DNA of 64,000 nucleotides, taken from positions 124,001-188,000 of the forward strand of contig WTFY01000002.1 in assembly GCA_011523795.1 (NCBI GenBank). The letters are read 5' to 3'. Made by a program: the position numbers and the translations under genes. Source of the stretch: Gammaproteobacteria bacterium. Lineage in GTDB: Bacteria; Pseudomonadota; Gammaproteobacteria; UBA4575. This document shows positions 1-64,000 of the stretch, piece after piece (the first letter of the stretch is position 1; every line of letters begins with the position of its first letter). A model generated the notes under the pieces. It did not search any database, had not been told where the DNA came from, and saw only the letters and a list, made by a program, of their open reading frames with translations.

Positions 1-1
1 G

Positions 2-241
2 GATGTGTTCGCAAGGCGCCTTCAGGTCCAGGAAAGGCTGACCACGCAAATTGCGAGCGGCCTGCTCAATGTGCTGGATGCACACGGTGTGGCAGTAGTG
101 CTGGAAGCGAGCCATTTCTGCATGGTCATGCGCGGTGTGCAGAAGCAGAACAGCAAGACGGTCACGAGTTCCATGCAGGGTGCCTTCAGGGAGGATTCCC
201 GCTCCCGGGCAGAATTCATGGAATTGATCCGGCAATCGTAG
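2..241 (+). CDS. folE: GTP cyclohydrolase I, C-terminal part (cut by window edge)
   Basis: The frame is open from the left edge and encodes the last 79 residues of a type I GTP cyclohydrolase, which makes 7,8-dihydroneopterin triphosphate from GTP, the first step of folate synthesis. The family's C-terminal motifs are visible: [10 protein letters not shown], the segment [19 protein letters not shown] with the zinc-ligand cysteine, and a [10 protein letters not shown] stretch before the final helix. The 5' part lies outside the window, so neither the start nor regulation can be judged. It faces the yciI-like gene tail to tail with a gap of about 30 bp. Confidence 0.93.
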
Positions 242-271
242 GAATCGACCGGAACTCAGTCGCCAGGTGTG

Positions 272-571
272 TCAGGGCAAGACGCGTTTGAAAGGTTTGA
301 CCACGACCTTCGCATACACTCCGGCTTCGATATAGGGATCCGCATCGGCCCATTCCTGAGCATGCTGCTGGGAGTCAAACTCGGCGATGATCAGGCTTCC
401 GGTGAAGCCCGCATCACCCGGGTCGGGACTGTCCACCGCTGGGTGGGGGCCGGCCAGTACCAGGCGCCCCTGGTTTTTCAGTTCGTCCAGGCGTGCAATA
501 TGCAGGGCCCGGACAGACTTGCGCTTTTCCAGGCTGTCTGGAACGTCCTCGCTGAGGATGGCATAAAGCAT
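272..571 (-). CDS. YciI family protein
   Basis: A 99-residue protein with the ferredoxin-like YciI fold. It opens with [13 protein letters not shown], carries the family's R-x-x-H-x-x-x-L helix ([17 protein letters not shown]), the loop LAGPHP and the [18 protein letters not shown]-terminal strand. The His in the helix and the Asp of the ADADPY segment are the residues usually proposed as catalytic in this family. The biological reaction is unknown for nearly all members, so no substrate is assigned. It ends close to folE on the opposite strand, and its 5' side faces the YciO-like gene across about 200 bp. Confidence 0.88.
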
Positions 572-768
572 GGTAGCCGATGATCTGGAGGTTTAGGATG
601 CGTTTTCAGGGAGACAGTTTTGCCTCGGATTCAGTCACATGGTCAAGCATATCAGATAATCTGTACCGTACCCAGCAGCCCGTGCACATGCAGGTGAAAC
701 GGGCAGTTCCAAAACCGCCGGCCCGCAGGACTCGCGATGTACACGGGTTCGGCTGTTGTGGATGAGCG

Positions 769-1395
769 ATGTCTCAGTATTTCGTGATTCACCCCGAAAC
801 GGCGCAGAAACGCCTGGTCCAGCGGGTCGCTGACATCGTCGACCAAGGGGGCGTGATCGCATATCCGACCGATTCCTGTTATGCACTGGGATGTCACATC
901 GGGGACAAGCGGGCCATGCAGAGAATTCGCCGGATTCGCCGTCTCGATGAAAAGCACCACTTCACTCTGGTTTGCCGGGACCTGTCCGAACTGTCCAGCT
1001 ATGCGATCGTGGATAACAGCGCCTACAGGCTGATGAGACGCTGTATGCCCGGACCCTATACTTTCCTGTTGAAAGCAACTCACGAGGTGCCACGCAGGCT
1101 GCTGACGCCGAAACGCAGAACCATAGGCCTGAGGGTCCCGGATCATCCTGTGGCCCTGCAGATATGTGAAGCGCTGGGCGGACCCCTGATGAGCAGTACG
1201 CTGATCCTGCCGGGTGACCCGGAGCCCATGTCGGATCCGCAGGTCATGCGTGAGCGCCTGGAGCACGAGGTAGATCTGGTGGTGGATGGCGGGTATTGCG
1301 GTGTCAAGGCTACCACGGTCATCGATTTGACCCGGGGAAGCCCGGTGGTCATGCGGCAGGGCAAGGGGGAGAGCGACTGGCTATCCGGCACCTGA
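769..1395 (+). CDS. YciO/YrdC/Sua5 family protein
   Basis: A 208-residue protein of the Sua5/YciO/YrdC fold, which binds ATP and L-threonine in family members that make threonylcarbamoyl-AMP for t6A tRNA modification. The nucleotide-binding pattern GGVIAYPTDSCYALGC (about residues 28-43) and the KHHFTLVCRDLSELS and RTIGLRVPDH segments are clear. The spacing and the start MSQYFVIHPE resemble E. coli YciO more than TsaC; YciO's own role is less certain than TsaC's. It is the first rightward gene before the M50 protease and trpS, with 43 bp to the next start, which suggests co-transcription. Confidence 0.88.
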   Translation: MSQYFVIHPETAQKRLVQRVADIVDQGGVIAYPTDSCYALGCHIGDKRAMQRIRRIRRLDEKHHFTLVCRDLSELSSYAIVDNSAYRLMRRCMPGPYTFLLKATHEVPRRLLTPKRRTIGLRVPDHPVALQICEALGGPLMSSTLILPGDPEPMSDPQVMRERLEHEVDLVVDGGYCGVKATTVIDLTRGSPVVMRQGKGESDWLSGT

Positions 1396-1438
1396 TGGTG
1401 CAACCGCGCAGTAATGTTGCGTATAATGTGCCTCGTTG

Positions 1439-2089
1439 ATGAACACCATCCAGATCATTGCCATCTGGGCCATCCCGGTCCTGTTTGCCATCACCCTGCA
1501 TGAGGTCGCCCACGGATGGGCCGCCAGGCATTATGGCGACCACACTGCAGCCCTCATGGGCAGGCTGAGCCTGAACCCTCTTCGGCACATTGACCTGGTC
1601 GGCACGATCCTGGTACCGGCCCTGTTGCTGGTCTTGGCGGGCTTCGGTTTTGGCTGGGCCAAGCCGGTACCGGTCAACTTCGGCCAGTTGCGCAATCCCA
1701 AACGGGACATGGTGTGGGTGGCGGCGGCAGGACCTGCTGCCAACCTGGTGATGGCGCTGGCCTGGGCCATCGTCATGAAGATCGGGCTCTCGCTGCCTGG
1801 ATTGTCTGAATGGGTGGCCACTCCCCTGATCCTTGCAGGCCAGGCCGGGATAGCCATCAATCTGGTGCTTTTGCTGCTCAATCTGCTGCCGGTACCCCCA
1901 CTGGATGGAGGCAGGATCCTGGCGGGGCTTGCCCCCCAACGGTTCAGCGGCATGCTGGCGAGAATCGAGCCAATGGGCATGTTTATCGTGTTCGGGCTGC
2001 TTGCGGTCGGTGCAATGAAGTACATCCTGTTTCCTCCGCTCAGGCTGCTGACAACGGTGATCGGCAAGTTTTTCGGAATTCCGATCTGA
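1439..2089 (+). CDS. Site-2 protease family (M50) membrane metalloprotease
   Basis: A 216-residue polytopic membrane protein with the M50 zinc motif HEVAH at residues 21-25 and the second metal-ligand motif PPLDGGRIL near residue 160, as in the short FpvI/RseP-like and SpoIVFB-like site-2 proteases that lack PDZ domains. Several hydrophobic segments surround both motifs, so the active site lies within the inner membrane. Its natural substrate is unknown. I chose ATG 1439; a TTG lies one codon upstream. This gene is commonly found just before trpS and scpA in gammaproteobacteria, as here (7-bp gap to trpS). Confidence 0.9.
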   Translation: MNTIQIIAIWAIPVLFAITLHEVAHGWAARHYGDHTAALMGRLSLNPLRHIDLVGTILVPALLLVLAGFGFGWAKPVPVNFGQLRNPKRDMVWVAAAGPAANLVMALAWAIVMKIGLSLPGLSEWVATPLILAGQAGIAINLVLLLLNLLPVPPLDGGRILAGLAPQRFSGMLARIEPMGMFIVFGLLAVGAMKYILFPPLRLLTTVIGKFFGIPI

Positions 2090-2095
2090 TCATCC

Positions 2096-3313
2096 GTGAA
2101 CGTTAATCCTTACCAGAACAAGCGAGTACTTTCAGGCATGCGGCCTACAGGGCCGCTGCACCTTGGCCACTTGCACGGCGTACTGCATAACTGGATCAGC
2201 CTCCAGCACACGCACGAGTGTTTCTTTTTTGTGGCGGACTGGCATGCCCTGACGACCGAGTATGATAATACCCGGGTAATTTCAAGAAGCGTGACAGACA
2301 TGGTCATAGACTGGCTGGCTGCTGGCGTCAACCCGAGTGCCGCGACACTGTTTATACAGTCGCGCATTCCGGAGCATGCGGAATTACACCTGTTGCTGTC
2401 GATGATCACCCCGCTCGGCTGGCTGGAGCGGGTGCCCACGTACAAGGACCAGCAGGAAAAACTGAAGGACAAGGATCTGGCAACCTATGGATTTTTGGGC
2501 TACCCCCTGCTGCAGAGTGCTGATATCCTGATTTACCGGGCCGGTCACGTTCCGGTTGGCGAAGACCAGGTCGCGCATGTAGAGCTCACGCGTGAGATCG
2601 CGCGCAGGTTCAATTTCCTGTACGGCAGGGAACCCGAGTTCGAGGAGAAGGCAAAGCTGGCCATTTCCAGGATGGGTAAGAAGAATGCCGGGCTGTACCG
2701 CCAGCATCGCAAACGTTACCAGGAGTCCGGAGATCTCGAGTCGCTGGAAGTTGCACATGCCCTGCTTGAGTCCCTGCAAAACATTTCGATCGGTGACAAG
2801 GAGCGCCTGTTTGGCTATCTGCAGGGTGAAGGAAAGACGATCCTGCCGGAGCCACAGCCCCTGCTTGCCAGGACCGTAAAGATGGCAGGACTCGATGGCC
2901 AGAAAATGTCGAAGTCATATCGAAATACCCTTTCCCTGCGTGAGAAGACGCAGGACATTGAAAGGAAAATACGTACCATGCCGACCGATCCGGCGCGCGT
3001 GAAACGCACCGATCCCGGCAACCCGGAAAAATGCCCGGTATGGCAGCTGCATGAGACCTATTCTCCGGATGAGGTAAGGACATGGGTGGACGAAGGCTGT
3101 CGCAGCGCTGGGATCGGTTGCATCGAATGCAAACAGCCTGTCATCGATGCCGTGGAACGTGAAGTCAAGCCAATCCGGGAACGTGCAGCCGAGTACATGG
3201 AGCACGAATCGACCGTGCACAGCATTATCAAGGAAGGCTGCGAACAGGCGCGCGATGTGGCGCGGGACACCCTGGATGATGTCAGGGAAGCGATTGGTTT
3301 GCCCTACAGGTAG
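2096..3313 (+). CDS. trpS: Tryptophanyl-tRNA synthetase
   Basis: A class I aminoacyl-tRNA synthetase that charges tRNA-Trp in the cytosol. The HIGH-type signature is PLHLGHLHG (HLGH at residues 22-25) and the second signature is GQKMSKSYRN (KMSKS at 270-274). At 405 residues it is about 70 longer than E. coli TrpS. The extra length is a Lys/Arg-rich insertion between about residues 195 and 260, a long form known from Xanthomonas- and Bordetella-type enzymes. The start is GTG, 6 bp after the M50 gene, and scpA begins 7 bp after its stop, so the genes look like one operon. Confidence 0.96.
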   Translation: MNVNPYQNKRVLSGMRPTGPLHLGHLHGVLHNWISLQHTHECFFFVADWHALTTEYDNTRVISRSVTDMVIDWLAAGVNPSAATLFIQSRIPEHAELHLLLSMITPLGWLERVPTYKDQQEKLKDKDLATYGFLGYPLLQSADILIYRAGHVPVGEDQVAHVELTREIARRFNFLYGREPEFEEKAKLAISRMGKKNAGLYRQHRKRYQESGDLESLEVAHALLESLQNISIGDKERLFGYLQGEGKTILPEPQPLLARTVKMAGLDGQKMSKSYRNTLSLREKTQDIERKIRTMPTDPARVKRTDPGNPEKCPVWQLHETYSPDEVRTWVDEGCRSAGIGCIECKQPVIDAVEREVKPIRERAAEYMEHESTVHSIIKEGCEQARDVARDTLDDVREAIGLPYR

Positions 3314-3320
3314 GGTGGCA

Positions 3321-4157
3321 ATGAAAAAGACGGACACCTCCACTTCAAAACGGCTGCAGGCAGAACTGCCTTTTGCCGTAGTGAAAGGTGAGCCCATGAC
3401 GGTGCCGCCCGAGGACCTGTATATTCCGCCTGATGCACTGGAAGTGTTTCTGGATGCCTTTGAAGGTCCGCTCGACCTGCTGCTTTACCTGATCAGGCGA
3501 CAAAACCTGGATATCCTGGCGTTGCCCATACTCCAGGTCACACAGCAGTATATGGAGTACATCAAGCTGATGAAGGAAGTACGTCTTGAGCTCGCCGCGG
3601 AATATCTGGTCATGGCGGCCATGCTTGCGGAAATCAAGTCCCGTATGCTGTTGCCGCAACCCGTATCGGAGGAGGAGGAAGGCGACCCGAGATCGGAACT
3701 GATACGGCGACTGCAGGAATACGAGCGGTTCAAGCAGGCATCCGAGCAGCTCGACAGGCTGCCCCGCATGCATCGGGATACCTTTGGGGTATCTGTCATA
3801 CAGACTGAGTGTGTGCAGCAGAAATCCAGGCCAAACGTGGAACTCAAGGAATTGCTGTTTGCCTTTCATGAGGCCATGCAGCGCGCACAAATGTTTGCCA
3901 GTCACCTCATCCAGCGTGAGCATCTCTCCGTGAGGGAGAGAATGTCCCGCATACTGGGTATCTTGAAGGTAGAAGATTTCGTGGAATTTCAGGCGCTGTT
4001 CGATGCACAGGAAGGACGGGCCGGGATCGTGGTGACTTTTCTTGCATTGCTGGAACTGCTGAAAAACCATGCCGTCGAACTGGTGCAGTCCAAGCCCTTT
4101 GCCCCCATCTATGTCAAGCCCTCCGTGAGGAGTCCGGGGGAGGAGGGGCAATCATGA
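3321..4157 (+). CDS. scpA: Segregation and condensation protein A
   Basis: ScpA is the kleisin subunit that with ScpB bridges the SMC dimer in bacterial condensin. The kleisin N-terminal motif is seen as [19 protein letters not shown] (about residues 47-65), followed by the helical [21 protein letters not shown] segment. The frame stays open upstream inside trpS, but the chosen ATG lies 7 bp after the trpS stop behind AGGGTGG and gives 278 residues. The stop overlaps the scpB start by 4 bp (ATGA), implying translational coupling. No smc gene is in the window. Confidence 0.94.
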
Positions 4158-4795
4158 AAGATGCACAGGTCAGGCGGATTGTCGAAGCTTCTCTCATGGC
4201 AGCAGATACCGCGCTGAGCATGGACCGAATGATGCAGTTGTTCGAGGCGGATGCAGACAAGCCGACCCGCGAGCAGGTCAGGAATGCCATTACGTCCCTG
4301 CAGAAGGAATGTGAAGGGAAGGGCGTGGAACTTCGAAAGATTTCGAGTGGATGGCGTTACCAGACACGGCCTGACGTGCAGTCCTGGGTGGCACGGCTGT
4401 GGCAGGAAAAACCGCCGCGCTATTCGCGGGCGCTGCTTGAGACACTGTCATTGATCGTCTACAGGCAACCGATCACGCGTGGAGAAATCGAGGAAATCCG
4501 GGGTGTGAGCGTGAGCAGCAGTATCATCAAGACCCTGCTCGAACGGGAGTGGGTGCGCGTGGTGGGGCACAAGGAGGTTCCCGGTCGTCCGGCCCTGTAC
4601 GGAAGTACCCGTCAGTTCCTGGACTACTTCAACCTGAAATCGCTGGATGAACTGCCTGCGCTTGCCGAACTGAAGGACCTGGAGCTGGCTGCCCACCCGG
4701 AACTGGACCTGGGTTCACGCGCGGAAGAGAAATCATCCCTGAAGGTTGTTGCGGAATCGGGAGAACTGATCGATTCCGGCAAGGCCGGGCGTTAA
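4154..4795 (+). CDS. scpB: Segregation and condensation protein B
   Basis: A 213-residue ScpB with two winged-helix domains. Diagnostic segments are [14 protein letters not shown] near the N-terminus and [24 protein letters not shown] near residues 95-118, the best conserved stretch of the family. It dimerises and holds ScpA on SMC heads. The start codon overlaps the scpA stop by 4 bp. The C-terminal 50 residues are acidic and charged and probably disordered. A 49-bp gap separates it from the pseudouridine synthase gene, the usual neighbour in proteobacteria. Confidence 0.94.
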
Positions 4796-4844
4796 CCCCT
4801 GGGTTGTCCAGAACCCGCCGGATCATCAAGTTCCCTGCCTGCAG

Positions 4845-5585
4845 TTGGCACAGAGAATTCAGAAGCTGCTTGCACACCTGGGAATTGCCTCACGAAGGCA
4901 GGTCGAGTGCTGGATACGGGAAGGGGAAATAATTGTAAATGGAGAATGCTGTACCCTGGGACAGCAGGTCCGGGGCGATGAAAGCGTCCTGGTGTGCGGC
5001 ACACCCGTGGATCTGCAGGCTCGTGTTCCGGTCAGGGTGCTGCGATACCACAAGCCGGCGGGAGAAGTGGTTTCCAGGCGCGAACAGGGTGTGCATGCAA
5101 CGGTATTCGAGCAGCTGCCAGACCCGGGAGCCGGACGCTGGGTGTCCGTGGGGCGTCTGGACCTGAATACCTCGGGCCTGTTGCTGCTGACCACGGATGG
5201 AACACTTGCCGATGCCCTGATGCATCCGAGAAGCGGGCTCGAGCGTGAATACCGCGTACGCGTGCACGGCAGGATCACGCATGAGATCGTGTCTCGCCTG
5301 CAACAGGGTGTACAACTGGATGACGGCATGGTCCAGCTGGTTGCGCTGGAAGTGTTCGATACCCCGGGCACGAATACCTGGTGTCGAGTCGTGCTGAAGG
5401 AAGGTAGAAATCGGGTTGTGCGGAGACTCTGGGCATCGCAGGGCCTGGAGGTCAGTCGGCTGATTCGCATGCGCTACGGCCCGCTTGCACTGCCGGAAGC
5501 ACTGCGCCCGGGTGAATGGGACGAGCTGTCTCTGCAGCAGGTAGGCCGGTTGTACAGGGCGGCCCGCTGCAGCCCCAGGGCATGA
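4845..5585 (+). CDS. rluB: 23S rRNA pseudouridine synthase, RluB/RsuA type
   Basis: Converts a uridine in 23S rRNA to pseudouridine (U2605 in E. coli RluB). It has an N-terminal S4 RNA-binding domain (QRIQKLLAHLGIASRR..., residues 3-60) and a catalytic domain with the motif GRLDLNTSGLLLLT around residue 105, which contains the catalytic Asp. KEGRNRVVRRLW near residue 185 is the second family signature. It is 246 residues long, without the long charged tail of many RluB proteins. I take TTG 4845 as start because the S4 domain begins immediately after it and no ATG lies closer. The stop overlaps the next gene by ATGA. Confidence 0.9.
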   Translation: MAQRIQKLLAHLGIASRRQVECWIREGEIIVNGECCTLGQQVRGDESVLVCGTPVDLQARVPVRVLRYHKPAGEVVSRREQGVHATVFEQLPDPGAGRWVSVGRLDLNTSGLLLLTTDGTLADALMHPRSGLEREYRVRVHGRITHEIVSRLQQGVQLDDGMVQLVALEVFDTPGTNTWCRVVLKEGRNRVVRRLWASQGLEVSRLIRMRYGPLALPEALRPGEWDELSLQQVGRLYRAARCSPRA

Positions 5586-6274
5586 ACAAGGACACGTACC
5601 GTTCCCGCAATGGAGGTAGCTGGGTCAACCGGGTGTACGGGGCGCTTCGGGCCCAGCATGGCCCACAGGCGTGGTGGCCGGCTGAAGGAAGGTTCGAAAT
5701 CATGGTGGGGGCCATCCTCACGCAGAATACAGCCTGGTCTAATGTCGAAAAGGCCATTGCAAACCTGAAGGCCGCAGGCATGCTCGATGCCGGGGCCATC
5801 TTGCAGGCACCGGACGATGAACTGGCACAGCTGATTCGGCCGTCCGGCTATTTTAGGATCAAGGCCAGGCGGCTCAGGAAATTCTGTGAATGGTATACCG
5901 GTTTGCGTGAGTACAGAAACCTGCGCTACTGGTCAACGGCCAAGCTGCGCCATGCACTGCTCGGTGTGTACGGTGTCGGTCCGGAAACGGCTGACGATAT
6001 ACTGCTGTATGCCTTTAACCGGCCTGTCTTTGTGATCGACGCCTACACGCGCAGGATCTTTGCGCGCCTCGGATTGATCGGCGGGGCAGAGCCCTATGAT
6101 GAAATCCGTGCAGAATTCGAACGCGAGCTGGGTCGACAGCCCGGGCGGATGGGAGAATACCATGCCCTGATTGTTCAGCATGGCAAGCTTGTGTGCAGGC
6201 CGGAACCGAGGTGTGGGGCCTGTGACCTGAGAGCGATGTGCCGGTTTTACAAGGCGAGACGTCACTCCCGGTAA
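5582..6274 (+). CDS. Endonuclease III-related DNA glycosylase (COG2231 type)
   Basis: A 230-residue HhH-GPD base-excision repair protein. It has the helix-hairpin-helix LLGVYGVGPETAD (residues 127-138) and the catalytic Asp in FVIDAYTRR (D153). Four cysteines at 205, 211, 214 and 220 probably bind a [4Fe-4S] cluster. Unlike E. coli Nth, the lysine used for the AP-lyase step is replaced by Glu (E135), as in the MagIII-like branch, so it may be a monofunctional glycosylase, perhaps for alkylated purines. The cluster spacing is C-x5-C-x2-C-x5-C rather than the x6 form of Nth. The start ATG overlaps the rluB stop; the 3' end overlaps yciK by 13 bp. Confidence 0.85.
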   Translation: MNKDTYRSRNGGSWVNRVYGALRAQHGPQAWWPAEGRFEIMVGAILTQNTAWSNVEKAIANLKAAGMLDAGAILQAPDDELAQLIRPSGYFRIKARRLRKFCEWYTGLREYRNLRYWSTAKLRHALLGVYGVGPETADDILLYAFNRPVFVIDAYTRRIFARLGLIGGAEPYDEIRAEFERELGRQPGRMGEYHALIVQHGKLVCRPEPRCGACDLRAMCRFYKARRHSR

Positions 6275-7011
6275 TCGGGATTCAGCTTGTAGTTGAGCCC
6301 CGTCGTTCCCTGGCTGTCGGGGCCAATGAAGAAAAGATAGGGTGCGACGACATCTTCCGGTGCCGGGAAGTTCAGGGGATGAATGCCCGGATAATGTGCC
6401 ATCCTGAGCTTGGTACGCACCGGTGCCGGGTCCACACCGTTTACACGAACCGGCTTGTCCCCGTCGAGCTCGTGTGCAAGCACCTCCATCAGGCCGCGCT
6501 GGGCAGCCTTGGCCACTGCATAGGCTCCCCAGTATGCCCGCTGGCAGTCGTGGGTGGAAAACACGATGCTGGGGTCGGGTGATGACTCCAGGGATGCAAT
6601 GCAGCTACGGACCAGCATGTAGGCGGCATGCTGGTTGACGGTTATCGTTTGCAGCCAGATGTCGAGCGGGAAATTCCGTATGCCCTGTAACGCATTCAGG
6701 TATCCTGCATTGATGACCAGGGAGTCCAGGGGCGTGCCCTGGTCTTGAAGAAATTCGGAAAACCGGATGTATTCCAGTTCTCCGGCACTCCTGAAGTCCA
6801 TCGAGTAGTACAAGGGTTCGCGCCCGTCCCGGGCCAGTTCCCTGGAGAGCATGTCGAGCTTCCTTTCGTTCCTTGCCAGCAGGATGAGCTTCGCACCGTG
6901 TGCTGCACATGCGGATGCAAGGGCCTTGCCGATTCCGTCTGTGGCACCGGTGATCAGTACCAGCCGCCCCAGGAGCCGGTCAGGCAGCATGCGGTAGTCG
7001 TCGAGACGCAT
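6262..7011 (-). CDS. yciK: YciK-like short-chain dehydrogenase/reductase
   Basis: A 249-residue classical SDR. The cofactor motif TGATDGIGKALA lies near residues 21-32, the NAGYL segment near 100, and the catalytic YAVAK (Tyr-x3-Lys) near 168 with the Ser in IVFSTHD. The Arg in LLARNERKL after beta-strand 2 suggests NADP(H) preference. The overall length and start match E. coli YciK, whose physiological substrate is not known. It is the last gene of a leftward group (mtaD-ubiG-gph-rmuC-yciK), an order (ubiG-gph-yciK) recurrent in Pseudomonas. It converges with the glycosylase gene. Confidence 0.88.
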   Translation of the reverse strand: MRLDDYRMLPDRLLGRLVLITGATDGIGKALASACAAHGAKLILLARNERKLDMLSRELARDGREPLYYSMDFRSAGELEYIRFSEFLQDQGTPLDSLVINAGYLNALQGIRNFPLDIWLQTITVNQHAAYMLVRSCIASLESSPDPSIVFSTHDCQRAYWGAYAVAKAAQRGLMEVLAHELDGDKPVRVNGVDPAPVRTKLRMAHYPGIHPLNFPAPEDVVAPYLFFIGPDSQGTTGLNYKLNPDYRE

Positions 7012-7043
7012 GTTCTTCAGATTCGCAGGTCAGCCCTGCGCCA

Positions 7044-8333
7044 CTACAGGTATTCACTCTTGCTCTTGCTGAGCGTGGAAGTCTCGATCATTTTCAAGTC
7101 GGGCATGTCCTTTTTCTTCTCGATTCCGAGTTCGTCGAATCTCCTTGCGGCGGGCAGCACCTGCCGCTCGAGCGACCCGGTCGCCCTGTTGAACTGATCG
7201 ACACTCGAATCCAGGTTCTTCCCCAGTTTCTGCAGGTGGGTCGCGAAGGTAGCCAGTCGATGATAGAGGGTCTCGCCCAGTTCCCTGATCTTCGCCGCGT
7301 TCCTGGCAACGGACTGCTGGCGCCAGCCAAAGGCGACCGCGCGAAGCAGGGCGATGATGCTGGTGGGCGTGGCCAGAATCACCTTGTTTTTCAGGGCGTC
7401 TTCCAGCAGCTTGGGATCCTGTTCCAGCGCGGCCGATAGAAACTGCTCGCCCGGGATGAACAGCACGACAAAATCGGGTGAATGCCTGAACTGGTTCCAG
7501 TAGGCCTTGCTGGCGAGTTCACGCATGCGATCGCGCACATTGCGTGCATGCTTGTGCAGAGACTCCATGCGCACTTTCTCGTCCCGGGTCTGGGTCGCAT
7601 TGAGATAGGCATCCAGGGGGGTTTTAGCATCCACGATCAGCTCCCTGTGGTCCGGCATGCGCACGATCATGTCAGGCCGCATGCGACGGTCCTCGTCCAC
7701 ACTGTTCTGCTGCTCGTAGAAGTCGCAGTGGTTGACCATGCCGGCCAGCTCGGCAATTCTTTTCAGTGTCAGCTCTCCCCATTGTCCTCGCACTTCGGGA
7801 CGCCGCAACGCCTGGACGAGGTTCTGGGTCTCGACACGCAGGTCTGTCTGGGACTCGTTGATCAGTTTCAGGTGCTGTGTCAGCGAGCCGAACGATTCCT
7901 TGCGTTCCTTCTCGATCGCCTGGATCTGGGACTCCGTCTGCTTCAGGATCTCGGTGATGGGCTGCAGCAGGGTTTCGATGGCTTTTTCCTTTTTTTCCAG
8001 GCTGGCTTCCGCGTGGATCTGGTGCTGGGCAAGCTTTTCCTTGGCGAGCCTCAGGAAATTCTCGTTGTTCGATTGCAGCGCCTGGTTTGAAAGGTTCTGG
8101 AAGGTTTGCTGGAGCTGCCTGCCGGCTTCCTCGATACCCTGCACTTTTTCGGCAAGGCGGGTTTTCTCATGTTCGAGCAGCAGCGACAGCCGCTGGATTT
8201 CCGATTCGAGCTTCCATTTCCGCTGGCGGCTCCGGTAGTACACGGCCCATGCCCCGAGCGCCGCGCTGAGCAGGCACAGGCAGGTCACGGTCAAGGCAAG
8301 CAGCCAGAGGTTTTGTGATTCAGCCGGTAGCAT
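7044..8333 (-). CDS. rmuC: DNA recombination protein RmuC homologue
   Basis: A 429-residue protein with one N-terminal membrane anchor (about residues 9-33), then a long coiled coil (about 40-160) and the RmuC domain, an endonuclease-like fold. GQWGELTLKRIAE, LIVDAKTPLDAYLNA and SPDFVVLFIPGEQFLSAAL are the diagnostic segments. RmuC limits recombination between inverted repeats in E. coli; its biochemical activity is only inferred. I start at ATG 8333 because the membrane segment follows and it avoids overlap with gph, which ends at 8348; the frame is open further upstream. The insertion between gph and yciK is unusual relative to Pseudomonas. Confidence 0.9.
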   Translation of the reverse strand: MLPAESQNLWLLALTVTCLCLLSAALGAWAVYYRSRQRKWKLESEIQRLSLLLEHEKTRLAEKVQGIEEAGRQLQQTFQNLSNQALQSNNENFLRLAKEKLAQHQIHAEASLEKKEKAIETLLQPITEILKQTESQIQAIEKERKESFGSLTQHLKLINESQTDLRVETQNLVQALRRPEVRGQWGELTLKRIAELAGMVNHCDFYEQQNSVDEDRRMRPDMIVRMPDHRELIVDAKTPLDAYLNATQTRDEKVRMESLHKHARNVRDRMRELASKAYWNQFRHSPDFVVLFIPGEQFLSAALEQDPKLLEDALKNKVILATPTSIIALLRAVAFGWRQQSVARNAAKIRELGETLYHRLATFATHLQKLGKNLDSSVDQFNRATGSLERQVLPAARRFDELGIEKKKDMPDLKMIETSTLSKSKSEYL

Positions 8334-8347
8334 CCTGCTATTGTTGG

Positions 8348-9022
8348 TCAGTCTTGTGAAAAAAGCCAATTCTTTAGTTCGAACACGTGTTCGATGACCA
8401 CATCGGCTCCCCATGTGAGAGGATCCTGGCCTTCCTGGATGTAGCCATACGCGGCCACAGCGGTATTCATGCCGGCAGCCTTTCCGGCCTCCACGTCACG
8501 CGGGTCATCCCCCACATACACGCAGTCTGTGCGGTCTGCACCGAGCAGTTCAGCACCCCGCAGGAGAGGCATCGGACTCGGTTTTCTTTCAGGGAGCGAA
8601 TCACCGCTGATGGTACAACCCGTCCGGGCGGCAAGGCCGAGCTTCTGTACCAGCGGTTCAGTAAGATGAGAGGGCTTGTTGGTCACGATTCCCCACGGAA
8701 GTCCGGCCTCGTCCAGACAATCCAGCAGGTGCGGCATACCTGGGAAAAGCCGGGTCTTGTCGTGCAGAAGGCCCGCATAGATCTGCAGGAATTCGTCGCG
8801 AAGACCCGAAAGCCTGCTTTCATCCATGGGTTCACTGAAACCCAGCCGGATCAGTGCAATGGCGCCCCGGGAAGTGTGCCGGCGTACACGGTCGTAATTT
8901 TCCCCGTCCCTGCCATGACGGGCCAGCAACTCGTTCAGCGCATCGGCCATGTCTGGTGCTGTGTGTGCGAGGGTCCCGTCCAGATCCAGCAGAACGGCCC
9001 GGACCCGTGTCATTCGGCGCAT
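8348..9022 (-). CDS. gph: Phosphoglycolate phosphatase (HAD family)
   Basis: A 224-residue HAD-superfamily phosphatase. Motif I is LLDLDGTLAHTAPDM with the nucleophile D13 and D15; motif II is WGIVTNKPS; the lysine and motif III/IV region is ERKPSPMPL followed by VYVGDDPRDVEAGKAAGM. The early cap with TAPDMADALNELL is typical for Gph. It removes 2-phosphoglycolate formed during DNA repair or oxygenase side reactions. It lies 16 bp downstream of ubiG, the classical ubiG-gph pair of gammaproteobacteria. Start ATG 9022; an alternative ATG lies three codons later. Confidence 0.92.
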   Translation of the reverse strand: MRRMTRVRAVLLDLDGTLAHTAPDMADALNELLARHGRDGENYDRVRRHTSRGAIALIRLGFSEPMDESRLSGLRDEFLQIYAGLLHDKTRLFPGMPHLLDCLDEAGLPWGIVTNKPSHLTEPLVQKLGLAARTGCTISGDSLPERKPSPMPLLRGAELLGADRTDCVYVGDDPRDVEAGKAAGMNTAVAAYGYIQEGQDPLTWGADVVIEHVFELKNWLFSQD

Positions 9023-9038
9023 GCCTTGACAGGTCCGC

Positions 9039-9740
9039 TCAGGGCCTGGAAGCGAACACGAGGTAGTTCACGCTCGGGTCAGATGACAGGCGGTAAACCT
9101 TGGTGATCGGGTTGTATTGCATGCCTGTGATCTCGGCGGTATGCAATCCGGCCTGGCGGATCCAGCGGTCGAGCTCGCCCGGGCGAATCAACTTCTCGTA
9201 CTGGTGGGTGCCTTTCGGCAACAGCCCGAGGACATATTCCGCCCCCACAATGGCGAACAGCAGTGACTTGGGACTCCGGTTGATGGTGGAAAAGAATGCA
9301 TGGCCTGCAGGCTTGAGCAGCCGGGTGCAGGCCTTGACGATGGCGGCCGGGTCCGGAACATGTTCCAGCATCTCGAGGCAGGTCACCACGTCGTACGATT
9401 CGGGTTCCTGGCCGGCAAGCTCTTCTGCGGAAATCAGCCGGTATTCGATTTCAAGCTGCTGCTCCTTCGCATGTAGCTGTGCAACAGCCAGTGAAGCCCG
9501 GCCCAGGTCGATCCCTGTCACCTCGGCGCCCTTGCGTGTCATGGCTTCGGTCAGGATGCCGCCACCGCAGCCGATGTCCAGGACTTTCTTGCCAGCCAGT
9601 TCCGCATGGGAGTCGATGAAATCCAGGCGCAGGGCGTTGATGTCATGCAGGGGTTTGAACTCACCCTCCCTGTCCCACCAGCGCTGTGCGAGCGCTTCGA
9701 ATTTTGCCAGTTCTTCTTTGTCGAGGTTCGGATTCGGCAT
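9039..9740 (-). CDS. ubiG: Ubiquinone biosynthesis O-methyltransferase
   Basis: Catalyses both O-methylations of the ubiquinone ring with S-adenosylmethionine. It begins MPNPNLDKEELAKFEALAQR and has the family's WWDREGEFKPLH segment, the SAM motif VLDIGCGGGILTE near residue 53 and MLEHVPDP near residue 125. The length of 233 residues fits. An in-frame ATG at 9800, one base after the mtaD stop, would add 20 residues and would couple it to mtaD; the shorter start agrees better with known UbiG N-termini, and neither has a clear Shine-Dalgarno. SAH released here is a substrate type for the neighbouring MtaD. Confidence 0.92.
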   Translation of the reverse strand: MPNPNLDKEELAKFEALAQRWWDREGEFKPLHDINALRLDFIDSHAELAGKKVLDIGCGGGILTEAMTRKGAEVTGIDLGRASLAVAQLHAKEQQLEIEYRLISAEELAGQEPESYDVVTCLEMLEHVPDPAAIVKACTRLLKPAGHAFFSTINRSPKSLLFAIVGAEYVLGLLPKGTHQYEKLIRPGELDRWIRQAGLHTAEITGMQYNPITKVYRLSSDPSVNYLVFASRP

Positions 9741-9801
9741 GTGAAATTGCGTCAGTTGGTCTGGGTTGCAGATCCCGGCACCGGAACAGCCAGTATCCAT
9801 T

Positions 9802-11142
9802 CTAACCGCTGAAAGCTCCGGGAACCCTTCCATTCTGTATTTTTTTGCCCCATTCACGTGTGCGTGCGACGATTTCATCCTGATCGAGGGTTTGCAGTTT
9901 CCTGTTTTGCAGCAGCAACCTGCCTTCCACCCATACATCGCACACCTGTGAGCGTTGTGTAGCATACACGGTATGCCCGATCGGGTCGTAGACAGGCTGG
10001 GCCTCTACCTGTTCGATGTCGAGAACGGTCATGTCGGCAGCCTTGCCGACTTCAAGAGAGCCCGTCTTGTCCGCGATGCCGAGTGCCTCGGCGGCGTGAA
10101 CCGTAGCGCACCGCAGGGAATCATAAGCGGGCAGCGCCGAGGCATCCCGGGCCACACCCTTTGCCAGCAGTGCAGCGGTGTGCATTTCACCCAGTACGTC
10201 CAGGTCGTCGTTGCTCGCACAGCTGTCGGTGCCGAGTGTCACGTTGACTTGCCTGTCGCGAAGCTTCTGAACCGGGCAAAACCCGCTCGCAAGCTTCAAG
10301 TTGGACTGGGGGCAGTGAACGATGCTGACGCCGGTCTTGGCCAGCAGGTCCAGCTCCGCGTCCGTCAGTTGCGTCATGTGCACGGCAATCAGGCGGCTGT
10401 TGACCAGTCCAAGCTGATCCAGGCGTTGCAGGGGTCGCATTCCGTGCTGTTCCAGGCTCATGGAGATTTCCTGTTCGGTTTCGTGCAGGTGGATGTGAAC
10501 TGGCAATTCCAGTTCCTCCGAGAGGCAGGCAACACGCTCCAGTGGCTTGTCCGAAACCGTGTAGGGGGCATGCGGAGCGAGCGTGACTCCTACCAGGGGA
10601 TGCGAACCGTATTCGCTGTGCACGGCCAGTCCTTTTTCAAGATATTCGTCCACGGATCCGGCATAGGGCGTGGAAAAGTCGAACAGGATCATGCCCAGGT
10701 GAGCCCGCATGCCGGCGCATGCTGCTTCCCTGGCTGCAATTTCGGGGAAAAAATACATGTCGTTGAAACAGGTGATGCCGCCCCGTATCATCTCGGCCAT
10801 GGCCAGTTGCGTACCGAGCCTTACGAATTCCTCGTTCATCCATTTCTGTTCTGCCGGCCAAATGTGCCCGTTCAGCCACTCCATCAGGGGCAGGTCATGG
10901 GCCAGGCCACGAAACAGGGACATTCCGGCATGCGTGTGGGTGTTGATCAGCCCGGGAAGAATGATGTGATGGTCATAACGGTAGGAGGCGTCACTCGTGT
11001 AGCTGCCTGCAGCCCTGGCATCCGGCACGATGTCAATAATTCGGCCGTCCTGCACGGCGATGCTGAAATCTGTCAACGTGCGCGCGCCATTGTCCATGGG
11101 GATGATATGCTTGCCATGGATCAGGGTCTCTACGTGTTTCAT
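9802..11142 (-). CDS. mtaD: 5-methylthioadenosine/S-adenosylhomocysteine deaminase (amidohydrolase)
   Basis: A 446-residue amidohydrolase of the TRZ/ATZ-MtaD group. Metal ligands are seen in NTHTHAGM (H69, H71), VHIHLHETEQE and AVHMTQLTDAE, and the catalytic Asp in LGTDSCASNDDLDVLGEM. The family deaminates MTA and SAH to the inosyl forms. Its placement between ubiG (which releases SAH) and the divergent methionine-salvage gene mtnA fits this substrate. Start ATG 11142. The intergenic region to mtnA holds promoters for both, but I see no clear sigma70 pair. Confidence 0.88.
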   Translation of the reverse strand: MKHVETLIHGKHIIPMDNGARTLTDFSIAVQDGRIIDIVPDARAAGSYTSDASYRYDHHIILPGLINTHTHAGMSLFRGLAHDLPLMEWLNGHIWPAEQKWMNEEFVRLGTQLAMAEMIRGGITCFNDMYFFPEIAAREAACAGMRAHLGMILFDFSTPYAGSVDEYLEKGLAVHSEYGSHPLVGVTLAPHAPYTVSDKPLERVACLSEELELPVHIHLHETEQEISMSLEQHGMRPLQRLDQLGLVNSRLIAVHMTQLTDAELDLLAKTGVSIVHCPQSNLKLASGFCPVQKLRDRQVNVTLGTDSCASNDDLDVLGEMHTAALLAKGVARDASALPAYDSLRCATVHAAEALGIADKTGSLEVGKAADMTVLDIEQVEAQPVYDPIGHTVYATQRSQVCDVWVEGRLLLQNRKLQTLDQDEIVARTREWGKKIQNGRVPGAFSG

Positions 11143-11276
11143 CGAATAGCTGGTAGTCGGGTGTGCGCTGATGGCGGTGATTGAGACGCATTATGCAATG
11201 GCATTTGCCATGCAGGCAATACAGCATGCTTCGCTACGGGGCATCGCGGCTGGGCAGCAATGAGGTCCGGAAGGGT

Positions 11277-12317
11277 ATGAGCTCGTTGGCGGAACAGGCG
11301 ATTCGCTGGTGCAACGACCAGCTGGTGCTGCTCGATCAGCGCAGGCTGCCAAACGAAATCCATTTTGTGGAATGCACATCGGTGCAGGAGGTCAACGAAG
11401 CCATTCGTGACATGGTGGTACGTGGCGCTCCGGCCATTGGAGTGAGCGCGGCATACGGCATCGTGCTCGCTGCAAGGCAGCACCATGCGGCGTCACCGGG
11501 CAACTGGCGTGAGACAATTGAGGCGGACCTGCAGGCATTGCTGCAGGCGCGTCCCACTGCGGTCAACCTGAAATGGGCCGTGACACGGATGCGGGATTTG
11601 ATGGCCGAGACAGGAGATGAGGATCCCGGACCCTATCTGCTGGATGCCGCAAAAAGGATTCACCGGGAGGACGTCAGGGCCAACCGTGCGCTCGGAGAAT
11701 TTGGTGCAGGCTTGCTGGAGGCCGGAGCGGAGGTACTGACCCACTGCAACGCCGGAGCACTGGCAACCGGGGGTTACGGTACGGCCCTGGGGGTAATCCG
11801 CAGCGCCCATGCCCAGGACAAGATCCGGAACATTTTCGTCGATGAGACCCGCCCCTGGTTTCAGGGTGCCCGGCTTACGGCTTGGGAGCTGACGCAGGAC
11901 CGGATACCCGTTACGCTGATTTGCGACAGTGCCGCGGCAAGCCTGATGCAGCAAAGACGCCTGGCCTGGGTCATCGTGGGGGCCGATCGCATCGCGTGCA
12001 ACGGCGACGTTGCCAACAAAATCGGCACGTACTCCCTGGCGGTGATGGCCCGGCAGCATGGAGTCGGATTCATGGTGGCCGCACCGACCAGCACCGTTGA
12101 CATGGAAGCCAGTGAGGGAGCCCGGATCGAGATCGAGGAGCGCTCGAAGCATGAGGTTACCGAATATGAAGGGCATGTCCTGGCGCCGGCTGGGGCCAAG
12201 GTCTGGAACCCGGTGTTTGACATCACTCCGGCGAGGCTTGTCACTGCGCTGGTGACAGAAAAAGGAGTCGTGGAGCAGCCCACCCGCAGGAAAATCAGGA
12301 TCCTGATGGAGAATTGA
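11277..12317 (+). CDS. mtnA: Methylthioribose-1-phosphate isomerase
   Basis: Isomerises 5-methylthioribose-1-phosphate to the ribulose form in methionine salvage. The eIF-2B-like fold has the motifs IRDMVVRGAPAIGV (residues 43-56), THCNAGALATGGYGTA with catalytic C157, and VIVGADRIACNGDVANKIGTY with catalytic D237. These agree with C160 and D240 of the Bacillus enzyme. The frame is open back to a TTG at 11181, but ATG 11277 has GAGGT ten bases upstream and gives 346 residues, close to the family length. Divergent from mtaD. Confidence 0.93.
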   Translation: MSSLAEQAIRWCNDQLVLLDQRRLPNEIHFVECTSVQEVNEAIRDMVVRGAPAIGVSAAYGIVLAARQHHAASPGNWRETIEADLQALLQARPTAVNLKWAVTRMRDLMAETGDEDPGPYLLDAAKRIHREDVRANRALGEFGAGLLEAGAEVLTHCNAGALATGGYGTALGVIRSAHAQDKIRNIFVDETRPWFQGARLTAWELTQDRIPVTLICDSAAASLMQQRRLAWVIVGADRIACNGDVANKIGTYSLAVMARQHGVGFMVAAPTSTVDMEASEGARIEIEERSKHEVTEYEGHVLAPAGAKVWNPVFDITPARLVTALVTEKGVVEQPTRRKIRILMEN

Positions 12318-12432
12318 CGGATTTCTGGTAGGCAGCAGGGAAAAACAGGTTCCGGGAAGGGTCGATTTTTGTTTCAGGGCTTTTAACCTGATTGTGAATG
12401 CCTTTTTTACCGAGCTACTGTTCGGGAGCCTG

Positions 12433-12441
12433 TGCTATAAT
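12433..12441 (+). promoter_or_regulatory. Extended -10 promoter for gyrA
   Basis: TGCTATAAT (TGn directly before a perfect TATAAT) lies about 45 bp upstream of the gyrA ATG, in the 169-bp gap after mtnA. I see no good -35 hexamer at the usual distance, as expected for an extended -10 promoter. Confidence 0.7.
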
Positions 12442-12486
12442 TTAGTGCCTTAAATTGTATCTCAAGGGGATTCCCGAATTATACCC

Positions 12487-15045
12487 ATGGCTGCCATTGC
12501 CAAAGAAATCCTGTCAGTAAATCTCGAAGACGAGATGCGCCAGTCGTACCTCGATTATGCCATGAGCGTGATCGTCGGACGTGCCCTGCCGGACGTGCGG
12601 GATGGCCTGAAGCCGGTGCATCGCCGTGCCCTGCACGCCATGAATGAACTGGGCAATGACTGGAACAAGCCTTACAAGAAATCTGCCCGTGTGGTGGGGG
12701 ATGTCATCGGCAAGTACCATCCGCATGGTGAGTCGGCCGTTTACGACACCATCGTGCGAATGGCCCAGCCGTTTTCCATGCGCTACATGCTCATAAACGG
12801 TCAAGGCAATTTTGGTTCGGTCGACGGGGATGCGCCGGCCGCGATGCGCTACACGGAGGTGCGCATGGCCCGTATCACGCACGAGATCCTTGCGGACCTG
12901 GACAAGGAAACCGTGGATTTTGCACCGAACTACGACAATTCCGAGTCCGAGCCAACCGTGCTTCCGACCCGTGTTCCCAATCTGCTGGTCAACGGCTCAT
13001 CCGGCATTGCCGTGGGCATGGCGACGAATATCGCCCCGCATAACCTGACGGAAGTGATCAACGCGTGTATCGCACTGATTGAGGCGCCGGACATGGATTG
13101 CCAGGCCCTGATGCAGCATTTGCCGGGCCCTGATTTCCCGACCGCCGCCATCATCAATGGCAGGGAGGGTATCGTCGAGGCCTATCTCACGGGTCGCGGG
13201 CGCATCCATATGCGTGCCCGCACCCATATCGAACAGGATGCGCAGGGCGGGCGCGAGCGCATCGTTGTCACCGAGTTGCCATACCAGGTTAACAAGGCCA
13301 ACCTGGTCATGAAGATTGCCGAACTGGTCAAGGAAAAACGTCTGGACGGGATTGCGGCCAACGGGCTTCGCGATGAGTCAGACAAGGAAGGCATGCGCAT
13401 TGTCATCGAATTGCGCCGGGACGAAGTGAGCGGTGTGATTCTGAACAATCTGTTCAAGCATACAGCCATGCAGAGCGTGTTCAGCATGAACATGGTGGCG
13501 CTGGTCGATGGACAGCCGCGGTTGCTGAACCTGAAACAGATCCTGCAGGTCTTTATCCGGCACCGGCGTGACGTAGTCACGCGCCGCACGCTGTTCGAGC
13601 TGCGCAAGGCACGGGAACGGGTGCATATCCTGGAAGGCCTTGCCGTCGCTCTCACGAACATCGATGCAATCATTGCACTGATCAAGCAGTCCGCGAGCCC
13701 TGCAGTGGCCAAGGACCAGCTGGTCGAAATGCCCTGGCCGCCCGGAATCGTCACGGGGTTGCTGAAGCGCGCAGGGGCCGAGGTCTCGTGCCCGGAAGGC
13801 CTGGGGGATCAATTCGGCATGCAGGAGGAAGGGTACCGCCTGTCACCGATGCAGGCACAGGCGATACTGGATTTGCGGCTGCATCGTCTGACCAGCCTTG
13901 AGCAGGACAAGATTGTCAACGATTACAGCGAACTGCTTGACAGGATCATCGACCTGCTCGAGATCCTGCAGGATCCGGATCGACTCATGCGCGTCATTCG
14001 CAGTGAACTGGAAGCTATCCGGGATCAGTACGGTGACGATCGGAGAACGGAAATTTCCGATGAACAGGTGGCGCTTACCATGGAAGACCTGATCCAGGAC
14101 GAGGAAGTGGTGGTAACCTTGTCGCATGGCGGCTATGCCAAGTCACAGCCACTGGACACGTACAATTCGCAGCGGCGGGGCGGAAAGGGAAAGGCCGCCA
14201 CGTCGGTCAAGGCTGAGGATTTTGTTGACCGGCTGTTCGTTGCCAGCATGCATGACACCGTCCTGTGTTTTTCCAGCCGTGGCAAGGTGTACTGGCTCAA
14301 GGTCTACGAACTTCCACAAGCCGGTCGCACGGCACGCGGCAAGCCTATCGTCAACCTCCTGCCGTTGCAGGAAGGGGAGCGAATCAATGCCGTGTTGCCT
14401 GTCAGGGAATTTCAGGAAGATGCCTACGTCGTTATGGCAACCAGCAGCGGCACCGTCAAGAAAACCCGTCTGACCGCGTTTTCCCGGCCTCGGGCCGGTG
14501 GCATCATTGCGGTGGATCTGCGTGACAACGACTATCTTATTGATGTGGTGATGACACATGGAGACACCGAGCTTCTGATGGTCAGCGATGCAGGCAAAGC
14601 AATCCGTTTCAGTGAAAAGAGCGTTTCTGCCACGGGGCGCACCAGCCGGGGGGTGCGCGGAATCCGGCTGGACGAGGGACAGCGTGTCATAAGCCTGCTG
14701 AGCCTGAAGCCAGGCATGGGCGAGACCGAAATCCTGGTGGCCACTGAAAACGGGTATGGGAAACGCACCGGAATCGAGGAATACCCGGTGCATAATCGTG
14801 CCGGCAAGGGCGTGATCACCATCCAGACCGGGCCGCGCAACGGCAAGGTGATCGGTGCCATAGCGGTCTCTTGCGATGATGAAATCATGCTGATCACCAA
14901 CAGCGGGACCCTGGTACGCACGCCCGTTGGGGGGGTCTCCAGGACGAGACGCAACACCCAGGGTGTGAGACTGATCCGCCTGGCCGAAGAAGAACAGCTC
15001 GTGGAGGTCGAGAGGATCGAGAACCTGGCCGATGACACTGACTGA
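12487..15045 (+). CDS. gyrA: DNA gyrase subunit A
   Basis: The 852-residue breakage-reunion subunit of gyrase. The catalytic tyrosine is Y122 in [10 protein letters not shown]. The quinolone-determining region [16 protein letters not shown] keeps S83 and D87 (E. coli numbering applies directly), i.e. the wild-type susceptible state; residue 82 is Glu instead of Asp. The C-terminal pinwheel has the GyrA box QRRGGKG near residue 562, which marks a gyrase rather than topoisomerase IV. An AAGGGG stretch lies about 18 bp upstream of the ATG, somewhat far for a Shine-Dalgarno. gyrA-serC order is shared with Pseudomonas. Confidence 0.97.
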
Positions 15046-15138
15046 GAAAGCATTTGCCGGTCAGTTCGGGCATGGCCTGCCCGGAATCTGAGATCAGGCA
15101 TACCGGCCTGCAGTTCCTGTAAGATACCGCTGATACCC

Positions 15139-16239
15139 ATGCAGGACATCTTTTATTTTGGGGCCGGTCCTGCGACGTTGCCTCGCCCGGTGCTGGAGAA
15201 AATCAGGCGGGAGTTCTTGAACTGCCGGGGTACCGGGCTGTCCGTAATCGAGCTTCCTCACCGTGGAGAAGTTTTCTCTGGAATCAGGAAGGATGCTGAA
15301 TCCCTGCTGCGTGAACTGATGCAGATCCCGGAGGATTATGCGGTACTTTTCATGCATGGTGGGGCTACCGGCCAGTTTTCCATGCTGCCGCTTAATTTTC
15401 TTGGCTCTGGACGCAGTGCCGATTACGTGTGTACGGGGTACTGGTCTGCGAGAGCTGCCGAGGAGGCAAAAAGGCTGGCGGGGGTCCGGGAGATCCATGC
15501 CCTGCATGAAGAGGATGGCCTGTCCATTGCACCCGAACGGGAATGGAGCCTGGATCCGCAGGCTACTTACCTGCATTATTGCGACAACGAGACGGTCGAA
15601 GGGATCGCATTTCCGGGAATTCCCGACACGCCACGGGGTTCACTGGTATGCGACATGACCTCATCAGTACTTATGCGTCCCGTAGAGATCAGCAGGTTCG
15701 CGGTCCTCTACGCCGGTGCCCAGAAAAACCTCGGGATTGCAGGCCTGTGTGTCGTCATCATCAGGAAAGAATGGGTGGACCTCGTGAACGAGCAGGTCCC
15801 GCGGCTGAATGACTACCGGCGCTGTGCGCGGGAGCAATCCATGGTCAACACGCCCCCTGTATTTGCGATCTATGTGTTGCAGGTGCTTCTGGACTGGGTG
15901 AAGGGTCAGGGGGGGGTGCAGGTCATGCACGAAAGGAGTCTGCGTCGTGCCGGTATCCTTTACGGGGTGCTTGATTCAAGCCAGCTGTACAGGAACCGGG
16001 TCGTCAAAAAATTCCGCTCCAGGATCAATGTACCTTTTGAAATCAGGGGTAAGGGTTTGCAGGAGCTGTTCCTGGCCGAGGCAGGGCAAAACGGGCTGCA
16101 TGGCCTGCGCGGCCATCGAAGTGCAGGGGGAATCCGTGCCAGCCTGTACAATGCCATGCCGGATGCGGGCGTGGAACGCCTGGCGGAGTTCATGCGCGAT
16201 TTCGAGATCAGGCACCTGGACCGGCATGTGTCCGGGTGA
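15139..16239 (+). CDS. serC: Phosphoserine aminotransferase
   Basis: A 366-residue PLP class V aminotransferase that converts 3-phosphohydroxypyruvate to phosphoserine and also acts in pyridoxine synthesis. The N-terminal FGAGPATLPRPVLE motif, the FMHGGATGQF phosphate-binding loop (residues 71-80) and the PLP lysine in YAGAQKNLGI (K196; K198 in E. coli) are present, with DMTSSVLMRP upstream of it. It follows gyrA by 93 bp. In Pseudomonas serC is followed directly by pheA; here a three-gene cassette intervenes. pdxJ, the other vitamin B6 gene in this window, is at 50.8 kb. Confidence 0.96.
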   Translation: MQDIFYFGAGPATLPRPVLEKIRREFLNCRGTGLSVIELPHRGEVFSGIRKDAESLLRELMQIPEDYAVLFMHGGATGQFSMLPLNFLGSGRSADYVCTGYWSARAAEEAKRLAGVREIHALHEEDGLSIAPEREWSLDPQATYLHYCDNETVEGIAFPGIPDTPRGSLVCDMTSSVLMRPVEISRFAVLYAGAQKNLGIAGLCVVIIRKEWVDLVNEQVPRLNDYRRCAREQSMVNTPPVFAIYVLQVLLDWVKGQGGVQVMHERSLRRAGILYGVLDSSQLYRNRVVKKFRSRINVPFEIRGKGLQELFLAEAGQNGLHGLRGHRSAGGIRASLYNAMPDAGVERLAEFMRDFEIRHLDRHVSG

Positions 16240-16382
16240 ACGGATTGATACAGCCCGGGCGGACATGTGTATGCACAGGATTCATTCCCGGTGCAGCATG
16301 TTGTACCATCACCGGCTTGATTCAGGTATGACGGGCAATCAGGTGACACTGCCCGGGTCTCGGGAGTGAGGTTTTCAGGAAC

Positions 16383-16640
16383 ATGCCAACTATAGAACAG
16401 GTCCTGGCGGTACTGGCGAAGTCCGTGCCGATCCCGGAAGACATGGAGGCAATGGGTGAGCATGCACCGTTGCTGGGTGCCATTCCGGAGATGGATTCCC
16501 TGGCCATCACGAGCATCATCATGGACCTTGAGAAAACCTTTGGCATCGGGTTTGAAGCCGATGAACTGGATGCGCAGGTCTTCAACACGGTGGGGACCTT
16601 GCGTGACCTGATCGTCTTGAAAATGGCTGGCCATGCATGA
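16383..16640 (+). CDS. Acyl carrier protein, stand-alone (exosortase A-associated type)
   Basis: An 85-residue acidic carrier protein. The phosphopantetheine attachment site is the Ser of EMDSLAITS (S39), followed by the conserved helix II/III pattern IIMDLEKTFGIGFEADEL. It is clearly different from the fatty-acid ACP (no DSLDTVELVM) and resembles carriers found with exosortase A gene clusters. It is 143 bp downstream of serC on the same strand and convergent with the decarboxylase gene (28-bp gap). The neighbouring ligase and decarboxylase suggest that it carries an amino or hydroxy acid. Likely activated by a holo-ACP synthase such as the one at 51.5 kb. Confidence 0.85.
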   Translation: MPTIEQVLAVLAKSVPIPEDMEAMGEHAPLLGAIPEMDSLAITSIIMDLEKTFGIGFEADELDAQVFNTVGTLRDLIVLKMAGHA

Positions 16641-16668
16641 TCCGGGTTCTCCCGGCCCCGGCAGCAGT

Positions 16669-17904
16669 TCAGACCAGGATTTCTGACGGTTCCGGATGGC
16701 TCAGGAAATTGAGTGGGCTGGCCGTATAGCCGTACGCACCGGATTGAAACACCACGACCAGGTCACCAATGTCCGCCTTGGGAAGATCCATGTCCTTGGC
16801 GAGGATGTCGAGGGATGTGCACAGGGGCCCTACAACCGATACATTTTCTGTGCGCTCCCCGATACGGTTGCCAATGGTTACCGGGTAATTCCTGCGAATG
16901 GCCTGTCCGAAGTTCCCGCTGGCGGCAAGATGGTGATGAAGCCCGCCGTCACACACCAGGTAGAGGGTGCCCCTTGAAATCTTCCTGTCCGTGATGCGCA
17001 TCACGTACAGTCCGGCTTCGCCAACCAGGTAGCGCCCGAGTTCGAGAACGATTTCGGTACGGGCAAACTTCTCATGGTACCGCTCAAGCAGGGTCTTCAG
17101 GTTTTCCATGACCGGCCGGACCTCGAGGGGGGTGTCACCGGGGAAGTACGGTATACCGAATCCACCCCCGATATTGAGTCTCCTTACCGGCATGCCGGCA
17201 TGCACGGAAAGCTGGCCAGCCAGCGCGAAGGTTTTTTCCTGGACCTCGATGATCGTTTCAGCCCGCAGGGTCTGCGACCCGCTGAATATGTGGAACCCCA
17301 TGAAGTGCATGCCCGATGCCGCGATCTTTTCCAGCAGAGTCGGAGCCGTCTCCGCATCCACTCCAAAAGGCTGCGGGCCCCCTGAAACCTTGATACCCGA
17401 GGCCCTGAGTTCGAAATCCGGGTTGATGCGCAGTGCCACGTTTGCAGTTCGGCCGGTGGTGCGGCTGATTTCAGCAATCCTTGCAAATTCTGTATCCGAT
17501 TCCACATTCAGGGTGATCCCGGCTGCTATGGCATCTGCAAGTTCCTGCTCCGATTTACCGGGTCCTGCAAAACTGATATCAGCCGAAGGCATGCCGCTTC
17601 GCAGGGCGGTGCTCAGTTCCCGGCCCGATGCGACATCCAGCCCGTCCACATTCTGTGCAATGAGGTCGACCACCGCCTGCATCGGGTTCGCCTTGACCGC
17701 ATAATGCAGCCTGACCCCGGTCGGCAGCAGCTTGCGCAGTTCCCGGATGCGATTCCGAATGATGTCCCGGCTGTACAGGTACAGGGGAGTCTTGCCGCAT
17801 TGCGCGACGATGTCCACCAGCCTTGTGCCACCGATCACCAGGTGCGGGCCGTCGACGGCAAAAGGTCCCTGCAGGCTGTAGTGGCGGAGCTCAGTCGTGT
17901 TCAT
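16669..17904 (-). CDS. PLP-dependent decarboxylase, LysA fold, exosortase A-associated type
   Basis: A 411-residue fold-type III decarboxylase related to diaminopimelate and ornithine decarboxylases. The PLP lysine is K71 in LHYAVKANP. HIFSGSQ replaces the HIGSQ of true LysA, GGGFGIPYFP is the phosphate-binding loop, and C362 in VVGPLCTSLD is the active-site cysteine. The HIFSGSQ form is typical of the TIGR03099-type proteins annotated in exosortase A systems, a name I give from memory. It also resembles BtrK, which decarboxylates glutamyl-ACP. Start ATG 17904 lies inside the ligase stop region, a 14-bp overlap implying coupled translation. Substrate not known. Confidence 0.85.
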   Translation of the reverse strand: MNTTELRHYSLQGPFAVDGPHLVIGGTRLVDIVAQCGKTPLYLYSRDIIRNRIRELRKLLPTGVRLHYAVKANPMQAVVDLIAQNVDGLDVASGRELSTALRSGMPSADISFAGPGKSEQELADAIAAGITLNVESDTEFARIAEISRTTGRTANVALRINPDFELRASGIKVSGGPQPFGVDAETAPTLLEKIAASGMHFMGFHIFSGSQTLRAETIIEVQEKTFALAGQLSVHAGMPVRRLNIGGGFGIPYFPGDTPLEVRPVMENLKTLLERYHEKFARTEIVLELGRYLVGEAGLYVMRITDRKISRGTLYLVCDGGLHHHLAASGNFGQAIRRNYPVTIGNRIGERTENVSVVGPLCTSLDILAKDMDLPKADIGDLVVVFQSGAYGYTASPLNFLSHPEPSEILV

Positions 17905-19504
17905 CTTGCGGTTCTGGCAAACACATTGAATGGTAGCGGGCCGACAGTTCCTTGCGGTCGATCTTGCCATGCGTATTACGCGGGATCTCGTTCATGCGGA
18001 GGTACCGGACCGGCAGCATGTAAAACGGTAGAACCGTCTTCAGGTACCGTTCCAGTTCCTTTTCCGTTTTTTCCGGATCCTGGTCGGTCGTGTACACCAG
18101 GCATACGGCCTGACCGCGGTCAGGATGTGCCACACCGAAGGCCACGGCTTCCCTCACCGAATGGTACATGCCTGCAGGCTCTTCGATCTCACACGGGCTG
18201 ATACGATACCCTGACGTCTTGATCATGTCATCCTTGCGCCCGACGAAATAGAGGTACCCGTCCTGGTCCTGCCTGACCAGATCTCCAGACCAGACTTCGC
18301 AGCCGTTCATGTCCTGACCGTTGCCCGGGCCGCTGTGCAGTGGTCTGAACCGTTCGGCGGTCTTGTCTGGATCATTCCAGTAGCCCTGGGCGACCAGTGG
18401 CCCCCTGTGTACCAGTTCTCCCACTTCACCTGGCTGGCACAGCGATCCATCCTCGTGCACGATCCGGATTTCCGCGTGGGGTATGGGCTTTCCGATCGAT
18501 GCAGGTCGGCGCAGGACCTCATCCGGAGGCAGATAGGTAGACCGGAACGCTTCGGTCAGTCCGTACATCAGGTAAATGTCCGAACCGGGAAGTTTCTTTG
18601 CAAGCTTCCGGACGGTGGCCTCGGGCAGGATGTCTCCCGAGCTGGTGATGTAGCGGAGTGTCTTTTGAACCTTTGCGGGCCATTCGAGCCGGACGAGTTG
18701 TTGCCAGAGCGACGGCACGGCAGCCAGTCCGGTGATCCGGCCCATTTCCAGAGCTTTCATGACATCTTTTGGCAGCAGATAATCGTGCAGTACCAAGGTT
18801 GCGCCGACGCAGAAGGCGGTGGTCAGCTGGCTGAAGCCGTAATCGAAGCTGAAGGGCAGTACGGACAGGATCCGGTCATTTGCAGTGTTCCCGAGGTAGG
18901 CTGCCACGCTTTGTGCACCCATGCGCAGGTTCCTGTGGTTCAGTACAACACCCTTCGGTTTTCCCGTGCTTCCGGAAGTGTAGAATATGGCTGCTAGACC
19001 GGTTTCAGGGAGGTCGCCGGCAGGCGGACCAGGTTTTGAACAGAACGACTGCCAGCGATCTACCCTCAGGGCAGGTGGCAGGTTTTCAGGGAGTCCCGGC
19101 ACCGTGTCAGTCAGAACGACATGACGCAGAGAATCACAGTGTTGCAAGGTATCCCGCAAGGCCACCAGTCTGTGTGAAGTGGTGACCAGCAGCTCAATTT
19201 CGCAGTCTTTCAGGATATGACTCACCTGGAGGCTTTTAAGCGCCGGGTGCACCGGCACCATGCATCCGCCACAGCCAAGGGTTCCGAAAGATGCGGTAAC
19301 GGCCTCTACGCATTTTGGGAGGTAAATTCCGACGCGGGTTCCACGGTCCAGGCCAGCTAGGAAATACCCCCCTGCAAAATGCCTGCATGCCGCCTCAAGT
19401 GCGCGGTAAGTGGTCACGTCTTCACGGTGCTCGAGTGCCACGTTTTCAGGGTGCCTGCAAGCCTGCTCAGTGATGAATGAGAATACGGAAGATGGCATGG
19501 GCAC
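17891..19504 (-). CDS. Acyl/aminoacyl-AMP ligase, exosortase A-associated type
   Basis: A 537-residue ANL-superfamily enzyme that should adenylate a carboxylic acid and pass it to CoA or a carrier thiol. Motifs in order: the P-loop FYTSGSTGKPKGVV near residue 173, YLMYGLTEA near 322, SGDLVRQDQDGYLYFVGRKDD near 400 and the catalytic lysine in THGKIDRK (K514). It matches the ligase family annotated next to exosortase A loci. Cotranscribed with the decarboxylase, and opposite in strand to the ACP. GTG 19504 has GGGAA 7 bp upstream; ATG 19498 is the alternative. Whether it loads the nearby ACP is inference from position. Confidence 0.85.
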   Translation of the reverse strand: MPMPSSVFSFITEQACRHPENVALEHREDVTTYRALEAACRHFAGGYFLAGLDRGTRVGIYLPKCVEAVTASFGTLGCGGCMVPVHPALKSLQVSHILKDCEIELLVTTSHRLVALRDTLQHCDSLRHVVLTDTVPGLPENLPPALRVDRWQSFCSKPGPPAGDLPETGLAAIFYTSGSTGKPKGVVLNHRNLRMGAQSVAAYLGNTANDRILSVLPFSFDYGFSQLTTAFCVGATLVLHDYLLPKDVMKALEMGRITGLAAVPSLWQQLVRLEWPAKVQKTLRYITSSGDILPEATVRKLAKKLPGSDIYLMYGLTEAFRSTYLPPDEVLRRPASIGKPIPHAEIRIVHEDGSLCQPGEVGELVHRGPLVAQGYWNDPDKTAERFRPLHSGPGNGQDMNGCEVWSGDLVRQDQDGYLYFVGRKDDMIKTSGYRISPCEIEEPAGMYHSVREAVAFGVAHPDRGQAVCLVYTTDQDPEKTEKELERYLKTVLPFYMLPVRYLRMNEIPRNTHGKIDRKELSARYHSMCLPEPQDEHD

Positions 19505-19731
19505 AGTCTATTCCCGAATTCTTGCACAAGACAAGCCACTTGATCAGGATAGGCGGTCAGATCAACAACAGGGATGGTACATTTCCTGAAGGGATGGTCA
19601 AAACCTGGAGATTTTCAAACCTGTGAGATGGATTCTTGCTAAGATTCCACCCTGGTTCGACCTTCGTGTTTCGATGAGTATCGGGTTTTGGCACTTGAGA
19701 ATTCAATTCACAGCTCTTGCACCGCTTGCAG

Positions 19732-20811
19732 ATGAACGAGGAACTTGAGTCATTACGTCAGCAGATCGATGACGTAGACCGCGCGTTGCTGGACCTGATC
19801 AATGACCGGGCAAACCTGGCGCTTCGGATAGCACAAGTCAAGGCACGCTCCGGCAAGGGCGGGACGTTTTACAGGCCTGACAGGGAAGCGAACGTGCTCA
19901 ATAGAGTTCTCAAGCACAACCAGGGACCGTTGTCAGATGAAGAGGTGGCACGCCTGGTACGCGAGGTCATGTCCGCCTGCCTGGCACTGGAACAGGTTCT
20001 GAACATTGCGTTTCTCGGGCCTTCCGGCACGTTCACGGAAGAGGCCGCGCACAAGCATTTCGGCCGGTCTATCTGCACGGTAGCCGCGGATTCCATCGAC
20101 GACGTGTTCCGGGAGGTCGAGTCGGACAATGCTGACTACGGCGTGGTGCCGATCGAAAACTCGACGCAGGGCATCGTCAACAGCACGCTTGACATGTTCA
20201 TGGAGTCGACGCTCAAGATCGTCGGTGAAGTCGAACTCAGGATACATCAGCATTTGCTGACTCATGCGACCGATTTGTCCGGAATTGAAGTGCTGTACTC
20301 GCATCTTCAGTCGATCGCCCAGTGCAAGAGGTGGCTGGGTGACAACCTTCCTGGAGTTGAACGTATTCCGGTTACCAGCAATGCGGATGCCGCAAGGCGG
20401 GCCAGTGGCGAACCGCGGGCCGCAGCCATCGCAAGTGAGGATGCAGCCGTGAAATACCAGCTTCCGGTTTTGAAAAAGAACATCCAGGACTCGCCTGGCA
20501 ATACCACCCGTTTCCTGGTCATTGGCAAGCAGGAAACCGCACCTACCGGGTCCGACAAGACTACGCTGCTGGTGTCCACGCACAACAAGTCGGGAGCCCT
20601 GTACAGCTTGCTGCAGCCGCTCGCTCAGAACAATGTCAGCATGACGCGCATCGAGTCCAGGCCCTCACACTGCATCAACTGGGATTATGTTTTTTTCCTG
20701 GACCTGGATGGCCATGTCGAGAACCCGACGGTCCGGGCCTCGATCGAGGAACTTCGCGCGGAAGCCGGACTGCTCAAGGTCCTGGGATCCTATCCCAAGG
20801 CTGTACTCTGA
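19732..20811 (+). CDS. pheA: Chorismate mutase / prephenate dehydratase (P-protein)
   Basis: A bifunctional enzyme of phenylalanine synthesis. Residues 1-90 are an AroQ-type chorismate mutase (LRQQIDDVDRALLDLINDRA). Residues 95-270 are prephenate dehydratase (FLGPSGTFTEEAA and the NTTRFLVIG motif with catalytic Thr). The C-terminal ACT domain carries ESRPSHCINWDYVFFLD, the phenylalanine-binding ESRP motif, so feedback inhibition is likely. I chose ATG 19732 (359 residues) over an in-frame TTG 15 bp upstream; neither has a strong ribosome-binding site. It heads the pheA-tyrA-aroA-cmk-rpsA run and is divergent from the ligase. Confidence 0.95.
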   Translation: MNEELESLRQQIDDVDRALLDLINDRANLALRIAQVKARSGKGGTFYRPDREANVLNRVLKHNQGPLSDEEVARLVREVMSACLALEQVLNIAFLGPSGTFTEEAAHKHFGRSICTVAADSIDDVFREVESDNADYGVVPIENSTQGIVNSTLDMFMESTLKIVGEVELRIHQHLLTHATDLSGIEVLYSHLQSIAQCKRWLGDNLPGVERIPVTSNADAARRASGEPRAAAIASEDAAVKYQLPVLKKNIQDSPGNTTRFLVIGKQETAPTGSDKTTLLVSTHNKSGALYSLLQPLAQNNVSMTRIESRPSHCINWDYVFFLDLDGHVENPTVRASIEELRAEAGLLKVLGSYPKAVL

Positions 20812-20830
20812 CACGCACGGTAGCGATTCG

Positions 20831-21691
20831 ATGTTCGGCAAGGTTTACCTGATCGGTGTGGGGCTGATTAACGGTTCACTCGCCAGGGACCTGAAAGTCC
20901 GGAATCTGGCAGAAGTGGTGGTTGGGGTCGGCAGGAGCAGGCAGCGCCTGGAAGGCGCCCGTACCCTCGGGGTCGTCGATGAGTACTGCCTGTTGCGGGA
21001 TGCCGATGTATCGGATGCGAATCTCATCGTCATCGGGGTACCGGTTGGGAAAACGGCCGAAGTACTGGCGGCTATCCGGCCCAGTTACCGCTTGGATACC
21101 CTCCTGACGGATGTGGGAAGCACCAAGTGCAGCGTGATCCGGGCAGCCTTGGAAGTATTCGGTGAACTGCCCCCGGGGTTTGTGCCCGGGCATCCGATTG
21201 CAGGCAGCGAGCTGAGCGGATACGAGCATGCACAGGAAAACCTGTTCCTGGACCGGAAGGTGATTCTCACACCGGCCGGGTCCACGGATGCACAGGCTCT
21301 GCTGCGCATCCGCCGGATGTGGCAGGCCACCGGTGCATCGGTCGATGAACTGGATGCCGAACTGCATGACCGGATCCTGTCTGCGACCAGTCACCTGCCG
21401 CACATGGTAGCCTATGCGCTGGTGCACTACCTGGGCAGTCGGCAGGATGCGGATCACATCTTCGGCTATGCCGCGTCGGGCTTTTACGATTTCACGCGCA
21501 TCGCATCCAGCAGCCCCGACATGTGGGAGGATATCTGCATGGCCAACCGGGGCGAACTGCTCGCTTCCCTTGATGGCTTCGCAGGCCTGCTGGAGACGTT
21601 GCGTGCCATGATTGCGGAGGGTGATGGACCCCAGTTGCATGATTTTCTGGGACAGGCCAAGCGTTTGCGCGACAGCAATTCCGCAAGATGA
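20831..21691 (+). CDS. tyrA: Prephenate/arogenate dehydrogenase
   Basis: A 286-residue TyrA-type dehydrogenase for tyrosine synthesis. The dinucleotide motif VYLIGVGLINGSLARDL is at the N-terminus (Gly-x-Gly-x-x-Asn-Gly instead of the last Gly-Gly pattern), with the TDVGSTKCSVI and PGHPIAGSELSGYEHA segments (catalytic His) following. No chorismate mutase or ACT domain is fused. The frame is open back into pheA, but ATG 20831 lies 19 bp past the pheA stop and matches the family N-terminus. Cyclohexadienyl substrate preference cannot be read from the sequence. Confidence 0.93.
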   Translation: MFGKVYLIGVGLINGSLARDLKVRNLAEVVVGVGRSRQRLEGARTLGVVDEYCLLRDADVSDANLIVIGVPVGKTAEVLAAIRPSYRLDTLLTDVGSTKCSVIRAALEVFGELPPGFVPGHPIAGSELSGYEHAQENLFLDRKVILTPAGSTDAQALLRIRRMWQATGASVDELDAELHDRILSATSHLPHMVAYALVHYLGSRQDADHIFGYAASGFYDFTRIASSSPDMWEDICMANRGELLASLDGFAGLLETLRAMIAEGDGPQLHDFLGQAKRLRDSNSAR

Positions 21692-21720
21692 CAGGCTTCG
21701 GATACCATCTCTGACAGATA

Positions 21721-23019
21721 GTGAATTCCAGCTTTCAATTACAACCGCACGGCCAGTGCGGGGGCGTGCTGTACGTCCCGGGTGACAAGTCCATCTCGCA
21801 CCGTGCGCTAATGCTGGCCTCGCTGGCACAGGGTACGAGCGAAATCAGAGGATTCCTGCCCTCCGAGGACTGTCAGGCAACCGTTGCGGCATTTCGCCGC
21901 ATGGGCGTTGGCATGGAGCAGCCGGAGCATGAGCGGATACGGGTCCATGGCGTCGGGCTGCATGGCCTGCAGGCACCAGGCAGTGCGCTGGACATGGGGA
22001 ATTCGGGCACGGCCATGCGCATCCTGGCAGGCATCCTTTGCGGGCAGAGGTTCAGTGCCACCCTTACCGGGGATGCTTCCCTCAGCCGCCGACCGATGCG
22101 GCGCATCGTAGATCCACTGCGTGACATGGGGGCCTCGATCAGCATGAGCACGCAACAGACTGCACCGCTTGATATCCGGCCGGTGCAGGCGCTGCACGGC
22201 ATTGACTTCCACATGCCGGTGGCAAGCGCCCAGGTCAAGTCCTGCATGCTGTTGGCGGGACTCTACGCATCAGGCACCACCTGCATCCAGAGCAAGCATG
22301 GCTGTCGCGACCACACGGAAAGAATGCTTCAGGCCTTCTCCTACCCCGTGGAAGCGCAAGATAACCGGGTGTGTCTTCAGGGCGGGGGCAGGCTGGAAGC
22401 CACCGATATCGAGATCCCAGGAGATTTGTCCTCTGCGGCATTCTTCATCGTGGGCGCACTGATATCCGAATCGTCGCAGCTTACAGTGAAGAATGTCGGG
22501 ATCAACCCGACCCGATGCGGTGTGCTCGAAATACTGCGACGCATGGGCGCCAAGATTGATATCCGGAACGAAAGGCACTATGGTGCGGAACCCGTGGCAG
22601 ACCTCGTGGTTACCAGCAGCGCATTGCGTGGCATAGAGATTCCGGAGCACCTGATTGCAGACACTATCGACGAGTTTCCAATACTGTTCATTGCCGCAGC
22701 ATGTGCCGAGGGCACCACGGAACTGGATGGTGCGGAGGAATTGCGTGTGAAGGAATCAGACCGCATCCAAACCATGGCTACGGGACTCAGGAATCTCGGC
22801 ATCGATGCCAGGGAAAAGCCGGCTGGCCTGACAGTCAGGGGCGGAAGACTTACGGGGGGTGTGGTCGATAGCGGGGGTGATCACAGGGTGGCCATGGCGT
22901 TTGCCATCGCCTCGCTGGCCGCAACCGGTGCAGTGAGAGTGCTCGATACGAATCCTGTGGTCACATCCTTTCCTGACTTCGCAGACCGTGCCGCGCAACT
23001 GGGACTTCGGTTCGGATAA
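21721..23019 (+). CDS. aroA: 3-phosphoshikimate 1-carboxyvinyltransferase (EPSP synthase)
   Basis: Joins PEP and shikimate-3-phosphate in the shikimate pathway. The 432-residue protein has PGDKSISHRA (K23, S24), MGNSGTAMR near residue 98, SAQVKS near 168, NPTRCG near 264 and KESDRI near 345. The GDKS, SAQxK and NxTR combination is that of class II (CP4-like) enzymes rather than E. coli-type class I. The residue matching CP4 Ala100 is Gly here, so herbicide tolerance cannot be inferred. GTG start, 29 bp after tyrA. cmk starts 13 bp after its stop. Confidence 0.95.
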   Translation: MNSSFQLQPHGQCGGVLYVPGDKSISHRALMLASLAQGTSEIRGFLPSEDCQATVAAFRRMGVGMEQPEHERIRVHGVGLHGLQAPGSALDMGNSGTAMRILAGILCGQRFSATLTGDASLSRRPMRRIVDPLRDMGASISMSTQQTAPLDIRPVQALHGIDFHMPVASAQVKSCMLLAGLYASGTTCIQSKHGCRDHTERMLQAFSYPVEAQDNRVCLQGGGRLEATDIEIPGDLSSAAFFIVGALISESSQLTVKNVGINPTRCGVLEILRRMGAKIDIRNERHYGAEPVADLVVTSSALRGIEIPEHLIADTIDEFPILFIAAACAEGTTELDGAEELRVKESDRIQTMATGLRNLGIDAREKPAGLTVRGGRLTGGVVDSGGDHRVAMAFAIASLAATGAVRVLDTNPVVTSFPDFADRAAQLGLRFG

Positions 23020-23032
23020 GCGGCTGTTTCAG

Positions 23033-23710
23033 ATGTCCCGGGAAACCGTTCCAGTAATAACCATTGACGGGCCCGCCGGTTCGGGCAAGGGCACCATTGC
23101 AGTGAAGCTGGCCAGTCTGCTCGGGTATCACTACCTGGGAAGCGGCACCCTGTACCGGGTGCTGGCATGGTTCAGCCTGCATCACCAGGTCGAGGCTGAT
23201 GATCTGGAGAGTGTCCTCGGCATGTGTGAAACCATGCAGATCCGCTTCGAGACTTTCGGGGAAGATGGAGAGGTACGGGTATGGATCGACGGCCAGGACA
23301 TCTCGGACAGGCTGCGAACGGAGGAATGTGCGCTGGGCGCCTCCAGGCTTGCAATGTGTCAGCCAGTCAGGGAAGCCCTGTTGGAGAAACAGCACGGATT
23401 TCGCATGGCACCTGGGCTGGTCGCGGAGGGAAGGGATATGGGTACGGTGGTGTTTCCGGATGCGAGGCTCAAGATCTATCTCACGGCCAGCGCCATGGAA
23501 CGAGCCCAGAGGCGGCATAAACAGTTGAGGAAACAAGGAATTAGTGCTAGCCTTGACGATCTTTTGGCAGAGATTGAGGCGCGCGATGCCCGCGACAAAG
23601 AGCGGGCCATCTCACCGTTGAGACCGGCCGATGATGCGGTGAGGGTGGATTCGACGAATCTGACCATCGCCCAGGTGGTGCAGCATGTCGCGGCACTGGT
23701 TAACAATTAG
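23033..23710 (+). CDS. cmk: Cytidylate kinase
   Basis: Phosphorylates CMP and dCMP. The 225-residue protein starts MSRETVPVITIDGPAGSGKG, with the P-loop GPAGSGKGT at about residues 13-21, then YLGSGTLYRV, a nucleotide monophosphate-binding insert, and the EGRDMGTVVFPDA and KIYLTASAMERAQRR segments typical of Cmk. ATG 23033 is preferred; the frame is open 45 bp upstream into aroA. The cmk-rpsA-ihfB order is general in gammaproteobacteria. Confidence 0.95.
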   Translation: MSRETVPVITIDGPAGSGKGTIAVKLASLLGYHYLGSGTLYRVLAWFSLHHQVEADDLESVLGMCETMQIRFETFGEDGEVRVWIDGQDISDRLRTEECALGASRLAMCQPVREALLEKQHGFRMAPGLVAEGRDMGTVVFPDARLKIYLTASAMERAQRRHKQLRKQGISASLDDLLAEIEARDARDKERAISPLRPADDAVRVDSTNLTIAQVVQHVAALVNN

Positions 23711-23743
23711 AACCTAGCATGAAAAGGGACGAAGACAAATTAT

Positions 23744-25429
23744 ATGGCTGAAAGTTTTGCCCAGCTTCTGGAAGAGAGCGAAGATAATATCAACACGCAA
23801 CCAGGGATGATCATCAATGGCACGGTCGTGGACATCGGCAAGGATGCCGTAATCGTCAACGCCGGGCTCAAGTCCGAGGGCATGATCCCGATCGAACAGT
23901 TCCGGACCGACAACGGCGAACTCGAGGTTGAGATCGGCGATGAGGTTGAGGTGGCCCTGGATGCGCTTGAGGACGGGTACGGCGAGACCAGGCTGTCACG
24001 TGAAAAGGCGAGGCGTGCACGCGCATGGACGGAACTGGAGCGTATCCACGAAGCCGGCGAGACAGTGACTGGAATGATCACCGGCAAGGTCAAGGGCGGC
24101 TTCACGGTGGAACTGCAGGATCTTCGAGCGTTCCTGCCCAGTTCCCTGGTGGATATCCGTCCGGTCCGGGATACGACCTACCTGGAAGGCAGGGAGCTTG
24201 AATTCAAGCTCGTGAAGATCGATACCAAGCGTAACAATATCGTCGTCTCGCGCAGGGCCGTGGTCGAATCGGAATACAGCGTCGAGCGCGAGCAATTGAT
24301 CAATGCGCTGAAGGAAGGCGCCATTATCAAGGGTATCGTGAAAAACCTGACTGATTACGGGGCGTTTCTGGACCTGGGGGGTATTGACGGGTTGCTGCAT
24401 ATTACGGACATGGCCTGGAAGCGTGTCAAGCATCCGTCCGAGATCGTGTCCATTGGAGACGAAATAGACGTGCGGGTACTGAAGTTTGACAAGGAGAAGA
24501 CACGTGTCTCGCTCGGTCTGAAACAGCTCAACGATGATCCCTGGAGCGGGATTGACCGCCGCTATCCTGAAGACACGAGAGTGTTCGGCAAGATCACCAA
24601 CATTGCGGACTACGGCTGCTTCGTGGAGATCGAGGAAGGCATAGAGGGTCTGGTGCATGTCTCCGAGATGGACTGGACCAACAAGAACGTCAGTCCTTAC
24701 AAGGTGGCCTCGCTGGGAGATGAGGTTGAGGTGATGGTCCTGGATATTGACGAGGAACGCAGAAGGATCTCACTGGGTCTGAAGCAGTGTCAGCCCAATC
24801 CCTGGGACAATTTCGCCAGCAAGTACAGTCGAGGAAGCGAGACACAGGGGATCATCAAGTCGATTACCGATTTTGGAATCTTTGTTGGCCTGGAGGGCGG
24901 GATAGACGGGCTTGTGCACCTGTCGGACCTGGCCTGGAACATGCCCGGTGAGGAGGCCGTTCGGGCGTACAAGAAAGGTGATGAGCTGCGTGCCATGGTA
25001 CTTTCGGTGGATGCCGAGCGTGAGCGGATATCGCTGGGTGTCAAGCAGTTGGTACAGAACCCGTTTTCAGCCTGGATTGCAGAAAACCCCAAGGGCAGCA
25101 TTGTCAAGGGGACCGTGAGTGCCGTGGAGGCCAAGGCCGCTACCATTCGCCTTGCAGACGGTGTTGAGGGGATGCTCAAGGCCTCTGAAATTGCACGCGA
25201 CCGGGTAGAGGATGCACGCACAGTGCTGAAAGAAGGCCAGGAGGTTGAGGCCAAGTTCGTGGGTGTGGACAAGAAGTCGAGGACGGTCACGCTTTCCATC
25301 AAGGCCAAGGAGTCCCAAGAGGAAGCATCAGCTGTTCAGGATTACAGCAGCAGCGAGTCCCCTGCGACCAGCCTCGGTGAAATTCTCAAGGAGTCGATCG
25401 AGGAAAACAGGGAAAGCGCCAAGGGTTGA
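23744..25429 (+). CDS. rpsA: 30S ribosomal protein S1
   Basis: A 561-residue S1 with six OB-fold S1 repeats, the gammaproteobacterial arrangement. The best preserved repeats contain [44 protein letters not shown] and [21 protein letters not shown]. It recruits mRNA to the 30S subunit. Start ATG 23744 follows GGGACG. The C-terminal end is acidic and serine-rich, as usual. ihfB follows after 30 bp. Confidence 0.97.
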
Positions 25430-25459
25430 CTTGACTACAGGGTTCAACAGGAGAACAGG

Positions 25460-25783
25460 ATGACTGGCGAAGCACATAAGAAGGTGATCACGAAGTCGGA
25501 ACTGATCGAGAACATTGCTGGTCAGCAAAACCACCTTGCCTACAAGGATATCGAGCTCTCGGTAAAAAGCATCATTGAGCTGATGAGCACTTCGCTGGCA
25601 AAGGGCGAGCGTATCGAGGTGCGCGGATTCGGGAGTTTCTCGCTGCATTTCAGGCCTCCCCGAATCGGGCGTAACCCCAAGACCGGCGAAGCCGTGTCCC
25701 TGCCCGGGAAACATGTCCCGCATTTCAAGCCAGGAAAGGAGTTGCGGGAGCGTGTGAACCGGTCTCCCGACAGCGGACAGTAG
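25460..25783 (+). CDS. ihfB: Integration host factor subunit beta
   Basis: A 107-residue HU/IHF family DNA-bending protein. It has [15 protein letters not shown] at the N-terminus, [18 protein letters not shown] around residues 55-72 and [21 protein letters not shown], where the proline of the DNA-inserting arm lies. The position directly after rpsA identifies the beta subunit. The ribosome-binding site AACAGGAG precedes the ATG. Its partner gene ihfA is at 46.3 kb. Confidence 0.95.
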
Positions 25784-25827
25784 ATCCGAAAGAGTGCAGG
25801 AGACGCTTCGGCAATCCCTGGAATCTC

Positions 25828-26121
25828 ATGCTTCGTTTCCTGTCTCTTCTGGTGCTGGTGGTCATCGCAGTACTCATATCGATTTTCACGCTTGAAAACC
25901 TGGACCCGGTAACCATCCGGTTTCTCACGCTGGACCTGCAGGTGCCGCTGGGAGTCACGTTGCTGCTATGCCTGGGTGCCGGTGCACTGGGAGGCTTGCT
26001 GTTCAGTGCCGCAATGGCTTTGCGCAACCGCCGCCGTGCCAAAACCCTGGCCAGGAAAGTCGAAATGCTTGAGCAGGAAATAACGAACCTGAGGCAGTTG
26101 CCCATCAAGAGCCCCAGATGA
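25828..26121 (+). CDS. lapA: LapA family protein (DUF1049)
   Basis: A 97-residue inner-membrane protein with two hydrophobic segments (about residues 3-22 and 43-66) flanking the short periplasmic ENLDPVTIRFL motif, followed by a cytosolic coiled coil. It is the partner of LapB in control of LpxC turnover and LPS assembly in E. coli. The stop overlaps the lapB start (ATGATG), which supports translational coupling. Confidence 0.9.
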   Translation: MLRFLSLLVLVVIAVLISIFTLENLDPVTIRFLTLDLQVPLGVTLLLCLGAGALGGLLFSAAMALRNRRRAKTLARKVEMLEQEITNLRQLPIKSPR

Positions 26122-27278
26122 TGTTTGAAATGTACTGGTTGCTGCTGCTGATGGCAGGGGCTGCAGGCTGGTATCTTGCATACATTTATTACCGTTCCAG
26201 ACCGAAACCCAAGATTCCTGGCGAATACCTGAAAGGTCTCAACTACCTGCTCGACGAGCAGCCGGACAAGGCACTGGAAGTGTTCATCGATCTGGTCGAC
26301 GTGGATACCGAGACCGTCGAGACCTACCTGATCCTGGGGAACATGTTCCGGCGCAGGGGCGAGGTGGACCGTGCAATCCGTATCCACCAGAACCTGATCG
26401 CGCGTCCTGCCCTGGGTGCCAACTACCGTTCGACCGCGTTGCTTGAACTAGCGAAAGATTACTTCAAGGCTGGCCTGCTGGACCGTGCTGAATCCCTGTT
26501 CGTGGAAGTCGTCAAGCTCGGGCTGCAGGCCGAAGAGGCCTACCCCCTGTTGCTGAGCCTGTATGAACAGGAAAAAGAGTGGGAAATGGCTATCGAGACC
26601 GCAACCGAGATGCAGAAAAAAAGCGACAAGAGGATGAACCAGACCATCGCACATTATTACTGTGAGCTGAGTGAGCAGGAGTCTGCCGGGCACGCGGGCG
26701 ACCTCGCTGCAGCCAGGAAAATGGCCAGGAAGGCCCTGTCCCATGACAAGGGCTGCGCAAGGGCCAACGTGTTGCTCGGGAATTATGCCATGCACGAGAA
26801 GAACTGCAGGGTTGCCATCAAGCATTACACCGGCGTGTTCAGGCAGAAACCGGAGTACCTGCCGGAGATTTTCCTGAAGTTGCGCGAGGCGTTCCTGATG
26901 CAGGACAATCAGGATGGATTCAGGCAGTTCCTCCTTAAAATCAGGGATTCCAAGTTGAGCGGTATCCTGTTGCCTGCCCTGTTAACGAACCTGACGTTGA
27001 ATGAGACGGAAAGGAACGAGGTGCTGCAGTTGCTGGAGCATAAACCAGAGCTGTCCCTTCCCGAAATCAGTGCCTTCCTGGAGAACCTCCGGCAGCAGGA
27101 GAAGTCCCTGGGAGAGCTGGGTGCGGACAGGATTCAGGCAAGCATCGAAAACTTTATCAGCGGGTGCAATTCACACCAGTGCAGGCAGTGCGGGTTTCAG
27201 GGCAAGAGACTCTACTGGCAATGTCCGAGCTGCCATTACTGGGGCACGGTAATTCCGGTGGTGCCTGGACTGGAGTGA
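26118..27278 (+). CDS. lapB: Lipopolysaccharide assembly protein B (YciM)
   Basis: A 386-residue protein with an N-terminal membrane anchor (residues 5-23), a series of TPR repeats (about 35-320) and a C-terminal rubredoxin-like zinc/iron module with CRQCG and CPSCHYWGT. In E. coli LapB acts as adaptor that brings LpxC to FtsH and so sets LPS synthesis. The N-terminal DVDTETVETYLILGNMFRRRGEVDRAIRIHQ segment is the best conserved part. Overlaps lapA by 4 bp. Confidence 0.93.
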   Translation: MMFEMYWLLLLMAGAAGWYLAYIYYRSRPKPKIPGEYLKGLNYLLDEQPDKALEVFIDLVDVDTETVETYLILGNMFRRRGEVDRAIRIHQNLIARPALGANYRSTALLELAKDYFKAGLLDRAESLFVEVVKLGLQAEEAYPLLLSLYEQEKEWEMAIETATEMQKKSDKRMNQTIAHYYCELSEQESAGHAGDLAAARKMARKALSHDKGCARANVLLGNYAMHEKNCRVAIKHYTGVFRQKPEYLPEIFLKLREAFLMQDNQDGFRQFLLKIRDSKLSGILLPALLTNLTLNETERNEVLQLLEHKPELSLPEISAFLENLRQQEKSLGELGADRIQASIENFISGCNSHQCRQCGFQGKRLYWQCPSCHYWGTVIPVVPGLE

Positions 27279-27338
27279 GGCACAGCGCAATGACTGGATG
27301 GGATACTGCTGATTCCGGACGTCAATGCTACAGGACGC

Positions 27339-27347
27339 TGGTATAAT
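27339..27347 (+). promoter_or_regulatory. Extended -10 promoter for galU
   Basis: TGGTATAAT (TG-n before a perfect TATAAT) lies 32 bp before the galU ATG in the 101-bp gap after lapB. No convincing -35 hexamer is seen. It would give a short untranslated leader. Confidence 0.6.
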
Positions 27348-27379
27348 TCCCTTTTTCTGAAACATTCACCAGGACCAGC

Positions 27380-28270
27380 ATGGCGAGGGTGCGCAAGGCA
27401 GTTTTTCCCGTAGCGGGAATGGGTACCCGTTTCCTCCCGGCAACCAAGGCCAGCCCGAAGGAAATGCTGCCCGTTATTGACAAGCCGTTGATCCAGTATG
27501 CTGTCGAGGAGGCAGTCTCGGCAGGGATGGATACGCTCGTATTCGTGACCGGCCGTAACAAGCGTTCCATCGAAGACCATTTTGACAAGGCATATGAACT
27601 GGAGTCTGAGCTGAAGGCCAAATGCAAGCTTGAGATGCTTGAACTCGTGCAGAACATGATTCCAGGTCATGTCAGTTGCCTCTACATTCGCCAGGCCGAA
27701 CCGCTGGGGCTGGGTCATGCGGTACTGTGTGCCGAGCCTGTAGTCGGGGATGACCCGTTTGCGGTCATTCTCGCAGACGACCTGTTTTACTACGAGGAGC
27801 AGGGATGCCTGTCGCAAATGATGGAAGTATTCGAAGCGAATCGCTGCAGTGTGGTCGGGGTGCAGAAAATGCCACGCAATGAGGTCAGCCGGTATGGGGT
27901 GATTTCCGGCAGCAGTCTCCGGGAAGGCTTGTGGGAAGTCGATACGTTCGTAGAAAAGCCTGATCCGGCTGATGCCCCTTCCGATGTAGTCGTGGCCGGC
28001 CGCTATATCCTGCAACCGTCCATTTTCGGATTGCTGAACAATACCCGGGCAGGGGCAGGCGGGGAGATCCAGTTGACTGATGCGTTGTCGGATCAGGCCC
28101 AAAAGGAAAAAGTACTTGCATACCAGATCCTGGGAAAACGTTACGACTGTGGAAGCAAGCTGGGGTACCTGGAAGCAACAGTTGAACTGGGAGTGGAGCA
28201 CCCGTCATTTGGTGAGGACTTCAGGGAGTACCTGGTCAGGTTCGTGGACTCACTGCGTGTCAGGCGATAG
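27380..28270 (+). CDS. galU: UTP-glucose-1-phosphate uridylyltransferase
   Basis: Makes UDP-glucose from UTP and glucose-1-phosphate for envelope sugars. The 296-residue protein has the nucleotidyltransferase signature FPVAGMGTRFLPATKASPKEMLP (residues 8-30), QAEPLGLGHAVLCAEP near 110, ILADDLFY and the FVEKPDPADAPS segment. The length equals that of bacterial GalU. The ribosome-binding site AGGA lies five bases upstream. It is the last gene of the long rightward run that begins at pheA, but appears to have its own promoter. Confidence 0.95.
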   Translation: MARVRKAVFPVAGMGTRFLPATKASPKEMLPVIDKPLIQYAVEEAVSAGMDTLVFVTGRNKRSIEDHFDKAYELESELKAKCKLEMLELVQNMIPGHVSCLYIRQAEPLGLGHAVLCAEPVVGDDPFAVILADDLFYYEEQGCLSQMMEVFEANRCSVVGVQKMPRNEVSRYGVISGSSLREGLWEVDTFVEKPDPADAPSDVVVAGRYILQPSIFGLLNNTRAGAGGEIQLTDALSDQAQKEKVLAYQILGKRYDCGSKLGYLEATVELGVEHPSFGEDFREYLVRFVDSLRVRR

Positions 28271-28481
28271 CCCCGTTTCCGTCAATCATGTATGTATTTT
28301 CCTGTGCGTGGAACGGCTGTTTCACATTTACCTGGATGGTCGTGCGTTTCGCTCAGGACGGTCTTGAAATGAAGCATGCTCCGGGCGTGACGTCCGGCAC
28401 ACGTTTCAATTCGAACGCATTCAGCAGGTTTGATACTCGGGGTTTGGACTTGGCGGATTGCCTGTTCAAGCCAGGAAACAG

Positions 28482-28510
28482 TTGAATTTGAAATTCCTTG
28501 AAAATAGTGT
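28482..28510 (+). promoter_or_regulatory. Possible sigma70 promoter for the antiporter gene
   Basis: TTGAAT and TAGTGT are separated by 17 bp, ending 45 bp before the ATG at 28556. The -10 is a weak match. The rest of the 285-bp galU-antiporter gap shows no gene, repeat or terminator that I can recognise. Confidence 0.35.
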
Positions 28511-28555
28511 AGAAAGTTTGCCATCAGACTTTCATTGACAACGCCTGGTAGCATC

Positions 28556-30190
28556 ATGGATTTCGAGTGGATCGCAATTGCCTTGGGGGATGTCGCCTGG
28601 ATCTCCATAGCGTTCGTTCTGGGACTTCTGTCCAAGACTTTCAGGCTCCCGCCCCTGGTAGGTTTCCTTGCTGCAGGCTTTGTGCTCAACCTGCATGGAA
28701 TTGCAAGCGGGGAAATGCTGCACAGACTGTCGGATCTGGGCATCACCCTGCTGCTCTTCATCGTTGGCCTCAAGCTCAATCTTCGAACCTTCGCACGACC
28801 TCAGGTTTGGGCCGTCACAGGTCTGCATATGTCGATCACTGTGGTGGTCTTTGGAGTTGCCATCTATGCCCTGGCTTATCTTGGTACTCCCTTTCTTTCA
28901 GATCTTGATCTTTCCCGTGCCTTGCTGATCGCTTTTGCATTGAGCTTTTCCAGCACCGTATTCGTAGTGAAGGTACTTGAAGAGAAGGGGGAGATGGCTT
29001 CATTGCACGGCAGAATCGCGGTTGGGATTCTCATCGTGCAAGACCTGGCTGCCGTCGTATTCATCGCGATTTCTGCAGAAATGCAGCCGACGTTCTGGGT
29101 ACTTCTGCTGCTGCTACTCATCCCGTTGCGACCGCTGCTGATCTTTATCCTGCAACGTGTGGGTCATGGCGAACTTCTGGTTCTATACGGCTTCCTGCTT
29201 GCACTGGGAGGGGCTGAAGTATTTGAGCTTGTCGGACTGAAAGGTGACCTGGGCGCTCTCCTTCTAGGCGTATTGATTGCCAATCACAAAAAAGCCAGTG
29301 AGATGGCAAAGACCATGCTGGGTTTCAAGGATCTTTTCCTGCTGGGCTTTTTCCTGTCCGTCGGAATGTCTGGACATTTGACGATGGAGGCTGTTCTTCT
29401 CGGTGCAGCCATAACACCCTTCGTGTTCCTCAAGTCAGCGTTGTTTTTCGGTTTGCTGACTGGATTTAAGCTGCGGGGACGTACCTCGTTACTCGCATCA
29501 TTAAACCTGACCAACTACAGTGAATTCGGCCTCATCGTCACAGCAGTAGGTGTTGCAAGTGGCTGGATCGACAGCTACTGGCTGATTGTCATTGCAGTAG
29601 CGCTGTCCCTGTCCTGCGCCATTTCTGCAGGACTCAACGTTACCGCCCATCAGATTTACACTCGGTACTCAATGTTGTGGAAACGCCTGCAGCGTTCGGA
29701 GCGTCTAGCCGATGACCGACCGCTTGATATCGGGGGTGCGGCCATCGCGATTATTGGAATGGGACGCGTTGGTACCGGTGCCTACGATAATATGCATCAA
29801 CAGTATGGTTGGGCCGTTGTCGGTGTGGACATTGATCCGGTTAAGGTGAGGCACCAGCAGTCAACGGGTCGCAATGTATTACTGGGTGATCCAAGTGATG
29901 CGGACTTCTGGGATCGTGTTCAGGAGGCCCATACACTCGAACTGGTGATGCTGGCATTGCCGAACCTGGCCGCCAATCTCGCTGTCCTCGATGAACTGAA
30001 AGCTTCTTCGTTTAGCGGTCAAGTTGCCGCGACGGCCCGGTTCGAGGATGAAATCGAGCCGCTCAAACAGGCAGGGGCATCGACCGTGTTCAACGTGTAT
30101 GCCGAGGCCGGTTCAGGGTTTGCCGCACACGTAGCTTCACAAGCGCCAGCACCTGCCGAACGCAAGCAGCCATCTCAACCGTCCCATTGA
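28556..30190 (+). CDS. CPA2 cation:proton antiporter with RCK N domain (KefB/YbaL type)
   Basis: A 544-residue inner-membrane antiporter. Residues 1-370 hold about 12 hydrophobic segments of the Na/H exchanger family. LPPLVGFLAAGFVLN and the SFSSTVFVVKVLEEKGE segment are characteristic of KefB/KefC/YbaL. After a linker, an RCK/TrkA-N domain begins at about residue 391 (AIAIIGMGRVGTGAYDNM) and binds NAD(H), then ends without a clear RCK-C domain. Probably exports K+ or Na+ in exchange for protons; the ion is not readable. I use ATG 28556 and not the upstream TTG. It starts the accessory-looking stretch. Confidence 0.88.
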   Translation: MDFEWIAIALGDVAWISIAFVLGLLSKTFRLPPLVGFLAAGFVLNLHGIASGEMLHRLSDLGITLLLFIVGLKLNLRTFARPQVWAVTGLHMSITVVVFGVAIYALAYLGTPFLSDLDLSRALLIAFALSFSSTVFVVKVLEEKGEMASLHGRIAVGILIVQDLAAVVFIAISAEMQPTFWVLLLLLLIPLRPLLIFILQRVGHGELLVLYGFLLALGGAEVFELVGLKGDLGALLLGVLIANHKKASEMAKTMLGFKDLFLLGFFLSVGMSGHLTMEAVLLGAAITPFVFLKSALFFGLLTGFKLRGRTSLLASLNLTNYSEFGLIVTAVGVASGWIDSYWLIVIAVALSLSCAISAGLNVTAHQIYTRYSMLWKRLQRSERLADDRPLDIGGAAIAIIGMGRVGTGAYDNMHQQYGWAVVGVDIDPVKVRHQQSTGRNVLLGDPSDADFWDRVQEAHTLELVMLALPNLAANLAVLDELKASSFSGQVAATARFEDEIEPLKQAGASTVFNVYAEAGSGFAAHVASQAPAPAERKQPSQPSH

Positions 30191-30466
30191 ACCGATTGCA
30201 CAAGCTTGACTGAAAAAAGATTTTCGCACGAGGATCCATACGAGGAGGATTCGTGACACTGGAAAGGCGTGATCTTCTTCGAGGGAAGAGGTTACAGAAA
30301 TCTGGCTTATCCCGATAAGGACCGATGTTGGTCTCAAGGGCCAGAACGTTAATTCTGAAAGGTTTGCGGTCTGGCTCTCATTTCTTGCTGCTTTCAACGG
30401 CTGGTCATCAGCATGATGCTCTCAGCTTGTGAGGGCTTTGCATCAGGCACTTGATCGGGTTCAGGG
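30191..30466 (+). other. Intergenic region between convergent antiporter and permease genes
   Basis: No gene or terminator is recognised in these 276 bp. A GAGGAGG Shine-Dalgarno-like string at 30242-30248 precedes a GTG at 30253 that opens a 21-codon frame ending at 30318. It is too short to judge and is not called a gene. Confidence 0.4.
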
Positions 30467-31756
30467 TTAGAGAATTGCAAACTTCACAGCAAATGCCAGG
30501 GAGATCACAATTACTGCTGGCGAGGCTTCACTCGCACGCCCGCCAAGGATTTTGATGGCTGTGTAGGTGATGAAACCGAATCCGATGCCCGTAGCGATAG
30601 AGAACGTGAAGGGCATGGAAAGGGCTGTCACCACGGCAGGCGCGTACTCGGTGACATCGTTCCAGTCTATGTCCGCTAAGCCTCCGGCCATGAAACACGC
30701 TACAAACAGCAAGGCCGGAGCCGTAGCATAGGCCGGGATGGTGGTTGCCAATGGCGACAGTACGATGGCCGCGACGAACAGCAGGGAGACCACTACCGCC
30801 GTCAATCCGGTCCGCCCGCCAGCATTCACGCCGGCCGCACTCTCGATATAGCTTGTTGTCGTCGATGTCCCGAGGGTTGCACCGGCAACTGTAGCGACGG
30901 AGTCTGCAACCAGTGCCTTGCGAATGCGAGGCAGCTTGCCGTGCTCGTCAAGCAGTCCTGCACGATGCGCAATCCCGATCAAGGTTCCCGCCGAATCAAA
31001 CAGGTCGACAAACAGGAATGCAAACACGATCGTCACAAGACCAATCTGAAAGGCACCAGCCAGGTCGAGCTGGAGAAAGGTAGGTGTTATCGCAGGCGGG
31101 GTTGCGATGACACCATTGAACGGCGAGACATCAAGCACGATTCCCGCTGCTGTTGCAAGGATAACGCCGATGACGATGGCGCCGGGAACCTTTCTGAAGT
31201 TCAGGACGATAATGGCGATGAACCCTGCTGCCGCAAGAAGTGCCGGTGCAGCGCCCATGTTGCCAATTGTAAGAAGCGTTTCTGGATGGCTCTGAATGAT
31301 GCCTGCATTTTTTAGCGCGATGAGCGCGAGGAACATCCCTATGCCAGAAGATACGGCCAGCTTCAGGGATTTGGGAACCGCATTGATGATCCACTCGCGT
31401 GCACGGAAGATGCTCAGCAACAGAAATAGTACCCCAGAGATGAATACGCCTCCCAGGGCAACCTGCCAGGTATAGCCCATGTCCAGAACAACCCCATAGG
31501 TGAAGTAGGCGTTAAGACCCATCCCTGGTGCAAGCGCGACAGGATAGTTGGCATAGAGGCCCATGATCAGGCTGCCAACTGCAGCGGCTAAACAGGTTGC
31601 AATGAATACGGATGATCTGTCCATTCCTGCATCGGCAAGGATCAGAGGGTTGACAAACAGAATGTAGGCCATGGTGAGAAATGTTGTGATGCCGGCTAGA
31701 ACTTCTATCCGGACCGTCACGCCGTTCTCAGAAAGCTTGAAATATGAATCCAACAT
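30467..31756 (-). CDS. NCS2 family purine permease (AzgA/GhxP type)
   Basis: A 429-residue polytopic permease of the AzgA branch, which takes up adenine, guanine or hypoxanthine with protons. Family marks are the N-terminal EVLAGITTFLTMAYILFVNP, APGMGLNAYFTYGVV (about residue 75), FVDLFDSAGTLIGIAHRAGL with its buried acidic residues and TSTTTSYIESAAGVNAGGRTG. Start ATG 31756. In the minus-strand leader just before the start, CGGGTG and CACCCG could pair into a hairpin; I do not see a purine riboswitch core. Purine specificity cannot be settled. Confidence 0.9.
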   Translation of the reverse strand: MLDSYFKLSENGVTVRIEVLAGITTFLTMAYILFVNPLILADAGMDRSSVFIATCLAAAVGSLIMGLYANYPVALAPGMGLNAYFTYGVVLDMGYTWQVALGGVFISGVLFLLLSIFRAREWIINAVPKSLKLAVSSGIGMFLALIALKNAGIIQSHPETLLTIGNMGAAPALLAAAGFIAIIVLNFRKVPGAIVIGVILATAAGIVLDVSPFNGVIATPPAITPTFLQLDLAGAFQIGLVTIVFAFLFVDLFDSAGTLIGIAHRAGLLDEHGKLPRIRKALVADSVATVAGATLGTSTTTSYIESAAGVNAGGRTGLTAVVVSLLFVAAIVLSPLATTIPAYATAPALLFVACFMAGGLADIDWNDVTEYAPAVVTALSMPFTFSIATGIGFGFITYTAIKILGGRASEASPAVIVISLAFAVKFAIL

Positions 31757-31953
31757 CTTGGTTCCGGGTGCTTTGGCTCAATCACCCGTGAGCAGCAGAT
31801 TACTGTAAGCCAGCGAGTGGGTTCAATGCTTATTATTTCTCCGGGTTATCTGCTTTAGTTTGAACGCGGGGATCAGGGTTGGGCATCAAGGCAAAATCTG
31901 TCAGTCAGTTTCATGACTGCCCTCATGCACATATGGCGTGATTCAGGATGACC

Positions 31954-32337
31954 CTAGCCAGGGTTTGTTGCTGGACGGCCCCGAAGTTGGCGATGCAGCC
32001 ACTCGACCCGTGCACGATTCACCCCAAGGTCATACAAGCCATATCTCGATGCGGAACTGATGTGGATTACATGCTCTTCTGGACAAAGCTGGCATTTCAG
32101 GTCGTCCGGGAACCCGAAAATTCGAGAATAACAGACTGCGTGAATATACTCGTCAGCGGTTTCCAAAATCATGATGCGCGGCCCACGGCGCAACAAATCC
32201 CTCAGCCTGTCGAAGGTGGCAGATGGGTTGTTCCCGGTGGGCAATGGGTGAACGTAATGAAACTTCGAAGTTCCGTGTAGGCTGCATACATAGTTCAGTC
32301 GGATTGTGCGGTGTACACGCAGCTTTTCAAGGGTCAT
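31954..32337 (-). CDS. DUF1499 domain protein
   Basis: A 127-residue protein that carries the DUF1499 pattern. NYVCSLHG at the N-terminus corresponds to the usual NCVSS; HYVHPLPTG corresponds to HYI-PL; then DEYIHAVCYSRIFGFPDDL and the C-terminal SSASRYGLYDLGVNRARVE, the best-known part of the family. No signal peptide is visible. Function is unknown for the family. It is followed at 197 bp by the permease on the same strand and is divergent from the outer-membrane barrel gene. Confidence 0.8.
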   Translation of the reverse strand: MTLEKLRVHRTIRLNYVCSLHGTSKFHYVHPLPTGNNPSATFDRLRDLLRRGPRIMILETADEYIHAVCYSRIFGFPDDLKCQLCPEEHVIHISSASRYGLYDLGVNRARVEWLHRQLRGRPATNPG

Positions 32338-32500
32338 TGCTTCTTTTCAATACCAATTCTGCAGTCCTGTTTCGTGCCCTGTTGTAGTGCCATGGCCTGA
32401 GATTCTATGTTGTGTTAGGAACCAAATCACAAGACAACCGGTTCGTGCAGGACCCGCATTTCGAGGTGCCAGGGCCATTTCGGTGGAACTTCACGTTCAG

Positions 32501-32529
32501 TTCACAAATCGGCAGTTTCACCATACAAT
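32501..32529 (+). promoter_or_regulatory. Sigma70 promoter of the outer-membrane barrel gene
   Basis: TTCACA and TACAAT are separated by exactly 17 bp, each with one mismatch to consensus. The -10 ends 34 bp before the ATG at 32564. Confidence 0.65.
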
Positions 32530-32563
32530 GAAATCTTCTACATTTACGAATGCTTCTTGATAA

Positions 32564-33529
32564 ATGCCACCTTCAAAACCGCTTCATCTGTGTGTTCTTG
32601 TCTTCAGTATATTTGTTTTGACGGACGCACGTGCCGACTTCTATGCAGGCGCTGATGTCGGCCTGGGAGATGTACGAACCTTGGGCTCAAGTGTTACCGG
32701 GCAAAGTAACCCGACGCGGTGCGATGTGCTTATGTACAGCGATGTGACCCGTCCATCCGGTGCGATCGCCAGGGATCCCGCCTGCGGGGATGTTGACCCG
32801 AAGGGAAAATGGAGTTCCCGGTTTGATGCCGGAAGCGGTCTGGCAGCGGGTCTGCAAGCAGGCTATGTTCATGACCGGGTGCGCTTCGAGCTGGAATTCA
32901 TGCATGTCGAGCCCGGCTCAGCGAGTTACCCCATCATTACTGCCTCGACGCATCCGGGTCTGGCAAGCAAGGACCGCGAGTGGAGCGAGACTGCACCTCC
33001 CTATGAATGGATCTCGGGTTTACGCATTCAGCAGTACTTCGCCAACGTATTCTATGATTTTGCACCAGGGTTCAGGTGGACACCGTACGCAGGCCTGGGA
33101 GCCGGATGGGCCCGTATTCGGATGCAGTACAAACGCAGGCTCCTGCGCAAGACGGAGGGTGAGGGTTATCTGGGTGTGGCGCCGGACATTCCGGAGATGC
33201 AGCGAGGGTACGGCTGGAATGAGGACTCATGGCTTGAGTGGCGGGGAAATGCGGCAGGCACGCTGAGTTCCATGGACACCGAACTGTCTGACACGTTGTT
33301 CGGGTTTCAGCTGCTCGCTGGTGTGGACTACGCCTTGACCAGTCAAACCTCTGTCGGCATGAAGGCACGATGGGTACGGTTCGACGATTTTAGAGACCGT
33401 GCTCCCTATGCCCAGATCCGAAGCCATGAGCCGGTACATGTTGACGGGGTTACCCCTTTCGTGGATCAGGTTAGAATGGATAACATTGAATACTGGGCGG
33501 TAACCGTTGGTTTCAAGCGCCGTTTCTGA
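32564..33529 (+). CDS. Outer-membrane beta-barrel protein of unknown role
   Basis: A 321-residue protein with a signal peptide (hydrophobic LCVLVFSIFVL, cleavage probably after DARA at about residue 24). The mature protein opens with DFYAGADVGLGDV, the first strand of an OmpA/OmpW/P44-like barrel. Alternating strands such as FANVFYDFAPGFRWTPYAGLGAGW and TLFGFQLLAGVDYALTSQTSVGMKARW follow, and the final strand ends in Phe (TVGFKRRF), the BAM recognition signal. Two cysteines (about residues 54 and 74) in the first long loop may form a disulfide. No specific family assigned. It has its own promoter. Confidence 0.8.
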   Translation: MPPSKPLHLCVLVFSIFVLTDARADFYAGADVGLGDVRTLGSSVTGQSNPTRCDVLMYSDVTRPSGAIARDPACGDVDPKGKWSSRFDAGSGLAAGLQAGYVHDRVRFELEFMHVEPGSASYPIITASTHPGLASKDREWSETAPPYEWISGLRIQQYFANVFYDFAPGFRWTPYAGLGAGWARIRMQYKRRLLRKTEGEGYLGVAPDIPEMQRGYGWNEDSWLEWRGNAAGTLSSMDTELSDTLFGFQLLAGVDYALTSQTSVGMKARWVRFDDFRDRAPYAQIRSHEPVHVDGVTPFVDQVRMDNIEYWAVTVGFKRRF

Positions 33530-33674
33530 AAGTCCAACGGTCGATTTCACAGGGCTCTCAACAACCTGCCGCCCAATGAGCACGCGGTATTGAAGGCCGC
33601 TTGACCCGCCAGATTTGCGTTCTGGGTGATGCCAGGAAAGAGTGGCCTCCAATGGGCTCTGAGATGGTAGAGCG

Positions 33675-34259
33675 ATGCGGAAAGGAAAAAGTGGTGGTGT
33701 CGTGCCAAAATGGGTGGCCATAATGCATGATGTAACGGATACCGACTGGTTCGAGGGCATACGAGCTTTCGTGGATAATGAGGATGGCAGTTTCCCTGAA
33801 TTGGCTGATTTGCCTGCTGCGTGGGATGCCACATCCCCGGATTCACGAGATTCGAACTTTCCAGACCATTCAGCGCGTCACGTGTTAATTTTGAGCTACA
33901 TAAATAGGGCCTTCACTAAACGGTGGGCCTGGGATGGCCTGAACCGGCTATTGGTTGCTCTCGAAGAGCGCCGTGAGCCAGTTCCGGATTACCTAAAGGA
34001 CTGGGCCTGTAGCGTCGTATCCAGGCGATACTTGGGAAAGCTCAAGATACCCTCCAAGCCAAGAAACCCGCGCAATGCAGCTCAGGATGACAGGGATTTT
34101 CGGATTATGCGTGTTTACAATGTGCTCCTCCAAAAAGGATGGTCGGAGAAGAAGGCCAGAGATGAAATCATGATGGCATTGGGTCACACAGACGATGATG
34201 CCATTCGCTCGGTCTTTCGGCAGATGGAAAACTTTTATACTTTTCAAGCTGGTAACTAA
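33675..34259 (+). CDS. Protein of unknown function, 194 residues
   Basis: I do not recognise this protein. It is soluble and charged, with an acidic N-terminal half (FVDNEDGSFPELADLPAAWD), a central helical part (HVLILSYINRAFTKRWAWDGLNRLLVAL) and a basic C-terminal half with YLKDWACSVVSRRYLGKLKIP and a helix-turn-helix-like segment RDFRIMRVYNVLLQKGWSEKKARDEI. That last part suggests nucleic acid binding, but only weakly. Coding support: 194 codons without stop, GAGATGG before the ATG and typical codon use. An ATG at 33723 is an alternative start. It lies between the barrel gene and the LuxR remnant. Confidence 0.65.
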   Translation: MRKGKSGGVVPKWVAIMHDVTDTDWFEGIRAFVDNEDGSFPELADLPAAWDATSPDSRDSNFPDHSARHVLILSYINRAFTKRWAWDGLNRLLVALEERREPVPDYLKDWACSVVSRRYLGKLKIPSKPRNPRNAAQDDRDFRIMRVYNVLLQKGWSEKKARDEIMMALGHTDDDAIRSVFRQMENFYTFQAGN

Positions 34260-34274
34260 AAAGAGGAAATAGCT

Positions 34275-34394
34275 ATGGCCGGTAAGGAACTGAAAGCGTT
34301 CGGGCGCATCCTCGCCTCGTTGCACGAGGCAGCGCTCTACGATACATGCTGGTCGAGTGCCTCAGCGCTGATCAACGAAGCTCCAGGACTGTGA
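34275..34394 (+). pseudogene. N-terminal remnant of a LuxR-type regulator
   Basis: A 39-codon frame with a good Shine-Dalgarno (GAGGAAATAGCT before the ATG) encodes FGRILASLHEAALYDTCW and SASALINEAPGL. This is the typical opening of a group of LuxR-family regulators (HEAALDD-W-ASALIDEACG). A stop follows at once, and the sensory and helix-turn-helix domains, normally over 300 further residues, are absent. 26 bp later the PLP decarboxylase begins. I infer a deletion that removed the rest of the regulator. Confidence 0.6.
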
Positions 34395-34420
34395 ATTTTT
34401 AAAACAGAAAGAGATTGGGT

Positions 34421-35911
34421 ATGACGGGAAAAACAGGAAGCAAGACAGAAACACGGTCCGCTTCAGCCAAGAGGAGTGGATCCTGTGGTGACCTCCAGAT
34501 GGCCCCCGAACTCATGATGGAGCTTGCATGCAAGGCGGCAGAGCTTGTCGTGGAACGAATCAATAGGCTGCACGGAGAAGATGCCTGGGAGGGAGAGTTC
34601 AGGCAGGAACTGGAGGACCGGTTGATGGGGGATCCACCCGAAGCCGGCCGACCGGCAATGGAGGTCCTCGAGCAGGCTGCACGCGAAATCCTTCCGGTTT
34701 CCTTGCGGCTGGACCATCCACGTTCGTTCGCATTCATTCCGACTTCACCCACCTGGCCCGGTGTGCTGGCAGACTTCATGACTTCCGGGTTCAACGTGAA
34801 CGCGTGTACCTGGCTGGTAGCCAGTGGGCCGAGTCAACTGGAACTGGTGGTCATCGACTGGTTTCGGCGCTGGCTGGGATATCCGGAGGGTGCGGGCGGG
34901 CTTTTGACTAGCGGGGGTTCGGCAGCCAGCATCAATGCCCTGGTGGCGGCGCGTGAACAGGCAGGCAATCCTGAACAGGCCACCGTGTATATGAGTGACC
35001 AGGGTCACAGTGTGAACATCCGCGCTGCAAGGATTATCGGTATTCGCCCCAAGCATATACGCATGGTTCCATGCGATGGGCATTTTCGCCTTGACATGGA
35101 GGCCTTGGTGCGCGCCGTGGCGGAGGATCGTGCCCAGGGGTTGAATCCCATCGCAGTGTGCGCCAATGCCGGGACATCCAGCACCGGGGCCGTTGACCCA
35201 CTTGAAAAGATGGCAGAATTCTGCGAGGCGGAAGGCATCTGGCTGCATGTCGATGCAGCATACGGGGGTTTTGCGATTGTGACCGATCAGGGCAGGAAGC
35301 TTTTGCGCGGCATCGAGCATGCCGATTCGGTGGGCTTGGACGCTCACAAGTGGTTCTTCCAGCCGTACGAGGCTGGCGGTCTATTGGTGAAGGACGTGCG
35401 CACCCTGGAGCGTGCTTTCGCAGTGCGTCCCGACGTGCTTCAGGATACGATCTGGGGCGCGGATCACCCGAACCTTTCGGACCGCGGCCTGCAATTGAGC
35501 CGTTCCTTTCGGGCCCTGAAAATCTGGATGTCCGTACAGACCTTCGGAATGGCCGCGTTCCGCCGTGCCGTATCGAAAGGAATGGAGCTGGCCGCACGGG
35601 CCGGGGAGTATGTCAGCGAACACCCGATGCTGGAACTGTTGAGCCCTGTGTCGCTGGGCATCGTGTGCTTCCGGGTCAATCCTGCGGATTCAGGACTTGG
35701 CGAAGACACCCTGGAAAACACCAACCGGGCTGTCCTCACCCACATATTCTGGGATAACCGTGCACTGATATCCTCCACAACGCTCGGGGGAAAGTTTTCG
35801 CTGCGAATGTGTATCCTCAACCACGCAACGACCTGGGACGACGTGAAGGAGACCCTGGAAGCCATCGCGGGGTTCGGGGAAGAAGCGGTATCAAACTTGG
35901 CACATACCTGA
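34421..35911 (+). CDS. Group II PLP-dependent amino acid decarboxylase
   Basis: A 496-residue fold-type I enzyme of the aromatic amino acid/glutamate decarboxylase group. DHPRSFAFIPTSP (residues 99-111) is the N-terminal substrate-loop motif, SDQGHSVNI holds the PLP-stacking His (H196), WLHVDAAYGG holds the pyridine-nitrogen Asp (D278), and the PLP lysine is K310 in LDAHKWFFQPYEAGG. Substrate could be an aromatic amino acid, diaminobutyrate or another; the sequence alone does not say. The first 25 residues are low-complexity and probably not part of the fold. It stands alone beside the LuxR stump and tRNA-Asn. Confidence 0.88.
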   Translation: MTGKTGSKTETRSASAKRSGSCGDLQMAPELMMELACKAAELVVERINRLHGEDAWEGEFRQELEDRLMGDPPEAGRPAMEVLEQAAREILPVSLRLDHPRSFAFIPTSPTWPGVLADFMTSGFNVNACTWLVASGPSQLELVVIDWFRRWLGYPEGAGGLLTSGGSAASINALVAAREQAGNPEQATVYMSDQGHSVNIRAARIIGIRPKHIRMVPCDGHFRLDMEALVRAVAEDRAQGLNPIAVCANAGTSSTGAVDPLEKMAEFCEAEGIWLHVDAAYGGFAIVTDQGRKLLRGIEHADSVGLDAHKWFFQPYEAGGLLVKDVRTLERAFAVRPDVLQDTIWGADHPNLSDRGLQLSRSFRALKIWMSVQTFGMAAFRRAVSKGMELAARAGEYVSEHPMLELLSPVSLGIVCFRVNPADSGLGEDTLENTNRAVLTHIFWDNRALISSTTLGGKFSLRMCILNHATTWDDVKETLEAIAGFGEEAVSNLAHT

Positions 35912-35936
35912 CTATTTTATAAGTTATTGATGTTAT

Positions 35937-36012
35937 TGGCTCCCCGGGACGGGCTCGAACCGCCGACCTAGTGATTAACAGTCACCCGCTCTACCAACTG
36001 AGCTACCGGGGA
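35937..36012 (-). tRNA. tRNA-Asn (GTT)
   Basis: 76 nt including encoded CCA. The acceptor arms TCCCCGG and CCGGGGA pair in all seven positions. The D-arm GTAGCTCAGTTGGTAGAGC and T-arm GGTTCGAGCCC are standard. The anticodon loop is CTGTTAA with anticodon GTT. Confidence 0.97.
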
Positions 36013-36124
36013 ATTTGAGGACGAGAAATGGTAGCGATCCACTATGCGCAGGTCAATGGATCATGATGCTGCAGATTATACGGTGTTTTGGTTCTGATCG
36101 CAGTTCGGAAGGTATGATTACTTG

Positions 36125-37303
36125 TCAGAGTGTGTTGAAGCGGGTGGCAGCTTCTTCCAAAACCCCCATGCTCGTCGCAAACGAGATGCGCATGTGACCG
36201 GGCGATCCAAATGCCTTGCCAGGTACTACGGCCATACCCGCCTCATTCAGCAAATGTTCCACAAAGCCCAAGTCATCTGAAATACCTGCTGTTCTTTCAA
36301 TCAGGCCTTCGATGTTTGGAAAGCAGTAAAAGGTCCCGTCACTCAACGGGCAGCGGAGTCCTTCAATTTCATTCAGGGCACCCACGATGAAGTCATGGCG
36401 CTTCTCAAACTCTTCGCGCATGGTGGCAACAAAGCCCTGGTCACCGGTCAGCGCGGCCTCGGCTGCGGCCTGCGATATGGAGCTTGGATTGGATGTGCTC
36501 TGCGACTGAATTTTTGTCATGGACTTGATGAGCGCTTCCGGACCCCCCGCATAGCCGATTCTCCAGCCCGTCATGGAATAGGCCTTGGAGACACCGTTCA
36601 GCACCAGGGTTCGGTCAGCCAGTGATGGTGTGGTGTTCAGGATGTTGGAAAACTCCTGTCCACGAAACATGATGTGCTCGTAAATATCGTCACTGATCAC
36701 GAACACCTGCGGATACCTTTCCAGCACCTCCCCCAGCGCACCGAGTTCATCCCGGGTATAGGCGATTCCAGTCGGGTTTGACGGACTGTTGAGGACCAGC
36801 AGCCGGGTCCTGTCCGAGATGCTGCGCTCCAGGTCTTCTGCCGTGATCTTGTTTTGGTTTTCACTACGGCCTGTAACAATCACGGGACGACCGCCTGCCA
36901 GGAGCACGATATCCGGGTAGGAAACCCAGTATGGGGCAGGGATGATGACTTCATCCCCATCATTCAGGAGCGCCTGGCACAGGTTGTAGATCACCTGCTT
37001 GGCACCACATGAGATCATGACTTCATTCGAGGAGTATTCAAGCCCGTTGTCGTTTCGGAACTTGCTGATAACTGCATCCTTGAGCGAAGGCGTACCGGCC
37101 ACTGCAGTGTACTTGGTCTTGCCTTCCCGAATCGCAGCGATGGCCGCCTCCTTTACGTGCATGGGTGTGTCAAAATCGGGCTCACCGGCGGCTAGGCTCA
37201 GGATGTCTCTGCCTTCTGCCCGGATTTGATTTGCCCGTGCAGTTATGGCTAAAGTTGCAGAAGGTTTGATTCTCGATACTCGGTCTGCAAGTGAATGGTT
37301 CAA
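36125..37303 (-). CDS. aspC: Aspartate aminotransferase, class I (type Ib)
   Basis: A 392-residue PLP aminotransferase of the short thermophile/Rhizobium-type aspartate aminotransferases. It opens ADRVSRIKPSATLAITARA, has LAAGEPDFDTP, the VLNSPSNPTGIAY segment, the PLP lysine in NGVSKAYSMTGWRIGY and the C-terminal substrate Arg in MRISFATS. Some members also act on prephenate. The start is TTG 37303 with GGGAG seven bases upstream; there is no closer ATG that keeps the N-terminal motif. Divergent from uvrB with 111 bp between them. Confidence 0.92.
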   Translation of the reverse strand: MNHSLADRVSRIKPSATLAITARANQIRAEGRDILSLAAGEPDFDTPMHVKEAAIAAIREGKTKYTAVAGTPSLKDAVISKFRNDNGLEYSSNEVMISCGAKQVIYNLCQALLNDGDEVIIPAPYWVSYPDIVLLAGGRPVIVTGRSENQNKITAEDLERSISDRTRLLVLNSPSNPTGIAYTRDELGALGEVLERYPQVFVISDDIYEHIMFRGQEFSNILNTTPSLADRTLVLNGVSKAYSMTGWRIGYAGGPEALIKSMTKIQSQSTSNPSSISQAAAEAALTGDQGFVATMREEFEKRHDFIVGALNEIEGLRCPLSDGTFYCFPNIEGLIERTAGISDDLGFVEHLLNEAGMAVVPGKAFGSPGHMRISFATSMGVLEEAATRFNTL

Positions 37304-37414
37304 TGCGGTCTCCCTCTGGATTTAGGATAATTGGGTGGATGCACTTTAGCAGCCCTGTTGGGCGGATACGAGTTCTCCCGGCAAAGAAACCCGCAGATTT
37401 AATGAAAGTGAAAC

Positions 37415-39445
37415 ATGTACGAGCCATTCCGGATTGATTCTGAGTTTGCCCCGGCCGGGGATCAGCCGGAAGCAATCAAGGCCCTGATCGAGGGTCTGAA
37501 CGATGGGCTGGCCCACCAGACCCTGCTGGGTGTGACCGGTTCTGGCAAGACCTTCACCATTGCCAACGTGATCGAGCAGGTGCAGCGGCCCACTATCATC
37601 CTGGCGCCCAACAAGACGCTGGCCGCGCAGCTTTACGGGGAGATGAAGGAATTCTTTCCCGGGCATGCCGTGGAGTACTTCGTTTCGTACTACGACTATT
37701 ACCAGCCCGAGGCCTATGTACCGTCCAGCGACACCTACATCGAAAAGGATGCCTCCGTCAACGAGCATATCGAGCAGATGCGGCTGTCTGCGACCAAGGC
37801 CTTGTTCGAACGTCCGGACACGGTGATCGTCGCGACCGTATCCGCAATCTACGGGCTGGGTGATCCAAAGGCCTACCTGAGCATGGTCATGCACCTCGAC
37901 CGCGGCGATCGCGTGGACCAGCGCAAGCTCCTTCGCCGCTTGGCCGAGTTGCAGTATTCGCGCAACGATTTCGAACTGCGACGGGGTACGTTCCGGGCTC
38001 ATGGCGAGATCATCGACGTGCATCCCGCGGAGTCCGAACGTGAGGGAATCCGTATCGAACTCTTCGATGACGAGATAGAAAACCTGAGTTACTTCGATGC
38101 CCTCACGGGTGAGGTCATACGCAGGGTTCCCCGGCTTACCGTTTATCCCAAGACCCACTACGTGACACCGAGGGAGATTCTGTTGAATGCCATCGAGCAG
38201 ATCAAGGATGAACTCGAGGCACATCTGGAAGTGCTGAATCGGGCCAACCGCCTGGTCGAAGCCCAGCGGCTTGAACAGCGCACACGCTTCGATCTGGAGA
38301 TGATCGAGGAAATCGGGTATTGCATGGGCATCGAGAACTACTCGCGTTACCTGTGCGGTCGTGCACCCGGAGAGCCGCCTCCCTGCCTGCTGGATTACCT
38401 CCCGGACAATGCACTGATGGTGATGGATGAAAGCCACGTGTCGGTTCCGCAGTTCGGCGGCATGTACCGGGGCGACCGTTCCCGCAAGGAGACGCTGGTC
38501 GAGTACGGCTTCAGACTGCCCTCCGCCCTGGACAACCGCCCTCTCAAGTTCGAGGAATTCGCGGCCCTGGCTCCGCAGATGATTTACGTATCCGCCACAC
38601 CAGGTCCCTACGAGATGGAAAAGTCGGCCGCAGTGGTGGAGCAGGTGGTCCGCCCGACAGGACTGGTAGATCCCGAAATTGAAGTCCGTCCAGTGCATTC
38701 CCAGGTGGATGATGTGCTGTCTGAAATCAACCGGTGTGTGGAGCGCGCAGAACGCGTGCTGATCACGACACTCACAAAGCGCATGGCCGAGGACCTGACC
38801 GAGTACCTGGCCGATCATGGTGTGCGGGTGCGTTACCTGCACTCGGATATTGACACGGTCGAGCGGGTCGAGATCATTCGGGGGCTGCGCAATGCAGATT
38901 TCGATGTCCTGGTGGGCATCAACCTGCTGCGCGAGGGCCTGGATATCCCGGAAGTCTCGCTGGTGGCCATTCTGGATGCGGACAAGGAAGGGTTCCTTCG
39001 CTCCGACCGGTCACTGATCCAGACGGTGGGCCGTGCGGCACGGCATATTCACGGCAAAGCGATCATGTACGCCGATAGGGTGACCGGCTCGATGCAGCGT
39101 GCCATCGACGAGACCAACCGGCGCCGCACCAAGCAGATCGCCTTCAACAAGATTCACGGCATCACGCCCAGGGGGATCAGGAAGAAAGTGGCCGATATCA
39201 TGGAAGGCGCACGCAGGGCGCCCGATGAATTCAGTGCAGGCAAGAAGCGTTACAAGGATCTCTGGGACCGTGACAAGTATTCGGACCTGAGTCCCGAGCA
39301 TGGAATGAAACTGGTCAAGAAGCTGGAGCAGAAGATGTACCAGCATGCCCGCGACCTGGAATTCGAGGAAGCTGCAAGGATCCGGGACGAGGTCTTTCAC
39401 CTGAAGGATAGGGTACTGGGGAAACCGCAGAAAATAGCCGGATGA
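37415..39445 (+). CDS. uvrB: UvrABC system protein B
   Basis: The 676-residue damage-verification helicase of nucleotide excision repair. The Walker A motif is [10 protein letters not shown] near residue 38; the beta-hairpin [21 protein letters not shown] lies near 92-112; helicase motifs DESHVSVPQ and TVGRAARH are present. The C-terminal UVR domain ([23 protein letters not shown]) that contacts UvrC is complete. Alone here; uvrA and uvrC are not in the window. Confidence 0.97.
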
Positions 39446-39529
39446 GGCCCGGTTTGTGTATTTCAGTCAAATTTGCAGCACCAAGGTACCGAAATTCCCC
39501 GTTCTGTGCTAGGTTTCACACCTTGTACC

Positions 39530-39606
39530 AGGCGCGTAGCTCAGTTGGTTAGAGCATCACCTTGACATGGTGGGGGTCGTTGGTTCGAATCCAATCGCGC
39601 CTACCA
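39530..39606 (+). tRNA. tRNA-Val (GAC)
   Basis: 77 nt with encoded CCA. Acceptor AGGCGCG pairs fully with CGCGCCT; anticodon loop TTGACAT gives GAC; D-arm and T-arm are standard. It lies between uvrB and thrS. Confidence 0.97.
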
Positions 39607-39692
39607 GAAATTGAAACAGCACCGAGACTGGCGCCTGCAACACACTTGGTAAACATGTGGCCCCTGGTATAGGTCACCACTGGAGAACGGAC

Positions 39693-41603
39693 ATGCCGAC
39701 CATCACCCTGCCTGACGGCACGCAAAAAACATTCACGCACCCGGTTACCATCCAGCAGGTGGCCGAATCCATCGGCCCCGGGCTGGCCAAGGCGACCATC
39801 GCCGGGCGCATCGACGGACAGCTTGCCGATGCCTGTGTCAGCATTTCGGGGGATGCCAGCGTCGAGATCGTTACCAGCAAGGACCCGGATGGCGTCGATA
39901 TCATCCGCCATTCCTTTGCCCATCTCATGGGACATGCGGTCAAGCAGCTTTATCCGACCGCCAAAATGGCAATCGGGCCGGTGATTGAAAACGGCTTCTA
40001 CTACGATATCGACTATGAACGGCCGTTCACCCCTGAGGACCTGGAGGCGATCGAACAGCGCATGCAGGAACTGATCATGCAGGATTACGATGTGGTGCGT
40101 GAAGTAGTGAGCCGGGTCCGGGCGGTCAACACGTTCCGGGAACGCAACGAGGACTACAAGGTCGAAATTGCATCCGAGATTCCAGACGGGGAGATCATCG
40201 CACTCTACCATCACCAAGAATACACCGACATGTGCCGGGGCCCGCATGTGCCCAACACGCGCCATCTGAGAGCTTTCAAGCTGACCCGCCTGGCAGGTTC
40301 CTACTGGCGCGGGGATTCCAGCAACAAGATGCTCCAGCGGATATACGGTACCGCGTGGGCGGACAAGAAGCAGCTCAAGAATTACCTGGCGCAACTGGAG
40401 GAAGCCCGCAGGCGTGACCACCGCAAGCTCGGCAAGCAGATGGACCTGTTCCATTTCCAGGAAGAGGCCCCGGGCATGGTGTTCTGGCATGATCGCGGGT
40501 TCACGCTTTACCGGCTGGTAGAAACCTACATTCGTGACAAGATATGTGCACACGGCTACCAGGAAGTCTCAACCCCCCAGGTGCTGGACCGCAAGCTTTG
40601 GGAGAAATCCGGCCACTGGGACAAGTTCGGCAGCATGATTTTCGCCACGCAGTCCGAGAACCGCGAATACGCAATCAAGCCCATGAACTGTCCCGGTCAT
40701 GTGCAGATTTACAATCAGGGCCTGAAAAGCTACCGTGACCTGCCATTCAAGCTCTCGGAATTCGGCCTGGTGCACCGCAACGAGCCTTCCGGGACCCTGC
40801 ATGGGTTACTGCGTGGCCGGCGTTTCGTTCAGGATGACGCGCACATCTTCTGCACCCGCCGGCAATTGCAGCAGGAAGTGGAGGAACTGATCCGGCTGAC
40901 GTTTGAGGTATACCGCGATTTTGGTTTCGAAAACATCGAGCTGGCCCTGTCGACCCGACCGGAACAGCGTGTGGGAGAAGACAGTCTCTGGGATGAAGCC
41001 GAACAGGCCCTGCAGCGGGTGCTGGACAATCAGGAACTGGAGTACAGGCTGCAGCCGGGGGAGGGTGCGTTTTACGGACCCAAGATAGAATTCACGCTGC
41101 GGGACAGTATTGGCCGGGTCTGGCAGTGTGGTACGATCCAGGTGGATTTCTCCATGCCGGAACGCCTCGATGCGTCCTACGTGGCGGAAGACGGTTCACG
41201 ACAGGTCCCGGTCATGATACACCGTGCGATACTGGGTTCGCTGGAACGGTTCATCGGGATTCTGATCGAAAATTATGCCGGGGACCTGCCTTTCTGGCTG
41301 GCACCAGTACAGGCGGTATTGCTCAATATTACGGATCAGCAGGCGGAATATGTCGGTTCCGTGCAAGAAACGCTTACAAATCAAGGCTTCAGGGTCATAT
41401 CCGACTTGAGAAATGAAAAGATTGGATTTAAGATTCGTGAGCACACGCTTGCCCACATCCCTTACATGCTGGTGGCCGGCAATCGTGAAGTGAATACAAA
41501 CCAGCTGGCCGTTCGTACTCGCAGTGGCAAGGACTTGGGATCGATGGATCTCAAGGCCGTCGGGGACATGTTCGCCGGGTTAAATGTGTGTGGACTGCAA
41601 TAG
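39693..41603 (+). CDS. threonyl-tRNA synthetase thrS: Threonyl-tRNA synthetase
   Basis: A 636-residue class II synthetase. The N-terminal TGS domain ([14 protein letters not shown]), the editing domain with [16 protein letters not shown] and the catalytic core with [10 protein letters not shown] (zinc Cys), [22 protein letters not shown] and the C-terminal anticodon-binding domain are all present. ATG 39693 follows GGAGAACGGAC and gives the standard N-terminus; the frame is open 36 bp further up. It leads the thrS-infC-rpmI-rplT-pheS-pheT-ihfA group, the same order as in E. coli. Confidence 0.96.
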
Positions 41604-41612
41604 ATTTTTTTG

Positions 41613-41628
41613 AGGAGGACTGGATATT
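41613..41628 (+). promoter_or_regulatory. infC ribosome-binding site with AUU start codon
   Basis: A perfect AGGAGG (41613-41618) stands seven bases before ATT 41626, in frame with infC. The next candidate start, TTG 41650, is 31 bases from this site and would remove conserved N-terminal residues. AUU allows IF3 to repress its own synthesis in E. coli. Confidence 0.85.
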
Positions 41629-42147
41629 AGCGTAGGGAAAGCAATCCGCTTGAACGAAGAGATTACCGAAAGTGAGGTACGTCTGATTGGACTGGACGGC
41701 AAGAACGTGGGCGTGGTGAACATCAGCGAAGCCCAGCAGATTGCCCAGGAGGCGGAGCTAGACTTGGTAGAAATTGCACCGAATGCGACACCACCCGTAT
41801 GCAAGGTGATGGATTACGGCAAATTCAGGTTTCAGCAAAGCAAGAAGGCCCAGATAGCAAGAAAAAAGCAAAAGCAGATTCATGTCAAGGAGATAAAGTT
41901 CAGGCCTGGTACGGAAGTGAGTGATTACCAGGTCAAGATGAAAAAGATCATTGAGTTTCTCATGCATGGCGACAAGGCAAAAGTAACCGTGCGGTTCAGG
42001 GGGCGCGAAATGATGCACCAGGAATTTGGCGGAGCCCTGCTGGACCGCATAGAAAAGGATTTGGACAAGTATGGTGAAGTCGAGCAAAGACCGCGGCTGG
42101 AAGGCCGCCAGCTGGTGATGGTATTCAGGCCCTTGCGAAAGAAGTAA
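41626..42147 (+). CDS. infC: Translation initiation factor IF-3
   Basis: A 173-residue IF-3 that binds the 30S subunit and proofreads the start codon. The N-domain begins [20 protein letters not shown] and the linker and C-domain contain [38 protein letters not shown] and [12 protein letters not shown] start it at ATT 41626, encoding [12 protein letters not shown] with initiator Met. The rare start codon matches the autoregulated infC genes of enterobacteria and many other bacteria. rpmI follows at 17 bp. Confidence 0.95.
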
Positions 42148-42164
42148 TACAGGTAGGTAAGTAC

Positions 42165-42362
42165 ATGCCAAAGTTGAAAACCAATCGTGGTGCGGCAAAG
42201 CGCTTCAAGCGGACTGCAGGTGGCGGTTTCAAGCGCATCCAGTCGCATGCCAGGCACATCCTGACCAAGAAAAGTGCAAAAAGAAAACGGCATCTGCGTG
42301 CGGATGCCACCATTGCAGAGCAGGATGTCAAGTCCGTACGGCAGATGCTGCCCTACGCGTAG
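42165..42362 (+). CDS. rpmI: 50S ribosomal protein L35
   Basis: A 65-residue very basic protein with the L35 signature [20 protein letters not shown] and [18 protein letters not shown]. It sits between infC and rplT in the conserved operon. In E. coli L20 represses this gene through a leader pseudoknot; I did not detect that structure here. Confidence 0.96.
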
Positions 42363-42392
42363 AGGAACCGATCAGGAAACCGGAGAAAATCG

Positions 42393-42746
42393 ATGCCAAG
42401 AGCCAAGCGGTCTGTCGTTGCGCATGCCCGACACAAGAAAATTCTCGACAAGGCCAAGGGGTACTACGGGGCACGCAGGCGCACGTATCGCGTGGCCAAG
42501 CAGGCTGTTATCAAGGCCGGCCAGTATGCATACCGTGACCGGCGCCAACGAAAGCGCCAGTTTCGTTCTCTTTGGATTGTCCGCATCAATGCGGCAGCCC
42601 GGCAGTTCGGCTTGTCCTACAGCCGGCTGATGGACGGGCTGAACAAGGCCTCCGTGCAGATTGACCGCAAGGTTTTGGCTGACCTCGCGGTACATGATAT
42701 TGATACGTTCGGCAAGCTCGCGGAAAGGGCGAAGGCAAGCTTGTAG
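42393..42746 (+). CDS. rplT: 50S ribosomal protein L20
   Basis: A 117-residue L20 with [20 protein letters not shown] near residues 18-37 and [22 protein letters not shown] near 50-70. It is an early 23S rRNA assembly protein and a known feedback repressor of its own operon in E. coli. An intrinsic terminator follows 50 bp after the stop. Confidence 0.97.
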
Positions 42747-42795
42747 GCTCGTCGCCCCAGGCAATTGTTGCGCGATCAAGCAGTGAAAATTCGGT

Positions 42796-42827
42796 AAAAA
42801 GGGAAAGGCAGCGCCTTTCCCTTTTTT
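42796..42827 (+). terminator. Intrinsic terminator between rplT and pheS
   Basis: A GC-centred stem AAAGGGAAAGGC / GCCTTTCCCTTT with loop AGC is followed by a T-run. It lies 50 bp after rplT and 28 bp before pheS, where E. coli has the pheST attenuator. I see no phenylalanine-rich leader peptide before it, so it may be a simple partial terminator. Confidence 0.85.
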
Positions 42828-42840
42828 GTTTCATTCATGA

Positions 42841-43857
<1,017 letters not shown>

Positions 43858-43867
43858 GAAGCCGGCC

Positions 43868-46261
43868 ATGCAGGTAAGTGAACGATGGTTGAGAGAATGG
43901 GCCGACCCGGCTGTGAGCACGCAGCAGTTGGCCGATACGCTGACCATGGCGGGCCTGGAGGTCGACAGTACTGAGCCTGCTGCGCCCGTGTTTTCCGGTG
44001 TGGTGGCCGCGAAGGTTGTGAGTCTTGCTGAACATCCTGAAGCCACAAAGCTCCAGGTGTGCGGCGTGGATGATGGATCGGGCCAACCGAAGACGGTGGT
44101 ATGCGGTGCAGCAAACGTGCGCGCCGGAATGACAGGTGCACTGGCCAGGGTCGGGGCCAAGCTGCCAGGTGATGTCCTGGTTGAAATCAGGACGCTGGGT
44201 GGGATAGATTCGGCTGGAATGCTGTGTTCTGGTGCCGAACTCGGTCTTGCCGAATCGTCTGCGGGAATCCTGGAATTGCCCGGCACGTGCGAACCCGGTA
44301 CCGATGTGTATGAAGGTCTGGGACTGGACGATACCGTGATCAGTATCGACCTGACGCCCAACCGTGCTGATTGTCTTAGCATCCAGGGATTGGCCAGGGA
44401 AGTATCGGCACTGTTCGGGGTGCCGCTTACAAACCAGGCCCCTGGCATCCGGGAGGCTCATTCGGTCGAGACGATTTTCCCGGTTTCGGTCGAGGCACCC
44501 GAAGACTGTCCACGCTATGTCGGCAGGGTGATCAAGGGTGTGGCGGGAAATGCACAGGCACCGTTCTGGATCCGGGAGAAGCTGCGCCGTTGCGGTATCC
44601 GTTCCGTCAATGCCATCACGGACATTACGAATTTCGTGATGCTTGAACTCGGTCAGCCCATGCATGCGTTTGATCTTGACAGCCTTCAGTCCGGCATCCG
44701 GGTGCGTTTTGCCCGGCCGCTGGAGACCCTGCTGCTGCTGAATGGCCAGGAAGTGAAACTGGCCGAGGATGAACTGGTCATCGCTGATGACCAGCGCCCT
44801 GTTGCCTTGGCCGGTATCATGGGAGGACAGCAGACAGCAGTGGAAGGGCACACCCGCTCCGTATTCCTGGAGTGCGCATGGTTCAGGCCGGAAACGATTG
44901 CCGGCAGGGCACGCAGGTATGGGCTGCATACCGATTCCTCGCACCGCTTCGAGCGCGGCGTGGACCCGGACCTTGCACGTCGGGCCATGCAAAGGGCCAC
45001 CCAGTTGATACTTGAAACCGTGGGAGGCGATGCAGGCCCGGTTCTCTGCGAGGAAGATCCCTCTTTCCTGCCGCAGCCGGCCAGGATTGAACTGGAGTCG
45101 TCCAGGGTCGAGGCCCTGCTTGGGGTTTCGGTTGAAACAAGCGAAATCAGGTCGCTTCTGGAGCGCCTGTACTGCAGCGTGAGCCACACTGGCCAGGTCC
45201 TGCATGTCATCCCGCCGGGATTTCGCACCGACCTGTCCATTGCGGAAGACCTGATCGAGGAAATTGCACGCCTGAAGGGCTATGAAAACATTCCCGCCTC
45301 CCGCATGGACACCGTGCATGTCACCAGTGCAGGCGATGCTCCGTCAAGTGCAAGCCCACTCGACCAGATGAAACAGGCCCTGGTGTTGCGAGGTTACAAT
45401 GAAATCATTTCTTTCAGCTTTATTAACCCTCGTGTCGAGCGACTGTTCAATCCGGATCATGAAGCTAAGGAGCTTGAAAACCCGATTTCAAGGGACCTGT
45501 CCGTGATGCGCAGCAGCATCTGGCCGGGCCTGGTGCAGACAGCCCGCTATAATTTCAACCGCCAGCAGATGAGGGCCCGTATGTTCGAACAGGGCCTGCA
45601 GTTTCGACAGACACCGCAAGGCCTCATGCAGCTTCCGGTACTGTCCGGCCTGATAACCGGTGACTGTGAACCCCTGCAGTGGGGAATCCGTTCGAGAAAA
45701 TCCGATTTCTATGACATCAAGGGAGACGTGGAACATCTCCTTGAAATTGCCGCTGTGCCGCGCAACGAGTTGCATTTCGAGGCTCTGGAAGATCCGGGCC
45801 TTCATCCCGGCCAGGCAGCGAGGGGAGTGTTTGCCGGTCACACGCTGGTGCGACTGGGTGCCTTGCACCCACGCATCCAGGCAGGACTGGACATCGACCA
45901 GGAAGTATTTCTGTTTGAACTGCAATTGAGTGAACTGCCGCAGGAAGCTCCTGACAGGAACTTCAGGCCACTGTCGAGATTTCCTTCGATCCGCAGGGAT
46001 CTCACGCTCGTGGTGAATGAGGCACTTCAGGCTGCGGAAATCCGCTCAAACATTGAACAGATGCAAATTGCCTGTCTGCAGCATGCTGAAATTTTCAGTG
46101 TCTATACCGGGAAAGGTATTCCCGAAGGAAAGAAAAGTGTTTCTTTAGGCTTGATCTTACAAGAGTTTTCACGCACTCTTACGGATAAAGAAATAGAACA
46201 AATTGTCACGCAGATTGTTTCTAGACTTGAAAGCAAGCTTGGGGCAGAAATCAGAACCTAA
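43868..46261 (+). CDS. pheT: Phenylalanyl-tRNA synthetase beta subunit
   Basis: A 797-residue beta subunit that binds tRNA-Phe and carries the editing site. The EMAP-like tRNA-binding domain (residues 40-150, [14 protein letters not shown]), the B3/B4 editing domain ([11 protein letters not shown]), the B5 domain and the C-terminal ferredoxin-like anticodon-binding domain ([18 protein letters not shown]) are all present. ATG 43868 begins [13 protein letters not shown], the usual PheT start. ihfA starts 5 bp after its stop. Confidence 0.96.
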
Positions 46262-46266
46262 TCGCA

Positions 46267-46569
46267 ATGGCGCTTACCAAAGCTGAAATGGCAGAGAACC
46301 TGTTCGAGGAGTTGGGCCTCAACAAGCGCGAAGCCAAGGAACTTGTCGAAGTATTTTTTGAGGAAGTACGCATTGCTTTGGAACGCAACTGCGAAGTCAA
46401 GCTGTCTGGATTTGGCAATTTCATCCTACGAGACAAAAGTCAACGTCCGGGACGTAACCCGAAGACCGGCGAGGAGATTCCCATTTCCGCCAGGCGCGTG
46501 GTGACGTTTCGTCCGGGACAGAAGCTAAAAGCGAGAGTTGAGGCGTATGCTGGAAATCAGCAGCAATAA
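46267..46569 (+). CDS. ihfA: Integration host factor subunit alpha
   Basis: A 100-residue HU/IHF family protein. [25 protein letters not shown] is the alpha-subunit N-terminus; [23 protein letters not shown] contains the DNA-contacting arm. The location after pheT confirms ihfA. Its 3' end overlaps the MerR gene by 23 bp. Confidence 0.96.
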
Positions 46570-46903
46570 TGAGTTACCAGCTATCCCGGGAAAACGCTAT
46601 TTTACAATCGGTGAAGTCAGTGAACTATGCAGGGTCAAAACACACGTGTTGCGTTACTGGGAACAGGAGTTCCCATCCCTCAAGCCTGTCAAGCGCCGAG
46701 GCAACCGCCGCTACTATCAGCGGCACGATGTAATATTGATTCGCCAGATCCGGAACCTTCTTTATGAACAGGGCTATACCATAGGCGGGGCCAGGCAAAA
46801 GCTTTCGGGATCATCTGCCAAGCAGGACACCAGCCAGAGCCAGCAGCTCATTCACCAGATGCGGGTTGAGCTCGAAGACCTGTTGCACGTACTCAAGCGT
46901 TAG
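46547..46903 (+). CDS. MerR family transcriptional regulator
   Basis: A 118-residue regulator. The winged helix-turn-helix starts at about residue 18 ([26 protein letters not shown]) and continues with the wing [19 protein letters not shown]; a dimerisation helix follows. There is no cysteine cluster or ligand-binding domain at the C-terminus, so the effector is unknown. This regulator next to ihfA is widespread in gammaproteobacteria. ATG 46547 is preferred to TTG 46538; both overlap ihfA, so translation is probably coupled. Confidence 0.9.
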
Positions 46904-46944
46904 AGGTCTCCAGTCCGGTCTTCCTGCTGTTTTTCCGGTCAAGT

Positions 46945-47021
46945 CGGGGTGTAGCGCAGCCTGGTAGCGCACCGCAATGGGGTTGCGGTGGTCGGAGGTT
47001 CAAATCCTCTCACCCCGACCA
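46945..47021 (+). tRNA. tRNA-Pro (GGG)
   Basis: 77 nt with encoded CCA. Acceptor CGGGGTG pairs with CACCCCG; the anticodon stem CCGCA/TGCGG encloses the loop ATGGGGT with anticodon GGG. The D-arm TAGCGCAGCCTGGTAGCGC is the proline type. Confidence 0.97.
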
Positions 47022-47407
47022 TGAATCGTTGGTCCTTACCGGGGGTAACTCTTGGGGCGAAGGAGCGGTCCCGGAGAACTGCGTCCTGAAATCGCATTCG
47101 GTGCAGGATACCCAGGTCATTCAGCATGTCACCGGGTCCTGCTGTCCTGTCAGATACCTTGTCTGGAAGTTCACTCCGAAAGCTGTTTTGTGTACCCTAT
47201 GCGCCGGTGCATACAGTTTCAATGTACGGTGAAGTACGACGTGAGCCTTCAGGCATGAGAGCATCCCTGCGGGATTTCCATTCCTGTGCCATGGGCCATG
47301 CAGGATATTCCTGACAAGATCTGCCGGCTTTACACACATTAACAGAGAACTCCTGGGCCTGTCTGAATGGGCATTTGGGACGGAAACAGGAAAAATTCAT
47401 TTAACAG
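47022..47407 (+). other. 386-bp stretch without a recognisable gene (tRNA-Pro to lepB)
   Basis: No coding frame with family features, tRNA, long repeat or intrinsic terminator is seen. Other gammaproteobacteria usually have lepA directly before lepB; nothing here resembles a lepA fragment. The lepB promoter must lie here or upstream, but no good hexamer pair was found. Confidence 0.5.
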
Positions 47408-48250
47408 ATGTCGTTGGATATTCACATGGACCTGGAGTTGATTCTTGTAATCGGGACGCTTGTCACAGGCGCGGTATGGCTGCTCGACAAGTTTTTCCTG
47501 AGAAAACGCCGTACAGGGGTGACCCAGCAGAGAGCCCGCAAGGGCGAGCCAGGCGAAGAGATCAAGCCTGATGCGAAGGCTGCCAAGGAGCCCTGGCATA
47601 TCGAAACCTGCAAGTCATTTTTTCCGATCCTGCTGATCGTCCTGATACTTCGTGCATTCGTGGCTGAACCCTTTCGAATTCCTTCGGGTTCCATGATGCC
47701 CACCCTGCTGCATGGTGACTTCATCCTGGTGAACAAGTTCACTTACGGCATCAGGTTGCCCGTGCTGCATGCCAAGATCATGGATACCGGAGCACCCCGC
47801 AGGGGAGATGTCGCAGTGTTCCGGTTTCCTGTCAATCCTGCGGACGACTACATCAAGCGTATCATTGGTCTTCCCGGTGACCGGATCGAGTACCGGAACA
47901 AGACAGTGTTTGTCAACGACCGGCCCATGCAGCAGGCGTCAAATGGCGTATACCGTGGTACGGGTTCCAACAGTGTCATGAACGGTATTCCCGTGTTCAG
48001 TGAAGACCTGGAGGTAATCAGGCACGATGTGATGATCACGTATCCGAGATACAACATACCGATCGTCGAGGTCGTTCCGGAAAATCACTATTTTGTCATG
48101 GGGGATAACCGCGACCACAGCAGTGACAGTCGAAGCTGGGGATTCGTTCCGGAAGAGAACCTGGTAGGGCGAGCCTTCCTGGTATGGATGAACTGGGATT
48201 TTGCCGGGAAAAAATTCGATTTCGGCCGTATTGGAAAGAAAATCATCTAG
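47408..48250 (+). CDS. lepB: Signal peptidase I
   Basis: A 280-residue inner-membrane serine protease that removes signal peptides. Two hydrophobic anchors (about residues 8-26 and 70-87) enclose a charged cytosolic loop. The catalytic serine is S95 in IPSGSMMPTL and the lysine K150 in DDYIKRIIGLPGD; the box E motif GDNRDHSSDSRSWGFVP is present. The 55-residue spacing of the dyad equals that of E. coli (S91, K146). lepB precedes rnc and era as usual, but with a 209-bp gap. Confidence 0.95.
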   Translation: MSLDIHMDLELILVIGTLVTGAVWLLDKFFLRKRRTGVTQQRARKGEPGEEIKPDAKAAKEPWHIETCKSFFPILLIVLILRAFVAEPFRIPSGSMMPTLLHGDFILVNKFTYGIRLPVLHAKIMDTGAPRRGDVAVFRFPVNPADDYIKRIIGLPGDRIEYRNKTVFVNDRPMQQASNGVYRGTGSNSVMNGIPVFSEDLEVIRHDVMITYPRYNIPIVEVVPENHYFVMGDNRDHSSDSRSWGFVPEENLVGRAFLVWMNWDFAGKKFDFGRIGKKII

Positions 48251-48333
48251 CGCTCACCCGGCTTGCCTCTGCCGGGCAATGACTCTGGACGGCTGCAGGC
48301 CGTGGGTTCCGGATTGGTTTCCTGCTGTGCTTG

Positions 48334-48365
48334 GTATATGATCTGCAGTCGTGCAGATCATATAC
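48334..48365. repeat. Perfect 14-bp inverted repeat upstream of rnc
   Basis: The arms GTATATGATCTGCA (48334-48347) and TGCAGATCATATAC (48352-48365) are perfect complements with a GTCG spacer. No T-run follows, so it is not an intrinsic terminator. It lies 94 bp before the rnc start in a 209-bp gap. A smaller stem, CCCGGC/GCCGGG (48257-48276), sits just after lepB. Confidence 0.85.
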
Positions 48366-48459
48366 GCTTTGCAGCAAAACCAGCCACAGCCATGCAGGGC
48401 AATGCCCGTTCGGGCCATAGCCATGTTCAGTATCCTCCAGAAGACTGACAGAAAGTAGA

Positions 48460-49128
48460 TTGAGCTTTGGAGACCTTCTAGACGAGACCTTTCAGGACTC
48501 GGAATATTACCGGCAGGCTCTCACCCACCGAAGCGCCGGAGCCGACAACAACGAAAGGCTGGAGTATCTCGGTGATTCACTGCTGGGATTCTTCATCACG
48601 GAGTGGCTGTTCCACCGGTATCCTTGGCATTCCGAGGGGGATCTCACACAGCTTCGTGCCTACCTTGTAAGGGGAGAGACGCTGGCAGCGATTGCCCGCG
48701 AACTCGACCTTGGGAAGTACCTTTTGCTGGGCGCGGGGGAGCTGAAGACAGGTGGAGCACAGCGTGTCTCAATCTTGGCGGATGCCGTGGAAGCGCTGAT
48801 CGGTGCAATGTACCTGTCTGCAGGACTGGACCAGGCCAGGAAGCTGGTGATGGGCCTGTACCGGACCAGGCTTGAATCGATTCCGGCACTGGACCAGCTC
48901 AGGGATGCCAAGACCAAGCTGCAGGAACTGCTGCAGTCCAAGGGCATGAACCTGCCCCGGTATGTCTTGCAGAAGCAGTCCAGGAAATCTGGCCACGACC
49001 TGTTCACGATCGAGTGTGTAGTCGAGGGTTGCAAGGAAAAGTTTATCGTTACGGGCAAGAGCCGTCGCAGTGCCGAACAGGATGCGGCCGAGCTGGCCTA
49101 TGTGTACATGTCCGGTCTGGACATTTGA
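48460..49128 (+). CDS. rnc: Ribonuclease III
   Basis: A 222-residue double-strand RNA endonuclease. The catalytic signature NERLEYLGDSLLGFF (residues 27-41) and the second acidic cluster SILADAVEALIGAMYL (about 104-119, with the metal-binding Asp and Glu) are intact. A dsRBD (KTKLQELLQSKG to the C-terminus) follows. The start is TTG 48460, with GAAAG upstream; no nearby ATG preserves the N-terminal helix. era starts 10 bp after its stop. A strong inverted repeat upstream is a candidate site for autoregulation. Confidence 0.95.
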   Translation: MSFGDLLDETFQDSEYYRQALTHRSAGADNNERLEYLGDSLLGFFITEWLFHRYPWHSEGDLTQLRAYLVRGETLAAIARELDLGKYLLLGAGELKTGGAQRVSILADAVEALIGAMYLSAGLDQARKLVMGLYRTRLESIPALDQLRDAKTKLQELLQSKGMNLPRYVLQKQSRKSGHDLFTIECVVEGCKEKFIVTGKSRRSAEQDAAELAYVYMSGLDI

Positions 49129-49137
49129 GGGCTTGGC

Positions 49138-50022
49138 ATGTCTGACGATCCGAAGTGTGGTTTCGTGAGCATCGTCGGTCGCGCCAATGTGGGCAAGTCG
49201 ACATTGTTCAACAAGCTGCTGGGCGACCAGTTGTCGGTGGCCACGTACAAGCCACACACCACGCGGCACAACATAAGGGGTATCCTGACACTGGAACGGT
49301 GCCAGCTGGTCCTGATAGATACCCCGGGGATACAACTGGGAAACCGCAGGCTGATGAACAGGGTACTGCTCAGCAATGCTTTGTCCTCGTTGCAGGAAGT
49401 GGACGTGATCCTGATGCTGGTCGAGCCGGACACCTGGAACCACGAAGATGAATACCTGCTTGGGCATGTCCGCCAGGCACAAAGGCCGGTCGTGCTGATG
49501 ATCAACAAGGTGGACAGGGTCAGGAACAAGTCTACGCTCCTGCCGTTGATCGACAGGCTGAAGTCACAACACGCCTTCAGCAGTATCGTTCCTTTTTCCG
49601 CCCTGTACGACCGGGAGGTGACCGGGCTGGTAGAGGAGTTGTGCGCCTTTTGCCCGGTCTCGGATTTCCTGTTTCCTGCCGATATGAAGTGGGACCGGGA
49701 TGACCGTTTCGTCATCTCGGAAGTGGTGCGCGCAGCAGCGATGACGCTGCTGCAAAAAGAATTGCCCTATGCCCTGTACACGGAGGTTGAGCAGCTTGAA
49801 TTCCAGGACAAGCTGGTTACGGCCACGGTCATCCTGTGGGTTGAGAAGGACAGTCAGAAACCTATTGTGATCGGGAGAAGGGGGTCAAAACTGAAGGAGA
49901 TCGGTGAACATGCACGCCTGAGGCTCGAACGGGTCTTCAACAGGAAAGTCATGTTGCGCACATGGGTCAAGGTGAACAAGAACTGGCAGGACCAGCAGGG
50001 AATCGTATCCCAGTTCAGGTGA
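49138..50022 (+). CDS. era: GTPase Era
   Basis: A 294-residue GTPase needed for 16S rRNA maturation. G1 is GRANVGKSTLFNKL (about residues 14-27), G2 TTRHNIRGI, G3 DTPGIQ and G4 INKVDR. The C-terminal KH domain has PIVIGRRGSKLKEIG. Follows rnc by 10 bp and precedes recO by 23 bp, the classical rnc-era-recO order. Confidence 0.96.
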   Translation: MSDDPKCGFVSIVGRANVGKSTLFNKLLGDQLSVATYKPHTTRHNIRGILTLERCQLVLIDTPGIQLGNRRLMNRVLLSNALSSLQEVDVILMLVEPDTWNHEDEYLLGHVRQAQRPVVLMINKVDRVRNKSTLLPLIDRLKSQHAFSSIVPFSALYDREVTGLVEELCAFCPVSDFLFPADMKWDRDDRFVISEVVRAAAMTLLQKELPYALYTEVEQLEFQDKLVTATVILWVEKDSQKPIVIGRRGSKLKEIGEHARLRLERVFNRKVMLRTWVKVNKNWQDQQGIVSQFR

Positions 50023-50044
50023 AGGCAAGCGGGCGGAATCGAGA

Positions 50045-50749
50045 GTGAAAGTGCTGTTGCAACCAGCCTACTGCATGCACGCGAGGCCTTTTCGCGAATC
50101 GAGCCATATTGCCGAAATGCTGACACCCGAATACGGACTGGTATCCTGTGTGCACAGGGGTTCGAGAAGGCGCGCCGGTTCTGCAAAATTGCTGTTCACG
50201 CCCATGCTGATTTCCTGGAGTGGGCGCGGTGAGCTGTATACCCTGACACATGCCGAGGCGGATGGCCATTCGCACATTGTCTCGCCGGATGCCTGTATCG
50301 TCGGCATGTATCTGAACGAGCTGGTCTTGAGGCTGATTCCTAAATCCAGTCCGAGCAGAGAGATTTTCGACCTGTACAGGAGTGTCGTGACCGCACTCGG
50401 CGACAGCATGCAAAGACGTGCTAAGCTGTTGCGCCTTTTTGAGGTCGAGTTGCTCGAACTGACCGGGCACGGGCTTTTCCTGGACAAGGAAGCGGACCAT
50501 GAGACCGAGATACAGTGTGAAGGACTCTATCAGTATGATGTGGATGCAGGTGCCGTCCGGGTACATCGCGCAAGCAGTGCATGGAATGTGGTCAGTGGGG
50601 CGGCACTGATTGCACTGCGGTCTCCCTTGGCCATGGATCCGGCCTGCCTCGACGAGACGAAAAGGTTCATGCGCGGTGTGTTGAGTTGTCACGTGGGAAG
50701 CCGGCCCTTGCGGAGCCGGGAAATACTGCAATTCATGCAGGCGCCCTGA
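50045..50749 (+). CDS. recO: DNA repair protein RecO
   Basis: A 234-residue RecO. The N-terminal OB-fold begins VLLQPAYCMHARPFRESSHIAEMLTPEYG, followed by the helical domain ELVLRLIPKSSPSREIFDLYRSV. It loads RecA on SSB-coated gaps together with RecR. No zinc-binding cysteines, as in gammaproteobacterial RecO. GTG start; SD GAGAG. Confidence 0.93.
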   Translation: MKVLLQPAYCMHARPFRESSHIAEMLTPEYGLVSCVHRGSRRRAGSAKLLFTPMLISWSGRGELYTLTHAEADGHSHIVSPDACIVGMYLNELVLRLIPKSSPSREIFDLYRSVVTALGDSMQRRAKLLRLFEVELLELTGHGLFLDKEADHETEIQCEGLYQYDVDAGAVRVHRASSAWNVVSGAALIALRSPLAMDPACLDETKRFMRGVLSCHVGSRPLRSREILQFMQAP

Positions 50750-50782
50750 GCGGGTGAAATCTGAACAGGCTTGGAGTCTACA

Positions 50783-51517
50783 ATGAATGCTGAATCCGGA
50801 ATACGACTGGGTGTGAACCTTGATCATGTCCTGACGATCCGCCAGGCGCGGGGTACGGACTATCCTGACTTCGAACAGGCGATAGCAGCAGTTGAACGTG
50901 CCGGTGCGGACGGTATCACGATGCACTTGCGCGAAGACCGCCGCCACGTCCAGGATGAAGATGTATATCTTGCAAGGCGCGTGATCCGGACCAGCATGAA
51001 CCTTGAGATGGCAGCTACCGACGAGATGCGTGACATCGCCCTGGAAGTAAGGCCCCAGAACTGTTGCATCGTGCCTGAAAAGCGGATGGAATTGACCACG
51101 GAAGGTGGTCTCGATGTGATTGCGCACCAGGCGAGAATCAGCGATCTTGTCGCTGCACTGAAAGATGCCGGCATCGCCGTGTCTCTCTTTATAGAGCCTG
51201 ACGAGAAGGTCGTCGATGCCGCGGCCCGCTCCGGTGCCGCGGTGATCGAACTGCATACGGGGGTGTATGCCGAAGCCCGGGGTGAGGCACAGGGAAGGGA
51301 GCTTGACAGGATCCGCGCGGCGGCCCGGCATGCGGCTTCGCTGGGCCTGGTCGTGAATGCAGGGCACGGGCTGCACTGTGGTAATGTGCTGTCGATAGCC
51401 AGGGTCGAAAACATGCACGAACTGAACATCGGCCACTCGATCGTTGCCGATGGACTGTTCGTGGGTCTGGAGGAAGCGACAAGAAGAATGAAAGCTGCCA
51501 TGCATGCGGAAATCTGA
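50783..51517 (+). CDS. pdxJ: Pyridoxine 5'-phosphate synthase
   Basis: A 244-residue TIM barrel that condenses 3-amino-2-oxopropyl phosphate with deoxyxylulose phosphate. LGVNLDHVLTIRQARGT (residues 8-24), GITMHLREDRRHVQDEDV (about 43-60) and the NAGHGLHCGN phosphate-binding loop near 193 are diagnostic. ATG 50783 has GGAG at suitable distance; a TTG 12 bp upstream is less likely. acpS begins one base after its stop. Confidence 0.95.
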   Translation: MNAESGIRLGVNLDHVLTIRQARGTDYPDFEQAIAAVERAGADGITMHLREDRRHVQDEDVYLARRVIRTSMNLEMAATDEMRDIALEVRPQNCCIVPEKRMELTTEGGLDVIAHQARISDLVAALKDAGIAVSLFIEPDEKVVDAAARSGAAVIELHTGVYAEARGEAQGRELDRIRAAARHAASLGLVVNAGHGLHCGNVLSIARVENMHELNIGHSIVADGLFVGLEEATRRMKAAMHAEI

Positions 51518-51518
51518 T

Positions 51519-51905
51519 ATGCAGTTGATTGGTGCAGGCGTGGATATCGTGGACAATCGGCGTATACACAGGATCTACAGCCGCTATTCGCGGGCATTTT
51601 CGAGTAGAATCCTGCATGTTGACGAACTGGCTGAGTTTTCTGGAAAACGTGACAAGACAAGGTACCTGGCGAGCCGTTTTTCGGTCAAGGAGGCCATTGC
51701 CAAGGCATTCGGAACAGGTCTTCGGGGCCAGATGTCTTGGGGAAACATATGCGTTACCTCAGACTCCCTTGGCAGGCCTGTGGCCAGATTTGAAACTCCC
51801 TTGCTGGCCCAGGTCGGCATGGATGAACTGGAAGTGGCGGTAAGCATTTCCCATGAGAAACACTATACGATCGCCTATGCGATCGCTTTTGGAAAGCATG
51901 TATGA
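51519..51905 (+). CDS. acpS: Holo-[acyl carrier protein] synthase
   Basis: A 128-residue AcpS that transfers 4'-phosphopantetheine from CoA to carrier proteins. GAGVDIVDNRRI (with the metal-binding Asp) and RFSVKEAIAKAFGTG (with the second metal-binding Glu and the CoA lysine) are the two family motifs. Start ATG 51519 matches MQLIGAGVDIV; an upstream ATG 51504 would overlap pdxJ by 14 bp. The stop overlaps the cysM start by 4 bp. It could modify the orphan ACP at 16.4 kb as well as fatty-acid ACP. Confidence 0.93.
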   Translation: MQLIGAGVDIVDNRRIHRIYSRYSRAFSSRILHVDELAEFSGKRDKTRYLASRFSVKEAIAKAFGTGLRGQMSWGNICVTSDSLGRPVARFETPLLAQVGMDELEVAVSISHEKHYTIAYAIAFGKHV

Positions 51906-52795
51906 GCATACCCACCATTGAACATTTCGTTGGCAACACGCCGCTGGTACGTCTGCAACGACTGCCCGGTTCCACTTCGAACCTGGTGCTAGGCAAGCTT
52001 GAAGGCAACAATCCGGCAGGCTCCGTAAAAGACAGGCCGGCCCTGAGCATGATCGTCGAAGCAGAACGGCGTGGTGAAATCCATCCAGGGGACTGCCTGA
52101 TAGAGGCCACCAGCGGCAATACCGGGATTGCCCTTGCAATGGTGGCAGCGATGAAGGGATACCGGATGCAGCTGATCATGCCTGAGAACATGAGCCTGGA
52201 ACGTCGCGCGTCCATGCAGGCCTTCGGGGCCGAACTGATCCTGGTGACAGTGGAAGAAGGCATGGAAGGGGCGCGAGATCTGGCCCTGAAGATGCAGGAG
52301 AAAGGAAAGGGCAAGGTGCTCGACCAGTTTGCAAATCCGGACAATCCGCTTTCCCACTACCGCAGCACCGGTCCCGAGATCTGGCGTGACACCGGGGGAC
52401 GAATTACACACTTCGTGAGTTCCATGGGCACGACCGGAACCATCATGGGTACCTCGAGGTACCTGAAAGAAATGAATCCCGGAATCCAGATCATCGGCGT
52501 GGAGCCTTCCGAGGGATCCAAAATCGCCGGGATCCGAAAATGGCCCGAGGCCTATATCCCTGAAATATTCGATGCAAGGGCAGTGAACCGGATGATCGAG
52601 GTGACACAGCAGGAGGCGGAGGACATGATGAGGAGGCTGGGCAGGGAAGAAGGCATATTCTGCGGGGTTTCGTCCGGCGGAGCGGTCGCCGCCGCTCTCA
52701 GGATTTCCGGGGAAGTGCAGGATGCAGTGATTGTCACGATTGTTTGCGACCGCGGCGACCGCTATCTGTCCACGGGCCTGTTTTCTGCCGAATAG
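51902..52795 (+). CDS. cysM: Cysteine synthase B
   Basis: A 297-residue PLP beta-replacement enzyme that makes cysteine from O-acetylserine and sulfide or thiosulfate. The PLP lysine is in NNPAGSVKDRPAL and the substrate loop in EATSGNTGIALAMVAA; VSSMGTTGTIMG and CGVSSGGAVAAAL are also conserved. RRASMQAFGAELILV favours CysM over CysK. It is tightly linked to acpS and precedes the exonuclease gene by 16 bp. Confidence 0.93.
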   Translation: MSIPTIEHFVGNTPLVRLQRLPGSTSNLVLGKLEGNNPAGSVKDRPALSMIVEAERRGEIHPGDCLIEATSGNTGIALAMVAAMKGYRMQLIMPENMSLERRASMQAFGAELILVTVEEGMEGARDLALKMQEKGKGKVLDQFANPDNPLSHYRSTGPEIWRDTGGRITHFVSSMGTTGTIMGTSRYLKEMNPGIQIIGVEPSEGSKIAGIRKWPEAYIPEIFDARAVNRMIEVTQQEAEDMMRRLGREEGIFCGVSSGGAVAAALRISGEVQDAVIVTIVCDRGDRYLSTGLFSAE

Positions 52796-52810
52796 GGAGC
52801 ATCGTCCTGC

Positions 52811-53578
52811 ATGAATGTATTTGTCTTTGACATCGAGACGGTGCCGGACATTGAGTCCGGCAAGAAAATCCACGATCTTGACGGACTGTCTGACAGGGAT
52901 GTAATCCGGGCGATGGAACAGCTGCGTGTCCAGCAGACAGGGAATACCTTCATGCCGCATTACCTGCAGCGTATCGTGGCCATTTCGGTGGTACTGGAGC
53001 GCGCTGAAACGGTCAAGGTATGGTCCCTTGGCTCTGCAGATTCGGGTGAGAAGGAGTTGCTGGAGCGTTTCTTCGCAGGGCTGGAGCAATTCAACCCGAC
53101 GCTGGTGTCGTGGAACGGGAGCGGGTTCGATCTGCCTGTCATCCAGTTTCGTGCCCTGCTGCACGGCGTGGATGCCCACCATTACTGGCAGACGGGAGAC
53201 GAGGATACCAGCTTTCGCTTCAACAACTATCTCAGCCGCTATCACTGGCGTCATGTTGACCTGATGGACGTGCTGGCCGCTTACCAGCCTCGTGCCTTTG
53301 CAAAGCTGGACCACATTGCGGTGATGCTCGGATTTCCTGGCAAGTATGGCATGGACGGGAGCAACGTGTGTGAGGCATGGCTCGCCGGCGAACAGGAGTC
53401 GATCCGCAACTACTGTGAAACCGATGCACTGAACACCTACCTGGTCTGGCTGTGTTTTGAAAAGATGCGCGGGAAGCTCTCCGAGCGCGGCTACATGAAA
53501 AAGGTCGAGCGGGTCAGGAACTGTCTGGAGCAGGCGGGAAAGCCGCACCTTGACGAGTTTCTACGCCAGTGGACTTAG
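52811..53578 (+). CDS. Predicted 3'-5' exonuclease, PolB-like DEDD family
   Basis: A 255-residue protein related to the proofreading domain of family B DNA polymerases, without a polymerase domain. Exo I is VFDIETVPD (D7, E9), Exo II is LVSWNGSGFDLPVI, and Exo III has CETDALNTYLVW with the final Asp and a nearby Tyr. Such stand-alone proteins are common in sulfur-oxidising and related proteobacteria next to cysM. Its substrate in the cell is not known. The 3' end overlaps dapE by 4 bp in a convergent arrangement. Confidence 0.87.
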   Translation: MNVFVFDIETVPDIESGKKIHDLDGLSDRDVIRAMEQLRVQQTGNTFMPHYLQRIVAISVVLERAETVKVWSLGSADSGEKELLERFFAGLEQFNPTLVSWNGSGFDLPVIQFRALLHGVDAHHYWQTGDEDTSFRFNNYLSRYHWRHVDLMDVLAAYQPRAFAKLDHIAVMLGFPGKYGMDGSNVCEAWLAGEQESIRNYCETDALNTYLVWLCFEKMRGKLSERGYMKKVERVRNCLEQAGKPHLDEFLRQWT

Positions 53579-54702
53579 ACCAGGAGCTCCTGCAGCACCG
53601 CCTCGTAGATCCTTTCCAGCTGTTCGAGCTCCGATATGTCAATGTGCTCGTTCACCTTGTGAATACTTTCATTTACGGGGCCGAGCTCAACGACCTGTGC
53701 GCCGGTCGGTGCAATGAACCTCCCGTCCGACGTGCCGCCGCTCGTGGACAGTTCGGGTTTGAGCAGTACGATGTCCTGTACTGCCTTTTCACAGGCCTGG
53801 ACGAGTCGGCCAGGCCTGCAGTAAAACGGGTTTCCCGAAAGATGCCACTCCACGGCATGGTCCAGCCCGTGGTGGTCAAGAACTTCCCGGACCCGGTCCT
53901 GGATGGTTTCGGAACTGGTTTCCGTTGAAAACCGCACGTTGAAATCGACTTTCAGCGTTCCCGGAATCACGTTCGATGCACCGGTTCCTGCATGGATGTT
54001 GGAAACCTGGAGGCTCGTCGCGGGAAAATGTTCATTGCCGGCATCCCAGTCGATGGAGACCAGCTCGGCAAGTGCGGGCGCGAAATCATGGATCGGGTTG
54101 CGTGCCGCCAGGGGGTAAGCGACGTGGCCCTGTATGCCGGCAATATGCAGCGTAGCGGAAAGCGAGCCGCGCCGGCCGATTTTCAGGGTGTCGCCCGCCG
54201 TTTTTGAGCTGGTTGGTTCGCCCACGATACACCAGTCGATGTGCTCGCCCCGGGCCTGCAGCTGTTCGATGACTTTTGCTGTCCCGTCGATAGCAGGGCC
54301 TTCCTCATCGCTGGTGAGCAGCAGGGCGATTGAACCTGAATGCTCAGGGTGCGTCCGGACAAAGTTTTCACAGGCGACGGTCATGGCTGCAATGCTGGAT
54401 TTCATGTCTGCCGCACCTCGCCCGTACAGGCGACCTTCACGTATTGAAGGTTCGAAGGGTGCGGACGACCAGGATGTATCAGGACCCGGTGGTACGACAT
54501 CGGTATGTCCGGCGAAAACAAGCAGCGGGGCCTGGTCGCCGCGGCGGAGCCAGACGTTGTTCACCTTGCCGGAATTCATGGGTTCCATGCTGAAACCATG
54601 TGGCACAAGTCGCTCACTGATCATCGACTGGCACCCGCAGTCTTCGGGAGTCACCGACGGCCGGGCAATCAGCGCTTTTGCCAGTTCAAGAGTTGCGGAC
54701 AT
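53575..54702 (-). CDS. dapE: Succinyl-diaminopimelate desuccinylase
   Basis: A 375-residue dinuclear zinc hydrolase that releases LL-diaminopimelate from its succinyl form. LVFAGHTDVVPPG (zinc His), GRGAADMKSSIAAM (bridging Asp) and LLLTSDEEGPAIDGT (catalytic Glu) are all intact, and a dimerisation domain follows. ATG 54702 gives the usual N-terminus. It follows dapD and dapC in the same direction, which places three consecutive succinylase-pathway steps in one cluster. Confidence 0.95.
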   Translation of the reverse strand: MSATLELAKALIARPSVTPEDCGCQSMISERLVPHGFSMEPMNSGKVNNVWLRRGDQAPLLVFAGHTDVVPPGPDTSWSSAPFEPSIREGRLYGRGAADMKSSIAAMTVACENFVRTHPEHSGSIALLLTSDEEGPAIDGTAKVIEQLQARGEHIDWCIVGEPTSSKTAGDTLKIGRRGSLSATLHIAGIQGHVAYPLAARNPIHDFAPALAELVSIDWDAGNEHFPATSLQVSNIHAGTGASNVIPGTLKVDFNVRFSTETSSETIQDRVREVLDHHGLDHAVEWHLSGNPFYCRPGRLVQACEKAVQDIVLLKPELSTSGGTSDGRFIAPTGAQVVELGPVNESIHKVNEHIDISELEQLERIYEAVLQELLV

Positions 54703-54767
54703 GGCGAGGGGGAATACGTTTCGCACTGCAGGCCATGACAAACGGGTTGCCGGTCATGTGCCGCACT

Positions 54768-55595
54768 TCAGTCGGCTGCACGCAGCAACTCGTTGATCCC
54801 GACCTTGCTGCGTGTTTTCTCATCGACCTGCTTGACGATAACCGCGCAGTACAGGCTGTAGCGTCCATCCTTGGAAGGGAGGTTGCCCGATACAACGACT
54901 GAGCCGGCCGGGATACGTCCATAGCCGATCTCGCCGGTTTCACGGTTGTAGATGCGGGTACTCTTGCCAATGTAGACTCCCATCGAGATTACCGAGCCTT
55001 TCTCGACGATGACGCCTTCCACTACCTCGGAACGGGCGCCGATGAAGCAGTCATCCTCGATGATCGTCGGTGCGGCCTGCAGGGGCTCGAGCACGCCTCC
55101 GATGCCCACTCCACCTGACAGGTGCACGTTCCTGCCGATCTGTGCGCAGGATCCGACCGTGGCCCATGTGTCCACCATGGTTCCGGAATCCACGTAGGCG
55201 CCAATATTAACGTAGCTGGGCATGAGCACGACATCTGAAGCGATGTAGGCCCCGTGTCTCGCCATTGCCGGCGGCACGATCCGCACACCCTGCTGGCGGA
55301 TTGCAGCATCGTCCATCTTCGAGAACTTGCCCGCGACCTTGTCATAGTATTTTGTGAACCCTGCAGGGCTGATCTGGTTTTCCTGGATACGAAACGAAAG
55401 CAGTACCGCTTTCTTAAGCCATTCGTGCACAACCCAGCGGTCACCCTGCTTTTCGGCCACCCTGAGTGCTCCGCAGTCGAGTTGTCCAAGCGTGTGCATG
55501 ACAGCCTCGCGGGTGTCCGTATCCACTGTAGCGGGGGTGATCCCGGAGCAGTTCTCAAAGGCCCGTTCCACGGTTTCCCGGTAGGTGTTGCTCAT
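54768..55595 (-). CDS. dapD: Tetrahydrodipicolinate N-succinyltransferase
   Basis: A 275-residue left-handed beta-helix enzyme for the first step of the succinylase branch. Hexapeptide repeats run from [17 protein letters not shown] through [33 protein letters not shown]. The C-terminal [18 protein letters not shown] matches the family. GGAGA lies eight bases before ATG 55595, which decides the start. It lies 10 bp from dapC. Confidence 0.96.
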
Positions 55596-55605
55596 GTTTT
55601 CTCCT

Positions 55606-56805
55606 TCAGATGCCAGGTTCCTGCAAAAATTCACGAATCCGGGTCGCAGCATGCAGACATTCCGGTCCGGTTGCAACCAGTGCCAGCCGTACACGTTGAT
55701 GGCCAGGGTTGAATCCGGCCACCGTGCGTGCCAGATAGCTGCCTGGCAGCGTCATGACATTCTTTCTGGCATACAAAAGTCTGGCAAATTCCTGGTCGTC
55801 CATGGGCAGTTTTGGCCACAGGTAGAATCCTGCATCCGGTCGCTTGCACGACAGAATATCGCCCAGGACTTCCAGTACTGTTTCAAACTTTTCCTGGTAC
55901 AGCCTGCGGTTTTGTTCGACGTGGCCCTCGTCCGACCATGCAGTGATGCTGGCCGCCTGTACCGGCATGGGCATGGTGCAGCCGTGATAGGTCCTGTAAC
56001 GGAGGAACTGGCTGATCAGGTACGAGTTGCCTGCCACGAAACCTGAACGCATGCCCGGCACGTTGGAGCGCTTGGAAAGGCTATAGAATGCAAGGCAGTT
56101 CTGGAGCGTGTCGTCCCCGGACCGGAGACAGCTGTGCAGCAACCCCATCGGGGGCCGGCCGGCCGGCGGGTAGATTTCCGAATAGCACTCGTCGGAGGCG
56201 ATCACAAAGCTGTACTTTTTCGAGAACTCGATCAGCTTTTGCAAGGTGGCGTGCGGTGCGATTTCGCCGGTCGGGTTTCCGGGTGTACAGAGATAAACCA
56301 GCTGGCAGCGTCTCCAGGTCTCCTGGTCAAGTTCCCATAGCGCCGGGATATCACCGTCCACCACCTCGCAGTTGTAGTAGACCGGCCGGGCTCCCGCCAG
56401 CAAGGCTGCACCCTCATAGATCTGGTAGAAGGGGTTGGGTATCAGCACTACCGGGTCCAGGGCCGGGTCGACGATGCATTGTGCGCAGGCGAACAGGGCT
56501 TCGCGCGTGCCGTTTACCGGCAGTATGTTGACATGCTCATGAATGACCTGTCCGGGCAGTTCAAACCGTTTGCGCAGCCAGTCCGCACAGCTCTTGCGCA
56601 ACGCCTCGGACCCGTGCGTGGTCGGGTAACGATCGAGTTGTGCAAGATTCCGGGAGTATGCATCCAGGATGTTTCCGGGCGTGGCGTGCCTGGGTTCACC
56701 GACTGCCATGGAAACAGGCTGCAGTGAGCCCTGGTAGGGCTGTGCAACCAGCTCTCTCAGCTTCTCGAAAGGATATGCTTGCAGTTTTTGCAGGTCAGGA
56801 TTCAT
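55606..56805 (-). CDS. dapC: Succinyldiaminopimelate transaminase
   Basis: A 399-residue class I aminotransferase of the DapC type. [11 protein letters not shown] and [15 protein letters not shown] are N-terminal marks; [10 protein letters not shown], the PLP lysine in [17 protein letters not shown] and the substrate Arg in [10 protein letters not shown] are conserved. It transfers an amino group from glutamate to N-succinyl-2-amino-6-ketopimelate. It follows glnD by 20 bp, an association also known from other proteobacteria. Confidence 0.93.
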
Positions 56806-56825
56806 TTCTGTTCAGGGATCGCGGG

Positions 56826-59483
56826 TCACTGCAGGGCATCGAGGACCGCCTGGGTGAGGGCCTGCTGTTGCTGCGAATCCAGGGGCAGGTTGTCCAGCGT
56901 GCTGAGCTGGAAGATGTTGTGCACACGTTCTCCTAGCGTGGAGATCCGTGCATTGTGAATGGAGACGCTGCAATCCATGAAGGCCTTTCCCAGGCTTGCC
57001 AGCAAACCGGAAAAATCCGGGGCTCTCAGCTCCATGGTGGTGTAGGCGTGCTGCATGTCGTGCTCAAAATTCACCTGGACCGGCACCCGCAGTTCACGAA
57101 TTTTCCTGGGCAGTTTATTGTTGAACGAGATGGAAATCCTGTGGGGGTTCCGCAGGGTTTCGGCGAGCTTGCTTTCCACGATCGTACACTGGTGCTTGTC
57201 GCTGATAGGCCCCTGATCCTCGCCGAGCACCAGGAATGTGTCCAGCGCATGCCCTTTTCTGGAAGTGATGATTCTTGCGTGCACCACGGTCAGACCGAGC
57301 CTGGACAGTGTGGAAACGATGTGTGCGAACAGGTAGTTGCGGTCATTGCAGTAGATGAATATTTCTGTCGCACCCCTTGCGCTGTACTGGTGGATGCTGA
57401 CCACGACATCTTCTTCTGATGCACGGCCGAATATCGCGCTCACTTGGCGCACGACTTCGTCGTCTGAGTGGCGCAGGAAATAATCCTCCTCGAGTTCCTG
57501 CCAGAAGCCGAGGCACTTTTCACGGCGGTAGCCTAGCTTGGCCAGTGACCTGAGTGCCGATTCCTTTACTTCCTGGATCAGCTCCCTGGGTTCAACCGGC
57601 GAATCCAGCCCATGGTGCAGGTACATGGAAGTGTTCTGGTAAAGGTCGGACAGCAGGGTACTGCGCCAGCTGTTCCAGAGTTTGGGGTTGGTGCCCTGGA
57701 TGTCGGCGATGGTGAGCAGGTACAGGTAGTGCAGGCGTGTCAGGTTACCCACGTTTTCAGCAAATTTTTTCAGCACTTGCGGATCGCTGGCGTCGTGGTG
57801 CTGCGCAGTCATGGACATCACCAGGTGGTTCTCGACCAGCCAGCTTACGAGATTTGCATCGAATGAACTGAGGTTGTGATGCAGGCAAAAGCTCCTGGCT
57901 TCGGCCGCTCCAAGCTCGGAATGGTCGCCTTCGCGGCCCTTTGCAATGTCATGGAATAATGCGGCCAGGTACAGGATCAGGGCTTTCGGGGTTTGCGTGA
58001 ACACGTCGTGATAGGCGGCGGACTCGTTTGTGGATGCGGGCCGGCTGAACTGGCAGGCGTTTTCAAACACGCGCAGGGTGTGCTCCTCGACGGTATAGAT
58101 ATGGTACAGGTCAAACTGCATCCTTCCCGTTACTGCGTCGAAGCTCGGCCAGTATCTTCCGAGCACTCCCAGCTGGGCCATGCGGCGGATTTCACGAACA
58201 TTGGTGACCGGGTGATTGAGTATGGAAATAAACATTTCCCGGTTGCACGTATCATTCCTGAATGTCTCGTCAATCCGGTCCAGGTGGTCGAGCAGCAGGC
58301 GGATCAGCGCATCACTCGGGCCGGTCAACTGGTCGTGTTCCTGCAGCAGCCAGAACAGCTCCAGGATGGCAGGGGGGTTCTGTTCGAATATCCCGGAATG
58401 TCTTGCCTCCAGCTGATTGCCGCGAATCTGGAAACGTGCGTTGACAGGCCTTGCCCTGCGCCGCAACAGCGAAGGAAAGATGCTCGACTGCAGGCGTTTG
58501 ATAATGACCTCCACCAGGGTCGAGGCCTGGTTGGTGGCTCGGTAGAAGCACTGCATGAACGCCTCGACACGCTGGTTGCGGTCGGCCTCTGTAAAGCCCA
58601 GCAGCGTTGCCACATCGTGCTGGTAGTCGAACAGCAGGCGGTCTTCGCCGCGTCCGGTGTGCAGGTGCAGTGCGAAGCGGATTCTGGCGAGTGTCGTGTA
58701 GGTCTCACGCAGTGCCAGGGTTTCCCTGTCTGTCAGGAAGTTGCTGGGAACCAGTTCCTCGAAACAACGGGTATGGAAATGGCGGTGGGTCAGCCACTGC
58801 AGGGTATGCAGGTCACGCAGGCTTCCGGGGTTTTCCTTGACGTTGGGTTCAAGGTGATTGGCGGTATCCCCGAACTTGTGGTGACGGTTCACCAGTTCTT
58901 CGGATTTTTCCTTGAAGTATTTCTTGCTGGGCCAGAGCTTGCTGCTGCGAATCAGCGCAGTCAGTCTGTCATAGAGTTCCCGGTTCCCACTCAGATAGTG
59001 ATGCTCCATCAGGCTGGTCATGACGGTGACGTCGTTTTTGGCCTCGCCCAGGCAGTCCTTCAGGGTTCTTACCGACTGGGCCACCGGGAATTTGATATCC
59101 CAGAGCAAGGTAAGGAATGCCTCGACTTTCTGTTTCGTCGTGTCGTCACAGGCCTCGTCCAGCAGGATCATCAGGTCAATGTCGGACCCGGGAAATAACT
59201 CCCGGCGCCCGTACCCGCCCACTGCAACCAGTGCGGCAGCCCGGTCAGGCATCTGGCTTTGTTGCCAGAGGTTTTTCAGCAGCTCGTCGGCAATGTGTGT
59301 GTTCAGGGCGAGCAGTTTGTAGATGTTCTCCTGTGGCCCGAAGCACTGCTGCGGGATCGAAAACTGCTCCCTGGAAAATTCCCTGTACTGCATGACAGAC
59401 AAGGGCCGGTGCGCCTGGATGTCCGGAAAGCTCATGGGGAGCCGGCTGTGTTCGGGATGTTCGGACAGGTTTTCTGGTTGCAT
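56826..59483 (-). CDS. glnD: [Protein-PII] uridylyltransferase/uridylyl-removing enzyme
   Basis: An 885-residue nitrogen sensor that uridylylates PII (GlnB/GlnK) when glutamine is low and removes UMP when it is high. The nucleotidyltransferase motif is GGYGRRELFPGSDIDLMI (about residues 90-107), the HD hydrolase is LAALFHDIAKGREGDHSELGA (about 480-500) and two ACT domains end the protein. ATG 59483 is preferred to a TTG 21 bp upstream. glnD-map adjacency is as in E. coli. Confidence 0.95.
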   Translation of the reverse strand: MQPENLSEHPEHSRLPMSFPDIQAHRPLSVMQYREFSREQFSIPQQCFGPQENIYKLLALNTHIADELLKNLWQQSQMPDRAAALVAVGGYGRRELFPGSDIDLMILLDEACDDTTKQKVEAFLTLLWDIKFPVAQSVRTLKDCLGEAKNDVTVMTSLMEHHYLSGNRELYDRLTALIRSSKLWPSKKYFKEKSEELVNRHHKFGDTANHLEPNVKENPGSLRDLHTLQWLTHRHFHTRCFEELVPSNFLTDRETLALRETYTTLARIRFALHLHTGRGEDRLLFDYQHDVATLLGFTEADRNQRVEAFMQCFYRATNQASTLVEVIIKRLQSSIFPSLLRRRARPVNARFQIRGNQLEARHSGIFEQNPPAILELFWLLQEHDQLTGPSDALIRLLLDHLDRIDETFRNDTCNREMFISILNHPVTNVREIRRMAQLGVLGRYWPSFDAVTGRMQFDLYHIYTVEEHTLRVFENACQFSRPASTNESAAYHDVFTQTPKALILYLAALFHDIAKGREGDHSELGAAEARSFCLHHNLSSFDANLVSWLVENHLVMSMTAQHHDASDPQVLKKFAENVGNLTRLHYLYLLTIADIQGTNPKLWNSWRSTLLSDLYQNTSMYLHHGLDSPVEPRELIQEVKESALRSLAKLGYRREKCLGFWQELEEDYFLRHSDDEVVRQVSAIFGRASEEDVVVSIHQYSARGATEIFIYCNDRNYLFAHIVSTLSRLGLTVVHARIITSRKGHALDTFLVLGEDQGPISDKHQCTIVESKLAETLRNPHRISISFNNKLPRKIRELRVPVQVNFEHDMQHAYTTMELRAPDFSGLLASLGKAFMDCSVSIHNARISTLGERVHNIFQLSTLDNLPLDSQQQQALTQAVLDALQ

Positions 59484-59524
59484 GGGATCAGGGCGCAAGG
59501 GCAAGTTTGGCTGGGACCGGCGGG

Positions 59525-60292
59525 CTACAGGTCTTCATCATCACGCAGGGTCAGCACCTCGTAGCCCCCGTCGGTGACCAGGATCGTGTGTTCCCACTGG
59601 GCAGACAGGCTGTGGTCCTTGGTGACCACCGTCCAGCCGTCGGGCAGCAACCGTACGTTTCTCTTGCCGGCGTTCACCATGGGTTCGATCGTGAAAGTCA
59701 TCCCTGGCTGAAGTTCGACGCCGGTGTTGGGCTTCCCGTAATGCAGGACTTGGGGTTCTTCATGAAACATGCGCCCGATTCCGTGTCCGCAGTACTCGCG
59801 CACCACCGTGCAGCGGTTGTTCTCGACAAAACTCTGGATGGCATGTCCGACATCTCCCAGTTTCGCACCAGGGCGGACCTGGTGTACGCCTGTCCTCAGT
59901 GCCTCGTAGGTGATTCCGACGAGCCGCTTGGCGAGCACGGTGGGCTTGCCCAGGTAGAACATCTTGCTCGTGTCTCCGTGAAAGCCGTCCTTGATCACGG
60001 TGACGTCAATATTCAGGATATCCCCGTTTTTCAGAACGCGTTCACTCGGGATACCGTGGCAGACCTGGTGGTTCACCGAGGTGCAAATGGATTTCGGGAA
60101 ACCACGGTAATTCAGGGGTGCCGGAATGGCGTTTTGCACGTTCACGATGTATTCATGGCAGATGCGGTTCAGTTCCGACGTGCTGACGCCCACCACTACA
60201 TGGGGGCCGATCATTTCCAGTACTTCGGAAGCCAGCTTGCCGGCTACCCGCATCTTCTCGATCTCGTCCGGGGATTTGATGTATGTGTCCAT
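59525..60292 (-). CDS. map: Methionine aminopeptidase, type I
   Basis: A 255-residue dimetal peptidase that removes initiator methionine. HQVCHGIPSERVLKNGDILNIDVT (metal-binding Asp), EYCGHGIGRMFHEEP (metal His and catalytic His) and MTFTIEPMVNAG (metal Glu) are intact. It is divergent from rpsB over a 198-bp region, the same layout as in E. coli. Confidence 0.96.
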   Translation of the reverse strand: MDTYIKSPDEIEKMRVAGKLASEVLEMIGPHVVVGVSTSELNRICHEYIVNVQNAIPAPLNYRGFPKSICTSVNHQVCHGIPSERVLKNGDILNIDVTVIKDGFHGDTSKMFYLGKPTVLAKRLVGITYEALRTGVHQVRPGAKLGDVGHAIQSFVENNRCTVVREYCGHGIGRMFHEEPQVLHYGKPNTGVELQPGMTFTIEPMVNAGKRNVRLLPDGWTVVTKDHSLSAQWEHTILVTDGGYEVLTLRDDEDL

Positions 60293-60336
60293 CTTCTTGC
60301 AGGGTTAAGGATTTATCGCATAGCGTACCCGGGTCA

Positions 60337-60365
60337 TTGTCCCATACAGGCAGTCATGCTATAAA
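60337..60365 (+). promoter_or_regulatory. Sigma70 promoter of the rpsB operon
   Basis: TTGTCC (60337-60342) and TATAAA (60360-60365) are spaced by exactly 17 bp. Transcription would start near 60372, giving an rpsB leader of about 120 nt, which fits an autoregulated ribosomal protein operon. Confidence 0.7.
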
Positions 60366-60402
60366 GGGCTCGCATTTTGTACTGACGGATTAACAAATTC
60401 TC

Positions 60403-60478
60403 ACACGTGCCGTCACATGTGGCCGGGTGCCCGCTGTCGGGTTGCCACATGGGGTGCGTGGAGGCTCAACCCAAAGGA
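60403..60478 (+). promoter_or_regulatory. Structured rpsB mRNA leader (probable S2 control element)
   Basis: CATGTGGC (60416-60423) and GCCACATG (60444-60451) form a perfect 8-bp stem around a 20-nt loop that itself contains CGGG/CCCG. The GGAG at 60475-60478 follows. Gammaproteobacterial rpsB leaders bind S2 for feedback control; assignment to that element is inferred from position and stem. Confidence 0.4.
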
Positions 60479-60490
60479 GCATTGCATAAC

Positions 60491-61441
60491 ATGGCAAATG
60501 TCACAATGCGCCAGATGTTGGAAGCTGGCGTGCATTTTGGTCATCAGACCCGTTACTGGAATCCGAAGATGAGTCCGTACATCTTCGGCGTGCGTAACAA
60601 GATACACATCATCAATCTTGAGAAGACATTGCCCATGTTTCTCGATGCGGCGACATTCCTTGGCAAAATGGCTGCGAACAAGGGCACGATCCTGTTTGTC
60701 GGTACGAAACGTTCGGCGCGTGATGCAATTTGCGAGGAGGCGACACGCTGCGGCATGCCTTATGTCAATCACCGGTGGCTTGGGGGTATGCTCACGAACT
60801 TTAACACCGTCAACAAGTCGATTCAACGGCTGCAGGACCTGGAGCAGGTTGCGGGGGGTGAAGGCATCAAGGGAATGAGCAAGAAGGAAGTGCTGATGCT
60901 GAAACGCGAGATTTTCAAGCTGGACCGCAGTCTCGGAGGAATCAAGCACATGACGGGTCTGCCGGATGCGCTGTTCGTGATTGATGTGGGTTATGAGGCC
61001 ATTGCCGTGAGCGAGGCCAACAAGCTGGGCATTCCCGTCGCCGCCGTTGTGGACAGCAACAACAGGACGGATGGCGTGGATTACGTGATCCCCGGGAATG
61101 ACGATGCGATTCGTGCAATCAGGTTGTTTGCCGCCCATATCGCCGATGCCATCGTGGAAGGCAAGGAAAGTGCACGAGTAATGACCGGTGATGAAGATGA
61201 TTTTGTCGAAGTTGATGACACTGGCAAGGTAGCGGAAGCTGACGAAAAGGAGAAAGCAGACAGCAAGCAAAAGATTACTGTCAAGAAAAAGGCGGGCATC
61301 CGGGCCGCCAGCAAGGATCAGGCAAAAGTGAAGGACGGCGCGGCACCAGTACAGGGCACAGGAGAGACTGACAGTGATCAGGGCACAGAGGGCAAATCCG
61401 AACCGGAATCAGGTGAGGAAACAGACCAGGCCGGCGAATGA
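60491..61441 (+). CDS. rpsB: 30S ribosomal protein S2 with long C-terminal tail
   Basis: The core (residues 1-235) is normal S2: [39 protein letters not shown] and [20 protein letters not shown]. The total length is 316 residues against about 241 in E. coli. The extra 75 residues are a highly charged, probably disordered tail, rich in Lys, Glu, Asp, Ala and Gly. ATG 60491 has GGAG 12 bases upstream. tsf follows after 50 bp. Confidence 0.95.
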
Positions 61442-61491
61442 CCTCGGGCAGCGTGGTCCGGGAATTTAACCAGATATTACCAGGAATGACG

Positions 61492-62382
61492 ATGCAGATA
61501 ACGGCAACTATGGTGAAGGAGCTGCGTGAAAGAACAGGCGCAGGCATGATGGAGTGCAAGAAAGCACTGGTGGAGAGTAGCGGTGACATACAGGCAGCCA
61601 TCGAACAGATGCGCAAGATGGGCCAGGCCAAGGCCGAAAAAAAAGCAGGACGAATCGCAGCAGATGGAGTGATTCTCCTGGCCACTTCGCCGGATGGGAA
61701 ACGGGCTTCTGTGGTCGAGGTAAACTGCGAGACGGATTTCGTGGCCAAGGATCACCAGTTCCTGGCTTTCTCGGAACAGCTCGCCCGGCTTATTCTGGGC
61801 AGCAATATCCGGACCATCGAGGAATTGAATGCTGCCACTCTCGAATCCGGACTCAGTGTCGAACAAGCTCGACAGGAACTGGTGACCAAGATCGGTGAGA
61901 ACATTCAGGTGAGGCGGTTGGAGAACCTGGGGACGGAACATACCCTCACGGGCTATCAGCACGGTACCCGAATCGGTGTGCTGGTCGACCACCGTGGCGG
62001 AGATGCGGACCTGGGCAAGGACATTGCCATGCATATCGCAGCAAGCAGTCCGGTCTGCGTCTCCGAGACAGATGTAGGCGAGGACGTGCTGGCCAAGGAA
62101 CGGGAGATCTTCATGGCCCAGGCGGAATCCAGCGGCAAGCCGCCGGAAATTGTCGAAAAAATTGTGCAGGGCAGGCTGAAGAAGTATCTGAAGGAGATCA
62201 CCCTGCTGGGGCAGCCGTTCATCAAGGATCCGGACCAGCCGGTAGGCCGGCTGCTGGAAGATGCGAAGGCCCAGGTGCTCGGGTTCGTCCGCTATGAAGT
62301 GGGAGAAGGCATCGAAAAAAGATCCGAAAACTTTGCAGATGAAGTCATGGACCAGGTGAAGCGCAGCCAGGATGGCCAGTAG
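61492..62382 (+). CDS. tsf: Elongation factor Ts
   Basis: A 296-residue guanine nucleotide exchange factor for EF-Tu. The N-domain opens [20 protein letters not shown] and continues [23 protein letters not shown]; the core has the motif [17 protein letters not shown], where the TDFVAK segment contacts EF-Tu. ATG 61492 has AGGA at the right distance; upstream ATG codons in frame at 61438 and 61486 are less likely. Directly followed by frr, with pyrH absent. Confidence 0.95.
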
Positions 62383-62414
62383 GCGGGAAGCACGGGGTAA
62401 CAGGAGGATTTCCA

Positions 62415-62972
62415 TTGATTGATGAAATCCAGCAGGACGCAGAACAGCGCATGCGCAAGAGCGTTGACTCACTGGCCCATGAACTGTCGAAGGTGCGTAC
62501 CGGGCGGGCGAGCACACAGCTGCTTGACCATGTAATGGTCGAGTACTATGGCAGCGAGGTGCCGATCAATCAGGCCGCCACGGTCAACGTCGAGGATGTG
62601 CGCACGATTGCGATCACTCCCTGGGAAAAGTCTCTCGTGCAAGCCATTGAAAAGGCCATCATGAAATCGGACCTGGGAGTGAACCCTACGACTGCCGGGG
62701 CGGTTATCCGGGTCGTCATGCCTCCCCTGACCGAGGAAAGGCGCAGGGACCTGATACGCATCGTGGAAAGCGAGGCTGAAAAATTCCGCGTCGCAATCCG
62801 GAACATCCGCCGTGACGCCAACTCAGATTTCAAAGACCTGCACAAGGAAAAGGAGATCTCAGAGGATGAAATGCATCATGCTCAGGGTGAGATTCAGAAA
62901 CTTACAGACCAGTTTATAAAAGAGATTGATCTGGTTCTGGAACAGAAAGAAAAAGATCTGATGACAGTCTAG
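62415..62972 (+). CDS. frr: Ribosome recycling factor
   Basis: The 185-residue RRF that with EF-G splits post-termination ribosomes. [39 protein letters not shown] and the C-terminal [22 protein letters not shown] are family marks. Start TTG 62415 lies seven bases after a perfect AGGAGG (62402-62407). uppS begins 20 bp after the stop. Confidence 0.96.
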
Positions 62973-62992
62973 CGCCTCTCTTTTCCCAGTTA

Positions 62993-63715
62993 ATGTCAAG
63001 CAAGCCCTCTCTTCTCCATGTAGCCATCATAATGGATGGTAACGGAAGATGGGCCAGGCAGCGCAGCCTGCCGCGCACTGCGGGTCACAAGCAAGGCATC
63101 CGGGTTACCCGGGAGGTCGTTACGGCCTGCGGCGAGGCTGGAATCAAGTACCTGACCCTGTTTGCCTTCAGCAGTGAAAACTGGAAAAGGCCCAAGGCAG
63201 AGATCTCGGCCCTGATGAACCTGTTCGCACAGTCACTCCAGAGCGAAATCCAGCGCCTGGACGAGAAAGGGGTATGCGTGCGGTTCCTGGGACAGAGGAA
63301 CGCATTTTCCGAGAAGCTCTGTGAGCAGATCCGGCTGGCAGAGGAACTCACCTGCAAGAATGACGCTTTGTTTTTGAGTATCGCTGCGGGCTACGGCGGC
63401 AGGTGGGACATTCTTCAGGCCGTGAAAGATACCGTCGGGGATGCACTGCGTGATGAGCTGGTACCGGAAGATATCAGCGAGGAATATTTTACCAGCAGGC
63501 TGGTCACAGGAGACATGCCTGCACCAGACCTGTTTATTCGTACTGGAGGCGAACAGCGCCTCAGCAACTTCCTGCTGTGGCAGTTGGCTTACACCGAGCT
63601 TTACTTTTGTGACACCCTCTGGCCGGATTTCAGCCGGGATGAACTGTACCGGGCCTTCGAAAGTTACCGGGCAAGACAGAGAAGATTTGGTCTTACGCAA
63701 GAACAGCTTGCATGA
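62993..63715 (+). CDS. uppS: Undecaprenyl diphosphate synthase
   Basis: A 240-residue cis-prenyltransferase that makes the C55 lipid carrier for cell wall and O-antigen. HVAIIMDGNGRWARQR (catalytic Asp, residues 9-24), TLFAFSSENWKRP and DLFIRTGGEQRLSNFLLWQLAYTE are diagnostic. It lies between frr and cdsA, as in most gammaproteobacteria. Confidence 0.96.
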   Translation: MSSKPSLLHVAIIMDGNGRWARQRSLPRTAGHKQGIRVTREVVTACGEAGIKYLTLFAFSSENWKRPKAEISALMNLFAQSLQSEIQRLDEKGVCVRFLGQRNAFSEKLCEQIRLAEELTCKNDALFLSIAAGYGGRWDILQAVKDTVGDALRDELVPEDISEEYFTSRLVTGDMPAPDLFIRTGGEQRLSNFLLWQLAYTELYFCDTLWPDFSRDELYRAFESYRARQRRFGLTQEQLA

Positions 63716-63716
63716 C

Positions 63717-64000
63717 ATGGACATGCTGAGGCAACGCATCATTACTGCGCTGTTCCTTGGAATTGGCATTCTCGCAGCCATCCTGTTCCTGCCGAATGCC
63801 TGGCTGGCATTCGTGTTCGCCCTGGTGACGCTGGTGGCTGCCTGGGAGTGGGCGGGCCTGCTATCCCTGCCCGGGAGGGTCTGGAAAGTCATGTATGTCG
63901 GGCTGGTGGCCGTCTCGCTCGTGGCGGCATGGATGTGGATCCGGCCTGGCCATGCACATGTGCTGTTCCTGGTTGCAGTGTTGTGGTGGGCGGGTGCCGT
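63717..64000 (+). CDS. cdsA: Phosphatidate cytidylyltransferase, N-terminal part (cut by window edge)
   Basis: The first 94 codons of a membrane enzyme that makes CDP-diacylglycerol. MLRQRIITALFLGIGILAA resembles the CdsA N-terminus, and a run of hydrophobic segments with the AAWEWAGL motif follows. ATG 63717 lies one base after the uppS stop; ATG 63723 is equally plausible. The catalytic C-terminal part is outside the window. Confidence 0.9.
   Translation, partial: MDMLRQRIITALFLGIGILAAILFLPNAWLAFVFALVTLVAAWEWAGLLSLPGRVWKVMYVGLVAVSLVAAWMWIRPGHAHVLFLVAVLWWAGA

Follow-up and report, generated by a model that had tools for sequence, protein, structure and literature searches.

Three neighbouring genes in the 64,000-nucleotide stretch of DNA analysed here (called the window), encoding a carrier protein (ACP), an AMP-forming ligase and a PLP decarboxylase, probably make a carrier-bound omega-amino acid, most likely by converting aspartate into beta-alanyl-ACP, as judged from sequences, predicted models and analogy to characterized systems. 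In the proposed scheme, the ligase would adenylate the side-chain carboxyl of a dicarboxylic amino acid, most probably L-aspartate, with Asp221 and Arg321 holding the free alpha-amino and alpha-carboxyl groups, and would then move the activated residue to the phosphopantetheine of its dedicated ACP. The decarboxylase would strip the alpha-carboxyl from the tethered residue (beta-aspartyl-S-ACP to beta-alanyl-S-ACP), and the beta-alanyl group would be handed on to an acceptor. In relatives that encode exosortase A (XrtA), a surface glycan or a protein is a plausible acceptor, and the neighbouring alpha/beta hydrolases, an amidotransferase or FemAB may be involved; in the genus of the window, which has lost XrtA, the acceptor would be something else.

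The layout of the locus is given in Table 1. The ACP gene is convergent with the genes of the two enzymes across a gap of 28 bp, and the trio is therefore not a single operon. The adjacency of the genes and the overlap between the two enzyme genes described in an earlier note on this DNA were found as stated. The ACP, on the plus strand, is not co-directional with the enzymes, a point that the note does not stress. The overlap likely leads to translational coupling of ligase and decarboxylase. The proteins of relatives align at the same Met as the decarboxylase start used here; in the case of the ligase they align at Met3, which makes the ATG the likelier start. Ligase residues are numbered from GTG 19504 throughout.

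Table 1. Features of the locus and of the slot in which it lies.
Feature	Position	Strand	Remarks
serC	15139..16239	+	left edge of slot, outside trio; synteny across the bacterial family
Carrier protein (ACP)	16383..16640	+	85 aa; PF00550 above cut-off
PLP decarboxylase, TIGR03099, fold type III	16669..17904	-	411 aa from ATG 17904; stop at 16669
Overlap between the 3' end of the ligase gene and the 5' end of the decarboxylase gene	17891..17904	-	14 bp; from the sequence
AMP-forming ligase, TIGR03098, stand-alone	17891..19498	-	535 aa from ATG 19498 (or GTG 19504)
pheA (chorismate mutase / prephenate dehydratase)	19717..20811	+	right edge of slot, outside trio

The small protein scored 24.2 bits against PF00550 (cut-off 20.8) and carries the phosphopantetheine serine expected of an acyl/peptidyl carrier protein, in agreement with the DSL-serine carrier of the earlier note. 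This residue, Ser39 in an MDSL motif, was present in all 58 family ACPs. The nearest solved chain was 2lki (profile E 1.8e-19), an unnamed structural-genomics protein, followed by 5czd and 8k4r, both of which we take to be VinL entries.

The decarboxylase is a member of TIGR03099 (dCO2ase_PEP1; 579.4 bits, curated cut-off 478.45) and fell below the cut-off of the LysA model TIGR01048 (260 bits, cut-off 297.9). Its best sequence match in the PDB was BtrK with 260 bits (top LysA 175 bits), and BtrK was also the best fold neighbour of the predicted model (pLDDT 89; Z 42.2, 35% identity); stretches reading PLCTP and HHH are common to both proteins. Lys71 and Cys362 were located where the earlier note had placed them, numbered from ATG 17904, together with Thr363 and Tyr391. 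A threonine after the catalytic cysteine was found in all family members, in BtrK and in SbnH, at the position where LysA has a glutamate. In the LysA line, the glutamate of this Cys-Glu pair contacts the free substrate at its distal end. Fold type III, the PLP lysine, Cys362 and the non-acidic Thr363 following it are the features of a BtrK/VinO-type enzyme. In a tree including BtrK, LysA was split from TIGR03099, BtrK and SbnH (100/100); only this separation was used, and finer placing of BtrK and SbnH within the TIGR03099 clade was set aside because their branches are long. A separate LysA with CES and HIGSQ is encoded elsewhere in the same genome (C9:44586-45743), and decarboxylation of free diaminopimelate by the trio enzyme was rejected on the basis of the TIGR01048 score, the change to Thr363 and this separate LysA.

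The ligase scored 656.2 bits against TIGR03098 (ligase_PEP_1; curated cut-off 592.35) and stayed under the cut-offs of general acyl-CoA ligase models. Both enzymes thereby belong to XrtA companion families, as had been suspected from their resemblance, and the ligase motifs reported as intact (YTSGSTGKPKG, YGLTE, SGD and K514) were all present. In a search with the whole chain, adenylation domains of non-ribosomal peptide synthetases (LgrA) outscored VinN, which came next; with the pocket fragment searched against the whole PDB, VinN was the best match (3wvn/3wv4, 3e-15) and CmiS6, another beta-amino acid enzyme, the second. VinN was among the top fold neighbours as well (Z 45.2) and had the highest identity of those listed (30%), but since several acyl-CoA ligases were level with it on Z, the fold alone decides nothing.

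The pocket itself, comprising Asp221, Tyr222, Thr287, Ser289 and Arg321, could be aligned with that of VinN without gaps across the pocket code, and the beta13-beta14 loop is equally shortened in both. Asp221, Tyr222, Ser289 and Arg321 correspond to Asp230, Phe231, Ser299 and Arg331 of VinN, i.e. to the features described for the VinN pocket, including Asp230, which binds the amino group, and the short beta13-beta14 loop (PMC11253843). The resemblance is incomplete: Lys330 of VinN is replaced by Phe320, a phenylalanine conserved in 87 ligases, and the equivalents of positions 239 and 278 also differ. Asp221 and Arg321 were invariant in all 87 ligases examined. CmiS6 activates 3-aminononanoate, which has no second carboxylate (PMC11284099), and has an alanine at the position of Arg321/Arg331 in the pocket alignment; from this comparison we infer that the arginine, Arg331 in VinN and Arg321 here, binds the free alpha-carboxylate, and that adenylation takes place at the side-chain carboxyl. 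VinN itself acts on 3-methylaspartate and also binds L-aspartate. The glutamate mutase E subunit was not found in the genome of the window, which makes 3-methylaspartate an unlikely substrate and favours L-aspartate. Taken together, the family scores, BtrK as the nearest characterized enzyme, the split from LysA, Thr363 and the VinN-type pocket support the proposal of the earlier note that the ACP is charged with an amino acid by the ligase and that decarboxylation takes place on the tethered residue; they suggest that this proposal should be refined to a dicarboxylic amino acid loaded through its side chain, with aspartate favoured.

To survey the gene neighbourhoods, 80 other decarboxylase loci from named genomes were used. 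The ligase lay beside the decarboxylase in 78 of them, in about 68 directly upstream on the same strand. A member of the ACP family was encoded within 10 kb at 47 of the loci, and at 38 of these 47 it lay on the opposite strand, as in the window. The nearby ACP usually adjoins hydrolases 2 and 1, and an AsnB-like amidotransferase was close by in 24 of the 80 loci. This arrangement is far beyond chance; in view of the family scores, the conserved residues and the synteny, we reject chance or an annotation artefact. Some Kangiellaceae loci encode both enzymes, with no ACP found within 10 kb. An exosortase scored above the cut-off in 43 of 50 genomes with such loci, and did not do so in Kangiella aquimarina and Pleionea sediminis, both of which are isolates. 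Within the bacterial family of the window, 13 of 19 genomes encode the ligase, which occupies the serC-pheA slot at every locus whose flanks are present in the sequence.

No match to TIGR03109 or PF09721, and hence no XrtA, was found in the genome of the window (97% complete) or in four relatives of the same genus. Across the bacterial family XrtA was present in five of 19 genomes, hydrolase 1 (TIGR03100) in four and FemAB (TIGR03019) in three; none of the three genes occurs in any of the five genomes of the genus, which places these genomes outside the exosortase A system. In sister genera the serC-pheA slot carries XrtA-associated glycan genes. In one sister genome (G009), the trio is surrounded by hydrolases 1 and 2, an amidotransferase, an O-glycosylation ligase homologue and glycosyltransferase genes of the XrtA type. 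Another (G011), which is complete, is devoid of XrtA and encodes intact ACP, decarboxylase and ligase, with fragments of hydrolases 2 and 1 between ACP and decarboxylase and fragments of wecB and its neighbour gene between ligase and pheA. The glycan locus decays around a retained trio. In all five genomes of the genus the three reading frames are open and the catalytic residues intact, and dN/dS amounted to 0.13-0.17 for the decarboxylase, 0.15-0.20 for the ligase and 0.24-0.32 for the ACP (serC, 0.13-0.16). These values, 0.13-0.32 over the trio, indicate that it is retained under purifying selection, independently of exosortase A. The suggestion that the product serves a surface glycan is plausible for XrtA genomes, but cannot simply be transferred to a genus from which XrtA has disappeared along with its hydrolase and FemAB companions.

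The pocket residues divide the 87 ligases into two classes, defined by position 222. The first (Tyr222/Thr287/Ser289/Ala261; 50 ligases, mostly gammaproteobacterial) includes the ligase of the window, and the second (Ala222/Ala287/Thr289/Thr261; 37 ligases) is mostly beta- and alphaproteobacterial. The next best separating columns of the whole protein were 289, 287 and 261, which are equivalent to positions 301, 299 and 278 of the GrsA code, the last equivalence being taken from our own alignment; the classes thus differ at specificity-code positions 236, 278, 299 and 301. Three matches among the nine remaining code positions would be expected by chance about three times in a million if shared ancestry is ignored, and the class label changed twice on a quick tree. 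The position of the split suggests that the two classes use two substrates.

These two classes bear on the possibility that the trio carries out the same chemistry on a longer substrate, turning L-glutamate into GABA-ACP or using another dicarboxylic amino acid, e.g. diaminopimelate. BtrK, the closest characterized decarboxylase, works on glutamyl-BtrI, and the Ala222/Thr289 class exists within the same family; the ligase of the window, however, is one of the Tyr222/Ser289 class, with bulky residues like those of VinN, and we regard a longer substrate as rather unlikely here. It is less probable still that the decarboxylase has no connection with the ACP and uses a free or low-molecular-weight amino acid, the ligase being an ordinary acyl-CoA or fatty acid ligase. 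Such a reading would agree with the family name of TIGR03098 (acyl-CoA ligase), a fold common to many acyl-CoA ligases and the location of the ACP on the other strand. The LysA score of 260 against a cut-off of 298, the position of the ligase under the general acyl-CoA ligase cut-offs, the Glu-to-Thr change, the invariant equivalent of the amino acid-type Asp235, and the pairing of ligase and decarboxylase in 78 of 80 loci with an ACP near in 47 argue against it.

PanD, the usual aspartate decarboxylase, is absent from all 19 genomes of the bacterial family while PanC is present in 18, and as the predicted product is beta-alanyl-ACP, the trio might be thought to supply free beta-alanine for coenzyme A. 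We consider this very improbable: six PanD-less genomes of the family are without the ligase as well, so another source of beta-alanine must exist, and a group II PLP decarboxylase encoded at 34415-35911 in the window is a candidate for it. Moreover, the window has no thioesterase beside the trio, and XrtA-rich relatives keep the trio together with glycan genes. The panB-panC neighbourhood was inspected for an alternative decarboxylase and none was found there. The disappearance of XrtA, hydrolase 1 and FemAB from the genus, and the hydrolase, wecB and neighbour-gene fragments in the slot of G011, could also be read as signs that the trio is a functionless remnant of a lost exosortase A or exopolysaccharide locus. 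Given five of five genomes with open frames and intact catalytic residues, and dN/dS values (0.13-0.20 for the enzymes) to be set against those of serC, such a remnant is barely credible. Conversion of aspartate into beta-alanyl-ACP remains the preferred reading, against which count the differences from VinN at Phe320 and at the equivalents of 239 and 278, the higher whole-chain score of LgrA, the acyl-CoA ligases level with VinN on fold Z, the opposite strands of ACP and enzymes, and the Kangiellaceae loci with both enzymes and no ACP within 10 kb. In addition, no gene for the step after decarboxylation was found in a limited look through the genome.

Two characterized systems offer a template for this preferred reading. 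In vicenistatin biosynthesis the order VinN, VinL, VinO is documented, i.e. loading followed by decarboxylation on the carrier, and in butirosin biosynthesis BtrJ, BtrI and BtrK handle glutamate, BtrK being the glutamyl-BtrI decarboxylase. With VinN/VinL/VinO and FlvN (fluvirucin) the trio would share a stand-alone adenylation enzyme that activates an acidic amino acid at the side-chain carboxyl for a stand-alone ACP, and a PLP-dependent decarboxylation that follows on the carrier. The match of the ligase with VinN in pocket residues and loop length, and VinL among the solved chains nearest to the ACP, add to the likeness. In contrast to the vicenistatin system, the trio has no polyketide synthase, the VinM and VinK partners were not found, and Phe320 takes the place of Lys330. 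BtrK is the nearest relative of the decarboxylase by sequence and fold, including PLCTP and HHH, yet aminoglycoside genes are missing and the substrate predicted for this class of ligase is aspartate instead of glutamate. SbnH (staphyloferrin B) and other LysA-derived decarboxylases that act on conjugated amino acids show the same alanine-racemase fold with Cys-Thr for Cys-Glu; SbnH, however, acts on citryl-diaminopropionate without an ACP. By score, both enzymes are members of the exosortase A gene set (TIGR03098, TIGR03099, TIGR03100, TIGR03101, TIGR03108), and many XrtA genomes have the same ACP beside hydrolases 2 and 1, but the genome of the window and its genus lack XrtA, hydrolase 1 and FemAB. 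By analogy, the trio probably works like VinN/VinL/VinO and BtrJ/BtrI/BtrK; its enzymes are members of TIGR03098 and TIGR03099, but in this genome they stand outside any exosortase A system.

A literature search for TIGR03098/TIGR03099 and exosortase A with an ACP and a decarboxylase found no paper assigning a chemistry. The residue evidence provides these families with a concrete and testable prediction, aspartate to beta-alanyl-ACP, and the loss of XrtA constitutes a natural experiment that separates the trio from protein sorting. More tentatively, TIGR03098, TIGR03099 and the ACP may form a system that is widespread among proteobacteria and supplies carrier-bound omega-amino acids. Its two ligase pocket classes would select different acidic amino acids (e.g. 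aspartate to beta-alanyl-ACP and glutamate to GABA-ACP), and its products would aminoacylate XrtA-linked surface glycans or proteins as well as an exosortase-independent acceptor that selects for the trio in the genus of the window and perhaps in Kangiella and Pleionea. If the prediction for aspartate and beta-alanyl-ACP held, an omega-aminoacyl modification would be added to the exosortase and exopolysaccharide field, and carrier-bound amino acid decarboxylation would move from antibiotic clusters to general proteobacterial surface or primary chemistry. TIGR03098 and TIGR03099 are both classed as 'hypothetical equivalog' families and recur beside exosortase A in many environmental proteobacteria.

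PanD (PF02261), the usual aspartate decarboxylase giving beta-alanine for coenzyme A, was detected in none of the 19 genomes of the bacterial family around the source organism, despite the presence of PanC in 18 of them. The group II PLP decarboxylase encoded in the window, which scored under the cut-offs for PanP and for the diaminobutyrate decarboxylase RhbB, is a possible alternative aspartate decarboxylase. Either of two open frames in the window, 321 and 513 residues long, may be spurious.

Features located in the window and at other loci
Feature	Location	Strand	Pfam
Group II PLP decarboxylase	window 34415-35911	+	PF00282
Open frame, 321 aa	window 32564-33529	+	no match
Open frame, 513 aa	window 50015-51556	-	no match
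panB-panC	G000:C7, L158 9234-10881		
Divergent TIGR03099 decarboxylase lacking both ligase and ACP	L050 5152-6378		
Divergent TIGR03099 decarboxylase lacking both ligase and ACP	L051 4993-6225		
Divergent TIGR03099 decarboxylase lacking both ligase and ACP	L052 6402-7631		
Divergent TIGR03099 decarboxylase lacking both ligase and ACP	L053 9391-10620		

At locus L046, remnants of hydrolases 2 and 1, of wecB and of a gene beside it (8978-9344 and 12520-12830) lie in and around an intact trio of ACP, decarboxylase and ligase; this is an XrtA-type glycan locus caught mid-decay. The partnerless TIGR03099 decarboxylases, which may act on another conjugate, occupy the serC-pheA slot in L050 and L051, where they adjoin tviB-/tviC-like nucleotide-sugar genes, and lie outside it in L053. 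Four loci from Kangiella, Pleionea and one Kangiellaceae MAG (L081, L089, L096 and L137) all carry the ligase-decarboxylase pair directly followed by a gene of 820-850 codons, by appearance a putative plsB, with a gap of 15-25 bp in three of them. No ACP was found within reach of the pair at these four loci, and three of the four genomes contained no exosortase above cut-off.

The pocket residues covary among the 87 TIGR03098 ligases compared and define two classes, Tyr222/Thr287/Ser289/Ala261 (the window's) and Ala222/Ala287/Thr289/Thr261. The sole gammaproteobacterial ligase with the Ala222 pocket is that of L139, a Haliea MAG, and it is presumably the one Ala222-pocket row that a quick tree placed among ligases of the other class.
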